Positions 1 through 64,000 of a stretch of DNA of 64,000 nucleotides are shown one piece after another. Source of the DNA: Thermomicrobiales bacterium (GTDB taxonomy: Bacteria; Chloroflexota; Chloroflexia; Thermomicrobiales; UBA6265); NCBI GenBank assembly GCA_020432165.1, contig JAGQGU010000006.1:1-64000 (forward strand), written 5' to 3'. The first letter of the stretch is position 1. Every line of letters begins with the position of its first letter. Under the pieces are notes generated by a model. It was given only the letters and a program-made list of their open reading frames with translations, did not search any database and had not been told where the DNA came from. The position numbers were made by a program, and so were the translations under genes.

Positions 1-2293
1 AGGTCCACTTGTAGACGGTGATCTCACCAGGACCAACCGGCACGTTGTACCAATCGCAAACAATGGTCATACCTGCTTCATCGATATTCGTGTTGTAGGT
101 CCCATTGATTGTCACAGCCCAATAGGGTGCTGAAGAGGAGCCATTGGCATAGTTATTCTGGCAGACCTGGAAGGGCTGATTGGAATAACCGGCTGGAACC
201 GTTTCAGCGATCTGGATCGGACCGGTGGCGACATGATTGAACGTAACCATACCGGCAGCGGTTGTATCGGTGCGATGACCGGCTGCATCCACCAGAGTGA
301 AGTCCACACCGTCCATGGAATCGTTGCAGTTGTCCTTGTACCAGGCCATCGCTTCGTCTTCGCTGTGGAAACCTTCGTTCCGAAGATCGCTCTCCGGGCA
401 GCTCCACTTGTAGATGATGACGGTGCTGGCATGATTTGGCAGGTTGTACCAGAAGCACTGGATCTCGGCGGTTTCAAACTGTACCGGTAGTGTGATGGTG
501 CCATCAGTCACGGGAATATTCTGCGGATCGGCACCGCTATCCACATACTGGCAATAAACAACCGGAGTTCCGAAATCGGCAGGCACTTCTTCGATGATGG
601 TGATGCTCTCGTGAGGACCTCGATCAAGACCGGTGATCTGTCGACCGTTTACCTCTGATGTTGTATCGATCACTCCATTGGCATCCGCGATATGGAATGG
701 CACACCCGGCATCTCTGTGGCGCAGGCATTCTGGTAGTAACCGAAGGCCTGATTATAGGTCGTACCCTCTGGGCACTCCCATTTGTAGATGGTGATCGTG
801 ACGCCATCGTCCGTTTTCACATTGTAGAAATTGCAGCGCAGCACGTCGTCGGCTACGACCTCGACATCTGTCGCACCATTGCTGATCGGCGCCTCGGTAT
901 AAACGGAATCGGAATCATAGGCACAATAGGCGGCTGCCAACTCGTAACCCATTGGGGACTGCTCGGAGAGCGGATACGTACCCGCTTCCACCGCACCCAT
1001 CATCGCGATACCATCGGTACCGGTATCACCGGTGTCGGTCTGCACGTTACCGTTTGGCGTCTCCAGGGTGAAGGTGGCACCGTTCTGCGGTGTCGTGCAG
1101 TTTGAGGCGAACCCGTCCATATCGGCATCGTTCGGTACATCTGCATCGCAGGCGTACTTGTAGATGTAGATATCGCCGTATCCATCTTCAGGGGTGGTAT
1201 CGCTGTTGTCATCGCTCACGAAGGTGTCGAAGACATCGCACTCGATCTGCTCGTCACCTTTAACAAAGAGGTGGAATGACGTCTCATCATCAAGCGACAC
1301 GGTTACCGGGGTGTCCCCATCAAACGAGCAATGCACCGCCGTAAATTCGTAGTTGGCGGGCACGGTCTCGGAGACGATTAGTGTGGCCGCACCAGTACTG
1401 GTGAAGGTGGTGGAATCATTCGCGCTCGGATCGGTTACCTGCACGAGCTGGATATCGTCCGTTGGATCGTTCTCGTCACCCAGATGGGTAAGGGTAAACT
1501 CCACACCGGGATCAACATCATCCCAGCAGGTTACCTTGGCTCCCTCATAACCAGCCGCCGCGAAGTCGAAACCGGCCGGGCAATTCCACTTGGTTACCTG
1601 GACGCTGGTGGTATCGGCAGTATCTGTCGGGAGCACACCGAACCAGTCGCACGAGACATCTTCTTCATCGAGGGTCTCGATACCATAGGTCGATGAACCG
1701 GACACGATGGAAGTCTGGCTAGCGTACGGCTTGGTGTGGCTATAGGGGGTGTAACCCTCGCAGAAGAGAGCATCCTCTGCGGCCGCAACGTCCGGCACGA
1801 TATCAATTGTCCATTGATCCGCGGGGATTTGACTGAAGCTCACACCACCCGGGAAGCCGGAGACAGACTGCGAGTCGTTCGCAGAGTTGCCTGAGTTCGA
1901 GATCAGATTCACCGAAATGGCGGGCCCCTGCTCCAGGCAGGTACCCACCAGAGCATAACCATCGGTAGCACTGGCGACATCGACCGAATCATCGCACCAA
2001 TAGAGATTGATGTAGATTGCGGAGGATGGAGTTTGATCCTCTATGACCAACTCATCTGTGGATTCACTCACGAGTTGTTCGCCAGCCTCGTCGGTCTCAA
2101 CTGGTTCTTGATCCTGAGCCCTGCGTGCTTCGACACTGGCGGCATTGTTCCTGATCGTCTCCGCCGAGACATTCCCCATGATGGGCGAGAGCAGGCCGCT
2201 CAGCACCATCATCAATGTCATGGCCATCATCAGATTCGCTGAACGCGAACCCGTGCGCCTGACCCTACCTAAACGAAAAACCTTGGTGATCAT
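1..2293 (-). CDS. Secreted Cys-rich repeat surface protein (prealbumin/SpaA-like domains), C-terminus beyond window
   Basis: The minus strand is open without a stop from ATG 2293 to the left edge, about 764 residues. A charged N-terminus (many Arg/Lys in residues 4-17) is followed by a hydrophobic Met/Leu-rich segment (about 19-40), which is a signal peptide. After an acidic linker come at least five units of about 100-130 residues. Each starts like xIYKWxCP, continues with GVxFxL, a Gly/Thr-rich turn and xExxPxGY, then a Cys strand, and ends CxWYNVP. This is the pattern of prealbumin-like/SpaA-type beta-sandwich domains in cell-surface proteins. A GAGGAG-type RBS lies at 2299-2304. The role is probably surface or adhesive structure. 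The substrate, partner and C-terminal anchor cannot be seen. Confidence 0.8.
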   Translation of the reverse strand, partial: MITKVFRLGRVRRTGSRSANLMMAMTLMMVLSGLLSPIMGNVSAETIRNNAASVEARRAQDQEPVETDEAGEQLVSESTDELVIEDQTPSSAIYINLYWCDDSVDVASATDGYALVGTCLEQGPAISVNLISNSGNSANDSQSVSGFPGGVSFSQIPADQWTIDIVPDVAAAEDALFCEGYTPYSHTKPYASQTSIVSGSSTYGIETLDEEDVSCDWFGVLPTDTADTTSVQVTKWNCPAGFDFAAAGYEGAKVTCWDDVDPGVEFTLTHLGDENDPTDDIQLVQVTDPSANDSTTFTSTGAATLIVSETVPANYEFTAVHCSFDGDTPVTVSLDDETSFHLFVKGDEQIECDVFDTFVSDDNSDTTPEDGYGDIYIYKYACDADVPNDADMDGFASNCTTPQNGATFTLETPNGNVQTDTGDTGTDGIAMMGAVEAGTYPLSEQSPMGYELAAAYCAYDSDSVYTEAPISNGATDVEVVADDVLRCNFYNVKTDDGVTITIYKWECPEGTTYNQAFGYYQNACATEMPGVPFHIADANGVIDTTSEVNGRQITGLDRGPHESITIIEEVPADFGTPVVYCQYVDSGADPQNIPVTDGTITLPVQFETAEIQCFWYNLPNHASTVIIYKWSCPESDLRNEGFHSEDEAMAWYKDNCNDSMDGVDFTLVDAAGHRTDTTAAGMVTFNHVATGPIQIAETVPAGYSNQPFQVCQNNYANGSSSAPYWAVTINGTYNTNIDEAGMTIVCDWYNVPVGPGEITVYKWT

Positions 2294-2318
2294 TAAGCTT
2301 CTCCTCATCACCATATTC

Positions 2319-2339
2319 CGAGGGAGACCATCTCCCTCG
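2319..2339. promoter_or_regulatory. Perfect inverted repeat in the 5' leader of the surface-protein gene
   Basis: CGAGGGAGA and TCTCCCTCG form a perfect 9-bp repeat around the 3-nt centre CCA. It lies 26 bp upstream of the surface-protein start. It could be an RNA hairpin close to the RBS or a dimeric protein site. Confidence 0.5.
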
Positions 2340-2350
2340 ATGTAGAGACT

Positions 2351-2370
2351 CGTCACTCACCTGAGTGACG
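2351..2370. promoter_or_regulatory. Second perfect inverted repeat in the same leader
   Basis: CGTCACTCA and TGAGTGACG form a perfect 9-bp repeat around a 2-nt centre, 12 bp from the first repeat. The tiny spacer suits a dimeric DNA-binding protein better than a stable RNA loop. Confidence 0.5.
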
Positions 2371-2441
2371 GGCATAACACCCGATGTCCTGAGCCCGGGT
2401 TGGCCAATCGTTGGGATAGCTGGCCTACCCGGTGCCGATTA

Positions 2442-2633
2442 CTACCGCCGTGCGGTGTATTTCTGGAAACGGTCCCGCAGACCGGAGACGTGCCATTTTT
2501 TGCGCTCGCACGGCTTCTCACACTCCAGCTGGTGGTGATGCCGACCCTCTATTGCCTCGCGCAGGAGGTCATGGGTGGAACTGCTGAGCGCAGCAGTGGT
2601 CATGATCGGAACAGGAGAGTTGATGTAGTTCAT
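2442..2633 (-). CDS. Small hypothetical protein, 63 residues
   Basis: ATG 2633 is preceded by an AAAGGAAGA ribosome-binding site at good spacing. The 63-residue product has a Ser/Thr-rich start, then a His-His-His stretch, two Cys residues and a strongly basic C-terminus. No family is recognised. It reads in the same direction as the surface-protein gene 148 bp downstream, and one copy of the twin operator sits 28 bp before its start. It could be a regulated small leader gene. The ORF is short, so it may also be chance. Confidence 0.35.
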   Translation of the reverse strand: MNYINSPVPIMTTAALSSSTHDLLREAIEGRHHHQLECEKPCERKKWHVSGLRDRFQKYTARR

Positions 2634-2660
2634 GGTTCTTCCTTTCTGAAGATCGATCTT

Positions 2661-2682
2661 TACTTTGATACACATCGAAGTA
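2661..2682. promoter_or_regulatory. Operator-like inverted repeat, copy 1
   Basis: TACTTTGAT, 4 nt, ATCGAAGTA: a 22-bp near-palindrome with one mismatch between arms. A second copy of the same pattern is at 2874-2895. It lies 28 bp upstream of the small ORF that starts at 2633. Confidence 0.55.
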
Positions 2683-2702
2683 CGAAAAGCCGGTTTTACT
2701 TG

Positions 2703-2719
2703 ACCCCTGAGCCAGGGGT
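2703..2719. other. Short perfect hairpin
   Basis: ACCCCTG and CAGGGGT flank a 3-nt loop. No T-run follows on the plus strand, and the context is a leader rather than a gene end, so no function is assigned. Confidence 0.3.
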
Positions 2720-2873
2720 TTAAATCACTGCGACCCTGTGACAGCACCGATACAGTTCAGGAAACGATCCTGATAAACAGATGGATGCAATCTCAGTCGC
2801 GAATACGTTCCTCCTCGTGAATCGAATGGACGGCGGTGACGAATCAGCAATCTCTGCTCGTGTGACACCATTG

Positions 2874-2895
2874 TACTTAGATGTTCATCGAAGTA
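2874..2895. promoter_or_regulatory. Operator-like inverted repeat, copy 2
   Basis: TACTTAGAT, 4 nt, ATCGAAGTA. It shares 17 of 22 positions with the copy at 2661-2682, including both arms. Centre-to-centre distance is 213 bp, about 20 helical turns. Both lie in the 476-bp gene-free stretch between the small ORF and the LuxR-type regulator. Confidence 0.55.
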
Positions 2896-2946
2896 CAAGT
2901 CCTTTCCCCACTTTTCTTTGAAGAGTGTGAAATTGCCCGAAAACAC

Positions 2947-3000
2947 ATATACCCACCATTGGCCAGAGGAGGGGAGAAGGGTGGCCAACAATGGGTATAT
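2947..3000. other. Imperfect long inverted repeat downstream of the LuxR-type gene
   Basis: ATATACCCA...TTGGCC pairs with GGCCAA...TGGGTATAT, with a 3x3 internal mismatch and a purine-rich loop. It may be a terminator stem for the gene ending at 3110 or a protein site. No clear T-run is present. Confidence 0.3.
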
Positions 3001-3109
3001 ATGTGCAGATGACCGCTATCGGTATCTACTGACAAGGCTCGTGGCTTATGCGAGTTCCTCTCGTCTCCTAAATAATGATGGGAGCGTGCGAGACCGGCAT
3101 CGGCAAGAA

Positions 3110-5506
3110 TTACCCAATTCGCAATTGATCACCGATAGCGGCAGCTTCGCGGCGAGAACTGACCTCCAGTTTCGCCAGCACATTGCTCACATGGCGATTG
3201 ACGGTGCGGGCGGAAATGCTGAGTTGGTCGGCGATCTCTTTGTCGGATAGCCGACGCGTGAGCAAACGGAGGATCTCCTCCTCACGATCAGTCAGGCCAT
3301 AGTGTTCGCCGAGTCCGTCCGGCATAGAGACCTGTCCGTTACCCATTTCCTCCACGCGCGCGCTTGCTACCGCGTGGGTTTCGTTTGCCAGATCATCGAG
3401 TGCCGCCCAGCGCCCCTTGGCGATGGCGACATTCATGCGATCTTCACCCAAAGCTTTCTGGCAGCCCGCCACGATGGCAGCATGATCGGCGGATTCATGC
3501 ACCTGCAAGGGCAGGTTCATGGATGTACGGCTGATTTCGATGGCACCGAGAATCCGCGCCGAGAGCTCGGCACGACCGGCAGCCAACAGCCAGTGCGCCA
3601 TCGCCTGGAGCCAGACCAGCATCCCGCGCGGATCGCCAACCTCTTTGCGATATTCGAGCGATTCCGCATGTGCTTCCCACGCGCCCAAAAGATCGCCCTG
3701 TGCCCGGGCGATTTTACCGACGTGATCCAGTGTGACCGCGAGTCCGCGGGCGTCACCCACGGAGCGATCGATCTTGAGTGAGGCCAGTGTGCTGCGCATG
3801 GCGGCATCGTAGCGATGGAGTTCGTATTGGGCGATGCCCATGGTATCGAGACTGTGAGAGGCCCCGTGGATATTACCGAGCGCTTCAAACGTGGCTGTGG
3901 ATTCCTCGCAGAGGGCGATCACTCGCTCCCAATCGCCATCGTCCAGCGCCAGAATGGCGAGATTGTTGAGCGCACCAGCAATGCCATCGGCATCCTGTGC
4001 CAATCGGTACCATTCCAGACTCTTTTCCATGCGCTTTGTCGCCCGAACTCGTTCGCTATGGCGGTTATCAACCAGGCTCAATACGCGCCAGGCCTGCCCA
4101 AGGACCTGAGCATCACCGATGTCCGTGCCGAGACGGATAGCCTGCTCGGCCTGCGCCTGGGCGTCGTCGGTACGACCTCGTTCCAGAGCAATCCAGCCAC
4201 TGGTAGCCAATGCCTGGCCATGGAGTTCTGGTGGCAAAAGGCTTGCCCACTCTGCGGAGATCGTGGGCTGCATCCAGAATTCGGCAGTGGCGAGTGTGCC
4301 CCGGATGCGCCAGTAACGGAAAAGCGAACACGCCAGCTTTGTATAGAGTTCCGCTTCTTTCTCTCCCTGGAGCCAGGTCAGGCTCGCCCGGATATTCGGT
4401 TGCAGGGCGTCCATAGCATCGACTGCCACGGCCTGGTCCTCGCCGATTAATGCCGGAGCCAGTGCCAGTGTCTGCATCAGGCAGTAGTTGGCCAAGCGCA
4501 TGCTCATCTCGGACCATTCTTCCGTGAGTTCGAGCTCGCGGCGGGCGAAGATGCGCATGGTTTCAAGCAGGTTACAAAGGCTGGGTTCGCCGGGCGTGAG
4601 CTGAACCAGACTACGATCGGCCAGCTCGATGAGCGCCGCCAGAGAGTCGCCGGGTTCGCCACACACAGCCAGTGCCATCTCCGGAGAGACCGCGCCATTG
4701 AGCACGCCTAGCCTGCGGAAGAGACGTTGCTGGGAGTCCGGCAGGAGCTGATAGCTCCAGTCGATCGTGCTGCGGAGTGTGCGCTGGTGCTCGGGTCGAT
4801 CAACTGGCCCACCTACCAGCAACGAGAGCCGATCGTGGAGCCGACCACGCAGTGCTTTGGTGCCAAAGGTGTTGAGGAGACCGGCGGCAAGTTCGAGCGC
4901 CAGTGGTAAGCCATCCAGGCTGCGGACAATCGTGACGATATCGTCGGCATTTGCTGGCGTGATCGCGAAACCAGGGCTTGTCCGCTGCGCGCGCTGCACG
5001 AAGAGCTGAACCGCCGGAGAGGTCATAAGCACAGGTGGATCCAGCGGTGTATCTTCCTGCGGAACATCGAGCGGTGGCACGCGCAGCATGTGTTCGTCGC
5101 TGAGATGGAGCACGACCCGACTGGTCGCCACTACCTGCACCCGCGGGCACGCAGCCAGTAGCCGCGGTATGAACGGAATGGGGAGGAGGTGCTCCAGATT
5201 ATCCAGCATCAGAACCAACCGCACATCACGCAGGTGGTTAATGACCCGACTCTCAAAGCTCTCGGCACCAACGGGGATGATATCGAGCGATTCTGCGATA
5301 CGGACCGGCAAGCGCAGAGCATCATGGAGTGTGGCGAAGCTGACCGCATGCGAGGGGAGATTGTCTGGGAGGCGCAGCAATACCTCGTTGGCAAGGCGCG
5401 TTTTGCCGACTCCAGCTGGTCCGGAGAGGGTAATCAGCCGGACTGATGGATTTTCGAGCATGTTGAGTATGGTCTGAACCTGCTGGGTTCGCCCGATGAA
5501 CTCCAT
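3110..5506 (-). CDS. NB-ARC ATPase transcriptional regulator with C-terminal LuxR helix-turn-helix
   Basis: This 798-residue protein is a one-component STAND-type regulator. Residues 29-36 are a Walker A motif (GPAGVGKT). A Walker B-like segment (LVLMLDNLEHL) and a VVATSR sensor follow in the first 130 residues. The middle is helical and TPR-like. Residues about 735-798 are a LuxR/GerE helix-turn-helix (LTDREEEILRLL, KEIADQL, SARTVNRHVSNVLAKL). Such proteins bind ATP and a ligand, oligomerise and activate promoters. The target is unknown. The gene is divergent from the GH127 gene, with an inverted repeat (5545-5560) between them. Confidence 0.85.
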   Translation of the reverse strand: MEFIGRTQQVQTILNMLENPSVRLITLSGPAGVGKTRLANEVLLRLPDNLPSHAVSFATLHDALRLPVRIAESLDIIPVGAESFESRVINHLRDVRLVLMLDNLEHLLPIPFIPRLLAACPRVQVVATSRVVLHLSDEHMLRVPPLDVPQEDTPLDPPVLMTSPAVQLFVQRAQRTSPGFAITPANADDIVTIVRSLDGLPLALELAAGLLNTFGTKALRGRLHDRLSLLVGGPVDRPEHQRTLRSTIDWSYQLLPDSQQRLFRRLGVLNGAVSPEMALAVCGEPGDSLAALIELADRSLVQLTPGEPSLCNLLETMRIFARRELELTEEWSEMSMRLANYCLMQTLALAPALIGEDQAVAVDAMDALQPNIRASLTWLQGEKEAELYTKLACSLFRYWRIRGTLATAEFWMQPTISAEWASLLPPELHGQALATSGWIALERGRTDDAQAQAEQAIRLGTDIGDAQVLGQAWRVLSLVDNRHSERVRATKRMEKSLEWYRLAQDADGIAGALNNLAILALDDGDWERVIALCEESTATFEALGNIHGASHSLDTMGIAQYELHRYDAAMRSTLASLKIDRSVGDARGLAVTLDHVGKIARAQGDLLGAWEAHAESLEYRKEVGDPRGMLVWLQAMAHWLLAAGRAELSARILGAIEISRTSMNLPLQVHESADHAAIVAGCQKALGEDRMNVAIAKGRWAALDDLANETHAVASARVEEMGNGQVSMPDGLGEHYGLTDREEEILRLLTRRLSDKEIADQLSISARTVNRHVSNVLAKLEVSSRREAAAIGDQLRIG

Positions 5507-5544
5507 GGTCGGTGACTCGAAGATGCGCTGCTATAACGTCCAGA

Positions 5545-5560
5545 AGGAAAGAACTTTCCT
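5545..5560. promoter_or_regulatory. Inverted repeat between divergent regulator and GH127 gene
   Basis: AGGAAAG, 2 nt, CTTTCCT is a perfect 7-bp arm repeat in the 150-180 bp divergent promoter region. It lies 39 bp upstream of the regulator start, so it may be an operator. Confidence 0.4.
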
Positions 5561-5689
5561 CAGTATAGCGGACGCTTATACAGTCCGATGCTCATGCCGC
5601 AAAACGGAATCTGACAACGCATTGTGCCGTAGTATTGCGAGTAGGTAGGTTGCGAGTGCGCAGTGTGTTACCAGGGAAGGATGCGGCAC

Positions 5690-7612
5690 GTGTCTGATGT
5701 GATTATTCGCGATACCGAGCGGAGTCGGGCGGCGCACGCCAGTGTGCCCGTGAGTGGTGTGCGGCTGCGTCGTGGTCATCTCTCCGAGCGGATGGTGACG
5801 AATCGGAGAACCTCCATTCCCAGCCAGTATCAACGCCTGGTGGAGAGTGGCACCACAAATAATTTCGCGCTTGCAGCGGGGCAAGGCAGTGGCGAACTCT
5901 ATGGTTTCGTCTTTACCGATTCCGATGCCTATAAGTGGATGGAAGCAGCCAGCTGGAGCCTGGGAACGGTGGCCGATGGCACGCTGAAGACGCAGCTGGA
6001 TCATCTCATCGATCTGGTAATAGCAGCGCAACAGTCCGACGGCTACATCAACACCTGGTATCAGCTACGTGGCCAGGAACGATTCAGCAATCTCGAGCAC
6101 GACCACGAGCTTTACTGCGCCGGTCATCTGATTCAGGCGGGTATCGCCAATCACCGCTGTACGGGTGATACCGCCCTGCTGGATGCCGGCATCCGCTTTG
6201 CCGATCTGCTGATCGAGACGTTTGGACCAGGCAAGCTGGAGCAAACAGATGGTCATCCGGAGATCGAGATGGCGTTGATTGAGCTTTCCCGGGAGACGGG
6301 GAAGGAGAAGTATCTCGATCTTGCGCAGTTCTTCCTCGATATTCGTGGCCGCGGCACCATCGGTGGGAACGATATGTTCCAGGATGCCACGCCCCTGCGG
6401 GATCAGCGGGAGATGGTGGGGCACGCCGTACGCGCTGTCTATCTGAATGCAGGCGGTACCGATCTCGTACACGAGCGGATCGATGCCGACATGCGTCGGG
6501 CCCAGTTCGCGATGATGAGCAACATGCTGGAACGCAAAAGCTACGTCACTGGCGGTATCGGAGCACGGCACGAAGGCGAGAGCTTTGGTCTCGATTACGA
6601 GCTGCCGAACAATCGCGCCTACGCCGAGAGTTGCGCTGCCATCGGGGCGGTGATGTGGCTGTGGCGATTGATGCTGCTGGAGAACAAGGACGACTCCTAC
6701 ATCGCCGATGCCATTGAGCGCATTATCTATAATGCAGTGCTGCCGGGTGTATCCCTGAGTGGCGATGAGTATTTCTACGAGAATCCGCTCCGCGATGAAG
6801 ATGGATCGATTCGGCGGCAGCCATGGTTCGATTGCGCGTGCTGCCCCCCGAACATCGCCCGTTTCATCGCGCAATTGCCGGGTTACTTTGCCAGCGTGAC
6901 CAGTCAACGCTATGGCGAGAGTGACGCCCGCCACGATCAGATATGGATTCATCAGTATGCTGATGCCGATTTCACCATTCCTACGCTCGGTGGTGGTGTG
7001 GTGCAAGCCAGTATGACCACGCGGTATCCGTGGGATGGCGAGATCGCTCTGGAAATCACTGGTCTGGAGAACGCCAGCAACTTCACGTTGCAGATGCGTG
7101 TGCCAGATTGGGCGTTCAATGCTACTGCCACCGTCAATGGTGAACGTTTGCCCGATGCCGAAGCTGCACCGGGCCAGTACCTGACCATCACCCGACCATG
7201 GGCAATTGGTGACGTGGTCACACTGAGTATTCCCATGCCGGTGCGACGTATCGTTGCGCATCCGCGGGTGGCGAATAATGCCGGACGCCTCGTGCTGATG
7301 CGTGGTCCGTTGGTCTACTGCATCGAGGAGACGGATAACGAGATCGGCGATGTGCGCGATATTGTGTTGCCGCACGATGTGCTGGTGACCGCCGCGAATC
7401 GACCGGAGATGTTGGGCGAGATCACGGTTCTCAGCACGCATGCCTTGCTGGAATCACCGGCACCGGCCTGGAATCGTGCCCTCTACCGCAATGTCGATTT
7501 GAGCGCGGGCGATTTTGCGGGCATGAGTGAAGTGCAAATCCACGCCGTGCCCTATATGGTCTGGGCGAATCGCGGTGCCGGCCCGATGACCGTATGGTTA
7601 CGCCACAGATAG
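5690..7612 (+). CDS. GH127 beta-L-arabinofuranosidase-type glycosidase (DUF1680)
   Basis: A protein of about 640 residues, the usual size for the family. It has the N-terminal pattern LRRGHLSERMVTNRR and the GH127 zinc-cysteine centre. Numbered from GTG 5690, the CACCPPN motif holds C384 (matching the cysteine nucleophile) and C385. E313 and C315 in YAESC match the other zinc ligands, and E297 in GES matches the acid/base. GH127 enzymes release beta-L-arabinofuranose from plant arabinosides. No signal peptide is seen, so it probably acts inside the cell on imported oligosaccharides. GTG 5690 was chosen because GGGAAGG sits 10 nt upstream; ATG 5681 and GTG 5663 are alternatives. Confidence 0.85.
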   Translation: MSDVIIRDTERSRAAHASVPVSGVRLRRGHLSERMVTNRRTSIPSQYQRLVESGTTNNFALAAGQGSGELYGFVFTDSDAYKWMEAASWSLGTVADGTLKTQLDHLIDLVIAAQQSDGYINTWYQLRGQERFSNLEHDHELYCAGHLIQAGIANHRCTGDTALLDAGIRFADLLIETFGPGKLEQTDGHPEIEMALIELSRETGKEKYLDLAQFFLDIRGRGTIGGNDMFQDATPLRDQREMVGHAVRAVYLNAGGTDLVHERIDADMRRAQFAMMSNMLERKSYVTGGIGARHEGESFGLDYELPNNRAYAESCAAIGAVMWLWRLMLLENKDDSYIADAIERIIYNAVLPGVSLSGDEYFYENPLRDEDGSIRRQPWFDCACCPPNIARFIAQLPGYFASVTSQRYGESDARHDQIWIHQYADADFTIPTLGGGVVQASMTTRYPWDGEIALEITGLENASNFTLQMRVPDWAFNATATVNGERLPDAEAAPGQYLTITRPWAIGDVVTLSIPMPVRRIVAHPRVANNAGRLVLMRGPLVYCIEETDNEIGDVRDIVLPHDVLVTAANRPEMLGEITVLSTHALLESPAPAWNRALYRNVDLSAGDFAGMSEVQIHAVPYMVWANRGAGPMTVWLRHR

Positions 7613-7618
7613 TCGATG

Positions 7619-7655
7619 AAAGGTAGCGCCGCATTTCATATGCGGCGTCACCTTT
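7619..7655. terminator. Bidirectional terminator-like hairpin
   Basis: AAAGGT...ACCTTT encloses a GCCGCAT...ATGCGGC stem between two convergent genes. T residues follow the stem on the plus strand. The core resembles the hairpin at 29822-29844. Confidence 0.65.
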
Positions 7656-7658
7656 TGG

Positions 7659-8291
7659 TTACCCCTGCATCCGGGGTTTGATCATGCGGGCCCAGATCCA
7701 CCAGATACCGATCGCCAGTACCACCACAATCACAATCCATTGCAGGATTCCCACATATTCCTCGACGTGATCCCAGTTGTCACCCAGCAGGTATCCAGCG
7801 GTCACCAGCACGGTATTCCACGCCAGCGAACCAAGAATCGTGAAGAGAAAGAACGTGTGTAGTGGCATCTTCCGCAGACCGGCGGGGATGCTGATCAGGC
7901 TACGTACGATGGGAATGACGCGGCAAATCATCACCGCCACGCCGCCATGGCGATCAAACCAGCCATCGGCGAGATCGACATCAGATTCCTTGAAGCCGAG
8001 CCATTTCCCCCAGCGGCGGATAATACTGCGAACTCGCTCTTCTCCAAAGACGTAGCCTACGTAGTAAAGGATAGTGGCTCCGACTACAGAGCCAACCGTC
8101 GCGAAGATAATCGCCAGCACGATGTTCATATCACCGACGCTGGAGTTGAATCCCGCCAGAGGAAGGATGATTTCCGATGGAATAGGGGGGAAGACGTTTT
8201 CCAGCGCGACCAAAAAGGCGAGACCGAAATAGCCGAGCGCATCCATGACGCGTGTTGCCCAGCCGGACATATCTCCAAGAAGACTACTCAT
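7659..8291 (-). CDS. DedA family inner-membrane protein
   Basis: A 210-residue polytopic protein with the DedA/SNARE-associated signature: a conserved Glu with FPPIPSE near residue 35, then RVIPIVRSLISIPAGLRKMP near residue 130. About four to five hydrophobic segments are visible. Characterised DedA proteins are proton-dependent membrane transporters, and several flip phospholipids or undecaprenyl phosphate. The substrate here cannot be told. No strong RBS precedes ATG 8291; ATG 8270 has GGAG just upstream and may be the real start. Confidence 0.85.
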   Translation of the reverse strand: MSSLLGDMSGWATRVMDALGYFGLAFLVALENVFPPIPSEIILPLAGFNSSVGDMNIVLAIIFATVGSVVGATILYYVGYVFGEERVRSIIRRWGKWLGFKESDVDLADGWFDRHGGVAVMICRVIPIVRSLISIPAGLRKMPLHTFFLFTILGSLAWNTVLVTAGYLLGDNWDHVEEYVGILQWIVIVVVLAIGIWWIWARMIKPRMQG

Positions 8292-8386
8292 GCGTCAGAT
8301 GTGCTCCAGGCTGATGCGTAATTGGTCCTCAATCGAGCGACCGCGCTACGAATGATACGTCGAATCCTTGTTGCAGGCATCGGCGA

Positions 8387-8944
8387 TCATATGCTTTCCA
8401 GTCGGGCGATGGTGTCATGCAACCAGGTAAGTTCTGCCTGTGTCATTGCGCGCCGGTGCTCGACAGCCAGATCGATGCGGAGTATAGGGCCATGAGGCGG
8501 CACCTGGTCCATGGACTCGAGTGAGGCTTCCAGCCGGGAGCGTCGTTCCTTTAGACCCAGAATAGCTTCCTCAGGGGAGAGATAATTGAGGAACATCAAG
8601 CCGATATCGCCAGCGAAACCCGGAAGGGTGCTCTGCTCCAGATTGATGCGGAGCAGTTGATGGAAGAGATCGCGGCCGAGAGACGTGATCGCGAAGACTT
8701 TGCGCGGCGGTCGGCTCCCTTCCTGTTGGACCTGCACGCTAACCGCCTGGTTCTTCTCCAGTCGCTCCAGAAGTGCATACGCCGTAGGTTTTTTCATAGC
8801 GATTACACGGCAAATGCGGTTTTCGATGAAGTCGTTAATCTGGTAGCCGTGCTGATTCTCGACCATGAGCACACCGAGTAGCAGGAGCGCGCGCTCGTCC
8901 CACTGGGACACATCGATACCTGCAGGTGCTGTTTGCATTGTCAT
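8387..8944 (-). CDS. PadR-family transcriptional regulator
   Basis: A 185-residue protein with the PadR winged-helix layout: LLLLGVLMVENQHGYQINDFI, a DNA-contact helix with TAYALLERLEKNQAV, a wing (RPPRKVFAIT) and a helical C-terminal dimer region. ATG 8944 was chosen because GAGGAAGG precedes it. PadR proteins are repressors that often control the adjacent transporter. It is divergent from the ABC permease gene, and the shared promoter carries three copies of TTGACTARTCA. Confidence 0.8.
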   Translation of the reverse strand: MTMQTAPAGIDVSQWDERALLLLGVLMVENQHGYQINDFIENRICRVIAMKKPTAYALLERLEKNQAVSVQVQQEGSRPPRKVFAITSLGRDLFHQLLRINLEQSTLPGFAGDIGLMFLNYLSPEEAILGLKERRSRLEASLESMDQVPPHGPILRIDLAVEHRRAMTQAELTWLHDTIARLESI

Positions 8945-8968
8945 CAAACCTTCCTCTCGCACTCACTA

Positions 8969-9036
8969 TAGTCAAGATTGACTAATCAGACAAGCAGTCG
9001 TATCATCAATGTTGACTAGTCATTATTGACTAATCA
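8969..9036. promoter_or_regulatory. Operator cluster between padR-type gene and ABC transporter
   Basis: TTGACTARTCA occurs at 8978-8988, 9012-9022 and 9026-9036. The first overlaps the inverted repeat TAGTCA-AGAT-TGACTA (8969-8984), and the middle copy contains the palindrome TGACTAGTCA. The last copy ends 19 bp before the permease start, consistent with repression by the divergent regulator. Confidence 0.6.
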
Positions 9037-9055
9037 TGGATGATCGGAGTTGAAA

Positions 9056-10138
9056 ATGTTCCTGGCCTTACGTGAGTTTCGGCATGCCAAAATGCGCTAC
9101 GCACTCATCACACTTGTGATTGCCATGGTCGCGTCGTTGGTCTTCATCTTGTCGGCGTTGGCGAATGGGTTGGCCGCCGGGAGTTCGGAGGCTGTTGAGG
9201 CAATACATGCTGATCGTTTCGCCGTCGCCACGGGTTCAGAGTACTCACTTGATCGATCCCGGATCTCACCCGAAACCGCCCAGGCGATTGTCGCGGCGAA
9301 CGGTGTGAGCGATGCCCAACCATTCACAACCGTGGTCGGTAGTGTTCACAAACTGGATGAAACCGAGCTTATCGGAGTGAGTGTGATCGGTGTTACCCCG
9401 GACACTTTTCTGGAACCAGGTGTTGTATCCGGAGAATCGCTTCGGGATCGACCGGATGGTATCGTCATTGATCAATCGTTGGCGAATAGGGGGGTGAAAA
9501 TTGGCGATACGCTTATATTCGAGCCAGGTGGCATCGGTCTCGCGGTTGTGGGGATTACTGATGGCCATCAGTATCGATTGGCACCAACGCTCTTTGTCAG
9601 CCTTGATGAAATCGCTAATCTTCAACCCGACCTGGATGGAAATGTGAGTGCCGTTGCGATTCGCGGTGAGAATCTTGATACACTCCCGGACCATGTCGAT
9701 GGCATCCAGATGGCGAGCGCACGCGATATTGTGGAGCATCTGCCGGGATATACCGAACAGAACATGACACTCACGCTCATTCAACTCTTCCTCGTGGTCA
9801 TTGCCGCACTGGTTATAGCCGCCTTCTTCTTCATTTTGACATTACAGAAGATGCAGGAATTGGGGGTGATGAAAGCCCTTGGTGCCACTACCTGGGTCCT
9901 TGCCAGAGCACTAATGATCCAGTCGTTGATCCTCGCAGCTATCGGTATTCTCATCGGAATCGTGGTTGGAGATTCTCTGTGGTACGCCGCTGAAGGCGTA
10001 GTGCCCTACAAGGTGCAGTGGCAACAGATGCTGACATACAGTGCACTCCTGCTGCTGGTCGCCGCTGTGGGCACGCTGCTTTCACTCATTCGTATCGCGC
10101 GCGTCGATCCTCTCGATGCTATCAATCGTGCCAACTAA
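9056..10138 (+). CDS. ABC transporter permease, FtsX/MacB type
   Basis: A 360-residue permease with the FtsX/MacB topology. It has one N-terminal span (about 15-37), a large extracytoplasmic domain (about 40-230), and three C-terminal spans around 240-262, 283-308 and 320-345, ending in the typical ARVDPLDAINRAN tail. Type VII ABC proteins of this kind work by mechanotransmission to expel peptides, lipids or antibiotics, or to mobilise lipoproteins. ATG 9056 has CGGAG 6 nt upstream; TTG 9050 is less likely. It forms an operon with the following ATPase, and the promoter carries the operator cluster. Confidence 0.85.
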   Translation: MFLALREFRHAKMRYALITLVIAMVASLVFILSALANGLAAGSSEAVEAIHADRFAVATGSEYSLDRSRISPETAQAIVAANGVSDAQPFTTVVGSVHKLDETELIGVSVIGVTPDTFLEPGVVSGESLRDRPDGIVIDQSLANRGVKIGDTLIFEPGGIGLAVVGITDGHQYRLAPTLFVSLDEIANLQPDLDGNVSAVAIRGENLDTLPDHVDGIQMASARDIVEHLPGYTEQNMTLTLIQLFLVVIAALVIAAFFFILTLQKMQELGVMKALGATTWVLARALMIQSLILAAIGILIGIVVGDSLWYAAEGVVPYKVQWQQMLTYSALLLLVAAVGTLLSLIRIARVDPLDAINRAN

Positions 10139-10156
10139 CGGAAGGTGAGCGATATC

Positions 10157-10837
10157 ATGATGACTCCAATTCTCTCGTTGAATCAGGTCCGTCGGGATTA
10201 TGGCGATGGTGCTGCCAGAATAACTGCGCTACACAATGCAACATTCGAGGTCTACGCCGGGGAGTTGATTGCGCTCGTCGGCCCCAGCGGCTCCGGCAAG
10301 AGCACACTGCTCAGCATCGCCGGCGCACTATTGCAGCCTTCCAGCGGTGAGGTTCGACTTGCCGGAGATACCATTGGCAATCTCGACAATGCCGCCCGTA
10401 CCCGTTTGCGACTTGAACGTATTGGCTTCATTTTCCAGGCCTCGAATCTCATTTCGTTTCTCACAGGTCGGGAACAGGTACAGTGGATTGGCAAGCTATT
10501 GGGGCTCCCGGATGATGAGGCTAATCAGCGTGGCGATCGTTTGTTGGAAGAGCTGGGTATGACCCGACGTGCGAACCATTATCCGCAGGAGATGTCCGGT
10601 GGTGAGCGGCAGCGTATCGCCATCGCCCGAGCGCTTATGAATGAACCGGAGCTCATTTTGGCTGATGAGCCTACTGCCAGTCTTGATGGCGCACGCGGCC
10701 GTCAGGTAGTCGAGTTGCTGGCGACAGAGGTCCATAGCCGGAACACAGCCGGTATCCTGGTCACCCACGATGAGCGGCTGATCGACGTGTGCGATCGTGT
10801 GCTGCGTATCGCGGATGGCCAGGTGATCGAGATATAG
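10157..10837 (+). CDS. ABC transporter ATP-binding protein, LolD/MacB type
   Basis: A 226-residue nucleotide-binding subunit. Walker A is GPSGSGKST (residues 42-50), the signature is MSGGERQRIAIARAL, and Walker B is LILADEPTASLD, followed by VTHDE with the switch His. It powers the FtsX-like permease encoded 18 bp upstream. ATG 10157 is preceded by AAGGTGAG at good spacing; GTG 10145 would overlap that site. The pair lacks a visible periplasmic adaptor gene, so the exported substrate is unknown. Confidence 0.88.
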   Translation: MMTPILSLNQVRRDYGDGAARITALHNATFEVYAGELIALVGPSGSGKSTLLSIAGALLQPSSGEVRLAGDTIGNLDNAARTRLRLERIGFIFQASNLISFLTGREQVQWIGKLLGLPDDEANQRGDRLLEELGMTRRANHYPQEMSGGERQRIAIARALMNEPELILADEPTASLDGARGRQVVELLATEVHSRNTAGILVTHDERLIDVCDRVLRIADGQVIEI

Positions 10838-10842
10838 CGTCC

Positions 10843-13800
10843 CTAATCCGCCGCGCGCGAATCTCCGAACTCGGTCACCTTCGGTCGCCAGGGGCGACTC
10901 TCGTCCACCCGATCGGCAAGCACCTCGACGATATGCTTCGATCCTCGTCCTTCGAAGTGCTCGATCTGTTGATGACAGCTCACACCTGCTACCGAGATGA
11001 CGACATCCATCGGGGTCTCGCGGATCGCCGGGAAGAGTCGCTCTTCACCGACCTTTTTGCTGACATCGTAGTGCTCCGCTTCATAGCCGAACGATCCCGC
11101 CATACCGCAGCAGCCAGCACCGCTTTCGGTGGCCCGACAGCCTGATGCCTTCAGCATGCTCATGCTCGGTTCCATCCCGATCAGTGCTTTTTGGTGACAG
11201 TGACCGTGGAAGAAGACCTCCGGCCCGGTATTCGTCTTCCAGTTGATACCAAGATCCTCGCGCTTGGCCAACATCGCCAGCCACTCGTCCAGCATGAATG
11301 AGTTCTGGGCAACCGCGCGCACATCCTCGTCATCCGGGAGCAGGTCAACATACTCATCGCGCAGTGTCAGGATACAGCTTGGCTCGGTCCCGACAATCGG
11401 AATCCCGCGCTTCGCGTAGTCGGCGAGCAATGCCACATTCTTCCTGGCGTTTCTCCGGGCTGGCTCCACCAAACCCTTGCTCAGCATCGGACGACCGCAA
11501 CAGGCGCGACGCTCCTCCAGGATCGGCTCGAAACCAGCCGCCTCAATAAGCTTCACGGCTGCCATCCCGATTTCCGGATAGTTATATGTAGCGAAGGTGT
11601 CATGGAAGTAGACCACCTTGCCTCGTGTGACCGGAGCAATGGGTTTGGCCTTGCGCCAGCTATGGAAATGACTAACGAACGTGCGCGTCACAAATGGCGA
11701 GAGTTTGCGGCTGGGGTGCACACCAATCGCGCTCATGACCGGGCCGGAGACCTTGCTGCTGATCATCAGATTGGCGAGCGGTGCGACCGGGCTGGCGATC
11801 TTTGAAAGGCTGTGGATGTGTCCCATGAGTTGAGAGCGTAACGGGACGCGGTGTTTTTCATAGTAGTGGCCGTAGAACTCGACCTTGATCTTCGCCATAT
11901 CGACGCTGCTGGGGCACTCTGTCTTGCAGGCCTTGCAGCTCAGGCAGAGATCGAGCACATCCTTGACATCCTCGTTGGCAAAGTCTGCTCCGTCGATACC
12001 ACCCGCCACCAGCGCATTGCGTAGCGCGTTAGCACGGCCACGGGTGGAGTCCTTCTCATCCTTGGTTGCCATGAAGCTGGGGCACATCGTGCCAGCATTG
12101 GTCTTGCGGCAGACCGCCGCTCCATTGCACTGCTCTACTGCCCGCTGGAAGCCACCCTCGCGGTCCCAGTTCAGGCGGGTGCGCATCTCCACGGTTGGGT
12201 ACTTGGGTCCGTAGCGCAGATGCTCGGCCATCGAGGGGGCATCGACCTTCTTACCCGGATTCATGATCCCATTTGGATCGAAGATCGCCTTGAACTCGCG
12301 CATCTTCTCATAAATCTCTGGTCCGAAAATGGTCGGATTCAGCTCGCTGCGTTGATAGCCATCACCATGCTCGCCGCTCATATAGCCGCCGAACCGGGCA
12401 GCGAGACCAGCGGCCTCGTGGGCCAGTTCCTGCATAGCGGTGACGCCATCAAGCGTCTTCAGATTGATCAGCGGACGCACATGCAGGCAGCCACTGGAAG
12501 CATGGGCGTAGAAAGCTGCGGTGGTCCCGTGCCGCGCAATCATCTGCTGCACCGTCGCCACGTATTCGGGCAAGTGCTCCACGGGTACCGAAACATCCTC
12601 GATGACCGGAATCGGCTTGGCATCGCCTCGCACGCTCATCAGCAGACCAAGTCCAGCCTTGCGCACATTCCAGACCTGAGCCTGTTGCTTCGGATCCAGC
12701 AGAATCTGCGCATCCACCATCAGGCTGATGCCGCGATGACGAACATGGTCGACACAAGTCTCGCACTTGGCGAGGAGCTCTTCTTCCGATTCACCATAGA
12801 ACTCAACCGCGAGCATGCCTTCCGGTTCGCCATGGATAAAGCTGATCTGGCTGGCATATCCGGGTTGACCGCGGGTGAGATCGATCAGCATGCGGTCCAT
12901 GAGCTCAATCGCGCTCGGATTCACCTCCAGGATGGCGTTGGTCGCCTCCATCGCCTTGACCAGGTCATCGAACTGGAGCAGCACCAGTGCTGTCTTCTTT
13001 GGTGTCGGGACCAGATTGAGCGTGACGGTCAGCAGTGTTGCCAAGGTGCCTTCGGAGGAGGCAAGGAGTCGCGCCGGGTTGAAGGCGTCATCATCGACGA
13101 CGAATTCGTTGAGGCTGTAACCAGTGGCGCGACGCCAGTGCGGTGGGAACTTCTCGCGAATGAGGTCAATATTCTCGGTGCGGAAGTCGAGGAGTTGTTT
13201 GAGGAGTCTACCGGTGCCATCGTTGGCCCGGGCCCGGGCGAGATGCTCCTCCATCGTGCCGCTGGTGAGATCGGCCGTTTCACCGTTCGGCAATTGCACT
13301 CGCACGGAGGCGATATTGTTCGCGGTCATACCATAGAGAATCGAGTGCGCACCGGCAGCATTATTGCCGACCACGCCACCGATACTGGCGCGATTACTGG
13401 AGCTGGGATCGGGACCGAACATCAGCCCATGCTTCTTCAGTTGTTTGTTCAACTGGTCGAGCACGACGCCGGCCTCGACGGTGACTTGCCTTGCTTCCTC
13501 ATTCAGCGAGATCACGCGATTCAGATACTTGCTGGTATCGATCACCAGGGCTGCACCAACCGCCTGCCCCGCCAGAGAACTGCCGCCACCGCGCGGCAGG
13601 ATCGGTACACCGTGACTCGCGGCCAAACTGATCGCGCCAATGACATCGTCCTGATTGCGCGGAATCACCACCCCGATCGGATCGATCTGGTAGTTGCTGG
13701 CGTCGGTGCTGTAGAGCATGCGGCTGACGCGATCGAAACGCACTTCGCCTTGCATACGTGCTTCCAGTTCTGCCTGCAATACACTGGCTGTCTCGAAATC

Positions 13801-13872
13801 GGCCTTTTGTGGCCAATCGAGCTTCTCAACTTGCGATGCTACGGGCTTGGGTGATCTCTTCAGCGTGACCAT
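10843..13872 (-). CDS. FAD/4Fe-4S D-2-hydroxyacid dehydrogenase, YdiJ-like
   Basis: A 1009-residue fusion close in size to E. coli YdiJ. Residues about 50-260 are a PCMH-type FAD-binding domain (RGGGSSLAGQ at 94-103). An FAD-oxidase C domain follows, with GEHGDGYQR. A ferredoxin-like segment comes next, with CNGAAVCRKT...CP (about 580) and CLSCKACKTECP (about 640). Two CCG heterodisulfide-reductase-type modules end the protein (ACCGRPM and GCCGMAGSFG). Such enzymes oxidise D-lactate or D-2-hydroxyglutarate and pass electrons through the clusters to the respiratory chain. The exact substrate cannot be decided. ATG 13872 has AAAGG 10 nt upstream. It lies 77 bp downstream of the molybdopterin oxidoreductase gene. 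Confidence 0.88.
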   Translation of the reverse strand: MVTLKRSPKPVASQVEKLDWPQKADFETASVLQAELEARMQGEVRFDRVSRMLYSTDASNYQIDPIGVVIPRNQDDVIGAISLAASHGVPILPRGGGSSLAGQAVGAALVIDTSKYLNRVISLNEEARQVTVEAGVVLDQLNKQLKKHGLMFGPDPSSSNRASIGGVVGNNAAGAHSILYGMTANNIASVRVQLPNGETADLTSGTMEEHLARARANDGTGRLLKQLLDFRTENIDLIREKFPPHWRRATGYSLNEFVVDDDAFNPARLLASSEGTLATLLTVTLNLVPTPKKTALVLLQFDDLVKAMEATNAILEVNPSAIELMDRMLIDLTRGQPGYASQISFIHGEPEGMLAVEFYGESEEELLAKCETCVDHVRHRGISLMVDAQILLDPKQQAQVWNVRKAGLGLLMSVRGDAKPIPVIEDVSVPVEHLPEYVATVQQMIARHGTTAAFYAHASSGCLHVRPLINLKTLDGVTAMQELAHEAAGLAARFGGYMSGEHGDGYQRSELNPTIFGPEIYEKMREFKAIFDPNGIMNPGKKVDAPSMAEHLRYGPKYPTVEMRTRLNWDREGGFQRAVEQCNGAAVCRKTNAGTMCPSFMATKDEKDSTRGRANALRNALVAGGIDGADFANEDVKDVLDLCLSCKACKTECPSSVDMAKIKVEFYGHYYEKHRVPLRSQLMGHIHSLSKIASPVAPLANLMISSKVSGPVMSAIGVHPSRKLSPFVTRTFVSHFHSWRKAKPIAPVTRGKVVYFHDTFATYNYPEIGMAAVKLIEAAGFEPILEERRACCGRPMLSKGLVEPARRNARKNVALLADYAKRGIPIVGTEPSCILTLRDEYVDLLPDDEDVRAVAQNSFMLDEWLAMLAKREDLGINWKTNTGPEVFFHGHCHQKALIGMEPSMSMLKASGCRATESGAGCCGMAGSFGYEAEHYDVSKKVGEERLFPAIRETPMDVVISVAGVSCHQQIEHFEGRGSKHIVEVLADRVDESRPWRPKVTEFGDSRAAD

Positions 13873-13949
13873 GGAGGCGTGACCTTTGCAGCAAAACATA
13901 CCGTGTGTTGGACACGGTTCTATCCTTTGGGGAGTGTAGCACCGCCGCA

Positions 13950-15431
13950 TCAGGCGCGAGTCACTACAACCTCCACTTTATGCCACCCACTAGCACCATC
14001 TGGCAGCGGCGAAGCCAACTTGTCGGTCTGTACGTCGCCGTCGGTATCGACCATACGCACAATCAACTGATGCGTACCGGCATCGGCCCGCCATTCGTAA
14101 TGCCACAGACTCCAGGCGATCCCCTCCGGATTCGGTTGTTCGGTGATGGTGGCGGCATTCCAGGTGTCTCCGCCATCGGTGCTGATCTCCACGCGCTCAA
14201 TCGCGTGATCGCCACCGAAAGCGACCCCTCGAACCGGCACCGGTCCTTCTGTCAGACTACTCGTTCGGCGGGGGAAATCGATACGACTCATCGGTTTAAC
14301 CACGGCATCATTGGTCCAGCCGACACTTTCCCAATACCCCATGATGTTGTCATCGGTTGGATGGATTTCGGTGAGCCACTTCACACTCTTCATGCCGTAG
14401 AGACCGGGAATAATCGCTCGGACCGGAGCGCCATGATTGTCTGGCAGTGCTTCGCCATTCATGCCCCACACGATCCAGGCCTGCGGTTGTATGCAGCGAT
14501 CCATCGGCACCGTTGTCTCATAGCCATCGACTCCGCGGAAGCGGACATAATCGCCGCTGGCCCCGGCTGCGGTGAGCAGCGTGGCCATTGGTACACCGGT
14601 CCACTCGGCTGTGCCGATGAGGTTCCCGCCGACGGTGTTGCTGATGCAGAGTTGGGTCGTAATCGTGGACTCATCACCGAGTCCTTTGAGATCAGCATAA
14701 GTCCATGCGCGTTCCGCGGAGACAAGACCGTTGAGATCGATATGCCACTCCAGACCGCGATCATTAACTGGATCGCTGAAATTCTTGGAGACACGGTAAA
14801 AATCGTCGTTTGGTGTGATGGCGGTGGTGATATCGGATTCCGCAGCTTCGATGGTCGTATCCGCCTGGCGTTTCCAGATCGTGAGGATATTGCCACCAAG
14901 TACGATGGCACCGATGCTACCTGCGATGACGCCAATAGCGCGACGGCGGGATGTATCCTCATACGTCGCGATTTTTGGCGGCTGTAGCTGCAGCCAAAGG
15001 ATGATGGCAAAGGTGATTGCGCCGAGCGCGAGCGTGAGGATGATTGGCTTGAAATCCATCTCCAACTGCTCGGCATCAATCAGATACTGCAGCACCACCC
15101 CTGTCGCGAAGATAGTCCCTGCGCACTGAAAGAGCCGGGCGCGCCAAAGCTTGCCCGCCCGCCCGGTGAGCCAGCCGCAGAGGGCACCCACCGCCAGAAA
15201 TCCGAGCGAGAGACCCACATAGAGCCAGGTTTTGGACTGCTCACCAAGCGTGGTCTTCAGCCAGCTGAACCAATCCAGTGGCATGACCAACAACAAGCCA
15301 TCGGCCAACGAATCGATGAACTGGCGAGTATCCGCCATCATGGCAACGAACTGCATCGCTACCAATGCGCCAAGCATGGCAGCGATACCGGCGAACGCAC
15401 CGGCGCGAGGTGTGGGGGAATCCTTCATCAT
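13950..15431 (-). CDS. Membrane-anchored molybdopterin oxidoreductase, sulfite oxidase family
   Basis: A 493-residue protein. Residues 1-190 hold about five hydrophobic spans, ending in SRRRAIG before the last one. The catalytic part then starts at about 205, with PNDDFYRV and the sulfite-oxidase fold. C262 in TTQLCISNTVGGNLIG fits the conserved Mo-ligand cysteine, and GAPVRAIIPGLYGMKSVKWL is a family hallmark. A Mo-co dimerisation domain (about 375-490) closes the protein. It is likely a periplasmic-side oxidoreductase feeding electrons to the membrane; sulfite is one possible substrate. No heme domain is seen. Confidence 0.85.
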   Translation of the reverse strand: MMKDSPTPRAGAFAGIAAMLGALVAMQFVAMMADTRQFIDSLADGLLLVMPLDWFSWLKTTLGEQSKTWLYVGLSLGFLAVGALCGWLTGRAGKLWRARLFQCAGTIFATGVVLQYLIDAEQLEMDFKPIILTLALGAITFAIILWLQLQPPKIATYEDTSRRRAIGVIAGSIGAIVLGGNILTIWKRQADTTIEAAESDITTAITPNDDFYRVSKNFSDPVNDRGLEWHIDLNGLVSAERAWTYADLKGLGDESTITTQLCISNTVGGNLIGTAEWTGVPMATLLTAAGASGDYVRFRGVDGYETTVPMDRCIQPQAWIVWGMNGEALPDNHGAPVRAIIPGLYGMKSVKWLTEIHPTDDNIMGYWESVGWTNDAVVKPMSRIDFPRRTSSLTEGPVPVRGVAFGGDHAIERVEISTDGGDTWNAATITEQPNPEGIAWSLWHYEWRADAGTHQLIVRMVDTDGDVQTDKLASPLPDGASGWHKVEVVVTRA

Positions 15432-15469
15432 CCACCTCGGGATATCAGCAACCTTGTCTCTATCTTAGC

Positions 15470-15500
15470 GGACGTATCCTTTTTCGCAGTACATCGTCTA
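15470..15500 (+). promoter_or_regulatory. Candidate ECF-dependent autoregulatory promoter
   Basis: CATCGTCTA at 15492-15500 begins 47 bp before the sigma-factor start and has a -10 element like those of ECF sigma factors, with CTTTTT upstream. The paralogous sigma gene has CATCGTTCTA at exactly the same distance. Confidence 0.4.
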
Positions 15501-15538
15501 CACAAGCAAGGTGGATTCGTAGCGGGACAGGAGAGTAT

Positions 15539-16087
15539 GTGACAGAGCGCTCTGCCACAGAAACTGCAGAAATCCGCGCCGCACAGCGCAATCGCGAGGC
15601 ATTCGCACCGCTCTATGAGCGGTATGTGGATGCGGTGTATGGCTACTGCCTGCGCCGACTCGGGAGTGTCGAAGTGGCTGCGGACACAACATCCGAGGTG
15701 TTCATGCGCGCGCTGAACAGTATCGGTCGCTTTCGTGGCGATTCGTTTCGCAGTTGGCTCTTCGCTATCGCGAGGAATGCGGTGATCGATAGCTATCGCA
15801 CCCGCAAATCTACCGAGACCTTGCCAGATGGACTGGCAAGTACCATCACCGGTCCCGAGCAGATCGCGCTGCAGCGCGAGACGCAATCGGAGTTGCGTGA
15901 GGCACTTGGCCAATTGACCGAGCAACAGCAAGAGGTAGTGAATCTACGCCTGGCTGGGCTCACTGGCAAGGAGATTGCCGCGGCAATGGGCATGACACAC
16001 GGTGCGGTGAAAGCGACCCAGGTGCGCGCCTTTACGCGGCTACGAGAGTTAATGACCGCCCACGATCCGGAGGTGCATCGTGACTGA
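15539..16087 (+). CDS. ECF RNA polymerase sigma factor (cassette 1)
   Basis: A 182-residue sigma-70 factor with region 2 (FAPLYERYVDAVYGYCLRRLG, then SFRSWLFAIARNAVIDSYR) and region 4 (LTEQQQEVVNLRLAGLTGKEIAAAMGMTHGAVKATQVRAFTRLR). It directs RNA polymerase to a small stress or envelope regulon. GTG 15539 has AGGAG 5 nt upstream. Its 3' end overlaps the next gene by 8 bp, indicating translational coupling to a membrane partner that should act as anti-sigma factor. It is paralogous to the sigma gene at 25946-26512. Confidence 0.88.
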   Translation: MTERSATETAEIRAAQRNREAFAPLYERYVDAVYGYCLRRLGSVEVAADTTSEVFMRALNSIGRFRGDSFRSWLFAIARNAVIDSYRTRKSTETLPDGLASTITGPEQIALQRETQSELREALGQLTEQQQEVVNLRLAGLTGKEIAAAMGMTHGAVKATQVRAFTRLRELMTAHDPEVHRD

Positions 16088-17930
16088 TTTTCATGCAGAG
16101 CTGGATGCGCTGGTGACGGGTGATCGTTCTGCTCAATCGAGCGAGCTGGCGAGATTTGTCGCCGGGCTTTACGACGAGGAGCGCGCCATGACAATGTCCA
16201 CGACCGCCAGAATTTCTCTGGCCGAAGACCTGGGTCTGAAGACCGGCCCGGTATCGAACCTCACTACAGGAACCACGACCACGGCGAGATCACAACCACG
16301 CTGGTTCACGTATGTGGCGGTTGCCGCCGCCGCGATTATTGCGTTGACCGGTCTCTTCCGCTGGAGTCTGCCCGATGGTAACGACAACGATGGTTTCTTT
16401 GGAGTAGCCAGCGCCATCCCGACGGTGCAGGCGACGCCACTCGCTGGCGAGCAGGTACCGGCCTGGATGCTGCCAATTACTGCTGCAGAGTGCCCGGTGG
16501 ATGAGTTGCAGTCCGTGAATGCCACAGTGAACCCATCCTCTATCTGGTACACAGAAGAGGATTACGCGACGGTTTCGGAAGAGGTGGTCTATGGACCATT
16601 CCGGCAGGCCGATGCTGGCGATGCGGACGCGGTCGTGAACCGGGTTCGGCAATTCTACGCCTGTAGCCTTCCGGTCTATCCGAACCAGACTCTGCAGATA
16701 TCCAGTCCACGTTTTGAGTACGAGAAGCGAACGACATCAGGACGCATGGCGTTGGCGGAACGTGCCCCCGAGCGCCTGGAAGCCGCGAAAGAACTGAGTG
16801 CGTTCTACGAGACAGAGCTGGGATTGACGCCGCAAACAATGATGATCCATGAGCCGAATTCGGATCTCGCCGCGCAATCCTATGTGGATGGTGGGATCAA
16901 TAACCTCAATGACCCCCGCAATGTCGTGGAGTTGGCAGATGGACGTATGGCAGTGATGCTTAGCCTGGTTGGCTATGGCGAAACGTTCCCATACGACATC
17001 TCTAACGAACCAACATACGTTCCGCCGGTCTTCCTCATGATTGAGATCGATGGTCAGTGGTACGTGGATGAGACACTCCAACTCTGTTTGGGTGACTGTG
17101 ATGCCTGGTGGGCCGAGATGGAATTCGGCACGCCAGTCGCATGGCAGGAGCCGATCTCCTCCACCAGCTGTTCGCTCGAGGCGACTGCAGTTGGGACTCC
17201 CGATTTCATGAGTGCTGAGGAGTACGAGGCGCTGCCGGCTCGTGTTGATGAGCCTTTCTCTGCTCCGGATGAAACAACGCGGGCGCAAGTCGCCCGCACG
17301 GCTCGAGAAATACGGGAGTGTATGAACACGATTAGCATAGATTCGTTTTGGTCGGATCGATTGCGTTTTGAGGAGAGCGATCGTACCTTCTCGGTGTCCG
17401 ACGAAGCACAACAAATGGAGGCTGATCGCATCGCACGTGGGAAAGCACTGAGCGCCTATTACACGTATGACCTCGGTGTCACAGCCGATACCTTCATTCT
17501 TCGCTACGATCAGGGTGATCCCGAAGTCGAAGGTCTCAATCCCGGTAACTACACTGTGCTGAATCCAGACTGGATCGTGCAGCTGGAGGATGGACGTGTA
17601 GCGGTCCTGCTCTCTGGCATGATCGTGCAGGGTGAGGAATATCCGTGGCAGCAGGAGAATATCCCGGCTGGTAATGCCTGGATTCTGACGCTTAAGGACG
17701 GTGAATGGGTCATTGATGAGACATTACCCGTTTGTTTCGGTACTGATGCCGAATGCACCGAGTTGTGGAAACAGCATCCTGGATGGACGCTTTACCAGGA
17801 GTCGCAGGTAACACCGACACCGACCAAGATTCCGACAGGAGGCGATAACGCCATGGCGACTGTCACGCCCACGGTTGCCCCCGCGATCGAACTCATTGAG
17901 CCCAATCCGACCGCGGTACCGACCCAATAG
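16080..17930 (+). CDS. Large single-span membrane protein, probable anti-sigma factor/sensor (cassette 1)
   Basis: A 616-residue protein from GTG 16080, with GGAGGTG upstream. A 72-residue cytoplasmic N-terminus has no visible HxxxCxxC zinc site. One span follows at about 75-94, and then a 520-residue extracytoplasmic region. That region is an internal duplication. Both halves contain xxDGRxAVxL followed by a W(Y/V)(V/I)DETLxxC strand, near residues 280-345 and 500-560. The tail is Thr/Pro-rich. Coupling to an ECF sigma factor suggests an anti-sigma role, with the outer part sensing a signal. The family is not one I can name, and the function is inferred from context. Confidence 0.65.
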   Translation: MTDFHAELDALVTGDRSAQSSELARFVAGLYDEERAMTMSTTARISLAEDLGLKTGPVSNLTTGTTTTARSQPRWFTYVAVAAAAIIALTGLFRWSLPDGNDNDGFFGVASAIPTVQATPLAGEQVPAWMLPITAAECPVDELQSVNATVNPSSIWYTEEDYATVSEEVVYGPFRQADAGDADAVVNRVRQFYACSLPVYPNQTLQISSPRFEYEKRTTSGRMALAERAPERLEAAKELSAFYETELGLTPQTMMIHEPNSDLAAQSYVDGGINNLNDPRNVVELADGRMAVMLSLVGYGETFPYDISNEPTYVPPVFLMIEIDGQWYVDETLQLCLGDCDAWWAEMEFGTPVAWQEPISSTSCSLEATAVGTPDFMSAEEYEALPARVDEPFSAPDETTRAQVARTAREIRECMNTISIDSFWSDRLRFEESDRTFSVSDEAQQMEADRIARGKALSAYYTYDLGVTADTFILRYDQGDPEVEGLNPGNYTVLNPDWIVQLEDGRVAVLLSGMIVQGEEYPWQQENIPAGNAWILTLKDGEWVIDETLPVCFGTDAECTELWKQHPGWTLYQESQVTPTPTKIPTGGDNAMATVTPTVAPAIELIEPNPTAVPTQ

Positions 17931-17936
17931 AACGCC

Positions 17937-17997
17937 TCGTCATCCCGAACCCTGAGCGCAGTGAAGGGGAGGGCTCAACCGAACGATTGGTGGCCTG
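17937..17997 (+). repeat. Dispersed intergenic repeat, copy 1
   Basis: A roughly 60-bp element starting CGTCATCCCGAACCCTGAGC, with GGGGAGG and GAACGATTGGTGGCCTGG further on. A degenerate copy is at 29851-29911. Similar GTCATCC...CCTGAGCG elements are common intergenic repeats in bacteria. Confidence 0.6.
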
Positions 17998-18001
17998 GTG
18001 C

Positions 18002-18046
18002 GTGGCGGGTACCGGATGGAACTCCGGGGATCAACCCCGGAGCCAC
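18002..18046. terminator. Nested hairpin between convergent operons
   Basis: CTCCGGGG and CCCCGGAG (18022-18042) form a perfect 8-bp stem with a 5-nt loop, and outer arms GTGGC/GCCAC extend it. It sits between convergent genes. No clear T-run is seen, so it may be a repeat element instead. Confidence 0.4.
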
Positions 18047-18060
18047 GTATGAGAATCCCA

Positions 18061-18615
18061 TCACTCCGTGCAATTGGCATCCATGTAGGCCGCCAGCGCT
18101 GCCAGCCGTTCCTTCCACACCTCTTTCCAGGCAGCGCTGACCTCGGCGGTGGGGATATTGTCCGCTTGTGCCTGTACGGCCGTTTTCTCGCCCTTGGCGG
18201 TGAGGAAGAAGGCGACAATGAATCCCGATGCCGGTTCATCGAACCGTGCGGATTTCGGTGTCTGTGTCCGCAGATGCAGCACATCTGCCCCCAGCCATGT
18301 GCTGCGGGCCACATCGTCCACCAACGCCTGATGCACAGTCGCGATCGGTGCGTTCACGGTCTTGCTGGCGCTGGCAGAGTACGATCCATCGTTGCGTTGA
18401 CCAGCTTCGCGCCGACCAATCATGCGCTCATAACCGACCGTGACACCTTGTGCCCACCAATCCGGCACATTGTGTTCGGTAGCAACATAGCGGGCGATCT
18501 CGGTGTGATTGCGCTCCGCTGCTCCCCAAGCATCGAGAATGGCACGCCATTCATCCCAGTCCTTGCTGGTAGCATTCTTAATCGCCGCATCGGTTTGAGG
18601 TAGCTGCGTGTTCAT
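18061..18615 (-). CDS. DUF4287-type protein with SRPBCC-like C-terminal part
   Basis: A 184-residue protein. Residues about 10-75 match the DUF4287 pattern: ATSKDWDEWRAILDAWGAAERNHTEIARYVATEH, then WWAQGVTVGYER. The remainder, with YSASASKTVNAPIATVHQALVDD, looks like an SRPBCC/AHSA1-type ligand-binding fold. The biochemical role is unknown. Its start overlaps the stop of the upstream NamZ-type gene in an ATGA, so the two are translationally coupled. Confidence 0.7.
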   Translation of the reverse strand: MNTQLPQTDAAIKNATSKDWDEWRAILDAWGAAERNHTEIARYVATEHNVPDWWAQGVTVGYERMIGRREAGQRNDGSYSASASKTVNAPIATVHQALVDDVARSTWLGADVLHLRTQTPKSARFDEPASGFIVAFFLTAKGEKTAVQAQADNIPTAEVSAAWKEVWKERLAALAAYMDANCTE

Positions 18616-19781
18616 TCGTACAACCAGAATTCTTTGGAACGATCAATCCAGATATCAAGATCAGGTTGCCAACTGGCGATGATCTCTTCAGCGGTAGCAC
18701 CATCAGCCAACATACTATGCAGTTCGGCGCTGCCATAGAGGCGGGCATGACTCATACCCAGCGCTGGACCATCCAGCCAGGTAAACTCATTACTGGGGAG
18801 ATGGCTGATAGCATGGACCATATATACCCCAGTACTGACTGGCCGGAAGGCATCGCGATCGGTCACATGCAGCTGCACACCGCCGCAGACTGTCCCCGTG
18901 TGTTTACTGAACCATGGCGTAAAGCTGACAGGGCGAAATTTCACTCCCGGCAGTTTGCGCGCATTCAACTCGGTCGCCAGCGCTGCTCCGTCCAGCCAGG
19001 GCGCACCAATCATCTCGAAGGGTTTGGTGGTGCCCCGGCCTTCGCTGAGATTCGTCGCCTCGAAGATGCACGTGGCGGTGTATGCCAGCACCGAATCCAG
19101 ACTCGGCAGATTCGGACTGGGGTAGACGAAGGGCAGTCCTGTATCGTCCCACCACGTCTCCCGATCCCATCCTTCACAGCGAATGACGGTAGGCATTGGC
19201 AATCCCGTATCGGATGCGATCATCAAGGCCAGCTCGCCGATTGTCAGCCCATGACGGGTCGGCATCGGATGAATACCAACAAAACTGATGAACTCCGGTT
19301 CCAGTACCTTGCCTTCGGCATTGAGTCCGGTGATTGGATTTGGGCGATCCAGTACGACCACCGGGATATCCAGCGGAGCGGCTGCCTTCATCACATGCTC
19401 GAGTGTGGAGATATAGGTATAGTGACGGGCACCAGCGTCTTGCAGGTCGTAGACAAGCACATCCAGACCACCGAGTTGCTCAGGGGTGGGCATGCGATGC
19501 TCGCCGTAGAGGCTGACAACCGGTAGACCGGTGGCAGCATCAATCTCGTCACCAACATGGTCGCCAGCCTGGGCAGCACCACGGACACCATGCTCGGGTC
19601 CGAAGAGCCTGGCCAAGTGGAAGCGTTCATCGGCATGGAGCACATCGATAATGCTCTCCAGCTCACGGGTAACAGCGGTGTAGTTTGTGACCAGCCCAAT
19701 GCGCTGGCTATCGATCAGCGGATGACCATCGCGCACCAACACATCGAGTCCAGTGAGCGTTGGCTGCCGATCAATTTTCAT
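18612..19781 (-). CDS. DUF1343 exo-beta-N-acetylmuramidase, GH171 (NamZ-like)
   Basis: A 389-residue protein that matches the NamZ family over its length. Visible motifs are GLVTNYTAV near the start, LFGPEHGVRG, SLYGEHRMPTPEQL, VYDLQDAGARHYTYISTL, VVLDRPNPI and EATNLSEGRGTTKPFE. NamZ enzymes remove terminal N-acetylmuramic acid from peptidoglycan fragments, as part of cell-wall recycling or scavenging. No signal peptide is seen, so it probably works on imported muropeptides in the cytoplasm. It overlaps the preceding gene by 11 bp and the following one by 4 bp, forming a tight three-gene operon. Confidence 0.85.
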   Translation of the reverse strand: MKIDRQPTLTGLDVLVRDGHPLIDSQRIGLVTNYTAVTRELESIIDVLHADERFHLARLFGPEHGVRGAAQAGDHVGDEIDAATGLPVVSLYGEHRMPTPEQLGGLDVLVYDLQDAGARHYTYISTLEHVMKAAAPLDIPVVVLDRPNPITGLNAEGKVLEPEFISFVGIHPMPTRHGLTIGELALMIASDTGLPMPTVIRCEGWDRETWWDDTGLPFVYPSPNLPSLDSVLAYTATCIFEATNLSEGRGTTKPFEMIGAPWLDGAALATELNARKLPGVKFRPVSFTPWFSKHTGTVCGGVQLHVTDRDAFRPVSTGVYMVHAISHLPSNEFTWLDGPALGMSHARLYGSAELHSMLADGATAEEIIASWQPDLDIWIDRSKEFWLYE

Positions 19782-20649
19782 CGTCGAAGCCGTTGAGCAG
19801 CGTGCCGCTCAGCCAGGTTTGCTCGAACTCGCGCCGCAACGGCACGATATCTTCTACCACCGAAACGATACCTGCGCGCATCTGCTGGCGTTGTTGCGGG
19901 GTGCGATGCTCATCCTGCACGACCGGATAAACGGTGGTGGTGAGACTGGTGCGGACATTGGCGATGAAGAGTTCGATCCGATCTGCCAGCTCCGATTCCA
20001 GCAGATAGCGGTTTTGGCTAAACGACTCGCCGAAGGCATAGGCGCGATCCGCGACATCGCCCCAATTGTCCCACTGCATGGTGGCATCGTAGAGCGCTTC
20101 CGGCACCGAAATCGGCTCACCCGGCAGTAGCATTGGGTTGACCACCGCACCCAGGGCGACATCAATCAGCGCGAGCTTCTGGTAGAGATCACTCACTGCC
20201 ACATTGCGCTGCTGGCTATAAGGCGAATCGGACTTGCGGCTGGCGTTGAGATCGCGACGCAGTTTCGCGATGCGTGATTGCGTCTCCTGCTCGGCTGTTT
20301 TGACACGCTCATCCACAAAGGCTGGGAGTTGTCGCGTTTGACCAACATCGGATTCGACGGCGCTGAGTCGAGCCGCGAGTTCGGCATTGAGTGCAGCGGC
20401 GCGCTCGATCTCCTCCCGGAGTTCGCTGGCGAGCTGATGCAGCTGGGTATCGTCCACCATCAACGCGCTTGTTCGTGACGAAAACGGCATGGATGTGGGC
20501 GCGTTCGGGAAAATAGATCGTACCTGCCGGTTGCCGGTGAGCCAGGCAATACCGGAGCCAGCACCGGCCTCCCGTGTGAAGAACCACGCGGTACCGCCGA
20601 GAAGGATGAGCAGAACGATCAGTACGAGAATAACGATAAATGTGTCCAT
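19771..20649 (-). CDS. Membrane-anchored coiled-coil protein, unknown function
   Basis: A 292-residue protein. Residues 4-24 are a strong N-terminal span (FIVILVLIVLLILLGGTAWFF). Residues about 65-145 are heptad-rich and likely coiled coil, with many Glu, Ala, Leu and Arg. The C-terminal 140 residues form a helical domain of unknown type. Nothing catalytic is recognised. It is the first gene of the operon with the NamZ-type and DUF4287 genes, so a link to the envelope is plausible but unproven. Confidence 0.6.
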   Translation of the reverse strand: MDTFIVILVLIVLLILLGGTAWFFTREAGAGSGIAWLTGNRQVRSIFPNAPTSMPFSSRTSALMVDDTQLHQLASELREEIERAAALNAELAARLSAVESDVGQTRQLPAFVDERVKTAEQETQSRIAKLRRDLNASRKSDSPYSQQRNVAVSDLYQKLALIDVALGAVVNPMLLPGEPISVPEALYDATMQWDNWGDVADRAYAFGESFSQNRYLLESELADRIELFIANVRTSLTTTVYPVVQDEHRTPQQRQQMRAGIVSVVEDIVPLRREFEQTWLSGTLLNGFDDEN

Positions 20650-20735
20650 AGAAATGCCTGAATGAGGAGCCCGACGGCTCAGAATAGCTGTACCGATTGT
20701 ACCGCCCCGAAGAGGAATCCGGATCTTGGTAAATG

Positions 20736-21959
20736 CTAACTCCCGCCAGCCTGGCGGATGATGCGGGCGATGGTTGGTTTATTGCAGGCATGCGCCCAAT
20801 CGAGCGGGGTAGAGCGGTATTCGCCATCGCGGGCGTGTAGATCCGCACCGGCTGCGATCAGCGCCAGCACCAACGTGCCCGCACCACGCTCCGTGGCGAG
20901 GTGGAGGGGACGGGCTCGGCGTGTATCCGTTACCAGTTCGCGCGCCGCCGGATTGCTCGCCGCCGCCAGGGCTTGTTCGCGCAAACCCGCATCCCACAGA
21001 CTGATGATTTCGGGTGTCTGCCCCAGAGTAATCAGGTGTTGGAGCATCTCCTGTTGATGAAAGTGCGCTGCCAGTTCCTGTGGCGTCATCCCGTTTGGGA
21101 ATATCGCGGGTAAGGGAAGGGACTCCACATCCGCAGTTTCGCCTCCACCGATGGCACGTGCCAACTCATAGTTCTCCACAGACACCGGCTGCTGTGCATT
21201 CCGGCCGGAGATGCTCCAGGTCATACCCTCGCCGATACGACGGAATCCGCTCTTCTGATAGATATGCTCGCCCATACCGGTGCTGTTCAGATTGACGGAG
21301 CGCACACCGAGATCGCGCGCCAGCAAAAGGGCGGCATTTGTCAGCGATGTACCGATACCACGGCGGCGATACCGGCCATCCACCCCGACATTAAAGATTC
21401 CGGCGTGATCGTCCGTGATATTCAGGATCGTCTGCCCGATGATGGTTCTGCCGGAACGTGCCACCAGCCAGATGACCTGGTTGGTGGATCGCACCAGATT
21501 CCGCATTAGTGGTAACTGTGCCTGCACGATATAAGGAATGGTGCTGTCGGCAAGATGCTCGATATCAGCGTTGGTGATTAGCGAGATCTCATGCATGGGT
21601 GTAGCAATCGGTCGGGAGAGATCGCGCGTCATCCACCACGGCTCAAAGCCGCTGCGGAAACCCTGCGCGAGCAACTCGAGATCGATCTCGGCATCACGTT
21701 GCATGCTCCAAACCAGCATGTCCGCAATCGGAATCTGCCGAAGCCAGGCTGATAATGCCCGAAATGCAGCCAAAGATTCGCCAGTGGTCCTCTCGAACGG
21801 CAGCATCACCACACCGCTCTCGCCAGTGCGAATCGCCGAGGCATCCGCATGCTGATGAAGTCGTGGATCATACCCCGAAGGATCACCGCTTCCGGTGGCG
21901 AGTCGCGCCAGCCATACGCTCTGATTGTGATGAAAGTCGCGCAAGCTCTCGTGACTCAT
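20736..21959 (-). CDS. GNAT acetyltransferase fused to ankyrin repeats
   Basis: A 407-residue protein from ATG 21959, which follows GGAGAA. The central region has a GNAT acetyl-CoA loop, RYRRRGIGTSLTNAALLLARDLG, followed by VNLNSTGMGEHIYQKSGFRRIGEG. The C-terminal 60 residues are ankyrin-like: RPLHLATERGAGTLVLALIAAGADLHARD, then TPLDWAHACNKPTIARIIRQAG. GNAT enzymes acetylate amines on small molecules or proteins; the ankyrin part may give protein contact. The acceptor is unknown. The fusion is unusual. Confidence 0.75.
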   Translation of the reverse strand: MSHESLRDFHHNQSVWLARLATGSGDPSGYDPRLHQHADASAIRTGESGVVMLPFERTTGESLAAFRALSAWLRQIPIADMLVWSMQRDAEIDLELLAQGFRSGFEPWWMTRDLSRPIATPMHEISLITNADIEHLADSTIPYIVQAQLPLMRNLVRSTNQVIWLVARSGRTIIGQTILNITDDHAGIFNVGVDGRYRRRGIGTSLTNAALLLARDLGVRSVNLNSTGMGEHIYQKSGFRRIGEGMTWSISGRNAQQPVSVENYELARAIGGGETADVESLPLPAIFPNGMTPQELAAHFHQQEMLQHLITLGQTPEIISLWDAGLREQALAAASNPAARELVTDTRRARPLHLATERGAGTLVLALIAAGADLHARDGEYRSTPLDWAHACNKPTIARIIRQAGGS

Positions 21960-22051
21960 GCTCTCGATTCTCCTTCGCACGATGGTACTTGCCATGGTGA
22001 GCAACTACCAGCAGGATGATCGCAGAAGAATACGCTTTCGAGGAGTGATCC

Positions 22052-22678
22052 GTGACCGAATATACCTGGGGTGTCTATCTCCGTCCCGACCCTGTTACCT
22101 GCAAGGCAATCGCCGATCTTACCGAGTTGTGCAAGCGGCAGTTCGGTATCGTCTCGGCGGCGGCCTTCGCCCCGCACGCGACGCTGGTGGGTGCGGTACC
22201 GAGTAATGCCTCGGCGGATGATTTCATCGGTGCGCTCGATCCATTGCTGAGCACAACATCTGCCTTTCCGGTTTACAACGCCGGTATTGCGCGCATGCGG
22301 GTGACGATTATCTACGATATCGACAAGCTGGAATCAGGCGAGAAGAACGAGCCATTGGTCCAATTGGCCACCGATATCGCCACTGCAATCGCGCCTATCA
22401 CCGCCTACGAACCGGACGACTGGACGAAGCCGCTCGATCCCGCCACTTTTCACGCGCATTTCTCGCTCGCCTCGCACGATCTCAATACCAGGAAGGATTT
22501 GCGGGAAGAGGTTGAAGACTTCCTGCGTGCGATCCCGATGGACTACGCCTCGCACTTCATGGCCGATACGGTTACCCTCTTCCGCTTCCACAGCGCCGAC
22601 TGGAATGCTGAGTGGTGGCACGATCTCACCTGGGAGCACGTGCGATCGTGGAAGTTGCGATCCCCTGTGGGCGCCTGA
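22052..22678 (+). CDS. 2H phosphoesterase superfamily protein
   Basis: A 208-residue protein with the two signature motifs of 2H phosphoesterases: PHATLVG near residue 48 and HAHFSLA near residue 139, in a two-lobe arrangement. The family includes RNA 2',3'-cyclic phosphodiesterases (ThpR/LigT) and enzymes that open cyclic phosphates of small nucleotides. The substrate cannot be told. The gene has GAGGAG upstream (22039-22044) and is divergent from the GNAT-ankyrin gene. Confidence 0.65.
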   Translation: MTEYTWGVYLRPDPVTCKAIADLTELCKRQFGIVSAAAFAPHATLVGAVPSNASADDFIGALDPLLSTTSAFPVYNAGIARMRVTIIYDIDKLESGEKNEPLVQLATDIATAIAPITAYEPDDWTKPLDPATFHAHFSLASHDLNTRKDLREEVEDFLRAIPMDYASHFMADTVTLFRFHSADWNAEWWHDLTWEHVRSWKLRSPVGA

Positions 22679-22877
22679 TCGACGCATATTGTCGACCGCA
22701 TACAGATGAACCGGAATTTGTTACAAACGCGCAACGCCGACCCGAATTTCTGGGCCACGATTGGGCAAAGAGTGATACGATGAACCCGTGAACGATCAGA
22801 TTGGATGAGTGGCGGGTGCCCCACGGGCCTCTCCCGAGTATCCGAAATCAGACGGTTGGCAGAACCGGAGGAACAGG

Positions 22878-24023
22878 ATGTCCGACTTTACGAATACAGG
22901 CATCATGGTGAATGGCCTGGATAGTGTGATTGCCGCCAATACAGAGTTGAGTCACGTATTTGGGTCCGATGGCAAGCTGGTTTACTGTGGCTACGATATT
23001 TACGAGCTTGCTGGCCACGCATCATTTGAGGAAGTCGCATATCTGTTATGGAAGGGACACCTGCCGAATCGTGAGGAACTCGATGAGCTGAATGCGCTGC
23101 TCGGAGCGAACCGGGAGCTACCGCAGGCGGTCATTGAGGGGCTTCGTCAGGTGAGCAAGGATGCGAATCCGATGGATGCGCTCCGCACCGGTGTCTCGCT
23201 GCTTGGTGCCCAGAGTGGTACCCGCTTCGAGGGCACACCGACGTTCGAGGAGGCAGTTGAGCTTGCCGCTCGCTTCCCGGCGATCGCCGCGGCCTTCTAT
23301 CGTCTGCGGCAGGGACTCGAGCCCGTCCAGGGTCGTGCCGATCTCAACACCGCCCAGAACTTCCTTTACATGATGCATGGCGAGGAACCGACCGAGGGCG
23401 AATGGCGCGGTCTCGATGGCTACCTGGTGCTCCTGGCTGACCACGGGCTCAATGCCTCCACCTTCACCGCCCGCGTTATCGCCAGCACCAACTCCGATAT
23501 CTGCAGCTGCCTCGTCGGTGCTATCGGTGCCCTGAAGGGACCCGCCCACGGTGGCGCACCCGCCAAGGTGATGGAGATGCTGAACGAAATCGGTAGTCTC
23601 GATAACGTGGAGAGCTGGCTTACCGATGCTCTGGACAAGGGCCAGCGGTTAATGGGCTTTGGTCACCGTGTTTACAAGGCTGAGGATCCGCGAGCGGAAG
23701 TACTGCGTGGCATGGCCAAGCAGGCGAGCACACCGGAGTTCTTCATGCTCAGTAAGGAGACCGAGGACAAGGCGCTGGCGATGCTGAACGAGCGGAAACC
23801 GGGTCGCAAGCTCTACACCAACGTCGAGTTCTATAGCGCCGCGGTGCTGGGTGCGGTCGGATTGCCGGGAGATTTCTTCCCGGTCGCCTTTGCCGTCAGC
23901 CGCAGTGTGGGTTGGAGCGCGCATGTGCTGGAGCAGGTACAGGTGAATCGTCTCATCCGTCCCGCCAGCCACTACGTCGGACCCGTGCCGGACAAGAAGT
24001 TCGTGCCGATCGAAGAGCGGTAG
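22878..24023 (+). CDS. Citrate synthase (citrate/2-methylcitrate synthase family)
   Basis: A 381-residue enzyme condensing oxaloacetate with acetyl-CoA, or propionyl-CoA in methylcitrate synthases. The catalytic histidines are H224 in GPAHGGAP and H263 in FGHRVYK. The position of the catalytic Asp holds Glu (E317 in NVEFYSA), as I recall for CitA-type mycobacterial enzymes. WSAHVLEQ and the RP...YVGP tail are family marks. ATG 22878 follows GGAGGAA. It is followed by a very strong palindromic terminator. There are no other citric-cycle genes nearby. Confidence 0.9.
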   Translation: MSDFTNTGIMVNGLDSVIAANTELSHVFGSDGKLVYCGYDIYELAGHASFEEVAYLLWKGHLPNREELDELNALLGANRELPQAVIEGLRQVSKDANPMDALRTGVSLLGAQSGTRFEGTPTFEEAVELAARFPAIAAAFYRLRQGLEPVQGRADLNTAQNFLYMMHGEEPTEGEWRGLDGYLVLLADHGLNASTFTARVIASTNSDICSCLVGAIGALKGPAHGGAPAKVMEMLNEIGSLDNVESWLTDALDKGQRLMGFGHRVYKAEDPRAEVLRGMAKQASTPEFFMLSKETEDKALAMLNERKPGRKLYTNVEFYSAAVLGAVGLPGDFFPVAFAVSRSVGWSAHVLEQVQVNRLIRPASHYVGPVPDKKFVPIEER

Positions 24024-24051
24024 TATCGTATCTACATCGAACAAGAGATGC

Positions 24052-24087
24052 AGGAATCCCCGACGGCTCGAGCCGTCGGGGATTCCT
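24052..24087. terminator. Perfect 36-bp palindromic bidirectional terminator
   Basis: The arms (AGGAATCCCCGACGGCTC and its exact complement) meet without spacer, and TTT follows on the plus strand. It lies between citrate synthase and the convergent anti-sigma-like gene and can serve both. Confidence 0.85.
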
Positions 24088-24107
24088 TTTGGTGATTTTG
24101 TCTCTGA

Positions 24108-25943
24108 TTACTCCGCCGGTGTCGCCACAGGTGTTGCGTCAAAGGCCGGATCCCACCACCACGAATCGTGGCCAAGGGAGAGAACGAAAGTGGTTCTTCC
24201 TGCCGCAATCCATACCTCATCAACCAACCAGAAACCATCATGCTGTTGCATAACCACGACCAATGTTTGCAGCGTTGATGGACTTCCCTCATAGGTGATC
24301 GCTCCACGGTCGTAGAGAGAGACGACCGGAATGTTGGCGACGAAGATGCGACCGTCGCTCAATGTCATCGCGGTCTGTGGTGCGAGGTGGCTCTCCATCA
24401 TTCTCCAGTGGTTGGTGTTTTCGGTAGCTCCACTTATCATCGGAGTCCAGGTCATGCCATTGATCCGATAATTGATCGGAGCGTCGATCACCGCCACTTG
24501 TGACAACGTGGGTAGCGCCATCAATAACTCTGCCGACTCCGTCTCGCGTTGACGCAGATATGGTGCTACTGCAAATGGATCGCTGAAACTGCCCTGTTCA
24601 AGAAGCATCATGTTCATTTCCCCTAGCGGTGTCATGTAGGTGGTGATCGTGGATGCAGCGGCCTCATGGTCCAGACAGGCATACCAGGAGGTCGCTGTCT
24701 GCGATGCTATGGTGGCGATGTCCGCCGTGGGGGGTCCTACTGGCTTGTATTCCCGGTCCGCATACTCTGGCACTGTTTCCTGGAGACCATAGTCGAGATC
24801 GGGAGACATCGGTTGCCGTTCGCATACCTGATCGCTCATTGATACAGCCCACGTGTCTACATTCGGGTCGAGTGGATTGCCGATGCCACCGGAGCAATTC
24901 GCCAGGCAGAGTGCAAGGCTGTCATCGTATTTCCAGTTGCCCTCGGTGAGTTCAAAAATCATGACGACGGTGCTGGGTGGGTACTCTACGGGTAAGCCGG
25001 TTTGGAGAATGGCAGGATCACTTGCTGAGTACATGACTGTTGCCGGGAAGGCGATACGTCCGTCAGCCAGCATCACTGCATAGTCCGGATTGAGTTTGGC
25101 CTCGAGCGGGATGGGTTGTCCCACCAGATCCGCCTCTGCCCGCGCAGACCACTCAGCTTTGACCTCATCGCTCACGTTGATACTGCTGGCAACAGCCATG
25201 AACTGCTGGGGATAGACCCCCGCAAAATAACGCTGCAAATCCGCAAGTTCGACTTTGGTCGCGTCGGTAATGGTTCGCTGATATTCGTTGATACGGGCTT
25301 CGGTCCAGTATGCCCACGCATCGCTGAGATTTGTACAACCACGCATCGCACGATATTGATCCACCACCTCCTGGGCCTCATCGATAGTCGCCAGACCTTC
25401 CACAAGATAGCTCTGAGGATCAGATTTGGGCATGGATGCGTAGTCGATGGTGACCTGCCTTAGGCCGGAAGACTGCGTGCAATCCGCCGGATCGAAATCG
25501 GCGATCCATGGCGATGTAGACGGATCGAGGACGTTGCCAACCATCGGCGAGGCCACCTGCGGTGCATATGCGATATTCTTGTCATCCCATCCGCCGTTAC
25601 CGCCGGGTCCACTGAGCCAGGCATACCCCACCAGCGATAGCAACATGGTTGCGACCAGTGCCGCACTCAACCACGTATGCCAGCGGTTTGCGCCGGATCT
25701 GGGTGCATTCGCCGTGTGGGTGTGATTCGAAATGGGAGGGTTCATCGCTGATGTACTCTGTGTGGTCATCGCAATCTCTCCATTGGTCATTACCGGATTT
25801 GCTCTCTCTGCTAGTGCCAGAAGTTGGAGGGCTGCTGTTTGCATATCGCTGGTTGGCAGTACCTGCTCGCCGGCAGAATAGGCATCCAGCCAATCATTGA
25901 GCGCATCAGCATCGTGTGGATCGGGGAAAGGAATCTGATTCAT
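24108..25943 (-). CDS. Large single-span membrane protein, probable anti-sigma factor/sensor (cassette 2)
   Basis: A 611-residue paralogue in layout of the protein at 16080-17930. A cytoplasmic N-terminus of about 88 residues starts with ALNDWLDAYSAGE and has no zinc-finger cysteines. One span (about 91-110) is followed by a long extracytoplasmic region with two DGR-containing halves: LADGRIAF...NWKYDDSLALCLANC and LSDGRIFVAN...FWLVDEVWIA. The second half has lost the final Cys. It starts 2 bp after the sigma gene stop, with GAGGTAG as RBS. It probably holds the sigma factor at the membrane until a signal arrives. The signal is unknown. Confidence 0.65.
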   Translation of the reverse strand: MNQIPFPDPHDADALNDWLDAYSAGEQVLPTSDMQTAALQLLALAERANPVMTNGEIAMTTQSTSAMNPPISNHTHTANAPRSGANRWHTWLSAALVATMLLSLVGYAWLSGPGGNGGWDDKNIAYAPQVASPMVGNVLDPSTSPWIADFDPADCTQSSGLRQVTIDYASMPKSDPQSYLVEGLATIDEAQEVVDQYRAMRGCTNLSDAWAYWTEARINEYQRTITDATKVELADLQRYFAGVYPQQFMAVASSINVSDEVKAEWSARAEADLVGQPIPLEAKLNPDYAVMLADGRIAFPATVMYSASDPAILQTGLPVEYPPSTVVMIFELTEGNWKYDDSLALCLANCSGGIGNPLDPNVDTWAVSMSDQVCERQPMSPDLDYGLQETVPEYADREYKPVGPPTADIATIASQTATSWYACLDHEAAASTITTYMTPLGEMNMMLLEQGSFSDPFAVAPYLRQRETESAELLMALPTLSQVAVIDAPINYRINGMTWTPMISGATENTNHWRMMESHLAPQTAMTLSDGRIFVANIPVVSLYDRGAITYEGSPSTLQTLVVVMQQHDGFWLVDEVWIAAGRTTFVLSLGHDSWWWDPAFDATPVATPAE

Positions 25944-25945
25944 GG

Positions 25946-26512
25946 CTACCTCGATTCGTGGTTACTGAGGAGATCGCGGAGGCGGGCATACGCGCGGTAC
26001 TGAGCGGATTTCACGGCCGAGAGTGTGAGCCCCAGGGTCGATGCAATCTCATCGCCGCGGAGTCCCGCCAACCGGAGTTCGATAATGTTGCGTTGGGTCT
26101 CTGGTAGTTGCTGCAACACTGCCTGGAGTTCGTGGGCCGCTTCGCGCTGGAGAGCGGTGGTTTCCGGACCCGGTCGTGGATCAGTGGGTTCGACGAATCC
26201 CGGCTCGGATACGTCGAGAGATCGGATTGGTCGCCACGCACGACGGGAGTCGATGAGATCGTTACGCGCGATGCGGAAGAGCCAGGCGCGCATCGTTTCA
26301 CCCGGACGATCGGGATGCGGCTCGAAGGAGTCGATATTGTTTATCGCCTTGAGAACGATACGGCCACAGGCGTCCTGTGCGGCTTCAATCGACCCGAGCC
26401 GCCGATAGCAGAAATGGAAGAGATCCTGGCGATGGCGCGCGAAGACCTCTTCTAACAGGTCCATTACTCGCCCAGGTTCCTGTGTTGGTGGTGGCTGGTT
26501 TGGTTCGTGCAC
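25946..26512 (-). CDS. ECF RNA polymerase sigma factor (cassette 2)
   Basis: A 188-residue sigma factor with region 2 (FARHRQDLFHFCYRRLG, then MRAWLFRIARNDLIDSRR) and region 4 (LPETQRNIIELRLAGLRGDEIASTLGLTLSAVKSAQYRAYARLRDLL). The core helix of region 2 reads DACGRIVLKAINNI, where many ECF factors have a more acidic DLxQE-like sequence. ATG 26512 is used; ATG 26464 (MDLLEEVF) is possible. It is the first gene of a two-gene operon with the membrane partner, the same order as in cassette 1. Confidence 0.85.
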   Translation of the reverse strand: MHEPNQPPPTQEPGRVMDLLEEVFARHRQDLFHFCYRRLGSIEAAQDACGRIVLKAINNIDSFEPHPDRPGETMRAWLFRIARNDLIDSRRAWRPIRSLDVSEPGFVEPTDPRPGPETTALQREAAHELQAVLQQLPETQRNIIELRLAGLRGDEIASTLGLTLSAVKSAQYRAYARLRDLLSNHESR

Positions 26513-26547
26513 ATGCGCCCTTCCACGTCATCATCTCTCCATGGTCA

Positions 26548-26582
26548 CATAGAACGATGCAGCGCCAGAAAAGTCGCGGTGT
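26548..26582 (-). promoter_or_regulatory. Candidate ECF-dependent promoter of cassette 2
   Basis: On the minus strand CATCGTTCTATG runs 26559-26548, starting 47 bp before the sigma start, with CTTTTCT upstream. This matches the spacing and core of the element before the cassette 1 sigma gene. Confidence 0.4.
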
Positions 26583-26642
26583 GAGCGCGATTAGCGCATC
26601 ATTGCCAGAGTGGTATCGTGCGATGGCGAAAGTGGGGTTCAT

Positions 26643-27494
26643 GTGAAAGCCGAACGAATAACCGATGCAGTGGCCTATCACGGCGAGGGACCGGTCTGGT
26701 GGCCCGGCTGGGGTGGCTTGAAATGGGTGGATATGCTCGCTGGCGATGTGCTCTCGCTGGCCCCATCTGGCGAGGTTACCCGTTGGCATAGCGGTAGTCC
26801 GGTGGTAGCGGCGATTCGTCCGCGGTCGCAGGGTGGAATGGTGCTTGGTGTGGAGACCGGGTTTGCATTGGCTAATGATGAGGGCAAATGCTCGCTCTTG
26901 CCGCCACTGTGGCTCCCCGGCGATCTTCGTATGAATGAGGGTGCCTGTGATCCTGAGGGCAACTTCTGGTGCGGCAGTATGGCCTATGATCGTACCGAAG
27001 GCGCCGCCAGCCTGTGGCGACTGATGCCCGATGGCACCACGAGCAAGATGATCTCCGACCTTACGATCAGCAACGGTCTCTGTTGGAGCGCCGATGGTAC
27101 CACTGCCTACTACAACGATACCGAGACCTATACCATCAGCATCTTCGATTGGAGCCCCGAGGACGCGCTTCATAATCGACGCGTTTTTGTGGATCTGTGG
27201 GAGGAGCAACTCCGGCCCGATGGACTGACGGTCGATGCCGAGGGCGGTGTCTGGACCGGATTCAGCAACGGTGGGGCGGTGCGTCGGTACGATGCCAGTG
27301 GTGTGCTCAGTGCGGTGATCGAGTTACCGGTGCGTAAGGTGACCGCCTGCACCTTTGGTGGCGAGAATCTTGATCAACTCTTTATCACCACCAGCCGCGA
27401 AGGAATCCCGGATAACGAACAACCGGAAGCCGGATCGCTCTTTCTTGCGGAGCCTGGCATCCGGGGCATGTTGCCGTTAGTTTTTGCCGGGTAG
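26643..27494 (+). CDS. SMP-30/gluconolactonase family protein
   Basis: A 283-residue six-bladed beta-propeller enzyme. The metal site residues are recognisable: Glu in HGEGPVWW, Asn in MNEGACD, Asn in ISNGLCWS and Asp in RPDGLTVD. The family hydrolyses sugar lactones (glucono-, galactono-, xylono- or arabinonolactone) in oxidative sugar pathways. GTG 26643 was chosen because the homologous fold starts right there; no strong RBS is seen. The 3' end overlaps the convergent AlkZ-like gene by 18 bp. Confidence 0.85.
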   Translation: MKAERITDAVAYHGEGPVWWPGWGGLKWVDMLAGDVLSLAPSGEVTRWHSGSPVVAAIRPRSQGGMVLGVETGFALANDEGKCSLLPPLWLPGDLRMNEGACDPEGNFWCGSMAYDRTEGAASLWRLMPDGTTSKMISDLTISNGLCWSADGTTAYYNDTETYTISIFDWSPEDALHNRRVFVDLWEEQLRPDGLTVDAEGGVWTGFSNGGAVRRYDASGVLSAVIELPVRKVTACTFGGENLDQLFITTSREGIPDNEQPEAGSLFLAEPGIRGMLPLVFAG

Positions 27495-28595
27495 TTTCCA
27501 GAGATCCATCCACCGTACTGGTAGCTTCTCACCGGTCCAGAATCGCGCCATCCTTTTCGCTTCCCGTTCAACCTCTCGTTGGTGTTTCTTAAGGAGCGGC
27601 TGGAACGAAGCAAGTTCCAGTGCGCCATCCATCACCCGCCAGACACCGCCGACAAAGCCATCGACCAGGAAGGTGCTGGCAAAGAGACCATTCGGTGTGC
27701 CGATAATCGCGCGGGCTTCGTCCGAGATGATGCGACGTCGATCCTTGAACCCGAGCAATGCATTATCGAAACTTGGCAGGAAGCGAACAGGCGCCGGTAT
27801 GTCTCCGGGGAGGATCTCCAGTCCCATCAGATCGTAGAGAATCTCACCGTCTTCGTTCAGATAGGTGATCAGTTCATCGGTCATTTCCGCCAGCGGTGAC
27901 TTGAGGTTCGTAATACCGCTCCAGGCGATCACATCTGCCGGACTGGCAGGTCCGAATGCCCGGAGATAACGACGGATCATCTCATGCGCGGCGATTTGCT
28001 CCCTGGGCATGTCAATGCCCAGCCATTGATCCGGCAATGTCCAGGCAGGTCGACTGCTGATTTTCGTGCCCCAGACACCCCGGGGCGGTGTTTGCACCAG
28101 CGGCAGCAGGAAGCGCACGACTCTCGCGAGCGACGACGGTGCGAAATCCGGCCAATCCACGTGCAGTGCTTCGCCGATCTGGAGCGAAGTGAGGGATTGA
28201 TCCGACAGCAACTCATGCGATTTGGCAGTGATCGCGGCATGATGTTCGCGTGGCATCCAATGGGCACTGGCCGTCGAGTTTATCCCGCGCAAATGCAGGG
28301 AGTAGGTGCTTTGGAAGAGGAATGGATAGTCTTCGGCAGTCACCAGATGAACCGTGCCGCGCATGAGGGTGCCTCGTACGGCGGCGCGATCCACCAGCAT
28401 ATTCCCGAGATCATCGTGAGTGAAGTGCTCCAGCCGACTCCAGAGCGCTAGATAGGGGTCTTTCACCTCCTGCGCCTGCAAGCCGACGAGGCTAGACAAC
28501 ATATCCCCAACACTCATAGACGATCTCGCCAACAGGTGTTGGCGATGCAAATGCGTGTGATTCAGTTCCCGTAGCGTCACTACCCGTGGTGGCAT
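27477..28595 (-). CDS. Winged-helix DNA-binding protein, AlkZ-like DNA glycosylase family (HTH_42)
   Basis: A 372-residue protein. GLQAQE carries the QxQ pair (Q40, Q42) that is catalytic in AlkZ/YcaQ interstrand-crosslink glycosylases. MRGTVHLV, ARVVRFLLPLV and RYLRAFGPASPADVIAWSGI are further family marks, and the C-terminus holds FLPSFDNALLGF. Proteins of this family unhook DNA crosslinks in antibiotic self-resistance (AlkZ) or housekeeping repair (YcaQ). ATG 28595 follows GGAAGGAG. Activity should be regarded as likely but unproven. Confidence 0.75.
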   Translation of the reverse strand: MPPRVVTLRELNHTHLHRQHLLARSSMSVGDMLSSLVGLQAQEVKDPYLALWSRLEHFTHDDLGNMLVDRAAVRGTLMRGTVHLVTAEDYPFLFQSTYSLHLRGINSTASAHWMPREHHAAITAKSHELLSDQSLTSLQIGEALHVDWPDFAPSSLARVVRFLLPLVQTPPRGVWGTKISSRPAWTLPDQWLGIDMPREQIAAHEMIRRYLRAFGPASPADVIAWSGITNLKSPLAEMTDELITYLNEDGEILYDLMGLEILPGDIPAPVRFLPSFDNALLGFKDRRRIISDEARAIIGTPNGLFASTFLVDGFVGGVWRVMDGALELASFQPLLKKHQREVEREAKRMARFWTGEKLPVRWMDLWKLPGKN

Positions 28596-28667
28596 AGGCT
28601 GCTCCTTCCGGTGACAATCTTGCCATGAGGTTGCGACGGAAGATGTCCTTATTTCGGGAGAACGATA

Positions 28668-29417
28668 GTGATTGATGAACTCGTGACGCGATTGCGTGCC
28701 GAATACGTGGATGCAGTCGCGGTGCTGTTGAAGGGGAGCATGGCTCGTGGCGAGGCGCATAGCTGGAGCGATGTCGATTTCGATCTGCTGGTGAGCACGC
28801 CAGCTACCGAGATCTATCGTACCTGGCTGGTGCCTAATGGTGAGCGACTGGTGCACGTCTCCGTGGCCGTCGAAACACTGGAGAATTGGCTGGCGGATGC
28901 CGATGAACCAAGTTCGTGGAGTCTGGGGTTGCCGACCGCAGAGACGACACAGCTCCTGTGGGCGGCATCGGATGATGTTCGCGAGCTGCTCGATCGTCCC
29001 GCCAAACTCCATCCGGCGGCGGAACCCGAAGTTGAGGATGCGGTTGAGGCGTTGGGCAAGATGCGCAGCGCCCTCACGAAGGATGATCGTCCGGGACTTT
29101 ATCGCAATGCGGAGAAGTTGGGCAGGTTGATTCCCACGCTGCTGGTGCCCTTGAACGATGTGCCGCCGGTCGCGAACTCCCGCAAGGCGATAGCGGGTGT
29201 GCTGGCACTGCAACATGTACCGGAGGGGTTTGCTGACGACTGGCTGACATGCATGGGGTATGTGGATTCCCGGACGCCGGAATCAACGCTAGCCGCTGCC
29301 GAACGCATGCTCTTCGGTACACTCGCCATGATCCCGCCCGATGACGATGAGTATGGTGAGGATATTCTGGCCATTCTCAATAATGGCTCCCTGATGCGAT
29401 ACCTGGAGCAGCATTGA
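28668..29417 (+). CDS. Nucleotidyltransferase-domain protein
   Basis: A 249-residue protein from GTG 28668. Residues about 20-42 hold the nucleotidyltransferase core KGSMARGEAHSWSDVDFDLLV, with the GS and DxD metal site, as in kanamycin-type and MNT-like enzymes. The C-terminal 150 residues are helical. The substrate could be a small molecule or a protein partner. It is divergent from the AlkZ-like gene and is followed 15 bp later by a thioesterase gene, so those two may be cotranscribed. Confidence 0.7.
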   Translation: MIDELVTRLRAEYVDAVAVLLKGSMARGEAHSWSDVDFDLLVSTPATEIYRTWLVPNGERLVHVSVAVETLENWLADADEPSSWSLGLPTAETTQLLWAASDDVRELLDRPAKLHPAAEPEVEDAVEALGKMRSALTKDDRPGLYRNAEKLGRLIPTLLVPLNDVPPVANSRKAIAGVLALQHVPEGFADDWLTCMGYVDSRTPESTLAAAERMLFGTLAMIPPDDDEYGEDILAILNNGSLMRYLEQH

Positions 29418-29432
29418 CCTGAGGAGGACTCT

Positions 29433-29807
29433 ATGCCGAATCAATCTGACCTTGTCATTCGCGTGGTGGCGATGCCCGCCGATACCAACAGTTCCGGTGA
29501 TATCTTTGGCGGCTGGCTGCTGAGTCAGATGGATTTGGCTGCCTGGGTAGTCGCCCGCAAGCTCACACCGCATCGGCTGGTAACCGTCGCGATGGATAGC
29601 GTGGTCTTTCATAAGCCCGTCTATGTCGGTGATTGTTTGCTCTGCTATGCCACAGTGGAGCGGATCGGTCGCACCAGCATCACCATTCATATCCAGGCCC
29701 ATGCTGAACGTGCCAGGGGTGGCGAGGAAGTGGCTGTGACCGAAGGTCGCATCACTATGGTCGCGCTGGACGAGAATCGGAATCCGGTGCCGATTGCGGA
29801 GGCATAG
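29433..29807 (+). CDS. Hotdog-fold acyl-CoA thioesterase, YciA-like
   Basis: A 124-residue single-hotdog protein with the YciA/ACOT pattern: MPADTNSSGDIFGGWLLSQMDLAAWVVA, with the catalytic Asp in the N/GDIFGG stretch, followed by VVFHKPVYVGD. These enzymes hydrolyse short and medium acyl-CoA thioesters, releasing CoA. The RBS TGAGGAGG precedes ATG 29433. It is downstream of the nucleotidyltransferase gene. Confidence 0.85.
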   Translation: MPNQSDLVIRVVAMPADTNSSGDIFGGWLLSQMDLAAWVVARKLTPHRLVTVAMDSVVFHKPVYVGDCLLCYATVERIGRTSITIHIQAHAERARGGEEVAVTEGRITMVALDENRNPVPIAEA

Positions 29808-29821
29808 TGCCTAGCGGTGGT

Positions 29822-29844
29822 GGCGCCGCATTCTATATGCGACG
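29822..29844. repeat. Hairpin repeat after the thioesterase gene
   Basis: GCGCCGCATTCTATATGCGACG resembles the hairpin core at 7626-7647 (GCGCCGCATTTCATATGCGGCG). It probably acts as a terminator here, and the pair suggests a mobile or repeated hairpin. Confidence 0.5.
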
Positions 29845-29850
29845 AATCTC

Positions 29851-29911
29851 CGTCATTCCGAACCCTGAGCAACGCGAGGGGGAGGAATCAGCGGAACAAC
29901 CGGTAGCCTGG
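29851..29911 (+). repeat. Dispersed intergenic repeat, copy 2
   Basis: A degenerate copy of the 17937-17997 element: CGTCATTCCGAACCCTGAGC, then GGGGGAGG and GGAACAACCGGTAGCCTGG. The core is well conserved between the two copies. Confidence 0.6.
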
Positions 29912-29945
29912 AATGCAACCACCCTTTGGACCAACGTGTCTGGGT

Positions 29946-30674
29946 CTACACCAACATCTCTCGTCGCAGATCATCAATCACGCGTGGTTGCAGACCCGAT
30001 GTCACCAACCACTCCACTGGCGAGCCAAATTCCTCATCCAGCCAACCCAGGAACGTACGGATTGTTTCATCCTCCGCGTGGACGTAGCTATGGTGGACGA
30101 GCGTTTTGCCTTCGCGCTCCACTTCGGATTGGCTCAGTGTATCCATCACGCGCAGCATGGCTTGTTCTGTAATTACGTAATCACGGATGATTTCTTCGCG
30201 ATCCACACCGAGGATCGAGTAAATGAGGGCGGCGGTGATACCCGTGCGATCCTTCCCGACGGCACAGTGAAAGACGGCTGGCATGTGGTCGATGTCGCCC
30301 AGCAAGGTAATGGCTTCGACGAATCGATCGGGACTTTCCCGCACCATCCAGGTATAGAGCTCGCCCAGTGTTCTGGTGGGGTGCGAAGCCAACGGTGCGA
30401 CAGGTTCGTTGGTCATGAGCGAAATCTGGACGTGACGGGCACCATGCTCCACCAGACGGGCGACACCAGTCGTGGCGATCTCCTGGTTCAGGCGCAGATC
30501 AAGCACCGTATTGATGCCATATCCCTGCATGACCGTCATATCCGCATTCGTCAACTTATGAAGCGAATCAGAGCGGAAGAGCTTGCCGAACCGCACCTCA
30601 TAGCCGTCTGCAGTCTCCAGGCCGCCAAGGTCACGGAGATTGTAGGCACCTTCCAGTTCGATGATTCTTTGCAT
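29946..30674 (-). CDS. Tyrosine/serine protein phosphatase, IphP-like
   Basis: A 242-residue protein from ATG 30674. The N-terminus YNLRDLGGLETADGYEVRFGKLFRSDSL is typical of the tyrosine-phosphatase-like Y_phosphatase3 family. The P-loop HCAVGKDRTG places the nucleophile at C137, with Lys and Asp as in dual-activity lipid/protein phosphatases. Targets may be phosphoproteins or phosphoinositides. ATG 30686 is an alternative start, and the RBS does not decide between them. Confidence 0.85.
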   Translation of the reverse strand: MQRIIELEGAYNLRDLGGLETADGYEVRFGKLFRSDSLHKLTNADMTVMQGYGINTVLDLRLNQEIATTGVARLVEHGARHVQISLMTNEPVAPLASHPTRTLGELYTWMVRESPDRFVEAITLLGDIDHMPAVFHCAVGKDRTGITAALIYSILGVDREEIIRDYVITEQAMLRVMDTLSQSEVEREGKTLVHHSYVHAEDETIRTFLGWLDEEFGSPVEWLVTSGLQPRVIDDLRREMLV

Positions 30675-30926
30675 GAGGATGACCATTCCCTTCGTCGTCG
30701 CAGATTCCACTCCGGAGTGATGATACACAAGCAATTGGGAACGCGGTGAACCAGTGTGACCCGGGGATTGCCGTCACATCCCGATCAAAACGCCCATTTG
30801 TTTCTCAAAATCCTGAAAAGGTGCCGTAGACCTGTTGTGCACCGACGCATAGGTCATACAATCACGCATGAAGCAGCGCGATTGTAGCTGTAAACGTGGT
30901 GAACCGAGGAAGGACCCTGACAGCAG

Positions 30927-32552
30927 ATGATCGCTCTCCTGGAGGCACGGAAGGCCGGTATCCTGACGCGCGGGAATCTCGTTCCAAATATCATCGCCGG
31001 CATCATTGTGGGTGTGGTGAGCTTGCCCCTCAGCATGGCCTTTGCCATCGCTTCCGGCGTCTCGCCCGATCAGGGACTGACCACCGCCATCATCGCTGGC
31101 ATGATCGTGACGCTGCTTGGTGGCAGCCGCGTGCAGATTGCGGGGCCGACCGGCGCATTCGTCGTCATCCTGCTTGGTATCCTGCAGCAGCATGGATTTG
31201 CTGGTCTCCAGCTCGCTACCGTTATGGCTGGCGTGATCCTCATCGCGATGGGATTTTTGCGCATGGGTGCAGTCATCCGCTTCATTCCCGCGCCGGTGAT
31301 CGCGGGCTTCACCGCCGGTATCGGTGTGGTTATCTGGGTCGGTCAGTGGCCGGATTTCTTCGGCATTGCCCCTGCCGAAGGCGAGCATCTCTATGAAAAG
31401 GTGCCGGAACTCTTGCGGGAGTTAGCGCATCTGCATGTGGCTACTACCTTGCTCGCCATTCTTGGGCTATTTATCGCCATCTTCTCGGCGCGTATCCCCT
31501 ACCTTACGCGGGTGCCATCACCATTAGTCGCGATGGTGGTGGTGACGCTTATCCAGGCAGTTTTTCAGTTTGATGGCGTCGCCACAATCGATAGCAAGTT
31601 CGGTGGCATTTCAGCGAGTATGCCCTCGCTTTCGCCGCCAGCGTTTTCGGTGGGTACGGCAATCGATCTGCTTGGACCCGCCTTCACTATCGCCATGCTT
31701 TGCGCGATCGAGAGCTTGCTCAGCGCAGTCGTGGCCGACGGCATGATCGGCACGCGCCACGATAGCAATCAGGAGTTGATCGGTCAGGGTGTGGCGAATG
31801 TCGTGGTGCCCTTTTTCGGCGGCATCGCAGCTACCGGTGCTATCGCCCGCACCGCGACCAGCATCCGTAATGGTGGTCGCACACCGGTGGCCGGCATCAC
31901 CAGCGCGATCACGCTCGTACTGATCGTGCTCATCTTTGCGCCATTGGCGGGCGCTGTACCGCTCGCAGCACTGGCGGCCATCCTCTTCGTTGTTTCCTGG
32001 AATATGGCCGATATCCGCCACTTCGTACGTATGGTGCGGCGCGCGCCGATGGCCGATGTCGCCATTCTCATCACTACCTTCGTATTGACGATCGCGACCG
32101 ATCTCGTGATTGCGGTGAATGTCGGAGTGCTGCTGGCGACCCTTCACTTCCTGCGACGCATGTCGGCAGCGGTGGAGGTTACCGCTGCACCGGTTACTAC
32201 CGAGGGGATCGCGCCGGACGATGTCGCCATCTTCGCCATTGAGGGACCATTCTTCTTCGCGGCGGTCGATAGTTTCGAGCAGGCGCTCGCCCATTCGCAC
32301 ACTGAACCGAAGGTACTGATCGTGCGATTGCTGCGTGTTCCCTTTATGGATATCACTGGTATTCAGGCGCTGGAAACGATGATTACCGGTCTCCGCAGTA
32401 ACAATGTAGCCGTGGTGATGTGCGAGGCGAATCAGCGCGTGGCTACCAAACTCCGTCGGGCCGAGATCACCGATTATCAGGGTGTTTGGCTTGTCGACGA
32501 ATTGGACGATGCCCTGGCGCAGGCCAGATTACTGACAGCTCCTGCCGACTAG
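30927..32552 (+). CDS. SulP family anion transporter with STAS domain
   Basis: A 541-residue permease. About ten to twelve membrane spans fill residues 15-415. The signature is near the start (NIIAGIIVGVVSLPLSMAFAIASGV), with GPTGAFVV and, later, IESLLSAVVADGM. A cytoplasmic STAS domain (about 430-535), with RVPFMDITGIQALE, closes the protein. SulP proteins carry sulfate, bicarbonate, dicarboxylates or other anions with H+ or Na+. The substrate is not readable from sequence. No carbonic anhydrase or sulfur-assimilation gene lies alongside. Confidence 0.88.
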   Translation: MIALLEARKAGILTRGNLVPNIIAGIIVGVVSLPLSMAFAIASGVSPDQGLTTAIIAGMIVTLLGGSRVQIAGPTGAFVVILLGILQQHGFAGLQLATVMAGVILIAMGFLRMGAVIRFIPAPVIAGFTAGIGVVIWVGQWPDFFGIAPAEGEHLYEKVPELLRELAHLHVATTLLAILGLFIAIFSARIPYLTRVPSPLVAMVVVTLIQAVFQFDGVATIDSKFGGISASMPSLSPPAFSVGTAIDLLGPAFTIAMLCAIESLLSAVVADGMIGTRHDSNQELIGQGVANVVVPFFGGIAATGAIARTATSIRNGGRTPVAGITSAITLVLIVLIFAPLAGAVPLAALAAILFVVSWNMADIRHFVRMVRRAPMADVAILITTFVLTIATDLVIAVNVGVLLATLHFLRRMSAAVEVTAAPVTTEGIAPDDVAIFAIEGPFFFAAVDSFEQALAHSHTEPKVLIVRLLRVPFMDITGIQALETMITGLRSNNVAVVMCEANQRVATKLRRAEITDYQGVWLVDELDDALAQARLLTAPAD

Positions 32553-32674
32553 CCTGCTTCTGTTGAACCAATGCTATTGCGTGCGATCTCATGGTTGTGG
32601 GGCCTTTCGGGAAGCTGGATTCCTACTACAATCAACAGAGTTTTGGAGAAGTCTGCCAAGGGAGGCAAATGATC

Positions 32675-33808
32675 ATGGGCGATATCGTGCGAATGGGAAT
32701 TGTGGGTGCGGGTACCATTGCCCAGCGCGGCATTATGCCGCATTTGGCCGTGGACGATATGAGGGACAAGGTGAAGCTGCAGGCTGTGTGTGATCCCGTT
32801 CCGGGTCGCGCCGCCGCTGCTGCTGAGCAGTATGAGATGGCTTTCAGCAGCGAGAGCTACGAGGATTTGCTGGAGAAGGGCGATGTCGACGCCGTTTCCA
32901 TCTGCTCGCCCATCGGTCTGCATTATGAGCAGGGCATGATGGCGCTGGAAGCCGGCAAGCACATCCACTTCAACAAGACGATGACGACCACCGTCGCCGA
33001 GGCCGATGAGTTGATTGCTCTGGCCGAGAAGAAGGGGCTCAAGATCGTCGCCAGCCCGGGCGAGGTCCTGCGACCGCAGGTGCAGGCCGTACGCCGTGCT
33101 ATTGCCGAGGGCAAGATCGGTATCCCGGTTTGGGCTATCGCTGGCGCCGGTTTTGGTACCTATCACCTGGACGAGCCGGAACGTCGGGGCAAGGGCAGTG
33201 TGCCCGCCATCGATCCCAGCTGGTATTTCCGTAAGCCAGGTGGCGGTCCGCTCTACGATATGAGTGTCTACGCCTTCCATGGCATGACCACCGTGCTTGG
33301 CCCGGTCAAGCGCGTGAGCGCTGTCAGCGGCATTGTTGTGCCGGAGCGCACCTTCGCCGACAAGACCGTCAAGACCGAGGCCGATGATAACACCGGTATC
33401 CTCATGGATTTTGGCAATGGCTTGTTCGCGGTTGGCTTCGGCTCGGCGGCTGGTTCCACCAACTGGTGGTTCACGGGCACCTACTTTGGTACCGATGGCA
33501 AGATCGAGGGCTTCAACCTGAATGGTGAGGAGCTGGAGTATCCTGAGCGACCGATTTCCGACGCCAATGGTGGTGGCGTTGCCGGTGCCCAGGCAACCCT
33601 GCCGCACGTGGTCGGTGACCATGTTGGTATGGAAGAGGCGCACGTCTTCGAGGATGTCGCCCAGCTAATCGATTGGGTTCGGGACGACAAGGCCAGCCCC
33701 GTCACGGCGCAGCACGCCCGCCACGTCATCGACATTGTGGAATCCGCCTACCGCGCCGCCGAAACCGGTCAGACGCAGGAACTCACCACGACGTTTGAGC
33801 GGAACTGA
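32675..33808 (+). CDS. Gfo/Idh/MocA family oxidoreductase
   Basis: A 377-residue NAD(P)-dependent sugar or polyol dehydrogenase. The N-terminal Rossmann fold has GIVGAGTIAQRGIMPHL, followed by AVCDP. The catalytic-lysine motif EKP is replaced by FNKTMTTT, where K is present without the usual Glu-Pro. The C-terminal barrel includes GGGPLYDMSVYAF. The AGGGAGG site sits 9 nt before ATG 32675, which is preferred over ATG 32669. Its last 134 bp are duplicated at 34895-35028, showing that a tandem paralogue once followed. Confidence 0.85.
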   Translation: MGDIVRMGIVGAGTIAQRGIMPHLAVDDMRDKVKLQAVCDPVPGRAAAAAEQYEMAFSSESYEDLLEKGDVDAVSICSPIGLHYEQGMMALEAGKHIHFNKTMTTTVAEADELIALAEKKGLKIVASPGEVLRPQVQAVRRAIAEGKIGIPVWAIAGAGFGTYHLDEPERRGKGSVPAIDPSWYFRKPGGGPLYDMSVYAFHGMTTVLGPVKRVSAVSGIVVPERTFADKTVKTEADDNTGILMDFGNGLFAVGFGSAAGSTNWWFTGTYFGTDGKIEGFNLNGEELEYPERPISDANGGGVAGAQATLPHVVGDHVGMEEAHVFEDVAQLIDWVRDDKASPVTAQHARHVIDIVESAYRAAETGQTQELTTTFERN

Positions 33809-33835
33809 TTCGAATTGTCGATACCCCGCTATACT
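33808..33835 (+). promoter_or_regulatory. Promoter of structured RNA copy 1
   Basis: ATTCGA, 16 bp, TATACT. The same arrangement, ATTCAG-16 bp-TATACT, precedes RNA copy 2. The -35 element overlaps the Gfo/Idh stop codon. Confidence 0.5.
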
Positions 33836-33841
33836 TTGGTT

Positions 33842-33919
33842 GATCCCCCCGGTCGCATCGTCTGCCGGGGAGGGTGAGTAACCACCCGGTGGGCGGCTCC
33901 TGCGGGAGTCGCCCATTTA
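33842..33919 (+). ncRNA. Structured small RNA with intrinsic terminator, copy 1
   Basis: A predicted RNA of about 78 nt. Stem 1 pairs CCCCGG with CCGGGG around a conserved loop TCGCATCGnCTG. Stem 2 is GGGTG-AGTAAC-CACCC. The terminator stem is GGGCGGCTCC-TGC-GGGAGTCGCCC followed by ATTT. Copy 2 conserves the loops, and stem 2 and the terminator differ by compensating changes, which points to a functional RNA rather than a DNA repeat. No known family was recognised. No coding frame is convincing here. Confidence 0.6.
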
Positions 33920-33991
33920 CACCTTGGCGCTTGCGTGTATGCCCCGTATAAGCGCACTAAATCTCCTGAATGGATTCACTTTCATAGTCAA

Positions 33992-34019
33992 ATTCAGACA
34001 CATACGATCGTGATATACT
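33992..34019 (+). promoter_or_regulatory. Promoter of structured RNA copy 2
   Basis: ATTCAG, 16 bp, TATACT, ending 6 bp before the start of the conserved RNA, exactly as in copy 1. Confidence 0.5.
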
Positions 34020-34024
34020 TCCAG

Positions 34025-34108
34025 TAATCCCTCCGGTCGCATCGACTGCCGGGGAGGGCGGGTAACCGTCCGGAGAGGGCCACCTGCGGGTGGTCCTCTT
34101 TGTATTTT
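34025..34108 (+). ncRNA. Structured small RNA with intrinsic terminator, copy 2
   Basis: A predicted RNA of about 84 nt. Stem 1 pairs CCCTCCGG with CCGGGGAGGG around TCGCATCGACTG. Stem 2 is GGGCG-GGTAAC-CGTCC, where the U-A pair of copy 1 is replaced by C-G. The terminator stem is GAGGGCCACC-TGCG-GGTGGTCCTC followed by TTTGTATTTT. It ends 18 bp before the NYN gene, so it could be either an independent small RNA or a leader whose terminator controls that gene. Confidence 0.6.
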
Positions 34109-34126
34109 CTGATTTGGAGCCAGGCG

Positions 34127-34837
34127 TTGAAGACGTCGTTTTACGTGGATGGATTTAACTTCTACTACGGTGTTTTTCGTCGCAAGCCACCCATCGCCGT
34201 TCCGGCTGACAAATGGTTAGACTGGCGTTCGTTAGCGAATCACCTGGTTGATTCCGGTGATATCGTTCACAAAATCCACTACTTCACCGCTACCATCGAA
34301 CGACGCGAAGACGACGATGGTCAGAGTCTACGTCAGGAGACCTATTTTCGGGCTCTTCGCCGGGTACAGGGCGTGGAACTTCATTTTGGGCTATTCAAGC
34401 GTCGCCCAACCTATGGTGAATTGGTCTTTCCTCGCCCGGAGTCTCTTGGATTGGAAGCTGGCCGAGTGGTAAAGGTAGTCCGATACGAAGAGAAGGGTTC
34501 GGACGTAAACCTTGCAACGCGTCTTGTCGAAGACTCGTTTACGGGTGGTATTGACCACGCGATAGTGGTGTCGAACGATACTGACCTGATAGCACCCATC
34601 CTATCAGCCAAGAAGCGCATTCGTGTTTCTGTAATCAGCCCTCATTCTCGCTTGGATCCAACCTTGGCTAACGCGGCCAATGCTGCCTGGGTTTTGGATC
34701 CGGTCATTTTGAAGGATTGCCGATTACCCGTTCCGGCCAGGGGAGAAGGTGGAGAGATGATTGCGCCACCTTCTTCGTGGTTACCGGAATTCTGGCCAGG
34801 TTCTGATAGCTTCGGTTTGCCTGGGGATGAGGGATAA
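34127..34837 (+). CDS. NYN-domain (PIN-like) protein, probable ribonuclease
   Basis: A 236-residue protein from TTG 34127, with GGAG 8 nt upstream. The N-terminus FYVDGFNFYYG is the first acidic motif of NYN/LabA-type domains, and KGSDVNLATRLVED and VVSNDTDLIAPI supply the other conserved Asp residues. NYN proteins are metal-dependent RNases, though many are uncharacterised. The start follows the two structured RNA genes directly, and codon use is less GC-rich than in the neighbours, which suggests transfer. The unit lies between two related Gfo/Idh 3' ends. A role in RNA processing or defence is only a guess. Confidence 0.75.
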   Translation: MKTSFYVDGFNFYYGVFRRKPPIAVPADKWLDWRSLANHLVDSGDIVHKIHYFTATIERREDDDGQSLRQETYFRALRRVQGVELHFGLFKRRPTYGELVFPRPESLGLEAGRVVKVVRYEEKGSDVNLATRLVEDSFTGGIDHAIVVSNDTDLIAPILSAKKRIRVSVISPHSRLDPTLANAANAAWVLDPVILKDCRLPVPARGEGGEMIAPPSSWLPEFWPGSDSFGLPGDEG

Positions 34838-34894
34838 TCTGAATGCCATCCGTTGACTTCTCAGAATCCACTGTCTAGCACGTAGCTCCGTGGT

Positions 34895-35028
34895 GGTTCG
34901 CGACGACAAGGACAGTCCGGTCACGGCGCAGCACGCCCGCCACGTCATCGACATTGTGGAATCTGCCTATCGCGCTGCCGAAACCGGCCAGACGCAGGAA
35001 CTCACCACGACGTTTGAGCGGAACTGAT
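34895..35028 (+). pseudogene. 3' remnant of a second Gfo/Idh oxidoreductase gene
   Basis: These 134 bp align without gaps to 33676-33809, with about eight mismatches, almost all at third codon positions. The encoded tail changes only one residue (Ala to Asp). This is the mark of a paralogue that was once under protein selection and then lost its 5' part. A GTG at 34893 keeps the frame open for 44 residues, but no RBS is seen. Confidence 0.75.
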
Positions 35029-35060
35029 CTGTTGCGCGATCTCGTGCCGGATTGTCGTAG

Positions 35061-35086
35061 GGGAGGATCCTGAAAGGTATCCTCCC
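35061..35086 (+). terminator. Hairpin downstream of the Gfo/Idh remnant
   Basis: GGGAGGAT and ATCCTCCC flank a 10-nt loop, 33 bp after the remnant's stop. C-rich sequence follows instead of T, so it is a weak terminator candidate. Confidence 0.4.
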
Positions 35087-35093
35087 GCCCCCC

Positions 35094-35155
35094 CGTACGC
35101 CCGCGCTTTACGCGCGGGTCGAGCAGGATCTCCGCGGGAAGAGATTTTGCGGATG
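35094..35155 (+). repeat. REP element 1 upstream of RAYT
   Basis: CGTACG, then hairpin CCCGCGC-TTTAC-GCGCGGG, then GTCGAGCAG and a second conserved part ending TTGCGGATG. It is nearly identical to the copy at 35203-35263. Confidence 0.75.
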
Positions 35156-35202
35156 AACAGCCTTGGGCGACCAGACCTGCAATTCTGATTCCTCCGTGAT
35201 TA

Positions 35203-35263
35203 CGTACGCCCGCGCTTTACGCGCGGGTCGAGCAGAGCCTCCGCGGGCAGAGATTCTGCGATG
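35203..35263 (+). repeat. REP element 2 upstream of RAYT
   Basis: CGTACG, the same CCCGCGC-TTTAC-GCGCGGG hairpin, GTCGAGCAG, and a tail ending TCTGCGATG. It has the same orientation as element 1, with a spacing of 109 bp. Confidence 0.75.
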
Positions 35264-35321
35264 CTTTCGGATACGCGCTCGCATGCGTTTGCCACAGATA
35301 TGGTTAGTTGAGGAGAGCCAT

Positions 35322-35810
35322 GTGCGTCGCAAACAAAATCCCAATCAAACGCGACGTCATCGCCTTAAGGGTCATGATTACTCCGCACCTGGCTACTATT
35401 TTGTGACCTTTGGTACCAGCAATGGTGCCGATCTGCTGGGCACGATAGAACGAGAGGAGATGCGTCTTTCTCGTATTGGTCAGATTGTTCAGAGTGAAAT
35501 CGTTGCGTTGGCCCGTGCCTTTGATCATCTAGTCGTTGATGCGTATGCCATCATGCCAAATCATCTGCATCTCCTGATTTACCTGTCGATAGAAAATGCC
35601 GATACCTCCGTTTCGAGTGTTGTTCGCCATATCAAGGGTCGAACTGCAGCTGCCTATCGTGTACTACAGGGTGATGCGGAGACACGTGGCACTCTCTGGC
35701 ATAAGGGATATCACGATGAAGTTGTGCGTGATGACCGTCATCTTGATGCTGTGCGACGATATATCTTTGAGAACCCGCTTAAATGGGGGAATGAGGATCG
35801 GTGGTACTAG
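35322..35810 (+). CDS. REP-associated tyrosine transposase (RAYT, Y1/HUH type)
   Basis: A 162-residue Y1-type single-domain transposase from GTG 35322, with AGGAGAG 6 nt upstream. The N-terminus HDYSAPGYYFVTFGTSN, the HUH motif MPNHLHLL, KGYHDEVVRDDRHLDAVRRYIFENPLKWG and the Tyr in RRYI match IS200/RAYT enzymes. RAYTs cut single-stranded DNA at REP hairpins and are kept as domesticated genes. REP elements point towards the gene upstream and away from it downstream. Its last codons lie inside a degenerate copy of the downstream repeat. Confidence 0.85.
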   Translation: MRRKQNPNQTRRHRLKGHDYSAPGYYFVTFGTSNGADLLGTIEREEMRLSRIGQIVQSEIVALARAFDHLVVDAYAIMPNHLHLLIYLSIENADTSVSSVVRHIKGRTAAAYRVLQGDAETRGTLWHKGYHDEVVRDDRHLDAVRRYIFENPLKWGNEDRWY

Positions 35811-35840
35811 GGATGGCCGGAGGAGTTGGGCTATGGCTCC

Positions 35841-36094
35841 GACTTGCTAACCCGCAGCTAAACTGCGGGCGTACGTCAGCGGAAGCCACCTGAAATCGGA
35901 GCACGGGGACCGATGGTACCAGGGGGCTTGAGAGGTTGGGTTATGGCCCCGACTTGCTGACCCGCAGCTAAACTGCGGGCGTACGTCAGCGGAAGCCACC
36001 TGAAATCGGAGCACGGGGACCGATGGTACCAGGGGGCCTGAGAGGTTGGGCCATGGCCCCGACTTGCTGACCCGCGCGTAAAGCGAGGGCGTAG
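35841..36094 (-). repeat. 110-bp tandem array with inverted REP hairpins
   Basis: Two 110-bp units (35841-35950, 35951-36060) differ at about four positions, and a third, partial unit follows to 36094. Each unit starts GACTTGCT and then carries a REP hairpin in inverse orientation (CCCGCAG-CTAAA-CTGCGGG-CGTACG at 35851 and 35961; a decayed copy at 36071). With elements 1 and 2 they flank the RAYT gene in opposed orientation. Confidence 0.85.
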
Positions 36095-36102
36095 GGTAGT
36101 GA

Positions 36103-36582
36103 TCACCCCTCGACAAAATCCTTGGCCACAATCTCCGGGATCCGGGCCGGACGACCGCTCGTCACATTCATGAACGCCCACTCGGTGTTGGCGGTCACGA
36201 GCAGATCACCGGTCGCAATCTCTGGCATGTCCTCGAACGGCACGACCCGATCGACCCAGCCGGATACATCACCTGTAAAGCGACTAATCGTATAGCTGCG
36301 CATCCCGCGGGCGCCGCGCATTTCGGTCGGCCAGGTGCAAACGAGGAGGGTATCGCCCTCATAGGCAGGTTGTCGATAGGTGATTTCGTGCTTGCGTGCC
36401 ACAAACACGGCTCCAGCCTCAGCCGTGAGCTCCTTGCTGCTCCACCCGAGCGCAGAGGCATGGTCGATAGCCGCCTGCTCCAGATAGTTCAGATAAACCG
36501 CATTATTCACATGGCCCAGCGGATCGCATTCGCTGAAGCGCACTTTTACCAATGCTACATAGCCGGTCAGAATTCGGGTCAT
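36103..36582 (-). CDS. Hotdog-fold acyl-CoA thioesterase, 4HBT type
   Basis: A 159-residue protein with the 4-hydroxybenzoyl-CoA thioesterase pattern: VRFSECDPLGHVNNAVYLNYLEQA, with the catalytic Asp in ECDPLGH, then ITYRQPAYEGDTLLV. It hydrolyses an acyl- or aroyl-CoA. Its start overlaps the stop of the upstream 590-residue gene in an ATGA, so the two are made together. A link to that protein's unknown reaction is plausible. The REP array starts just after its stop. Confidence 0.85.
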   Translation of the reverse strand: MTRILTGYVALVKVRFSECDPLGHVNNAVYLNYLEQAAIDHASALGWSSKELTAEAGAVFVARKHEITYRQPAYEGDTLLVCTWPTEMRGARGMRSYTISRFTGDVSGWVDRVVPFEDMPEIATGDLLVTANTEWAFMNVTSGRPARIPEIVAKDFVEG

Positions 36583-38351
36583 TGCGTGTGTCCGAGCCGC
36601 TTCGACTCTTGCGCGAAAACGCGCTGCAGAATCGCGATGGTGCTGGCATAAGTGCTATCCATGCCGTAGAAGCTAAGTCCGCGAGCACCGAGGGTGTGCG
36701 CCCGGGTGTACGGTGTGTCTGATGCGTAATGGATAATGCCGAGATCGATATGGCTTTGCATCTGCCCCAGATTGATCGCCATATCCTGTGGGTGACGCTC
36801 CAGCATTGCATCCTCGTAGAGCGAGCTCAGGTACGGCCCGGCCTCCATCTCGACCACGGTGTAATTCTCCCGATAGAAGAAATCGAGATACCCTTGATTC
36901 TGCAGGAACGTTCCCTTCACGGTCACGGCCTTCTGGTTGTCCAGGGCCGCACCAAAGCGGAGATAGGGTGCGACATCGTCGGAGCCGAAGCAGTTATCGA
37001 ACCAGTAGGTATTGCCGCTGTGCTCGTCGTAAACCACGTTGCTCATCATGATGTCACCAATGCGACCATTCAGCGTCGCTGCCTTGCCGAGAATGTAGAC
37101 ACCCTGCAGATAGTCGACCGAGATCCCTACCTGATTAAGGATATGGTAGGCGGCTTTCCCGAGCGGATAATTGATATTCACGATCAGCGCATCGGTGCCA
37201 ACCACATCGGCCGGGTTCAATCGCGGATCGAACTGCGAGGGATCGAGTCGGGCGAGATCGATAATCTGCACGCCCACATCGACTGCGTTCTTTGCTTCGA
37301 TATGACGGATCCCAACCGCTTCCTCTTCCTGCCAGCGTAACTGCCGCTCGGCTTCGCGCTCGGGTCCATGGAAGTAGGGGCGAGCAGCGAAATAGAGCAG
37401 ATTTTCCAGCGAAGATCGGCTCCGCCCTTCGCGCCACCAGTTGAGTTCCTGGTAGAGCTCGGGATGGCGGGTATCGTCGATGAACTGCATCAGCGCATCC
37501 TTGCGCCGGATAGCGACACCGCTGAGCACATTCACAAAGCTGTGGGTGTTGGAACTAATGAAGTAGATGGGGCGATCCCGTAACTCCTCCAACCCCACTG
37601 CTTCCGTTACCGGGCGCCACCAGGAGCGAGTGCTGCGGGCATACCCGAGATAGCTCCCGCCGAACATCTGCACATCCATGCGCTTGCGGTCGGCCGCAAC
37701 CAGGCGCAGATTTTCCCAGAATAGTGGTCCCCACACATCCTGGAGTCGCTGCCAGTCCTTCTTGTTGAGAAGGAGTGATTTACGGACCGAGCGTTCCAGC
37801 TCGGGATCCGCCACATTGCCAGTGGTGGCGGTGAAAGCGGCGTGAACCTCGCGATCGTCGCGCAGGAGCCGACTCATTTTGTTCCACTCGATCTGGTAGG
37901 CGACCAGGCAGGGGATGAGATCATCGAGATCGCTGGAGGAGGCAATGAATGCGGCCAACATCTCGCCGCCATCCCAGTACCAGCGGCGACGCCGACCTGG
38001 CGAACTGACCGATTCCCATTCCTGCACGTGGGCATAGCCACCATCGACGAAGTTGCGTGGCGATTGCCCCAGAATGACGTGATGCACGTGCACGATGCCG
38101 GCGGGCAGACGATTGGCGCTATAAAGGAAGGCGTTGAGATCCGGATTACGCTCTTCGGCCCCGGCATGCAGTGATGCTCCGGCGGTGAGATGTGCTGGTT
38201 CCAGGCTGCGCAGCGCGATCGGGCTGGAGCTTTCCAGCAGCGTCATATAGGTACGGACGTAAAGCTCAACCTCGCGCCGACCGTAACTGCCGGTTTCGGC
38301 TTCCAGTGCGCGGCGAAGTTGTTGGCGCGTCTCTTCGTATCGGTTGGTCAT
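36579..38351 (-). CDS. Uncharacterised protein with nucleoside-phosphorylase-like C-terminal part
   Basis: A 590-residue protein from ATG 38351, with GGGAG upstream. The N-terminal 350 residues are of unknown type, with HVHHVILGQSPRNF and RSWWRPVTEA. The C-terminal third contains GVYILGKAATLNGRIGDIMMSNVVYD and, further on, YTVVEMEAGPYLSSLYE. These resemble the phosphate/base-binding stretches of the PNP/MTAP superfamily, where EME often contacts the ribose. The resemblance is from motifs only, and the reaction is unknown. It is translationally coupled to the thioesterase gene. Confidence 0.5.
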   Translation of the reverse strand: MTNRYEETRQQLRRALEAETGSYGRREVELYVRTYMTLLESSSPIALRSLEPAHLTAGASLHAGAEERNPDLNAFLYSANRLPAGIVHVHHVILGQSPRNFVDGGYAHVQEWESVSSPGRRRRWYWDGGEMLAAFIASSSDLDDLIPCLVAYQIEWNKMSRLLRDDREVHAAFTATTGNVADPELERSVRKSLLLNKKDWQRLQDVWGPLFWENLRLVAADRKRMDVQMFGGSYLGYARSTRSWWRPVTEAVGLEELRDRPIYFISSNTHSFVNVLSGVAIRRKDALMQFIDDTRHPELYQELNWWREGRSRSSLENLLYFAARPYFHGPEREAERQLRWQEEEAVGIRHIEAKNAVDVGVQIIDLARLDPSQFDPRLNPADVVGTDALIVNINYPLGKAAYHILNQVGISVDYLQGVYILGKAATLNGRIGDIMMSNVVYDEHSGNTYWFDNCFGSDDVAPYLRFGAALDNQKAVTVKGTFLQNQGYLDFFYRENYTVVEMEAGPYLSSLYEDAMLERHPQDMAINLGQMQSHIDLGIIHYASDTPYTRAHTLGARGLSFYGMDSTYASTIAILQRVFAQESKRLGHTQ

Positions 38352-38617
38352 GGAACTCCCTACTACATGGTCCAAAGATATATTGCCGTATAGATTAGCG
38401 GATAACTCGTCAGGATGATGCTTGCATGGTTCCATTGTGCCTTTTGCCAGAGTGAATTGGGCAATGTTGCCAAACTGTGAGGATTATCACAATCTGCATG
38501 CAGTCGAATGTGTTGCATTTTCGCGGTGATTTCCCTACCATGCGGGGACGCAACGATGCACTTCACGAGCAATGACGCTGGCAGATTCTATGCACCTTCG
38601 AAAGGAGGGATAGCGGC

Positions 38618-38887
38618 ATGGCCGATTTCAAACGAGTTGATGAGGGCACGATTGTTAACCTGAGCGATGGTGCAGCCGAGGTACTGGCACATTTGTGTGA
38701 GGGTGAGTGTCAGACTTATGGGAGTGTGCTGAGCTGGTGCGAGACCCGTGGCGATTGCGTTCACGAAGTGACCTGCCCGAGCTGTGGCACCAAATTCATA
38801 CTGGATGATGACGATATTGCCGCACTGGAGCGCTGGACCGATGAACACGGTAACGCGCTTGTCTGCGGCGTGAAAGACGTCGCCTAA
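38618..38887 (+). CDS. Small Cys-rich hypothetical protein
   Basis: An 89-residue acidic protein with GAAAGGAGG as a good RBS. C44, C51, C57 and C60, with CPSCGTKF, suggest a small zinc ribbon or rubredoxin-like site. No family is recognised. It is monocistronic and followed by an excellent terminator, which supports real expression. Confidence 0.6.
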   Translation: MADFKRVDEGTIVNLSDGAAEVLAHLCEGECQTYGSVLSWCETRGDCVHEVTCPSCGTKFILDDDDIAALERWTDEHGNALVCGVKDVA

Positions 38888-38901
38888 TCTCGAACGCTCA
38901 G

Positions 38902-38935
38902 GCCCTGGCTCCAGTCTGGAGCCAGGGCTTTTTTT
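38902..38935 (+). terminator. Strong intrinsic terminator
   Basis: GCCCTGGCTCCA pairs perfectly with TGGAGCCAGGGC around a 3-nt loop, and seven T follow. It ends the 89-residue protein gene. Confidence 0.9.
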
Positions 38936-39034
38936 GTGACTTCAATCCGTCCAGGTTCGGACGAAAAGCGCAGTTTCGGTCAAGATTTTGTCGGTTTGTC
39001 TCCCTATGATTGGCAATGAGAAGGTGAGGTTTTG

Positions 39035-39940
39035 GTGGGTGACGAGCAAGTCGAGGCGGTCAACCGGATGAAGGCATATATCAGCGACCACTTGCAGGAA
39101 CACATCACCGCGCGGGATGTGGCGATGGCGGCGGGATATTCCCAATACCATGCGGCAAGGGTGTTCAAGGCCGAAACGGGATTGTCACCATTCGAATATA
39201 TCCGCCGGGAACGGCTCACGGCCGCCGCTCATGCACTCCGAACCAGCGATCGCCGAGTGCTGGATATCGCGCTCGACTTCGTCTTCGATAGTCATGAGGG
39301 CTTCACCCGGGCTTTCGCTAATGGCTTCGGTATCGCACCAAAACAGTTCGCCTCTCGACCACAGCCAGATGGCTGGTTGATTCCATATCGTTATCTTGAC
39401 CGCACGAAATCCAGACACAAGGGACAAGTTATGAACCAGACAGCAGTGATCTTTACCCAGATCGTGGAGCGACCAGCACGAAAACTGATTCTCAAACGGA
39501 GCAGGCATGCAAGCGACTACTTCGAATATGTCGAGGAGTTCGGGTGCGGAGATGAGGGCAACTCGGTGCCGTGGGATATCTTGGTCGGCATCAAGGAGGC
39601 GCTCTACGAACCGGTAGGGCTATGGTTACCAGAGAATATGCGGCCAGAGGATACGGGTATATATGCTCATGGCGTTGAAGTCGCAGCTGATTACAGAGGT
39701 ACTATCCCGGATGGCTTGGATGTGATTGATCTGCCACCGTGCAAACTGGTCGTCTTCCAGGGCGAGCCATACGACGATGCCGACTACCAGACCGCAGTGG
39801 GGTTGTGTATGGAACGGATCTCATCGTTCGATCCCAAGGTGTATGGATTCGAGTACGCACCGGAGATGGCACCTCGAATGCAGCTGGCACCACTGGGATG
39901 GCGAGGCTATATCGAGATGTTGCCGGTACGGCAGATCTAG
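39035..39940 (+). CDS. AraC-family regulator with GyrI-like effector domain
   Basis: A 301-residue protein. Residues about 8-108 are two AraC helix-turn-helix motifs: ITARDVAMAAGYSQYHAARVFKAETGLSPFEYIRRERL and VLDIALDFVFDSHEGFTRAFANGFGIAP. Residues about 140-300 resemble a GyrI-like/BacA small-molecule binding domain. Such proteins sense drugs or peptides and activate efflux or catabolic genes. The start is GTG 39035 or TTG 39032, after AAGGTGAGG. Confidence 0.85.
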   Translation: MGDEQVEAVNRMKAYISDHLQEHITARDVAMAAGYSQYHAARVFKAETGLSPFEYIRRERLTAAAHALRTSDRRVLDIALDFVFDSHEGFTRAFANGFGIAPKQFASRPQPDGWLIPYRYLDRTKSRHKGQVMNQTAVIFTQIVERPARKLILKRSRHASDYFEYVEEFGCGDEGNSVPWDILVGIKEALYEPVGLWLPENMRPEDTGIYAHGVEVAADYRGTIPDGLDVIDLPPCKLVVFQGEPYDDADYQTAVGLCMERISSFDPKVYGFEYAPEMAPRMQLAPLGWRGYIEMLPVRQI

Positions 39941-39955
39941 AACAGATGGGCCGCT

Positions 39956-40717
39956 CTACCGCAGGGAAGTCAGATAGGCATAGCTATCGGATGCGCACGC
40001 GAATGCATCCGATAGCCAGCGTTCTTGCTCTGCGAATACGTATTTGACACTGTTTGTATCGCACTGTTGCAGAATCCCGGACCAATCATGGGAGCCCTGC
40101 CCAAGCGGCATGAGATGACGCGTGCCATCTGACTGAGGTGCATCGTCCTTGAAATGAACCAGATCGATTCGGCCACGGTATTTCTCGAAGACGAGCGCGG
40201 GATCAACACCGGCACTGTGGGCTGCCGCAATGCAGAAGGTGAGTTGCACGTGATCAGGCAGCGCGTCCATCAGTCGCTCGAAGACCATACGGTCTTCCAT
40301 TTGGCGGTAGTCTGGTGAGATGGGGTGAAACGCGAAGATCAATCCAGCCTCACTCACCCGATCGGCGATTTCCGAAAGCGTCTCCGCGAAATCGTTGAGC
40401 GTCGCAACCGAATTGACTTCCTGCGGGATGAGCGCGCAGGTAAGATAGCGGGCGTTACATGCGAGTGCCCGTCGAATGTCACGGTCCGGATCTGCGCCGA
40501 ATCCAAGTGGGTAGTCTTCCTGGGTGGCAACGCAGGTAAGGCCAGCGTCACGCAATGCGGAAACGATGACATCATCCGGGATCTCTGATGGGACACCCTG
40601 AAGTTGCACGAAGCGATAACCTGTCTCCGCGATTCTGGCGAACGAGGTTCTGATATCTTCCGGTGTGGCGAGATAGGGTGTGATGCTCGAGAGTTGGAAT
40701 CCGATTGTCGCGACCAT
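39956..40717 (-). CDS. Sugar phosphate isomerase/epimerase (TIM barrel)
   Basis: A 253-residue protein of the xylose-isomerase-like TIM barrel family. It has the typical start MVATIGFQLSSI, GYRFVQLQG, then FAFHPISPDYR with the metal His, and DLVHFKDD near the C-terminal metal ligands. Members isomerise or epimerise sugars, inositols or hydroxypyruvate. It is next to the peptide-type binding protein and the AraC regulator. The substrate cannot be told. Confidence 0.8.
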   Translation of the reverse strand: MVATIGFQLSSITPYLATPEDIRTSFARIAETGYRFVQLQGVPSEIPDDVIVSALRDAGLTCVATQEDYPLGFGADPDRDIRRALACNARYLTCALIPQEVNSVATLNDFAETLSEIADRVSEAGLIFAFHPISPDYRQMEDRMVFERLMDALPDHVQLTFCIAAAHSAGVDPALVFEKYRGRIDLVHFKDDAPQSDGTRHLMPLGQGSHDWSGILQQCDTNSVKYVFAEQERWLSDAFACASDSYAYLTSLR

Positions 40718-40762
40718 GGGTGAACTCCGCAAGGGGTGATGAGGATATATTCGAATCAGTAT

Positions 40763-40793
40763 AGAGGGGCGCCGGATACCCGGACGCCCCTCT
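40763..40793. other. Hairpin between isomerase and binding-protein genes
   Basis: AGAGGGGCG and CGCCCCTCT arms enclose a CCGG/CCGG inner stem. No T-run follows on the minus strand, so it may slow or stabilise the transcript rather than end it. Confidence 0.35.
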
Positions 40794-40819
40794 AACGTGT
40801 CACTTGCGGACGCAGCGGA

Positions 40820-42655
40820 TTACTCCGCCGTGTTCCAGTTCGCCAAATTCCAGTACAAATCGCCGAAGGGGTTCACGACCACATTCTCCGAGCGGATACG
40901 ATTGCTGATCGCATACTGATCGGCAAACGTCTGCACCAGCGGAATCTCCACCACGTTGTTCACCACCATATCGTTCAGCTCGATGAACTTGGCAGCGACT
41001 TCGTCCGGCTCGGTCAGGGCTACGAGTTGATCAAAGGCCGCATCGTAATCGGCATTGACCCAGCGAGTCTTGTTTGTGCCGGTCCACTGATTGGATGCCT
41101 GCGCCACATTCTCGTTATTTGGGCCAGCGTACCAGTACTTCATGTAGTTCACCGGATAGGCGCTGGTGGCACCATCGGTGTAGAGCTGCATATCACTCTG
41201 GAAGTGGGTGAAGTTCTGGGTATTTCCTGGATCGCCATCGAAGAAGATGCTGCCATCCACCTGATTCAGCTCGACCTTGAATCCGACCGCTTCCAGATTC
41301 GCTTTTACCACTGCCTGGGTGCGCTGGCGTCGCTGATTCACCGTGGAGGTGAAAACCATCTCCAGCTTCACGCCATCCTTGGCGCGCACAGCGCCATCCA
41401 GTACCCAGCCCGCTTCTTCCAGCGCGGCCTTGGCTGCTTCCGGATCGTAGCTATAGCTGGTATTCGGCGATTCAAATGCCTTTAGACCAACCAGCATATT
41501 CGGTGTCGCCGGTGAGCCATACAGCTCTTCGGCGATCTGATCGCGATTGATGGCCAGAGAGAGTGCCTTGCGCACGGCATCATCGGTGAGGAAGGGGTGC
41601 GGGGTGTTGACCTCGCTCTTCTGACCATCGACCTCCGTATTCGGATCGCTGAAGTTGATCTGAATCTTCTCTACACCAGTGCCAAGCGCGCCCTGAACGG
41701 TGCCGGCATCGCCGATGATGGAGGAGAGCGTCTCTGGATCAATCATGATCGAGAAGGCCATATCCCACTCGCCATTGACTGTGACTGCCTGCACGCTCGT
41801 GGCAGCTTCGCCACCGCCCTTCAGTGTGAACGTTTCGAAATAGGGCTTGTTCGCTTCACGATAGGTCGGGCTGGCCGAGTAGATTACTTCCTCGTTCGGC
41901 TTGAACTCCTTCAGCACAAATGGTCCGGTGCCGATGGGATTATTCAGGAACGCTGCATTTGCCTCGGCGGCATCCGCTGCGTTCTCCCAAACATGCGCGG
42001 GATAGATGGCGCCGATATTGCCGCCGAATGCCTGGAACCAGCCATAAGTGGGTGGATCGAAGGTCACCTTTGCGGTGAGGTCATCAACTACCTCGACATT
42101 GCTGACAATGCCCCAGCTGACGGCATCGATGCTCTGGTTGGCAGGATCGATATTCCATTCCCAGGTGAACTTGACGTCATTGGCGGTGAAGGGCTCGCCA
42201 TCGCTCCAGACGACATCTGGCAACAGCGTGAAGGTGACAGAGCTAAGATCCTCGGCGAGCTGGCCGTTGGCCAGGCTCGGTACTTCTGTCACGAGCACCG
42301 GCACGAGATCGCCATTGCCATCATACTGCAGCAGTGGTTCCGAGATGACCATGCCAGCGGAGATATCCTTGCCGCCGGTCGCGTTATGGACGCTTAGTCC
42401 ACTTGCTGCCTGAACGGCGAGCACCTTAAGGTCACCACCTGCACCACGAGTTTGTCCGTCGGTACCCGCATCGGGGAAGCCGCTTGGTACCTCGGAAGCC
42501 GGTGTGGCATCCTGCGCGACAGCGGTATTGGCGACGATTGCGGTCAACAGGCCAGCACTCACACCGAGCGCGGCACCGCGCTGCAAGAAGGAACGACGGC
42601 TAACTTCGCCGCTTTTGTACGCTGAGAAGAGCGCACCAAGAGATGACTGGGACAT
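40820..42655 (-). CDS. Tat-exported peptide-type ABC solute-binding protein (SBP_bac_5), copy 1
   Basis: A 611-residue extracytoplasmic binding protein. Residues 19-25 are a twin-arginine motif (SRRSFLQ), followed by a hydrophobic stretch. This indicates Tat export. After a Pro/Thr linker come family-5 motifs: TFTLLPDVVWSDGEPFTANDVKFTWEWN, then PAHVWENA, IGTGPFVLKEF and FLTDDAVRKALSLAINRDQI. It binds oligopeptides or similar solutes for an ABC importer whose permeases are not in this window. It is a paralogue of the protein at 59834-61729. Confidence 0.88.
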   Translation of the reverse strand: MSQSSLGALFSAYKSGEVSRRSFLQRGAALGVSAGLLTAIVANTAVAQDATPASEVPSGFPDAGTDGQTRGAGGDLKVLAVQAASGLSVHNATGGKDISAGMVISEPLLQYDGNGDLVPVLVTEVPSLANGQLAEDLSSVTFTLLPDVVWSDGEPFTANDVKFTWEWNIDPANQSIDAVSWGIVSNVEVVDDLTAKVTFDPPTYGWFQAFGGNIGAIYPAHVWENAADAAEANAAFLNNPIGTGPFVLKEFKPNEEVIYSASPTYREANKPYFETFTLKGGGEAATSVQAVTVNGEWDMAFSIMIDPETLSSIIGDAGTVQGALGTGVEKIQINFSDPNTEVDGQKSEVNTPHPFLTDDAVRKALSLAINRDQIAEELYGSPATPNMLVGLKAFESPNTSYSYDPEAAKAALEEAGWVLDGAVRAKDGVKLEMVFTSTVNQRRQRTQAVVKANLEAVGFKVELNQVDGSIFFDGDPGNTQNFTHFQSDMQLYTDGATSAYPVNYMKYWYAGPNNENVAQASNQWTGTNKTRWVNADYDAAFDQLVALTEPDEVAAKFIELNDMVVNNVVEIPLVQTFADQYAISNRIRSENVVVNPFGDLYWNLANWNTAE

Positions 42656-42748
42656 TGGAGTCTCCTGCGTTATTGCGATTCTGAACCAGCGGATCAGTAC
42701 ACGGATAATAGCGGAAATGACCGTGCTGCGCGTAGGGTGAGGAGAGCG

Positions 42749-43675
42749 CTAGCCGACACCATCCAGCCCGGTATCGTTCCAGCTCTCCGGTTCCTCGATC
42801 GGCTCCAGATGAGTGAATACGGTCGTTTCCGGCAGAGCTTCGCGGATATCGTGCTCGATCCGGCCGACCAGATCGTGCCCTTGTCGCACCGACCATTTGC
42901 CCGGCACCAGCACATGGAAGCTAACGAAACGGCGCGTGCCCGATTCACGCGAGCGCAGCGCGTGCATCACCACGCCATATTCGCTCGAGTAGTGATTGAG
43001 GACGGCCTCGACGGTTGCCAGGTCCTCTGCCGGAATCGCGGTATCCAGCAATCCGTGGATCGAATCGTTCACCAGCCGATAGCCGGTGAAGCAGATATTT
43101 ACCCCGATCGCGATCGCGATCACGGCATCGAGTCGATTCCAGCCAGTGAGCGAGACGAGCAGCACACCGATGATGACGCCAATGCTTGTCCAGACATCGG
43201 TGAAGAGGTGTTCGGCGTCCGCCTTGAGCACGATACTCCGCGTTTGCTTTGCCGCCGCCAGGAGTCGCCATCCGACTAATGCATTGACGATGGATGCCAC
43301 CACCGATACAGCCAGACCGATGCCGATCTGTTCCAGTGGTTGCGGATGAATGAGACGTGGAATCGCGGAAATGAAGATGCCGACCGCCGCGAGGATGATG
43401 AGTCCCCCCTCGACGCCACTGGAGAAATACTCAGCCTTGCCGTGACCGTAAGCGTGTTCTTCGTCCGGTTCGCGAGCGGCAACGGTGAGGGCGATCAATG
43501 CGACGATCGCCGCGACCAGATTTACGCCCGATTCGAGCGCATCGGAGAGCAAACCAACCGATCCCGTAAACTGCCACGCCAGCAGCTTCAGCGTAATCGT
43601 GACTATCGCTGCGGCAATGGAAAGCCAGGCGAACTTCTTCGCATTCTGAAGTGGTAGATGTGAATGTGAATGCAT
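42749..43675 (-). CDS. Cation diffusion facilitator (CDF) metal transporter
   Basis: A protein of about 308 residues with six spans between residues 20 and 210. The family motifs are GSVGLLSDALESGVNL, with the metal Asp, and ADAEHLFTDVWTSIGVI (His/Asp pair). The His-rich N-terminus MHSHSHLP and a cytoplasmic domain with His residues complete the picture. CDF proteins exchange Zn2+, Mn2+, Fe2+ or Ni2+ for H+. The ion is not clear. ATG 43675 is used; ATG 43690 would add five residues. Confidence 0.88.
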   Translation of the reverse strand: MHSHSHLPLQNAKKFAWLSIAAAIVTITLKLLAWQFTGSVGLLSDALESGVNLVAAIVALIALTVAAREPDEEHAYGHGKAEYFSSGVEGGLIILAAVGIFISAIPRLIHPQPLEQIGIGLAVSVVASIVNALVGWRLLAAAKQTRSIVLKADAEHLFTDVWTSIGVIIGVLLVSLTGWNRLDAVIAIAIGVNICFTGYRLVNDSIHGLLDTAIPAEDLATVEAVLNHYSSEYGVVMHALRSRESGTRRFVSFHVLVPGKWSVRQGHDLVGRIEHDIREALPETTVFTHLEPIEEPESWNDTGLDGVG

Positions 43676-43854
43676 CGCCGCCCCCTCCATTGGGTTAGGG
43701 CGGCACTGTAATTCGTTTAGGTTTGACTAATCAAGGGGCATGGTGGGATAAGCAACGGTAGGTTCGTTCCGGGATCAACCATCTGAACCTTTGGTGCTCC
43801 ACTTACCGCACTCGAACAGCGAATGGTGCCGGTGGGAAGGAGTGACGTGACTGG

Positions 43855-43909
43855 TTGACAAGTGATACGTCGATGGCGTATTCTGCAAGTAAGCAAGTAT
43901 GCGTACTTG
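43855..43909 (+). promoter_or_regulatory. Promoter and operator of the XRE gene
   Basis: TTGACA (43855), 18 bp, TATTCT (43879-43884). Just after it, CAAGTA-TGCG-TACTTG (43894-43909) is a perfect inverted repeat, with an extra GCAAGTA half-site in front. The position just downstream of -10 fits autorepression by the XRE protein. Confidence 0.65.
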
Positions 43910-43947
43910 CAATCTTGTCCCATGTCGCACGCACTGAGGAGTGAGAA

Positions 43948-44313
43948 ATGAAGCAAAACTTCGGTGCCTATGCGCGCGAGCGTAGGGTATTGGCAAATAA
44001 AGTTATGAGAGATGTCGCGAAGGCTGTGGGAATGTCTTCAGTCTACATTTCGGATATCGAGAGAGGTAACAGAAACCCTCCATCGTCAGCGGTCTTGCGG
44101 CAATGGGCTGCGGTGATCTCCGTTGACCCGGATGAATTTGAAGACCTAGCCTTGCTTGAAAGAGAGTCCGTCGAGTTGCGAGTAGGAGGGAATAGATCGC
44201 ATACCAAGGACGAGATAGCCCTTGTGCTGGCGAGGGCGTGGGATGACTTGTCTGACGATGAAGAGGAGGGCCTGCGACAGGCCCTCGCCAGTCGCTTAGT
44301 TGGGAAGGGATAG
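43948..44313 (+). CDS. XRE-family helix-turn-helix regulator
   Basis: A 121-residue protein. Residues about 8-60 form an XRE HTH with DVAKAVGMSSVYISDIERGNRNPPSSAVLRQWAAVI, and the rest is acidic and helical. The gene lies under a promoter carrying a perfect inverted repeat, and 2 bp upstream of a metallopeptidase gene. This arrangement is that of ImmR/ImmA-like modules in mobile elements and toxin-antitoxin-like pairs. Its codon use is richer in A/T and in AGA/AGG than the neighbours. Confidence 0.8.
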   Translation: MKQNFGAYARERRVLANKVMRDVAKAVGMSSVYISDIERGNRNPPSSAVLRQWAAVISVDPDEFEDLALLERESVELRVGGNRSHTKDEIALVLARAWDDLSDDEEEGLRQALASRLVGKG

Positions 44314-44315
44314 GG

Positions 44316-44900
44316 ATGGGATTCCAAGGGGTGCCGTTGGTGAAGACGGCGAACAAGAAAGACATAAGCGAGTTTGCGGCCCAGATAGCGGATCAACTCG
44401 ATTGCTATCCGGGCCGCGTTTTCGCCCCCATCGACTTACCGAGACTTCTTGAGATTCGTGCTCACCAAGTTTTCGGACTCAACGTCGAGATTCAAGACCT
44501 TGATCCATCAGTTGAAGGGATAACCATTCCCGGAGAGCCCGCAACTTTGGTCTTCTCAAGTAAGATGTACGATAGACTCACAGACTACGCAAATGGTAGA
44601 GATCGCTTTACTGCGGCCCATGAGTTTGGCCATGTGACCATGCATGCGCCTCAGCTTAGCCGAGAGTATCGATCATACAATCAGCGATCATCTCGGTTGT
44701 ACCGACGTTCTGACATTCCATGGGTTCGAGACCCCGAGTGGCAGGCGAATAAGTTCGCGACATATCTCCTGATGCCTGCATGGGCTGTCAGAGAAGTCGT
44801 ATTAACCACTGGCCCTAATGCGGGTGTCTTGGCCGACATATTCCAAGTGTCACTACAAGCCATGGGGTACCGCTTAGAGGAACTCGGCATTCCGAGTTAA
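44316..44900 (+). CDS. ImmA/IrrE metallo-endopeptidase (COG2856)
   Basis: A 194-residue protein with the zinc-protease motif HEFGH at residues 102-106 and a downstream Glu in QANKFATYLLMPAW. ImmA/IrrE peptidases cleave the paired XRE repressor when DNA damage or another signal is sensed, and so switch on the module. GGGAAGGG precedes ATG 44316. It is followed by a hairpin. The target is presumably the adjacent XRE protein. Confidence 0.85.
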   Translation: MGFQGVPLVKTANKKDISEFAAQIADQLDCYPGRVFAPIDLPRLLEIRAHQVFGLNVEIQDLDPSVEGITIPGEPATLVFSSKMYDRLTDYANGRDRFTAAHEFGHVTMHAPQLSREYRSYNQRSSRLYRRSDIPWVRDPEWQANKFATYLLMPAWAVREVVLTTGPNAGVLADIFQVSLQAMGYRLEELGIPS

Positions 44901-44906
44901 GCGAAT

Positions 44907-44930
44907 CGATCTCGGCTGGAACCGAGATCG
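44907..44930. terminator. Hairpin after the ImmA/IrrE gene
   Basis: CGATCTCGG and CCGAGATCG form a perfect 9-bp stem with a 6-nt loop, 7 bp after the stop. Only a few T follow, so termination is plausible but not certain. Confidence 0.55.
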
Positions 44931-45037
44931 TCGCTCACGATTGCCGTGGCAATCAATGATAAGGGCGTTTACACCCACATCATAGAGCGATAACTGAATT
45001 TGCGCAACTTGGATTGCCCCAGAGGAGGTGATTCAAG

Positions 45038-45166
45038 ATGGAAAAGATTGAAGTTCCGCCGGGTTACCGGCTCATCTTTCGAGCGTCCAAGACGCTCAAG
45101 GATGGGACCAAGATCTACGCTCGCGACTACGGTCTGAGAGGGTTCCCGATCCTTATCAAGCTTTAG
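45038..45166 (+). CDS. Small basic hypothetical protein, 42 residues
   Basis: GAGGAGGTGA lies 8 nt before ATG 45038. The 42-residue product starts MEKIEVPPGYRLIF and has KTLKDGTKIYARDYGLRGFP. This looks like a family of small conserved proteins of unknown function that I have seen in mobile-element settings. It follows the XRE/ImmA pair on the same strand and could be part of the same module. The role is unknown. Confidence 0.6.
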   Translation: MEKIEVPPGYRLIFRASKTLKDGTKIYARDYGLRGFPILIKL

Positions 45167-45270
45167 TCGGAACCGGAAGCAGGGGGGCCACGGACCCGCT
45201 GCTGGCCGAAGGCTTAATGACGTTTCGTCAGGGAAATTAGCGACTGTTCAGGGGCCGCCATCTCCTCTGC

Positions 45271-47874
45271 TCAGATTGCCACTCTCACACATGAACCCTG
45301 GCCCAGACTGGTCGCATCCGCCAACATCACCCGCAACCCACGTTCATCGGACTCGAACCCGGCGCCAATGGCTTGTTCGTCGATCTCGACAACCACTCCG
45401 CTACCACCATTAACACCTCGCACCACAATCGATTTCACCTCAATCTCGCCGCCAACCACGCGAATGGTGACATTGCCGGAATCGTCGATCTCATACGTCC
45501 CCCAGGCGGGTGAGGCGAAGAATGGTGCCACCAATCGCTCCTGACCGGTGCGATTACCAACCGTGAGCTCGCCACGGTGTGCGTCCCAACCGAAATCGGT
45601 GGCAGCCAACAATAGCGACCAGGAGCTCATGGCCCGCACATAGTGATCGCCGCACTCGATATCGTTCCAGGGATTCATCCGAATACCATCGTAGCGATTT
45701 CGCACCGCCTGCAAGAGAGTCATGGCCTCCTGCATTTGGCCGGTACTGATCAACAATGCTGCGGCTTCGTACTCGAGACCGGTCCAGACTTCGTCGGAAT
45801 AACGCGTTGGCACCTCGGGGCGTCCCTCGTGTGGCCAGGTGCAATTGATCAGACCACCATCGCTGGGGACGGCAAACCACCGTTCCGGTGTCGGTATCCC
45901 TTCCAGGTTCTCGCGGAAGTTGTAGTGGAAGATGCTCTGCACCGCAGTCCTGAGATGATCCGGATTGAGTGTCGCAGGCAGCTGCAGCACATCGGCCCAC
46001 CATTGCCCCAGCAGATGATCGCTGTGGAGACCGGTTGCCCAGTTCTGCTCGGAGTACTGCTCCAGATCAACCTCCTGGATGTACCACTCGCCTTGCCATA
46101 ATCGCTCCTCCAATACCTCGCCACCCGTCACCGCCATTCTGCGTAGCTGGATCGCACTATCCGGAAGGTTCAGGCGCTCGGCCATATTCGCCGCTGCATG
46201 CAATGCCGATATATAGAGGGTTCCGATGAACGAATTCAGTCCATAAATCGAGATGTCGTACGTGTTTGGCTGTTCTCCCTGGATCGTGCCTTGCTGCTGC
46301 GGATCGTGGTGCTCGCGGATGAATGCGAGTGCGAGCTCCACATGCGGCCAGCAACGCTTCAGCCAATCCAGGTCGCCAAGCGCGCGGAACTCCCGCCACG
46401 TTTTCAGGATCGCTCCGAGTAGTCCATCCAGTGCGGGATTGTCTGGTCCACCAATGACCCGTTCCCAGATGCGAGGGAGGTAGCGGGGGAGTGGCACCCG
46501 ATGCGGCAGATAGCCGCTGGCGTGCTGCTGCAGAAACCACTCGGTATCGCGCATGGTGCGATCAAGTTCCGGATAGAGATGCGCCAGACTCTGCTCGTAG
46601 TTCCAGACATGGGTGCAGTTGAGCGGACAGCTCCCGGTTACCCCTGGCGCATGATGGAGTGTGCTGTAGCCGTTGCAGCCCTCGAATCCATAGAAGTTGC
46701 CATCTTCAGCCCAGAAGCAGGTGGGCGAACGGAGAATGCTCATTTGGGCAGTGACGGTATCAAGCAGCACATCGGGTAGTGTGCTGGAGGTAAACGTCTC
46801 GCAAAAGGCGCTGGTTGCCGCCAATAAACGATCGTGTTCGTGCCACAGATAGGCGGAGACCTCGTCGACCGAGTTCCATACCGTCGCATAATGGGTTCCG
46901 ACCCAGAACTGCGATTTCTCATCCGGCACGCCGAATGTTGGCCACTGATGCCAGTTGATATACCGATTGGGGAAATACCAGGCCAATTGGAAGCTGATGG
47001 TGCGCGTGCCGTGCGGTTCGATTGTGAAAGGCACACCGAGAGCGGCGTTGGTGGTCTCGCCCTTTGCCGTTGTATCCCCGCGATCTATTTCTGGGGCAGG
47101 GGGTAACGTGCCGTAGCCCGCAAATGCCTGCCAGAACGCATCCAGATCACGCCAATCGGCGCAGGCACTCGCCCCGGGAGCATTGGTGCTGAGCAGAAGT
47201 GCGCCATTACCAGCGGCATTCTTCGGCAGAAGGTCGTTCACCATGCGCACAGCGGTGTATCCGCTGCCGAGAACCTCTTCGTTGCGATTGCCACCATAGA
47301 GTGGGCAGTTGGTGCCATCAATCTCCATGATGCCATCCCAGCCAACAGAGTTCTGCATGGTTGCTGCCAGCGTGCCGCGGTAGGTCGCTGTGGTGGGATT
47401 GTGGATGGTGAACGTGAATGTCAGTGCGGGGATACCGGAATCGTCGGCGTTGAACGGAATCATCGGGTTCCACGCGGTCAGGCGGATATCCAGCGGGAGT
47501 TCGCTATCCAGATAAGTGACATTGGCAAACGGATAGGGACCACTGAACTCGGTTGCGGATACACCAGGTAATGTATCCAGAAGCTGTCGGTGCGGTGTCG
47601 GCACCACCGTATCGCTGGATGTTGGCGGTGGGGTCTCGCCAGCATGGTGGTACAGCGCATCGCTCTGCACAACCTTCGCCACTCGCCCTTGTGAACCCTC
47701 AAGAGAGATGGCGAAAAAGCAGTGTGGAACGGTGGCGAGATGGTTGATTTGATGATGAATCTGCCATTGCCGCAACGAACCATCGCCCGCGACAGCGATC
47801 GTACCAGTACCGATGCCCCCGAGTGGCATGGCTACCGCGCGCAGCGACTCCCCGGAGAATGTGCGTGTTGTCAT
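45271..47874 (-). CDS. GH116 beta-glycosidase (GBA2/non-lysosomal glucosylceramidase family)
   Basis: An 867-residue enzyme of GH116 length. MPLGGIGTGTI lies near the start. NCTHVWNYEQS carries the likely nucleophile E427, and NTYDISIYGLNSFIGTLYISAL carries the likely acid/base D540. IECGDHYVRAMSSWSLLLAATDF is the family C-terminal mark. GH116 enzymes cleave beta-glucosides or beta-xylosides. It has no signal peptide, so it should act on imported substrate. It is the last gene of the LacI-linked operon, 27 bp after the kinase gene, with a GAGGAAG RBS. Confidence 0.88.
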   Translation of the reverse strand: MTTRTFSGESLRAVAMPLGGIGTGTIAVAGDGSLRQWQIHHQINHLATVPHCFFAISLEGSQGRVAKVVQSDALYHHAGETPPPTSSDTVVPTPHRQLLDTLPGVSATEFSGPYPFANVTYLDSELPLDIRLTAWNPMIPFNADDSGIPALTFTFTIHNPTTATYRGTLAATMQNSVGWDGIMEIDGTNCPLYGGNRNEEVLGSGYTAVRMVNDLLPKNAAGNGALLLSTNAPGASACADWRDLDAFWQAFAGYGTLPPAPEIDRGDTTAKGETTNAALGVPFTIEPHGTRTISFQLAWYFPNRYINWHQWPTFGVPDEKSQFWVGTHYATVWNSVDEVSAYLWHEHDRLLAATSAFCETFTSSTLPDVLLDTVTAQMSILRSPTCFWAEDGNFYGFEGCNGYSTLHHAPGVTGSCPLNCTHVWNYEQSLAHLYPELDRTMRDTEWFLQQHASGYLPHRVPLPRYLPRIWERVIGGPDNPALDGLLGAILKTWREFRALGDLDWLKRCWPHVELALAFIREHHDPQQQGTIQGEQPNTYDISIYGLNSFIGTLYISALHAAANMAERLNLPDSAIQLRRMAVTGGEVLEERLWQGEWYIQEVDLEQYSEQNWATGLHSDHLLGQWWADVLQLPATLNPDHLRTAVQSIFHYNFRENLEGIPTPERWFAVPSDGGLINCTWPHEGRPEVPTRYSDEVWTGLEYEAAALLISTGQMQEAMTLLQAVRNRYDGIRMNPWNDIECGDHYVRAMSSWSLLLAATDFGWDAHRGELTVGNRTGQERLVAPFFASPAWGTYEIDDSGNVTIRVVGGEIEVKSIVVRGVNGGSGVVVEIDEQAIGAGFESDERGLRVMLADATSLGQGSCVRVAI

Positions 47875-47901
47875 GAAATCTTCCTCGGTGGTGGTTAGCG
47901 G

Positions 47902-49440
47902 TCAGTGTGAATCCATGCCCAGCCGTGCCAGGGTGTGTAAATCGGTCTTGGCGTGCTCGTAGAGGCTGCGATAGACCCCATACATCTCGTCGTAGACCCG
48001 ATGATCCGGGTTCGGTTCAACAATCGTCTTTACTTGCACCCAATCCTGGAAGAGCTTGCTGATATCCGGGATGATGCCGGTCGCGAGACCGGCCAGGAAG
48101 GCATCGCCGTACGATGCACCGATGGTTTGCTGCGGCACAACCTGTGGTACCTGCGCGATATCGGAGACGATCTGCAGCCATGTCAGATTCTGGGCCCCAC
48201 CGCCAACAGCGACGATTCGCTGCGGTCCGGCACCAATCTCTCGCATTGTTTCGACATTGTGACGCACACCGTAACCGGTGCTTTCCAGCACGGAGCGATA
48301 CATATGTGCACGCGTATGGCTGAGGGTGAGTCCGGCGAAAACACCGCGGGCGTTGGGATCGTGAATCGGGGTGCGCTCGCCGGCGAAGAAGGGGAGACAA
48401 AGCAATCCCTCCGAGCCACCAGGAATATCAGCCGCCATCTCCGCGAGAGCTGCATAGGCATTCGGTCCGCCCGCCGCTTCGGCAGCCAGTTCCGGTTGCC
48501 CCAGTTGATCGCGGAACCAGCGTGTGAGTGCACCGGTGGTGCTGAGTCCACCACAGAGATCCCGACTCTCGGGAAAGACGAAGCCGGTGCTCCAGAAACG
48601 CACATCCGGTGTCTCGTGATCGGTGACAAGTGTGAAGAAGACAGTGGTGCCGTACATGACCATCAGATCACCGACATTCACCGCGCCGACACTTACCGCC
48701 TCGGCGGCTGCATCCACAGTGCCAGCGGTCACGGGTGTGCCTGCGGCGAGGCCAGTCTCCCGGGCGGCAGCCTCGGTGATATGACCGGCAATCTCCGTGC
48801 TCCAAAGCAGTTTGGGCAGCTTCTCCAGATCGATGATCGGTTCTGCGAAACGACCATCCCAACTGATATCGCTCATATTCACCAGTGGGTTGTAGTGCGA
48901 TCCTGTGTGCTTGTCGATCACATATTCGCCGGTCAGTTTGTAGATGAGATAGCCACTGGCGGTGAGGATTTTGTGCGCGCGCGCATAGATCTCCGGCTCG
49001 TTTCGCTTCAGCCAGAGAATCTTGGGTCCAATCGCCTGGCTGGTCAGCGCCATGCCCGCGAGTTCCATCATCGCTTCTTCGCCGAAGTGATTGTTGAGCC
49101 AGGTTACTTCTTCCTGCGCACGGGTATCGATGCCATAGAGCACACCCGCACGCAGTGGCCTGCCCTGTTCATCGACCGGTAGCATGCACGGTCCGATGGC
49201 GCTGACTGCGACCGCGCCGATGCGGGCCGTATCGAATCCGGCATCGACAATCGCGCGGCACACCGCCACCACATCCGCCCACCAAACCCCATCGGCATCC
49301 TGCTCGACCCAGCCCGGCTTGGGAAACTCCATCTTGTGCTCCACCACATGCTGGTGCAGCACTTCGCCCGTGGGCGTGGTCAGCACACCCTTGGTGCTGT
49401 AGGAGCCGACATCAATGCCGAGCAGATAGGGTACGGTCAT
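47902..49440 (-). CDS. FGGY-family carbohydrate kinase (xylulokinase-like)
   Basis: A 512-residue sugar kinase. GIDVGSYSTKGVL is the ATP-phosphate motif near the N-terminus. GLAAGTPVTAGTVDAAAEAVSVGAV and GDLMVMYGTTVFF fit the FGGY hinge, and AVGGGAQNLTWLQIVSDI is the C-terminal adenine-site motif. It phosphorylates a ketose or polyol, such as xylulose or fuculose. The next gene upstream encodes a FucI-like isomerase, so the product of that enzyme is the likely substrate. Confidence 0.88.
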   Translation of the reverse strand: MTVPYLLGIDVGSYSTKGVLTTPTGEVLHQHVVEHKMEFPKPGWVEQDADGVWWADVVAVCRAIVDAGFDTARIGAVAVSAIGPCMLPVDEQGRPLRAGVLYGIDTRAQEEVTWLNNHFGEEAMMELAGMALTSQAIGPKILWLKRNEPEIYARAHKILTASGYLIYKLTGEYVIDKHTGSHYNPLVNMSDISWDGRFAEPIIDLEKLPKLLWSTEIAGHITEAAARETGLAAGTPVTAGTVDAAAEAVSVGAVNVGDLMVMYGTTVFFTLVTDHETPDVRFWSTGFVFPESRDLCGGLSTTGALTRWFRDQLGQPELAAEAAGGPNAYAALAEMAADIPGGSEGLLCLPFFAGERTPIHDPNARGVFAGLTLSHTRAHMYRSVLESTGYGVRHNVETMREIGAGPQRIVAVGGGAQNLTWLQIVSDIAQVPQVVPQQTIGASYGDAFLAGLATGIIPDISKLFQDWVQVKTIVEPNPDHRVYDEMYGVYRSLYEHAKTDLHTLARLGMDSH

Positions 49441-49454
49441 GAATGGTGTCTCCG

Positions 49455-51077
49455 TCAGATCAGGCCGTTATCGGTACCGCAAAGGTGAACCGTAATGCCC
49501 ATCTCCTGGGCCATCGCGATCTTCGCGGCCAGGGCTTCGTTGGCGCTCCCAACGCTCGGTGCATAAGCCACCTGAATGTGATTGGCGCGATGTCGCGACA
49601 TCAGGTGATCGCGATCGATGCCATAGAGAATCGCGTTCATCTGCGGCCAGGTCGGGTCGGTTGTCTCCCAGCGCATCTTCACCTGATCCTCGGGCAGCGC
49701 AACGGCGGCTCCGCGACCGATATCCATATGCAGCGCGTCACCTTCGACGAAGACGCGACTCCAGACGATCTCGCCCGGTTTGCTTTCACCCCTGAGCGTT
49801 CCGCCGCCCTTGGCGAAGAACATCGGTGGTTGGCGTTCTACTACTGCACCGCGATATTCGCCCTCGAAGTGATTGGCCGGGCCCGCGCCAGAGATCATGA
49901 AGAGCCAGACAAAGTCGTCCAGCGCCCGCCCGGTGCGATCGTTTCCGGTAACGTGCTCACCCCAACGCACATCGTGCAATGTTGTTTCTGGTGCGAGATC
50001 GAGCGCGGTCCAGATGCGATTGGTGATCAGCGCATCGATAGCTGCACACTCATCGACCTCATTGAAATGGGGAAGTGGTTTGCCCGCGAAGAGCTCCTCG
50101 CCACTTTCAGCGTGATAGACCGGTGGTCTCGCGACGTTGTTCAGCAAGCCCTCCACCAGATCCGATGCCGGCGTGAGATCCTTCAGTCCCTGCTGGTACT
50201 GGATACCGACGGCATCGCAGCCGAAATCGTTGGCCATCCGCACCGCCGCGATATACATGCGTAGTTGATCCAGCACCTGGTCATCTGTGAGATCGTTGAC
50301 CGGATCGTTGCCGGTAACGAAGGTGAGACCAGCATCGTCCAGCCACGATCGCGCGGCCTGAGCGTCGGCTTCACTGACGGTCTGCATGGCAGCGTAGAGC
50401 GCGCTCTGGCTGAGCCGTTCCTTGAAGATCCCGGTGGGGTTCAGCAGGTGATCGGGCACGATCGCATTGAACATGCCCATGCATCCTTCATCGAAGACAC
50501 CGATGATCGCCTTGTTCTGCCGGAGTTCCGCGCCCAGCTTCGCCCCGAGGGAGGCAGGTGCGGTGGGTAGGGTTGGCACATCGTGAACATGGCTGAGATC
50601 GTGTTCGATCTTGCCCGTGGAGAGCCATTCTTGCAGACCATTAAGGAAGAAGTCGTCGGTGAAATCGAGACTCCAGATCGTGCTGAATGCCCTGCCGGCC
50701 TTCACCAACGACCCGTTCAGATTGAGGAGACCCACCAGCCCCGGGAACTTTCCCTCCCAATTGCCAACGGTGAGAATCGGACCACGGTGGCTCAAGAGTC
50801 CTGGCAGCACGTGATGCGTATACTGCCAGCCCGCGATGGCAACCACCAGCGGTGCATCCGGATCGATACCACGGAAGATATTCATCCCCATCTTCTGGCT
50901 GGTCACCAGTCCGTGGCCAAGGGATTCATTAACCGGAAATGCGCGTGTGACATCCGCGCCCAGCCCAACTGCAGCCTGGGTGAAATCATGTTCCAATACT
51001 GCCTGCATGGGCCAGGTAGCAGCGTTGGCAGCTGGACGGGAATCGCCGCTGCAGACGAGTGTGACCGCAATCGACAT
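49455..51077 (-). CDS. L-fucose/L-arabinose isomerase-like protein
   Basis: A 540-residue protein with the FucI/AraA layout. It starts with SIAVTLVCSGD, a middle segment has IIGVFDEGCMGMFNAIVPDHLL (D/E metal candidates), and the C-terminal barrel has HMDIGRGAAVALPEDQVKMRWE and NHIQVAYAP. These enzymes isomerise an aldose to a ketose with Mn2+ or similar. The substrate here is not fixed, and divergence from known members is high. It sits between GH172 and a FGGY kinase, with AGGAGG before ATG 51077. Confidence 0.75.
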   Translation of the reverse strand: MSIAVTLVCSGDSRPAANAATWPMQAVLEHDFTQAAVGLGADVTRAFPVNESLGHGLVTSQKMGMNIFRGIDPDAPLVVAIAGWQYTHHVLPGLLSHRGPILTVGNWEGKFPGLVGLLNLNGSLVKAGRAFSTIWSLDFTDDFFLNGLQEWLSTGKIEHDLSHVHDVPTLPTAPASLGAKLGAELRQNKAIIGVFDEGCMGMFNAIVPDHLLNPTGIFKERLSQSALYAAMQTVSEADAQAARSWLDDAGLTFVTGNDPVNDLTDDQVLDQLRMYIAAVRMANDFGCDAVGIQYQQGLKDLTPASDLVEGLLNNVARPPVYHAESGEELFAGKPLPHFNEVDECAAIDALITNRIWTALDLAPETTLHDVRWGEHVTGNDRTGRALDDFVWLFMISGAGPANHFEGEYRGAVVERQPPMFFAKGGGTLRGESKPGEIVWSRVFVEGDALHMDIGRGAAVALPEDQVKMRWETTDPTWPQMNAILYGIDRDHLMSRHRANHIQVAYAPSVGSANEALAAKIAMAQEMGITVHLCGTDNGLI

Positions 51078-51086
51078 GGCTGCCTC

Positions 51087-52184
51087 CTAGTTCACTTCGA
51101 GATCGTTGGCATCACCGAGCGTCGGATACGATGCGTGTGGTTCGCTCTGATACCAGAAGCTGGTGCTGGCGATATCATCCTGGAGTGGCAGATAGCGCAT
51201 CTGGTTCTCGTACATGCTGCGCCAGCCCAGCGCCTGGATCGTGACACGCAGATCTTCCTTAAAGCGGATGGGATCCTGTACGTGCCAGCGATACATGCCG
51301 AATCGCTGCTGACTCTGGTAGAGACCATCCGGAATAATCACCTGTGGCAGACCGAGATAGGGTGTGCTGAAGGTGCCGTACTGTCCTTGTGGATGCTCGA
51401 AGTTCCAAGCTCCGCCGAAATAGTCCTCGGTGCCGGTGCCAGCGATGGTTGGGAAATCGGTATCGCCATCCATATAGAACTTGATCTCGCCTTCACCCCA
51501 CCAACCGCGGGAGTTCACACCCCAGGCGATATAGGTGCCAACGTAGTGCCCCTGGCCCTTCACACCGTCAAGCAGAGTGTGCACATCCATATATGCCAGC
51601 GGATGGGAACGTCGCCATTGGGCGTGGAAGTAGGCAGCATCTTCCGGTACCTGCGTGAGGGTGTAGTCGACGGAATAATAGAAGCCGTAGCACGTATCTG
51701 GCGTCAGATTCTCAATAGTGATGCGGGCATGTTTGCGGAAGGGCATCTCCCAGTAGCTGTTGAACCCGCCGGCTGGATTGACCGCGATCGGCAGACTCTG
51801 GATATTGCAGCGCTCACACCAGCCGTTGGCGAAGAAATCCCCGAGCGGTGTTTCGACCGATGGTGTCTCCTCTCCATCCCAGTAGATACGAAGCACCAGG
51901 CGACGCCACCAGGTGGGATGCACGGTTAGCCAGATGTGCTGGATCGCACCCGGACCATCGATCTCAGCCATCGTCACCAGCTCATGCGGTTGGATATTGA
52001 TGCTGGGGCTGACTTTCCAGCCCTGGCCCAGTTCCCGTGCCGGAATCGCACCAGTGCCTTCGGTGGCCATGCCGCCCTTGCCCTTTTCGCCGTGGAAATT
52101 CTCCGGGCTAATCGAGCGTGATTCCGCGTCGGAAAGCTGCCAGAGATTGCCGAGGTTCACCCCCAGGCCGTTGAACGATGACAC
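51087..52184 (-). CDS. GH172 family (DUF2961) glycosidase
   Basis: A 365-residue protein with the GH172 beta-jelly-roll pattern: ESRSISPENFHGEKGKGG, GPGAIQHIWLTV, LPIAVNPAGGFNSYWEMPF, GEGEIKFYMDGDTDFPTIAGTGTEDYFGGAW, with E253 in TEDYF as a likely catalytic acid. Known GH172 enzymes act on alpha-D-fructofuranosides or D-arabinofuranosides in glycans. GTG 52184 follows GGAAGGA. It is the first gene of the operon; two LacI-type operators lie upstream. No signal peptide is seen. Confidence 0.85.
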   Translation of the reverse strand: MSSFNGLGVNLGNLWQLSDAESRSISPENFHGEKGKGGMATEGTGAIPARELGQGWKVSPSINIQPHELVTMAEIDGPGAIQHIWLTVHPTWWRRLVLRIYWDGEETPSVETPLGDFFANGWCERCNIQSLPIAVNPAGGFNSYWEMPFRKHARITIENLTPDTCYGFYYSVDYTLTQVPEDAAYFHAQWRRSHPLAYMDVHTLLDGVKGQGHYVGTYIAWGVNSRGWWGEGEIKFYMDGDTDFPTIAGTGTEDYFGGAWNFEHPQGQYGTFSTPYLGLPQVIIPDGLYQSQQRFGMYRWHVQDPIRFKEDLRVTIQALGWRSMYENQMRYLPLQDDIASTSFWYQSEPHASYPTLGDANDLEVN

Positions 52185-52242
52185 CGCTGCTCATCCTTCC
52201 GCTTGCATACACTCCGGGGATACTACCCGCGAGAGATTCCAT

Positions 52243-52258
52243 ATGTAATCGTTTGCAT
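52243..52258. promoter_or_regulatory. LacI-type operator 1
   Basis: ATGTAATCGTTTGCAT fits ATGnAAnCGnTTnCAT. It lies 59 bp upstream of the GH172 start. The second site of this form is 188 bp further out, enough for DNA looping. Confidence 0.65.
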
Positions 52259-52430
52259 ACTGCAGGACATCCCTGCTGGCTGTCAAGAGACAATTGCGCA
52301 TAGTATACCAATTCTTGCCGGAGAGACCGAATCACGCGGAATGCTCTGCTATCGTCGCATCGATCGCAATCTCTCGACGCTACAGGCCTGTTTCAGGAAA
52401 GGGAAGATGGTTGGTGGGATTTGCTCATGG

Positions 52431-52446
52431 ATGTAAACGATTCCAT
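52431..52446. promoter_or_regulatory. LacI-type operator 2
   Basis: ATGTAAACGATTCCAT fits the same ATGnAAnCGnTTnCAT form. It lies between the LacI gene stop and operator 1. Confidence 0.6.
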
Positions 52447-52500
52447 GAGCATGCAGGATTATGGCAGACTACTGCGCCGGGGATGCCCGGCAGGATTAGC

Positions 52501-53487
52501 TCATTCGCCGCACGACTCCCGCACCCGCAGGTCGAACTGATAGACCATTTCTCGCGGCATACTGCGCTCTTTGCGGATGCGGCTCACCAATAGTTCGAAA
52601 GCAACCGTCGCCATTGTCTGCGTGGGTTGCGCCAGTGTCGTCATTGCCGGACTCACGAGTGCGGACCACGGTGGATCGTCGATACCGACCAGGGCGATAT
52701 CTTGGGGCACCTGTATGCCATTCTCCTGAAGCGCCTTAAGTGCACCGATCGCCATGAGATTGTTCCCGACCACCAAACCATCCAGCTCCGGATGCGCGCG
52801 TAGCAGATCACTGGTGGCTTGCTGGGCCAGTTCGAGTCGGAATCCGCCTTGACCGATGATGGGTTCACGGCCGGCGGCGGCGACGGCTTGCTCATAGCCA
52901 CGCAGACGGTCACGACCCGTGCGGATCTCTGAGCGACCGGCAATAAAGCCGATATGTGCGCGACCCCGGCCGATGAGATAGTTCGTCGCCGTCTCGACGG
53001 CGGTGACATTGTCCGCCAGCACAGCATCGGCGCGTTCGTCATCGACTGTGCGGTCGAAGGCGACGATGGGTACACCCAGATCGAGCACGAGGCTGATCGT
53101 GGGATCATCGGCGGCGGCAGGGGCGAGGATAATACCGGTCACCTGCTCAGCGGCGAGCACCTCCAGATATGCCTGCTGTTTCTCCGTGCTTTCATCGGTG
53201 TTACAGAGAATCACGCGATATCCCTGCTCGTAGGCAGCATTCTCGATCGTGCGGACAGCGCGCGTGAAATGCGGATTCTCGATATCAGAAACAATCACGC
53301 CGATCGTTTCGCTCGATTGTTTGCGGAGGCTGCGTGCGACCCTGTTGGGGCGATACCCGAGTTCAGCCACAGCAGCGCGAACCCGATCCCGCACTTCTGG
53401 CGAAACACGGGGATCGTTGTTCAGTACCCGACTAACCGTAGCCGAGGAAACTTTGGCATGTGCGGCGACACTCTTGATATTCGGCAA
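52501..53487 (-). CDS. LacI-family transcriptional repressor
   Basis: A 328-residue protein from TTG 53487, with AGGAG upstream. The HTH is IKSVAAHAKVSSATVSRVLNNDPRVSPEVRDRVRAAVAELGYRPN, followed by a hinge (RSLRKQSSETIGVI). The C-terminal periplasmic-binding-protein-like domain has SDIENPHFTRAVRTIENAAYEQGYRVILCNTDE and LVGIDDPPWSALVSPAMTTLAQP. It should repress the sugar operon that begins with GH172 and release it on binding a sugar. The nearest operators are at 52243 and 52431; a third palindrome (53602) is before its own promoter region. Confidence 0.9.
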   Translation of the reverse strand: MPNIKSVAAHAKVSSATVSRVLNNDPRVSPEVRDRVRAAVAELGYRPNRVARSLRKQSSETIGVIVSDIENPHFTRAVRTIENAAYEQGYRVILCNTDESTEKQQAYLEVLAAEQVTGIILAPAAADDPTISLVLDLGVPIVAFDRTVDDERADAVLADNVTAVETATNYLIGRGRAHIGFIAGRSEIRTGRDRLRGYEQAVAAAGREPIIGQGGFRLELAQQATSDLLRAHPELDGLVVGNNLMAIGALKALQENGIQVPQDIALVGIDDPPWSALVSPAMTTLAQPTQTMATVAFELLVSRIRKERSMPREMVYQFDLRVRESCGE

Positions 53488-53601
53488 GTGTATATTCTCC
53501 TGTAATCGATACCATAGTTGCATGTGGGAAACGTTATCGCAAGCTTGATACCTGCAATCAGGTCGACCCCAGATTGACAGGGACGATCGGCTCCTGATAC
53601 C

Positions 53602-53617
53602 GTGAAATCGATTTCAC
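53602..53617. promoter_or_regulatory. Perfect 16-bp LacI-like palindrome
   Basis: GTGAAATCGATTTCAC is a perfect palindrome with the LacI-family CG centre. It is 59 bp upstream of the DUF4185 gene and 115 bp upstream of the LacI start, and could coordinate both. Confidence 0.6.
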
Positions 53618-53675
53618 ACGACCGACGGGCAGAGTCTTTACTTGAGACCTGCTCTATTCGGACAGGAGGAACCTG

Positions 53676-54722
53676 ATGATCTCCTCTCGACTTCGCCTGA
53701 TAATGCCATTGGCTCTTACCGATCGTGATCGTCTCGCCCAGGTTGTCGCATCTCAGGCGACACCAAATTCAGACGTTGCGGATCTTCCGATTGAACTCGT
53801 CGCGCAGATCACTGGTCCGGAGCCTGGCATCAATGACACGTTAGCCCAGTGGGGTGTGCAGGGAACCGATCTTGGTAGCTCGTTCATGGTCGGCGACGAG
53901 ATGGCGATCGTTTTCGGCGATACCTTTGCCGAGAACAACTCGAACTGGCGCTCGAATGTGCTTGCCTTCACCACCGATGATGACCCAACCGATGGCATCA
54001 CCATCGACCGCATGATCACCGATGCCTCCGGTCAGGCGAAAGAGATTCTGCCTTCACGGAAGGTGGACTACATCGAGATGACGGTGATCCCCACCTATGG
54101 CATCGCCATCGGTGATCGGATGATATTGCACTACATGTCAGTGGAGCACTGGGGCGATCCAGGCAAGTGGGATCTGGGTCACAGTGGATTCGCCTGGTCG
54201 GACGATCGTGGCCAGAACTGGATTTATGATGATGCCGCCAAATGGCCGGGGGATAGCAACTTCGGCCAGGTAGCAATGGAGCAACACGAAGAGCACATTT
54301 ACATCTGGGGTATTCCCGGCGGTCGGTACGGTGGGGTGCGTTTGGCACGTGTACTGGCAGCGGATTTGTTGACCTTATCCGCCTGGGAATACTGGACATC
54401 GGCGGGTTGGGTTAACGAGATCGATGCGGCCGAGGAAGTGATTCCACCCAATGTCGGTGAGCTGAGTGTGCGCTGGAACAGCCATTATCAGCAGTGGATC
54501 ATGATGTATCTCAACGATCCCATGGGACTCATTGAACTGCGGACCGCGGACGATATCACTGGTCCCTGGAGTTCGCCGCGAATCGCCGCCCGGGCGCTGG
54601 ACTTTCCGGCGCTGTATGCGCCGTTCATGTTCCCCAAATGGAATGACGGCCCGGATATCTACTTTCATATGAGCATGTTTGGCCCATATCAGGTCTTCCT
54701 GTTGAAGACACGATTGGTATAG
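53676..54722 (+). CDS. DUF4185-domain protein, possible glycosidase
   Basis: A 348-residue protein with the beta-propeller/DUF4185 pattern: TDLGSSFMVGDEMAIVFGDTFAENN, GHSGFAWSDDRGQNWIYDD, then GGRYGGVRLARV and NSHYQQWIMMYLND. Some DUF4185 proteins are endo-D-arabinanases (GH183). The assignment of catalysis here is uncertain. AGGAGG precedes ATG 53676. The N-terminus has no clean signal peptide. Its promoter carries a LacI-like palindrome, which ties it to the neighbouring sugar operon. Confidence 0.7.
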   Translation: MISSRLRLIMPLALTDRDRLAQVVASQATPNSDVADLPIELVAQITGPEPGINDTLAQWGVQGTDLGSSFMVGDEMAIVFGDTFAENNSNWRSNVLAFTTDDDPTDGITIDRMITDASGQAKEILPSRKVDYIEMTVIPTYGIAIGDRMILHYMSVEHWGDPGKWDLGHSGFAWSDDRGQNWIYDDAAKWPGDSNFGQVAMEQHEEHIYIWGIPGGRYGGVRLARVLAADLLTLSAWEYWTSAGWVNEIDAAEEVIPPNVGELSVRWNSHYQQWIMMYLNDPMGLIELRTADDITGPWSSPRIAARALDFPALYAPFMFPKWNDGPDIYFHMSMFGPYQVFLLKTRLV

Positions 54723-54729
54723 CGCGTTC

Positions 54730-55347
54730 CTATGGTGTTGCCGCGGGGGTGCTTTCCAGCCGTGGTCCGATGATGGTCTCCGGTGTCGAAGGCACTTCTG
54801 GTGTCGTCCGCTCCTCAGGAGTGGGCGAGGGCACCGGTGTATTGGTCGGCACAGGAGTCGGTGTTTCGAAGAGCGATGCGTCCAGCTCCGTGCTGCGATC
54901 GTACTTGATCTCCACAGCCTGATTTTCGGTAATGTCGTTGTAGATCGTGATCGTCCCGATGAACTGGTAGAGGCCATTCTGCTGGGTAATACCTTGCGGC
55001 AGAATCGCGCACTGACCATCGGTATAGCTCACGCGCACCAGCACCGGTCCCCAATTCTCGGCTGACGGTGGTTCGACGGTATCGTCGTAGGCAACCGTGA
55101 TACCTCGTACGCGGCCTTCCAGCACGGCTGTTTGCGCCTGATTCACCGAGACCGTGGAGCAGATCGGCTGATCGGGGATACTGCGATCGGAGGAGAAGTA
55201 GATGACGAAGAGCAGCACCACCAACGCGGCCACGCCGCCGAAGAGGATGATGTAGACCGATTTGGGTCGGCCATCGCCACCGGAGGTCGTCTCCCGACGG
55301 TCGTCTGCGGCGTCATGCTCTTGCTGTTGCAGTTCGTCTTCGGCCAC
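54730..55347 (-). CDS. Membrane protein with Thr/Pro-rich tail, unknown function
   Basis: A 205-residue protein. A charged N-terminus leads to one span (about 31-51). The extracytoplasmic part of about 100 residues has two Cys in strands, and the tail is a Thr-Pro repeat. The function is not recognised. It is the last gene of a three-gene set (56549 to 54730) of single- or double-span proteins, which may form one envelope module. Confidence 0.55.
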   Translation of the reverse strand: MAEDELQQQEHDAADDRRETTSGGDGRPKSVYIILFGGVAALVVLLFVIYFSSDRSIPDQPICSTVSVNQAQTAVLEGRVRGITVAYDDTVEPPSAENWGPVLVRVSYTDGQCAILPQGITQQNGLYQFIGTITIYNDITENQAVEIKYDRSTELDASLFETPTPVPTNTPVPSPTPEERTTPEVPSTPETIIGPRLESTPAATP

Positions 55348-55367
55348 AAGTACTCCCCAATACGTCT

Positions 55368-55568
55368 CTAGCGATTCCGAAACCAGCGTGATACCTGTTG
55401 CCAGAGTAACGCACCCATCCCAACGACACCGATGATGGTAATGGGAATTCGGGCAGCGGCCGGCACAGTTGGGCGTTCACCAGTAATGATGGCGCTGATC
55501 ATGATGGCTGCTGCGACAGCGCAGAAGATCAGAAGCAGGATGCCGATGATGTTCTCGCGCCACCACAT
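55368..55568 (-). CDS. Small two-span membrane protein
   Basis: A 66-residue protein with two hydrophobic segments (about 6-30 and 38-58) and a basic C-terminus. ATG 55568 lies 3 bp after the stop of the preceding gene. The function is unknown. Confidence 0.6.
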   Translation of the reverse strand: MWWRENIIGILLLIFCAVAAAIMISAIITGERPTVPAAARIPITIIGVVGMGALLWQQVSRWFRNR

Positions 55569-55571
55569 ACG

Positions 55572-56549
55572 CTAATTCGCCAGAATTTGTTCGACCACGT
55601 AGATAGCGTTATCGGTCGAATCGAATCCGGTAGGTCCCGTTGCGAAGACACGGTAAAGCAGATTGTCTTTGACTACATAGATGGAAACGGAATCAGATTC
55701 GGTGTCAGAGAATGTGAATGTCTGACTTCCATCACCGTAGGTTTCGCCTTCCGTTGCTGTCCAGCCAAAGCTCTGCAGAATGGTGGCGAACTCATTGAGC
55801 GCACCCTGAGCGGATTCGGTGTCTTTGAAGGCGTGAACGCTAACGGTAATGCTGGTGCTTCCTGTAGTCGCGGGGTCACTGGAGTCATACTTCCGGCCTC
55901 TGGACCCTTGCCAGCCATAGCCGGTTAGCATGCTTTCCACTTCATCCCCACCGCCAAGATTGCTGACAACTTCGTCAAGATCTTGAGGGGTGTCGCCAGC
56001 TTCTACGAAATCACCCGGCATGCTTTCCACCACCGGTAGCACGGTCCGTAGAGTGTCGGAGGTGTAAGTGCCGGAAGTGGTTGTCGGTACAGCAGTTGGT
56101 TCGCTCGGCTTTTCGGTAGCCTTGGGTTCATCGGTACCGGTAGTCGTCTCGTTGCCCGAGCTACTGTCGTCGGTTTCTGTCGCGGTTGCAGTTGCATTCA
56201 GTTCGGCAACGCGATCATTCGTCGGCGGAATATCATCGCTCTTGTCGTCATCACGCAAGGCCATCCAACCCGCGACGATAAGTGCGCCAATAGCAACCAC
56301 TACCAGCGCGCCGATGATACCGGCGATGATCTGGCGTTTACGACGTTGTCCGGGAGGTTGCAGATCAAGCGGACTATAGTCGTACTCCATCCGTGCTGGC
56401 GCGACAAATGCTGAGGGATCGTAACCAGCCTGCGGTTGGAATTGCTGCGTATGTTGCGTGTGCAGCGTTGGATCGGGTGCAGTCGGCTGCGTTCCCTGCG
56501 GCGCGGCAGGTGGAGTCTGCGGTCGTGGTTTTTGCGGTCGTGGCTCCAT
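55572..56549 (-). CDS. Membrane protein with Pro/Gln-rich cytoplasmic N-terminus, unknown function
   Basis: A 325-residue protein. Residues 1-72 are Pro/Gln/Thr-rich and basic at the end (QRRKRQ). One span follows at about 73-96, then a Thr/Glu-rich linker, and a 170-residue outer domain with alternating strands (STSITVSVHAFKDTESAQGALNEF; TFTFSDTESDSVSIYVVKDNLLYRVFA). The function is not recognised. It is the first gene of a three-gene set and is divergent from the CopD gene. Confidence 0.55.
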   Translation of the reverse strand: MEPRPQKPRPQTPPAAPQGTQPTAPDPTLHTQHTQQFQPQAGYDPSAFVAPARMEYDYSPLDLQPPGQRRKRQIIAGIIGALVVVAIGALIVAGWMALRDDDKSDDIPPTNDRVAELNATATATETDDSSSGNETTTGTDEPKATEKPSEPTAVPTTTSGTYTSDTLRTVLPVVESMPGDFVEAGDTPQDLDEVVSNLGGGDEVESMLTGYGWQGSRGRKYDSSDPATTGSTSITVSVHAFKDTESAQGALNEFATILQSFGWTATEGETYGDGSQTFTFSDTESDSVSIYVVKDNLLYRVFATGPTGFDSTDNAIYVVEQILAN

Positions 56550-56798
56550 CGGGAGCGGATCCTTTCAATATCGTGAGTGTGCAGGCATATTGTAATGCCC
56601 GTCCGTTCATTATCGCACGGGCATAGGCCGATGGTCACCTTGAGGGTCTGGTACCGTCCTGGAAAAGGCACCAGGTACACGATTCGAGGGAGAAACTCGC
56701 GAAAATCTGGTACGCTGCCCTGTGGCAGCGCCTCTAGGTATCGTGTTGTGATCGCCGCGCTGTTCTGTTTCAGTCGATTTCCCGAAGTGAGTCTGTAA

Positions 56799-57878
56799 AT
56801 GACATTCTCGGTTTGGCTCTTTCTCGCCATCGTCGCGGTGTTGTTGGGTGTGCTCTCGGTAGCACTCAAGTATTCGGTCAAATGGTTTTGGGCCGCGATT
56901 ATTCTCGTTTTCGCGGTGCTCTCCATCGCTTCCGTCTCGCGCGATAACCATCTTCTTTGGGGTCTCAATTCATTCCCGAAGAATGTTCCTCCCCCGGCGG
57001 GTATGCATTGGGTGGAGACCATTTCCCTTATCGCGATGCTTGGTTCGGTGGGGTTGATGTGGTTTCGGGCATTCCTCGTGCGCGATATCGATGCCCGATC
57101 GCATCGCATCGCGCTGGTGTTCTCCTTGATCGCCATCGCCGCGCAGACACTTCTGATGGGATACATCCATCTCTGGGAGTTGCGCGATGCCGGTGATGCT
57201 GCAGCGTCGCTCTTCAGCGCACGCACCTGGGAGATCGATTCGCAATCTCCGTCTATGCGGGCGGTGATCTGTTTACTCATTGGTTTTCCGTTGCAGCACT
57301 GGTACGCGCGCAAGGATCCAAATGTGGAGCGGAACCGCTGGTTTGTTGTGACCGGTGGTCTCATCGCCCTTGGATCGCTGACCGTTGTCGGCCACACCGC
57401 CTACCAGGATCCGACCTGGCTCTCTCATGGTATGGATTTCGTCCATGGTGTCGGGGCTTCGCTCTGGTTTGGCGGTCTGATTGGTCTGGTGCTTTATCTG
57501 CGTGCGGCGTTCAGATCTCGTGAGGATGCCCTGAAGGCGGGCCAAGTGCTTTCTGATTTCAGTACCTGGGCGCTTTACAGCGTGATGATGCTGGCGTTCT
57601 CCGGCACAGTCATCGCGGTGATGGTGAAGGATGATGTGCTGAATCCCACCGAATCAGCATTCGCAAAGGCCCTCTCGATCAAGCTGCTGATTGTGGTTGT
57701 GCCAATCGCTATCGCCGCATTCAATCGTTTCAAACTGTTGCCGATGTTGAAGCAGGATCCTGAGTCAGGGGAAGCCTGGAGCGCGCTCCGGAAGACGACA
57801 TTGGCTGAAGTCGCAGTGATCGTGGCGATCCTGATCGTGACCGGAATTCTCGTTCTCGCCAGTCCGGCGGTGCTCTAG
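56799..57878 (+). CDS. CopD-type copper-resistance-domain membrane protein
   Basis: A 359-residue protein with about eight spans. The C-terminal half has the CopD pattern: VVGHTAYQDPTWLSHGMDFVHGVGASLWFGGLIGLVLYL, then SIKLLIVVVPIAIAAFNRF. CopD domains are linked to copper import or handling, but many members have no tested function. Its stop (57878) touches the ATG of the VanZ-type gene, so the two are cotranscribed. Confidence 0.75.
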   Translation: MTFSVWLFLAIVAVLLGVLSVALKYSVKWFWAAIILVFAVLSIASVSRDNHLLWGLNSFPKNVPPPAGMHWVETISLIAMLGSVGLMWFRAFLVRDIDARSHRIALVFSLIAIAAQTLLMGYIHLWELRDAGDAAASLFSARTWEIDSQSPSMRAVICLLIGFPLQHWYARKDPNVERNRWFVVTGGLIALGSLTVVGHTAYQDPTWLSHGMDFVHGVGASLWFGGLIGLVLYLRAAFRSREDALKAGQVLSDFSTWALYSVMMLAFSGTVIAVMVKDDVLNPTESAFAKALSIKLLIVVVPIAIAAFNRFKLLPMLKQDPESGEAWSALRKTTLAEVAVIVAILIVTGILVLASPAVL

Positions 57879-58271
57879 ATGGATGGCAAGCGCACCTGGC
57901 TCGATTGGCCACTGACACGCATTCTGCCGGCGGCATGGTGCATGGCCACAATCTGGTGGCTGAGTGATCGTTCCACGTTTCCACGACCGCCGGGTGACTG
58001 GCTGGACTGGAATATCCTCGCCCACTTCGGGATCTTCGGCACGTTGGGAATCACGCTCTGGTTTGGCCTGGGCATGAACAGTCGGTTATCGGAGCGCGAA
58101 CGGAGCATTTATGCGATCGCGCTGGCTGTGGCCTACGGTATGCTCGACGAATTTCATCAGCGTTATACACCCGGGCGTTCCAGCGATCCCTTCGATGTCC
58201 TCGTTGATTTCCTGGGCGCAACCACGTTCGTGTTGGTCATCCCACGGCTTTATGATCGGTTTGCGCGGTGA
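57879..58271 (+). CDS. VanZ-family membrane protein
   Basis: A 130-residue protein with about four spans and the VanZ signature YGMLDEFHQRYTPGRSSDPFDVLVDFLGA. VanZ-like proteins give low-level teicoplanin or lipoglycopeptide resistance in some hosts, and occur in many others without known role. It follows the CopD gene without gap. Confidence 0.85.
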   Translation: MDGKRTWLDWPLTRILPAAWCMATIWWLSDRSTFPRPPGDWLDWNILAHFGIFGTLGITLWFGLGMNSRLSERERSIYAIALAVAYGMLDEFHQRYTPGRSSDPFDVLVDFLGATTFVLVIPRLYDRFAR

Positions 58272-58354
58272 TCTTGCCTGTGTTCGGTCGATTCCATCGG
58301 TAGTGGTGACACTGATTCCTGTAGAGCGACAATCAACCTCTTCGGTGTTCCACT

Positions 58355-59707
58355 CTAGGAAACCGGAGGGTCGACTATTGTGGCTAATCCGAGAACAATT
58401 CGAGCTTCAGCAGCTGTGGTAAACGAGCCGGTAACGACGATGAGTTCTCCGTCAGCGGCGGCGAGGCCGTCTTCAACTCGTGCGCAGATTTCGACTTCTC
58501 TACCCATCGCTTCCACCGCCGCTGCCAATTCCGTCACAGGCATCGCCCGCGGACTCGGTGGCTGGACCACAATCACACGCTCCGAGATCTCCAGTAACGG
58601 TGCCAGCACGGCCTGGGGGTTCTTGTCCGCCAGCATACCAATCACCAGAGTTGGTTGTTTACCAGGGTAACGAGATGCGATTGCCTGGGCGAGTGCCGCC
58701 GCTGATTTCGGCGTATGCGCTCCGTCAATGATGATGTGTCGCCCCTGGGTATCCGCTGTCTCTTCGAAGCGTGCTGGCAGGCTCGCGACAGCGAGGCCAG
58801 CACGGATGGCAGACTCGGTGATCTCCAGCCCCGGGAGTTGCTGGACGGCGGCTATAGCCAGCCCGGCGTTATCGATCTGATGATTCCCGACCATTGCCAG
58901 CGAGAGGTCGTGCAGTTCATCGGAATCGTCACGAAAGCAGAAGCAGCGATCATCGCCTGTGACCTGCCAGCTTACTCCCGCGATCTGCAGGGAAGCATTC
59001 ATCTCATCCGCACGAGCGCGAATAACCGTCATGGCTTCGCTCGGCTGGGACGCTGTTACTACCGGGCGATCCTGCTTGATGATGCCGGCCTTGTTGCTGG
59101 CGATCTCGGCAAGAGTCTCCCCCAGAATCGCGGTGTGCTCGTAATCGAGCGTGGTGATAACGCTAATCGCGGGATCGACGATATTGGTGGCATCAAGCGT
59201 GCCCCCCAGTCCGACTTCGATCACCGCCACATCCACTCGCTGCTGCGCAAACCAGCCCAGAGCCATGGCTGTGGAGATCTCGAACGCGGTGATCTCTCCG
59301 AGAGATGGATTCTCCGCTTCAATCTCCTCTGCTGCACCGATAAACAACTTCGTGAGAGCGACAAAATCTCCTTCAGAGATGAGTTCACCATTGATATCGA
59401 ATCGCTCCCGAAACGAATGGAGCTGTGGCGACATATAGATACCGGTGCGAACTTCGGCGGCACGGAGTATGGCCGCGATCATCGTGCAGGTGCTGCCCTT
59501 GCCCTTACTGCCAGCCACATGCACGATGGCGTAGGGCAGGGGATGATGCCCAAGATGCGTGAGTAGTGTCTGCGTGCGCACCAGCCCCAGGCGAGCGGCA
59601 TCGTCCCCGGCGAAGGGGTTGCTAATAAATCCCTTGTCGTACCCGCTGCGATCCCAAATCGCGCGCAAAGCCTCGGTATAGGTCGTGATCTCAGGCACTG
59701 GTTGCAT
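58355..59707 (-). CDS. folC: Bifunctional folylpolyglutamate/dihydrofolate synthase
   Basis: A 450-residue Mur-ligase-type enzyme. AGSKGKGSTCTMIAAIL is the P-loop. TAFEISTAMALGWFAQQRVDVAVIEVGLGGTLDATN, TTLDYEHTAILGETLAEIASNKAGIIK and HIIIDGAHTPKSAAALAQAI are family marks. It adds glutamate to dihydropteroate or folate to make polyglutamyl folates. It appears monocistronic. Confidence 0.9.
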   Translation of the reverse strand: MQPVPEITTYTEALRAIWDRSGYDKGFISNPFAGDDAARLGLVRTQTLLTHLGHHPLPYAIVHVAGSKGKGSTCTMIAAILRAAEVRTGIYMSPQLHSFRERFDINGELISEGDFVALTKLFIGAAEEIEAENPSLGEITAFEISTAMALGWFAQQRVDVAVIEVGLGGTLDATNIVDPAISVITTLDYEHTAILGETLAEIASNKAGIIKQDRPVVTASQPSEAMTVIRARADEMNASLQIAGVSWQVTGDDRCFCFRDDSDELHDLSLAMVGNHQIDNAGLAIAAVQQLPGLEITESAIRAGLAVASLPARFEETADTQGRHIIIDGAHTPKSAAALAQAIASRYPGKQPTLVIGMLADKNPQAVLAPLLEISERVIVVQPPSPRAMPVTELAAAVEAMGREVEICARVEDGLAAADGELIVVTGSFTTAAEARIVLGLATIVDPPVS

Positions 59708-59833
59708 ATCCCGGGAATGATGGCACCAGTTCCGGCACCCGTGCAGGCATGATAGCGCGAAAACACCACCCTTCCCCGCAATATGCGAGAGAAGGGTGGT
59801 GTTTGTTACCGGTTTACGAGAACGGGATGAGGC

Positions 59834-61729
59834 CTACTCGGCTCGTCGATTCCAATTCGCGATATTCCAGTAGTTGTATTCCAGGCCCGCACCGAGAGCG
59901 ACGTTCTCTTCGTGCAGGGTCTTGGAGATAGCGTAGGCGTCCGCAGCGCGGTTGACCAACGGCACGACGGCGCGATCTTCAATGATCAGATCGTTCATGG
60001 TGATCAGCAATTCGCTGGCTTCATCCATGGTCGTGGCCGCCTGGAGAGCCTCAAATGCGGCATCGTAGTCGGCATTGACCCAGCGCTGGCGATTGCCACC
60101 GGTCCAGGAGTTGCTCTTCTGGGCAATGTTCTCGCCATCTGGTCCCGCATACCAGTCATGCATGTACGCGATCGGAATCGCGCTGGTGCTGTTGTTGGTG
60201 TACATGTTTGTATCCACGTACATATGGTTGATGTTCTGGTCGTTACCGGCAGCACTATCGAAGAAGATACCGGCATCGATTTGCTCAAGCTGCACATCAA
60301 TACCGATCTGCGCGAGATCCTGCTTGATGATCGCCTGCACCTTCTGGCGAACCGCATTCACGGTTGTTGCCAGCACCATCTCCAGCTTCACGCCATCCTT
60401 GGCGCGGACATTGCCATCCATCACCCAGCCGGCATCTTCCAGAATCTGGTTTGCCAGGGCGCTGTCATAGACGAATGAGGTGTTCGGGCTGGCGAATGCT
60501 TCCAGACCGTTCAGCACATTGGACGTGGCTGGCTGACCTTCGCCGTAGAGCTCGGCGGAGATTTGCTCGCGGTTGATGGCGCTGCTGATCGCATCGCGCA
60601 CCGCGTAATCCGAAAGGAACGGGTGTGGTGTGTTCTTCTCAGAACGTTGTCCATCCACCTCGGTGTTCGGATCGCTGAAGTTGAAGTGCACGCGCTCCAG
60701 GCTGGTGCCCTTCTTCACGATGTACTGACCCGGGCTGTCGTCACCGATCATGCCCTGAATCACACTCGGTTCAACCTGCAGGTTCCAGGCGTAGTCGTAG
60801 TCGCCGGTCTGCAACACACTGGTAGCTGCGGCCGGAGCATCGCCACCGCCCTTGAGTTCCACCTGGGCAAAGGCTGGCTTGTTGGCGAAGCGGTAGTTCT
60901 CATTCACCACGTACTGAACGCTGTCGTTGGCGGAGAACTTATCCAGCTTGAAGGGGCCGGTACCAATGGGTGCAAGCTGGAAAGCATCCGACTTGGCGCT
61001 ATCCGTGTGATCGCCACCCCAGAAGTGGGCGGGATAGATGTGGCCGTTATTGCCCCCGGTGAATGGATCGAACCAGGCAGCGGATGGCTGGTTGAAGGTG
61101 ACAACAGCGGTGAGGTCGTCAGTCGCCTCGATGTTGGCAATTGGTGCCCAAACATCAGCGGTGATCGTAGCGCTGTTGGGATCGACGACGAACTGCCACG
61201 TGAAGACAATATCGTTGGCGGTGAGAGGCTCACCATCGCTCCAGAGCACACCCTCCAGCAGCTTGAATGTGGCGGAGGTGAGATCCTCTGCAAGCAGGCC
61301 ATTCTCCACCGACGGAACTTCGGTGATGAGATTCGGAATCAGTGAACCATCTTCGGCGTAGCGGATAAGTGGTTCATTGATGATATCGGCAGCCAGGAAA
61401 TCCTTGGTACCAGTCGAGCGGTGGCTCATCAGGTGGGTTGGCGCCTGCCACTGGAGCAGCTTCAGTACGCCATCCTGACCACGGGTTTTGCCATCCATAC
61501 CTACGGACGGCGGAACGGGGCCACTACCAACCGGTGTTGCTTCCGGTGTGGCCTGGGCATAGAACGCGAAACCATTGCGCGATGAACCGGCGGCGGCCGC
61601 ATTGGCGAGGAACATCGATACCCCGGTGGCTACACCCAGAGCCGAAGCTCCCTGGAGGAAGGACCGGCGATCGATATTGCCTTCCTTCAACTGGTCCACC
61701 AGGGTGCGCAACTGACCTTTCTCGGACAT
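59834..61729 (-). CDS. Tat-exported peptide-type ABC solute-binding protein (SBP_bac_5), copy 2
   Basis: A 631-residue paralogue of the protein at 40820-42655. DRRSFLQ (residues 20-26) is the Tat motif. The mature part has ATFKLLEGVLWSDGEPLTANDIVFTWQF, IYPAHFWGG, IGTGPFKLDKF and FLSDYAVRDAISSAINREQI. No ABC permease genes accompany it, so its importer is encoded elsewhere. The upstream region carries a 16-bp perfect palindrome at 61861-61876. Confidence 0.88.
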   Translation of the reverse strand: MSEKGQLRTLVDQLKEGNIDRRSFLQGASALGVATGVSMFLANAAAAGSSRNGFAFYAQATPEATPVGSGPVPPSVGMDGKTRGQDGVLKLLQWQAPTHLMSHRSTGTKDFLAADIINEPLIRYAEDGSLIPNLITEVPSVENGLLAEDLTSATFKLLEGVLWSDGEPLTANDIVFTWQFVVDPNSATITADVWAPIANIEATDDLTAVVTFNQPSAAWFDPFTGGNNGHIYPAHFWGGDHTDSAKSDAFQLAPIGTGPFKLDKFSANDSVQYVVNENYRFANKPAFAQVELKGGGDAPAAATSVLQTGDYDYAWNLQVEPSVIQGMIGDDSPGQYIVKKGTSLERVHFNFSDPNTEVDGQRSEKNTPHPFLSDYAVRDAISSAINREQISAELYGEGQPATSNVLNGLEAFASPNTSFVYDSALANQILEDAGWVMDGNVRAKDGVKLEMVLATTVNAVRQKVQAIIKQDLAQIGIDVQLEQIDAGIFFDSAAGNDQNINHMYVDTNMYTNNSTSAIPIAYMHDWYAGPDGENIAQKSNSWTGGNRQRWVNADYDAAFEALQAATTMDEASELLITMNDLIIEDRAVVPLVNRAADAYAISKTLHEENVALGAGLEYNYWNIANWNRRAE

Positions 61730-62296
61730 TGTGATACCTCCAAATCACTACCCGCCCTGGGCAGTGATAGTTGAGTGATGCCATAAAGCTATGGCGCAAA
61801 AGATGGTAGCCCGGTACTGATGCGTCTACGTCTGCACACCACACATTTCGTGCGGAAAAACCATCCGTACGGATGGACACAGAACCGAAGCATCATTGAC
61901 TCGGCTGGCGGCTATCGCCCCTTCGTTTGTGGCTACTGCGCGCATTGTGATTGCTTTGGTCACGATTTTCAAGTTTGGCTATTGACGGTGGTCAGGATAT
62001 CGTGCAGGTTGCACAGCCTCTCCCGGATGGATGTGGACGCAGAATCTGAAGGGTCGACACTCGGGTTAGGTCAGCAACCATAGTCCACCACTATAGAGAG
62101 CTAGCGGGCTCGAGGGCTGATGTCAGGGAATTCCGAGTTGCCAGCATAAGATTGTCGGGATGGTTCTGCGACTTTTTCGGCGGGGCCAAACTTGCTTGAA
62201 ATAGCCAGTTTTCAGGCGTACTGTGGCGGTAACAATCCGATAGGCCGGGTCGGTTTTGTACACAAGCCGGTCGAGATAACGCGCGAGGGAACGACG
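61730..62296. other. Gene-free stretch between binding-protein gene and feo operon
   Basis: A 567-bp stretch with no convincing CDS on either strand. It contains the palindrome at 61861-61876 and short hairpins, including GCCATA-AAGC-TATGGC just upstream of the binding-protein gene. The feo promoter probably lies at about 62170-62250. A TTAGGTCAGCAACC sequence near 62065 is only a weak IdeR-like match. Confidence 0.4.
61861..61876. promoter_or_regulatory. Perfect 16-bp palindrome upstream of binding protein copy 2
   Basis: CCATCCGTACGGATGG is its own complement. It is 131 bp upstream of the binding-protein start, and may be an operator. No second copy was noticed. Confidence 0.4.
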
Positions 62297-62542
62297 ATGA
62301 TCCCTATGACAGCCATTACGGTTGGAGAGTGTTTTCAGATAACGAGGATTGGCGGTAGCGCCGATTTTAGACGACATCTGGAGTCTCTCGGCTTTGTAGT
62401 AGGTTGTGTTGTCACGGTTATCGCCCATACCGCCTGCGATCTCATTGTCAATATTCGAGGTTCACGTATAGCGCTGGGACGCGGCATCGCCTGCAAGGTC
62501 TTCGGTTGCCCCTGCGCATTGCAGGAGGTATGTCAGCTATGA
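62297..62542 (+). CDS. feoA: FeoA-like SH3-domain protein, first copy
   Basis: An 81-residue protein with a FeoA-type SH3-like fold: MIPMTAITVGECFQITRIGGSADFRRHLESLGFVVGCVVTVI, then LIVNIRGSRIALGRGIACKVF. FeoA helps the FeoB GTPase transport Fe2+. It has several Cys in its C-terminal third. ATG 62297 follows GAGGGAA, and its stop overlaps the second feoA start. Confidence 0.8.
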   Translation: MIPMTAITVGECFQITRIGGSADFRRHLESLGFVVGCVVTVIAHTACDLIVNIRGSRIALGRGIACKVFGCPCALQEVCQL

Positions 62543-62763
62543 CAACGCTGAGAGATGTAGCGATCGGTGAAGCATGCCAGATCCACCGTGTGATTGGAGA
62601 TGGTGAGCTCAAGCGCCGCATTGTTGCCATGGGCCTGACGCGCGGGACAACCGTGCGTGTGACCAATTTGGCTCCGCTCGGCGATCCCCTCGAGCTTCAG
62701 GTTCGGGGCTATCAGCTCAGCGTTCGTAAAGATGATGCCGCCAGAATCGAGGTCACGCTATGA
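62539..62763 (+). CDS. feoA: FeoA-like SH3-domain protein, second copy
   Basis: A 74-residue FeoA-type protein: [73 protein letters not shown] 62539, with GGAGG 10 nt upstream, overlaps the first copy's stop; ATG 62530 is possible. Its stop overlaps the feoB start, so the three genes are coupled. Confidence 0.85.
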
Positions 62764-64000
62764 CTCGCACCATCGCTCTGGCGGGAAATCCCAATTCCGG
62801 CAAATCCACTCTCTTCAATCGACTTACCGGATCGAAGCAATCTGTTGGTAACTGGCCGGGAGTAACGCTGGAACGCAAGGTTGGTCGGCTTCGCCAACAC
62901 CCTGACGTTGCGATCGTCGATCTTCCGGGTGTCTATTCGCTCTCTGCCTACACATTGGAGGAGCGGGTTGCACGCGACTACCTGCTTGATGCCAAACCCG
63001 ATTGCATCATCAACATCGTTGATGGCACCAACCTCGAACGCAACCTCTTCCTGACCACGCAGCTGTTGGAGCTGGGTATTCCGGTGGTCATCGCCGTCAA
63101 TATGATGGATCTCGTGCGTCATCAGGGACTCACGCTTGATACCAGCCTGCTATCCCGCAACCTGGGTGTGCCAGTGGTGGAGATTAGTGCCTCGCACGGT
63201 AGCGGTATCGACCATCTGACGGATGCGGTGCTGCGTGGGCACACCGTACCAGCCTTGCTCCCATACACGCCGGAGCATGAGGCTGCGCTCGCAGCAATCA
63301 TGCAGGTGGTGGGGACCTCGAATCGCTGGATCGCCACCCAGGTGTTCGAGCGCGACGAGTTCGTGAATCCGCGCCTGCCGCAGATTGCCCGCGTGCAGGA
63401 GCAACTCGAGTCGATCATCACCAGGCGTGAAGATGCACTCGATGACGACGCCATTTCCATCATGGCTGCAGAGCGCTACACACAGGTGACCAATGTGTTG
63501 CCGGGTTCATTCACGTCGACATCGGCGCGGTCCCTGACCTTGAGCGATCACATTGATCAGATTGTCACCAACCGTTGGCTGGCGTTGCCAATCTTCGCGG
63601 TCGTGATGTTTGCTGTCTACTACATCGCGGTCACCACCGTTGGTACCTATGTGACCGACTACACCAACGATGTCATCTTCGGCAACTTTGTGCCGAATCA
63701 CGTTGCTGTCTGGTTGAGCGATATCGGTACCGCTGAATGGCTTAATCGCCTGGTGGTCGAAGGGATTATCGGCGGTGTCGGTGCTGTGCTTGGATTCGTG
63801 CCACAACTGATGTTGCTCTTCATCTTTTTGGCCATCCTGGAGGATAGCGGTTACATGGCGCGCGTGGCCTTCATTATGGATCGCGCCTTCCGTCATTTTG
63901 GTCTGAGCGGCAAGAGCTTTATCCCGATGCTGATTGGTACGGGATGTAGTGTCCCCGGCATTATGGCAAGCCGTACGATCGAGAACGAACGCGATCGCAA
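62760..64000 (+). CDS. feoB: Ferrous iron transporter FeoB, 3' end beyond window
   Basis: The first 413 residues are visible. The G-domain has G1 GNPNSGKST (9-17), G3 DLPG (54-57) and G4 NMMD (114-117), the last replacing NxxD with the usual spacing. The TM part begins at about 270 with [18 protein letters not shown], then [27 protein letters not shown] and [11 protein letters not shown], the conserved Cys-containing membrane motif. It imports Fe2+ with GTP. The gene is cut by the right edge. Confidence 0.93.

Follow-up and report, generated by a model that had tools for sequence, protein, structure and literature searches.

Type III toxin–antitoxin (TA) loci were defined by repeats preceding a terminator and a nuclease gene, with the number of repeats being variable (PMC5086642). 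The ToxIN, CptIN and TenpIN families comprise a promoter, a structured RNA or tandem repeats, an intrinsic terminator and an endoribonuclease gene, are carried by plasmids, chromosomes and prophages, and display co-evolution of RNA and toxin (PMC5086642). In the AbiF/RCd22 system, carried on a prophage, a small RNA of two stem-loops and a terminator (abiF RNA, RF03085) lies upstream of a toxic protein; the two share a promoter, most transcripts extend no further than the terminator, and neutralisation of the toxin by the RNA occurs both in cis and in trans (PMC12373285). For LabA-like/DUF88 NYN proteins, and for the NYN/PIN ribonucleases MARF1 and Regnase, no cognate hairpin RNA is known to be encoded next to the protein gene.

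The NYN loci described here meet the type III arrangement of an RNA gene, an intrinsic terminator and then an endoribonuclease gene, with ribonuclease activity being inferred from the fold. They differ from the known families in that the nuclease is NYN/PIN-like, neither profiles nor structure matches satisfying the criterion of a ToxN/AbiQ fold, in that nested folding of the RNA reveals only simple hairpins, and in that it is usually present as one copy, often alone and sometimes in the opposite orientation. Because the toxin fold differs, the NYN module is not filed under the known type III families, though it is proposed to work like them. By analogy, AbiF/RCd22 is the closest worked-out parallel to the proposed mechanism; however, its protein belongs to the Abi_2 family, linked to Cas13 ancestry, rather than to NYN, and no Rfam family, RF03085 included, matched the RNAs at those related loci that were scanned. 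The proteins share their fold and acidic active site with LabA-like/DUF88, MARF1 and Regnase ribonucleases, and all match the PADLOC model HEC-09, which is a protein model without an RNA component, and for which no mechanism was found in the open-access literature searched.

Two structured RNAs upstream of an NYN gene

A preliminary description, made from the sequence alone, had proposed two RNA genes at 33842-34108 of the 64,000-nucleotide stretch analysed (hereafter the window), and this was found to hold, with RNA1 occupying about 33842-33918 and RNA2 about 34026-34106. The features are as follows; G402 denotes a genome of the same genus, and R1 a covariance model described below.

1 to 64,000, forward strand: source DNA, Thermomicrobiales bacterium GCA_020432165.1, contig JAGQGU010000006.1
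33676..33809, + strand: 3' end of a Gfo/Idh/MocA oxidoreductase gene, duplicated beyond the RNA-NYN cassette (94% identical to 34895-35028)
33808..33835, + strand: putative RNA1 promoter, ATTCGA - 16 nt - TATACT, -10 at 33830-33835 (sequence; -35 weak)
33842..33918, + strand: RNA1, ~77 nt, three hairpins (fold, covariation with RNA2 and the G402 RNA)
33847..33870, + strand: RNA1 stem P1, CCCCGG(UCGCAUCGUCUG)CCGGGG (fold, three-way covariation)
33872..33887, + strand: RNA1 stem P2, GUAA (GNRA) loop (fold, three-way covariation)
33890..33915, + strand: RNA1 third hairpin, terminator-like, with a UGCG (UNCG) loop and a weak T tract (fold, covariation)
33992..34019, + strand: putative RNA2 promoter, ATTCAG - 16 nt - TATACT, -10 at 34014-34019 (sequence)
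34026..34106, + strand: RNA2, three hairpins and terminator, about 77 nt (R1 match, fold, covariation)
34031..34054, + strand: RNA2 stem P1, CUCCGG(UCGCAUCGACUG)CCGGGG (covariation)
34056..34071, + strand: RNA2 stem P2, GUAA (GNRA) loop (fold, covariation)
34074..34099, + strand: RNA2 intrinsic terminator, UGCG (UNCG) loop (terminator scan, covariation)
34127..34837, + strand: NYN-domain ribonuclease gene (activity inferred from fold), starting at TTG, with a GGAG ribosome site at 34116-34119; the RNAs' putative toxin partner
34895..35028, + strand: second, non-coding copy of the oxidoreductase 3' end, bounding the cassette (94% identity)

Both RNAs folded better than shuffled sequences, with z-scores of -3.6 to -5.2 (RNA1 -3.95 and RNA2 -5.2 in one run), only nested structures having been computed. 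The P1 loop is of 12 nt in the window RNAs. What had been described as a 'GTAAC loop' in the second stem is a GNRA tetraloop (GUAA in RNA1 and RNA2, GAAA in the G402 RNA), and the shared 'CCTGCGGG loop' of the third hairpin is a UNCG-class tetraloop, UGCG, plus its closing pairs, as is common in terminators. A three-way count across RNA1, RNA2 and the G402 RNA had 98.6% of cells paired over 23 pairs, and changes on both sides were found in seven of these (one in P1, one in P2 and five in the terminator), a number reached by 0/500 shuffles. The claim of compensatory stem changes was thus upheld. It had further been argued that the differing yet pairing terminator arms indicate RNA-level selection; the pairing is real, but covariation of terminator arms alone proves merely a terminator, and the case for selection rests also on stems 1 and 2, which covary too. 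Homologues that lose the pairings, which would have refuted the proposal, were looked for, and the homologues vary yet keep them. The window RNAs are structured RNAs under RNA-level selection.

The proposals of common promoters and of intrinsic terminators were each only partly sustained. Both promoter blocks are present and TATACT is a good -10 element, but ATTCRR is not a sigma-70 -35 element and is not retained in G402; a promoter scan of the window RNAs returned no full sigma-70 promoter match. The RNA2 terminator is good and was called by the terminator scan, whereas the RNA1 hairpin, with only a weak T tract (ATTTACACC), was not called.

The absence of a recognised family was confirmed, in that Rfam gave no matches on the window at the gathering cut-off; sub-threshold matches to the sobemovirus FSE and P15 were dismissed as chance-like. 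Without mismatch, the window RNA motif occurs at just these two sites in the whole genome. Exact-motif scans with GGTCGCATCGNCTGCCGGG of 84,980 genomes and IMG/VR yielded chance matches only, in unrelated sequence, and in a scan of the phylum allowing 3 mismatches the window genome was the sole match. The window subtype is therefore narrow, and its relation to other RNAs is visible solely via the NYN neighbour.

The window NYN protein matched PF01936 (E 7.7e-8) and HEC-09 (E 1.7e-34) in profile searches, and 23/23 aligned NYN members matched the latter, a candidate defence model, with five Asp residues invariant across all 23. The window protein, modelled with AlphaFold (pLDDT 87.5), matched VPA0982 (2qip; Z 16.3) and the NYN domain of MARF1 (Z 15.2); every other entry scored far lower. 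By profile, fold and acidic residues the protein meets the criteria for an NYN-domain ribonuclease, though its activity is inferred from the fold. At locus L160 and on plasmids of Pseudomonas syringae and P. koreensis, family NYN proteins are annotated as NicB (6-hydroxy-3-succinoylpyridine 3-monooxygenase), probably a misannotation.

An RNA family associated with NYN genes

The preliminary description had correctly placed the RNAs just before the NYN gene; it had missed that this tie is not incidental, and that the RNAs are members of a large family associated with a single NYN family (PADLOC's HEC-09). Searches with the NYN protein (tblastn) found matches in 68/400 Chloroflexota genomes, with a patchy distribution and up to six per genome, and relatives in 418 plasmid records and at 76 viral loci; the range beyond Chloroflexota is based on plasmid and phage records, not on a genome census. 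Nearly everywhere, the upstream region consisted of a -10-like element, a hairpin of the form CCCCNG..GCUUCGG..CNGGG, a short CGAG linker, a terminator hairpin and the NYN start. This layout was shared by plasmids of E. coli, Serratia, Phaeobacter, Pseudomonas and Granulicella, and by the majority of the 76 NYN loci from viral or prophage contigs. At most loci the promoter precedes the RNA and the RNA precedes the NYN start, the distance from terminator to gene being mostly 5-50 nt.

Two hairpins and a T-rich tail immediately upstream were sought by an automatic test, which is crude and misses some clear cases; it was passed by 71/93 cellular or plasmid and 50/59 viral NYN loci, compared with 36/311 (12%) regions upstream of other ORFs within the same DNA and 7-13% of shuffled sequences. 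R1, a covariance model built from 42 RNAs, found the RNA beside most NYN loci that failed this test, although some recoveries are training members and hence not independent; those outside the training set are L161/L225/L227, L094, L228, G151, L125, L144 and L145. Within the 42-RNA alignment, two-sided changes were present in 17/18 pairs, and 93.2% of cells were paired, against 77.1% when shuffled (0/500 as high) and about 40-50% in slid controls. Covariation was seen in 8/9 pairs of the first stem, which is itself no terminator. On the window itself R1 retrieved RNA2 (22.4 bits, E 5.9e-5) and, weakly, RNA1 (8.8 bits), so that the two window RNAs form a divergent subtype bearing an additional GNRA hairpin. 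They are linked to the family by their position ahead of NYN, by the CCC..GGG first stem and by the terminator, and for RNA1 this kinship is inferred.

Similarity among the RNAs followed that among the NYN proteins (Mantel r 0.78, with 0/1000 permutations as high), and in genomes with several modules the RNA resembled that of the closest NYN elsewhere, rather than that of its own paralogue, in 20/24 contrasts. The RNA is thus matched to its own NYN lineage and not to the host genome. Most loci carry a single copy, but two tandem RNAs, each with a terminator, precede 8/42 Chloroflexota NYN genes, a recurrence that had also been missed. Arrays of 4 or 5 hairpin units ahead of a terminator and NYN were found on mobilizable plasmids of 4.5-9 kb from E. 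coli and Klebsiella. For instance, the 4.6-kb E. coli plasmid CP057030 encodes four hairpins (CCTGTGGCGTGCCGCAGG and variants), the last of which is CCTACGGCGTGCCGTAGG with a compensated stem, followed by a terminator and NYN; two E. coli relatives, one on a 9.3-kb plasmid, have five hairpins, and Serratia has 2 units.

There were several instances of RNAs departing from the upstream position. Among 77 strong Chloroflexota R1 matches, 27 had no tblastn-detected NYN nearby downstream on the same strand, and this NYN-less third would be odd for a simple antitoxin unless its members are remnants or decoys. Some free-standing RNAs adjoin truncated NYN genes (L193, L200, L201 and L207), and 20 stand-alone RNAs still exhibited two-sided changes in 15/18 pairs. 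Stand-alone groups were also observed at seemingly corresponding loci in several genomes (L167, L171 and L205; L194 and L196; L195, L197 and L206; L198, L203 and L204). In five lineages the RNA gene adjoins NYN on the opposite strand, being convergent behind it in the mycobacterial prophages L161, L225 and L227 (60 bits) and also in L094 and G151, and divergent before it in L228 and G008. These opposite-strand and stand-alone copies indicate that the RNA is not merely an NYN leader. A conserved hairpin and terminator RNA accompanies this NYN family, sometimes repeated or arrayed, matched by lineage, and sometimes alone or reversed.

A putative toxin–antitoxin module and alternative explanations

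The interpretation that we favour, with moderate confidence and on sequence evidence only, is that a small hairpin RNA, present here in duplicate as RNA1 and RNA2, partners the adjacent NYN ribonuclease in a type III-like TA module; toxicity, inhibition or binding, processing and transcription are all inferred. In its support are the hairpins and T-rich tail upstream of most NYN loci, the carriage of the modules on chromosomes, plasmids and prophages or viral contigs, the arrays, the free-standing and reversed RNAs, the covariation within the RNAs and between RNA and NYN, the ribonuclease fold, and an architecture shared with type III TA and AbiF/RCd22. Counting against it are the single RNA, in place of a repeat array, at most loci, the third of strong RNA matches without NYN, the loose tie between RNA and toxin at the window locus (described below), and one Pseudomonas survey in which HEC-09 correlated with susceptibility to phage and not with resistance (PMC12447246). 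Under the proposed mechanism, most transcription would halt at the RNA terminator, leaving the RNA in excess, and NYN would be made from a little read-through mRNA or from its own promoter; the RNA would bind NYN and block its active site. Should the level of RNA fall, through loss of the plasmid or prophage or upon phage infection, free NYN would cleave cellular or phage RNA, resulting in growth arrest. Like ToxN, NYN may trim these arrays itself, and the second RNA copy in the window genome may provide a higher dose of antitoxin.

A bolder reading, to which we would assign about an even chance, is that these modules represent a widespread, unrecognised class of RNA antitoxin, an NYN ribonuclease with a trans-acting hairpin RNA, which arose independently of ToxN and AbiF and spans at least Chloroflexota, Pseudomonadota, Actinomycetota and Acidobacteriota, with the free-standing RNAs serving as extra antitoxin (anti-addiction) genes. 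No paper joining NYN with an RNA antitoxin was found in the open-access literature searched, a weak absence given that only open-licence papers were covered. If the TA interpretation is right, a common 'hypothetical NYN protein' would be one member of an RNA-protein pair, and its gene should be interpreted jointly with an RNA of ~60 nt that is unlisted in the databases searched. The toxins neutralised by RNA would also gain a second nuclease fold, one probably reached by convergence, and very small, laboratory-tractable modules (the E. coli 4.6-kb plasmids) would become available for direct measurement of RNA-toxin specificity and co-evolution.

Of the alternatives considered, an active ribonucleoprotein, in which the hairpin does not inhibit but serves an anti-phage effector as cofactor, sensor or targeting element, would accommodate the match of all 23 aligned members to a candidate defence model, the viral and plasmid carriage, the pairing of RNA and NYN lineages and the stand-alone RNAs. 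It is nonetheless considered unlikely, as the hairpins are fully structured with no variable guide-like segment seen, and the order of promoter, RNA, terminator and nuclease, together with arrays of 4-5 units, are traits of inhibitory type III RNAs. It is similarly doubtful that the hairpins act only in cis as a leader, whether as a transcription attenuator or as a cleavage site through which NYN controls its own mRNA, without any function as free RNA. The usual position of the RNA between promoter and NYN start and the short distance from terminator to gene favour such a leader, and termination in cis also forms part of RCd22 control (PMC12373285); however, the RNA is on the strand opposite to NYN in five lineages, tandem copies are complete and each has its own terminator, and the stems of free-standing RNAs still covary, such that orientation and stand-alone copies largely exclude this explanation.

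Least probable of all is that the hairpins are mere insulating terminators, or REP-like repeats, that lie by chance near mobile NYN genes. One hairpin per RNA is indeed a terminator, and REP-like palindromes are present 1 kb downstream in the window, but 8/9 pairs of the non-terminator first stem covary, the type of RNA tracks the type of NYN, and the window RNAs are confined to this locus in their genome.

Congeners and surroundings of the window locus

The order of oxidoreductase, RNA, NYN and thioesterase genes is conserved in G402, which has a single RNA, 89% identical to RNA1. Between the two genomes, identity is 84% over the flanking oxidoreductase DNA and just 44% for the NYN protein (L049 in G402). 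The NYN gene has therefore changed far faster than its surroundings with the RNA kept, through either very fast change or replacement of NYN alone, and at this locus the RNA and the toxin are not tied to each other. In a third congener, G401, the oxidoreductase has neither RNA nor NYN directly behind it. Two further NYN-RNA modules are encoded by the window genome, L062 (G000:C82:83052-83814) and L068 (G000:C56 near 18686), with quite different RNAs; the C56-type module (L068) has a counterpart in G402 (L069).

The 134-bp duplication of the oxidoreductase 3' end appears as if the cassette had arrived by recombination, or by insertion with a long duplication; G402 has a single copy of this segment. 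Further downstream, REP-like palindromes (CGCCCGCGCTTTACGCGCGGG) were observed at 35094-35260, 35163-35810 and 36065-36096 of the window, around a gene for a REP-associated tyrosine transposase (RAYT), and this REP/RAYT stretch is without counterpart in the congener's interval. An imperfect tandem repeat of ~112 bp, with up to three units, begins within the 3' end of the RAYT gene and occupies 35778-36093.
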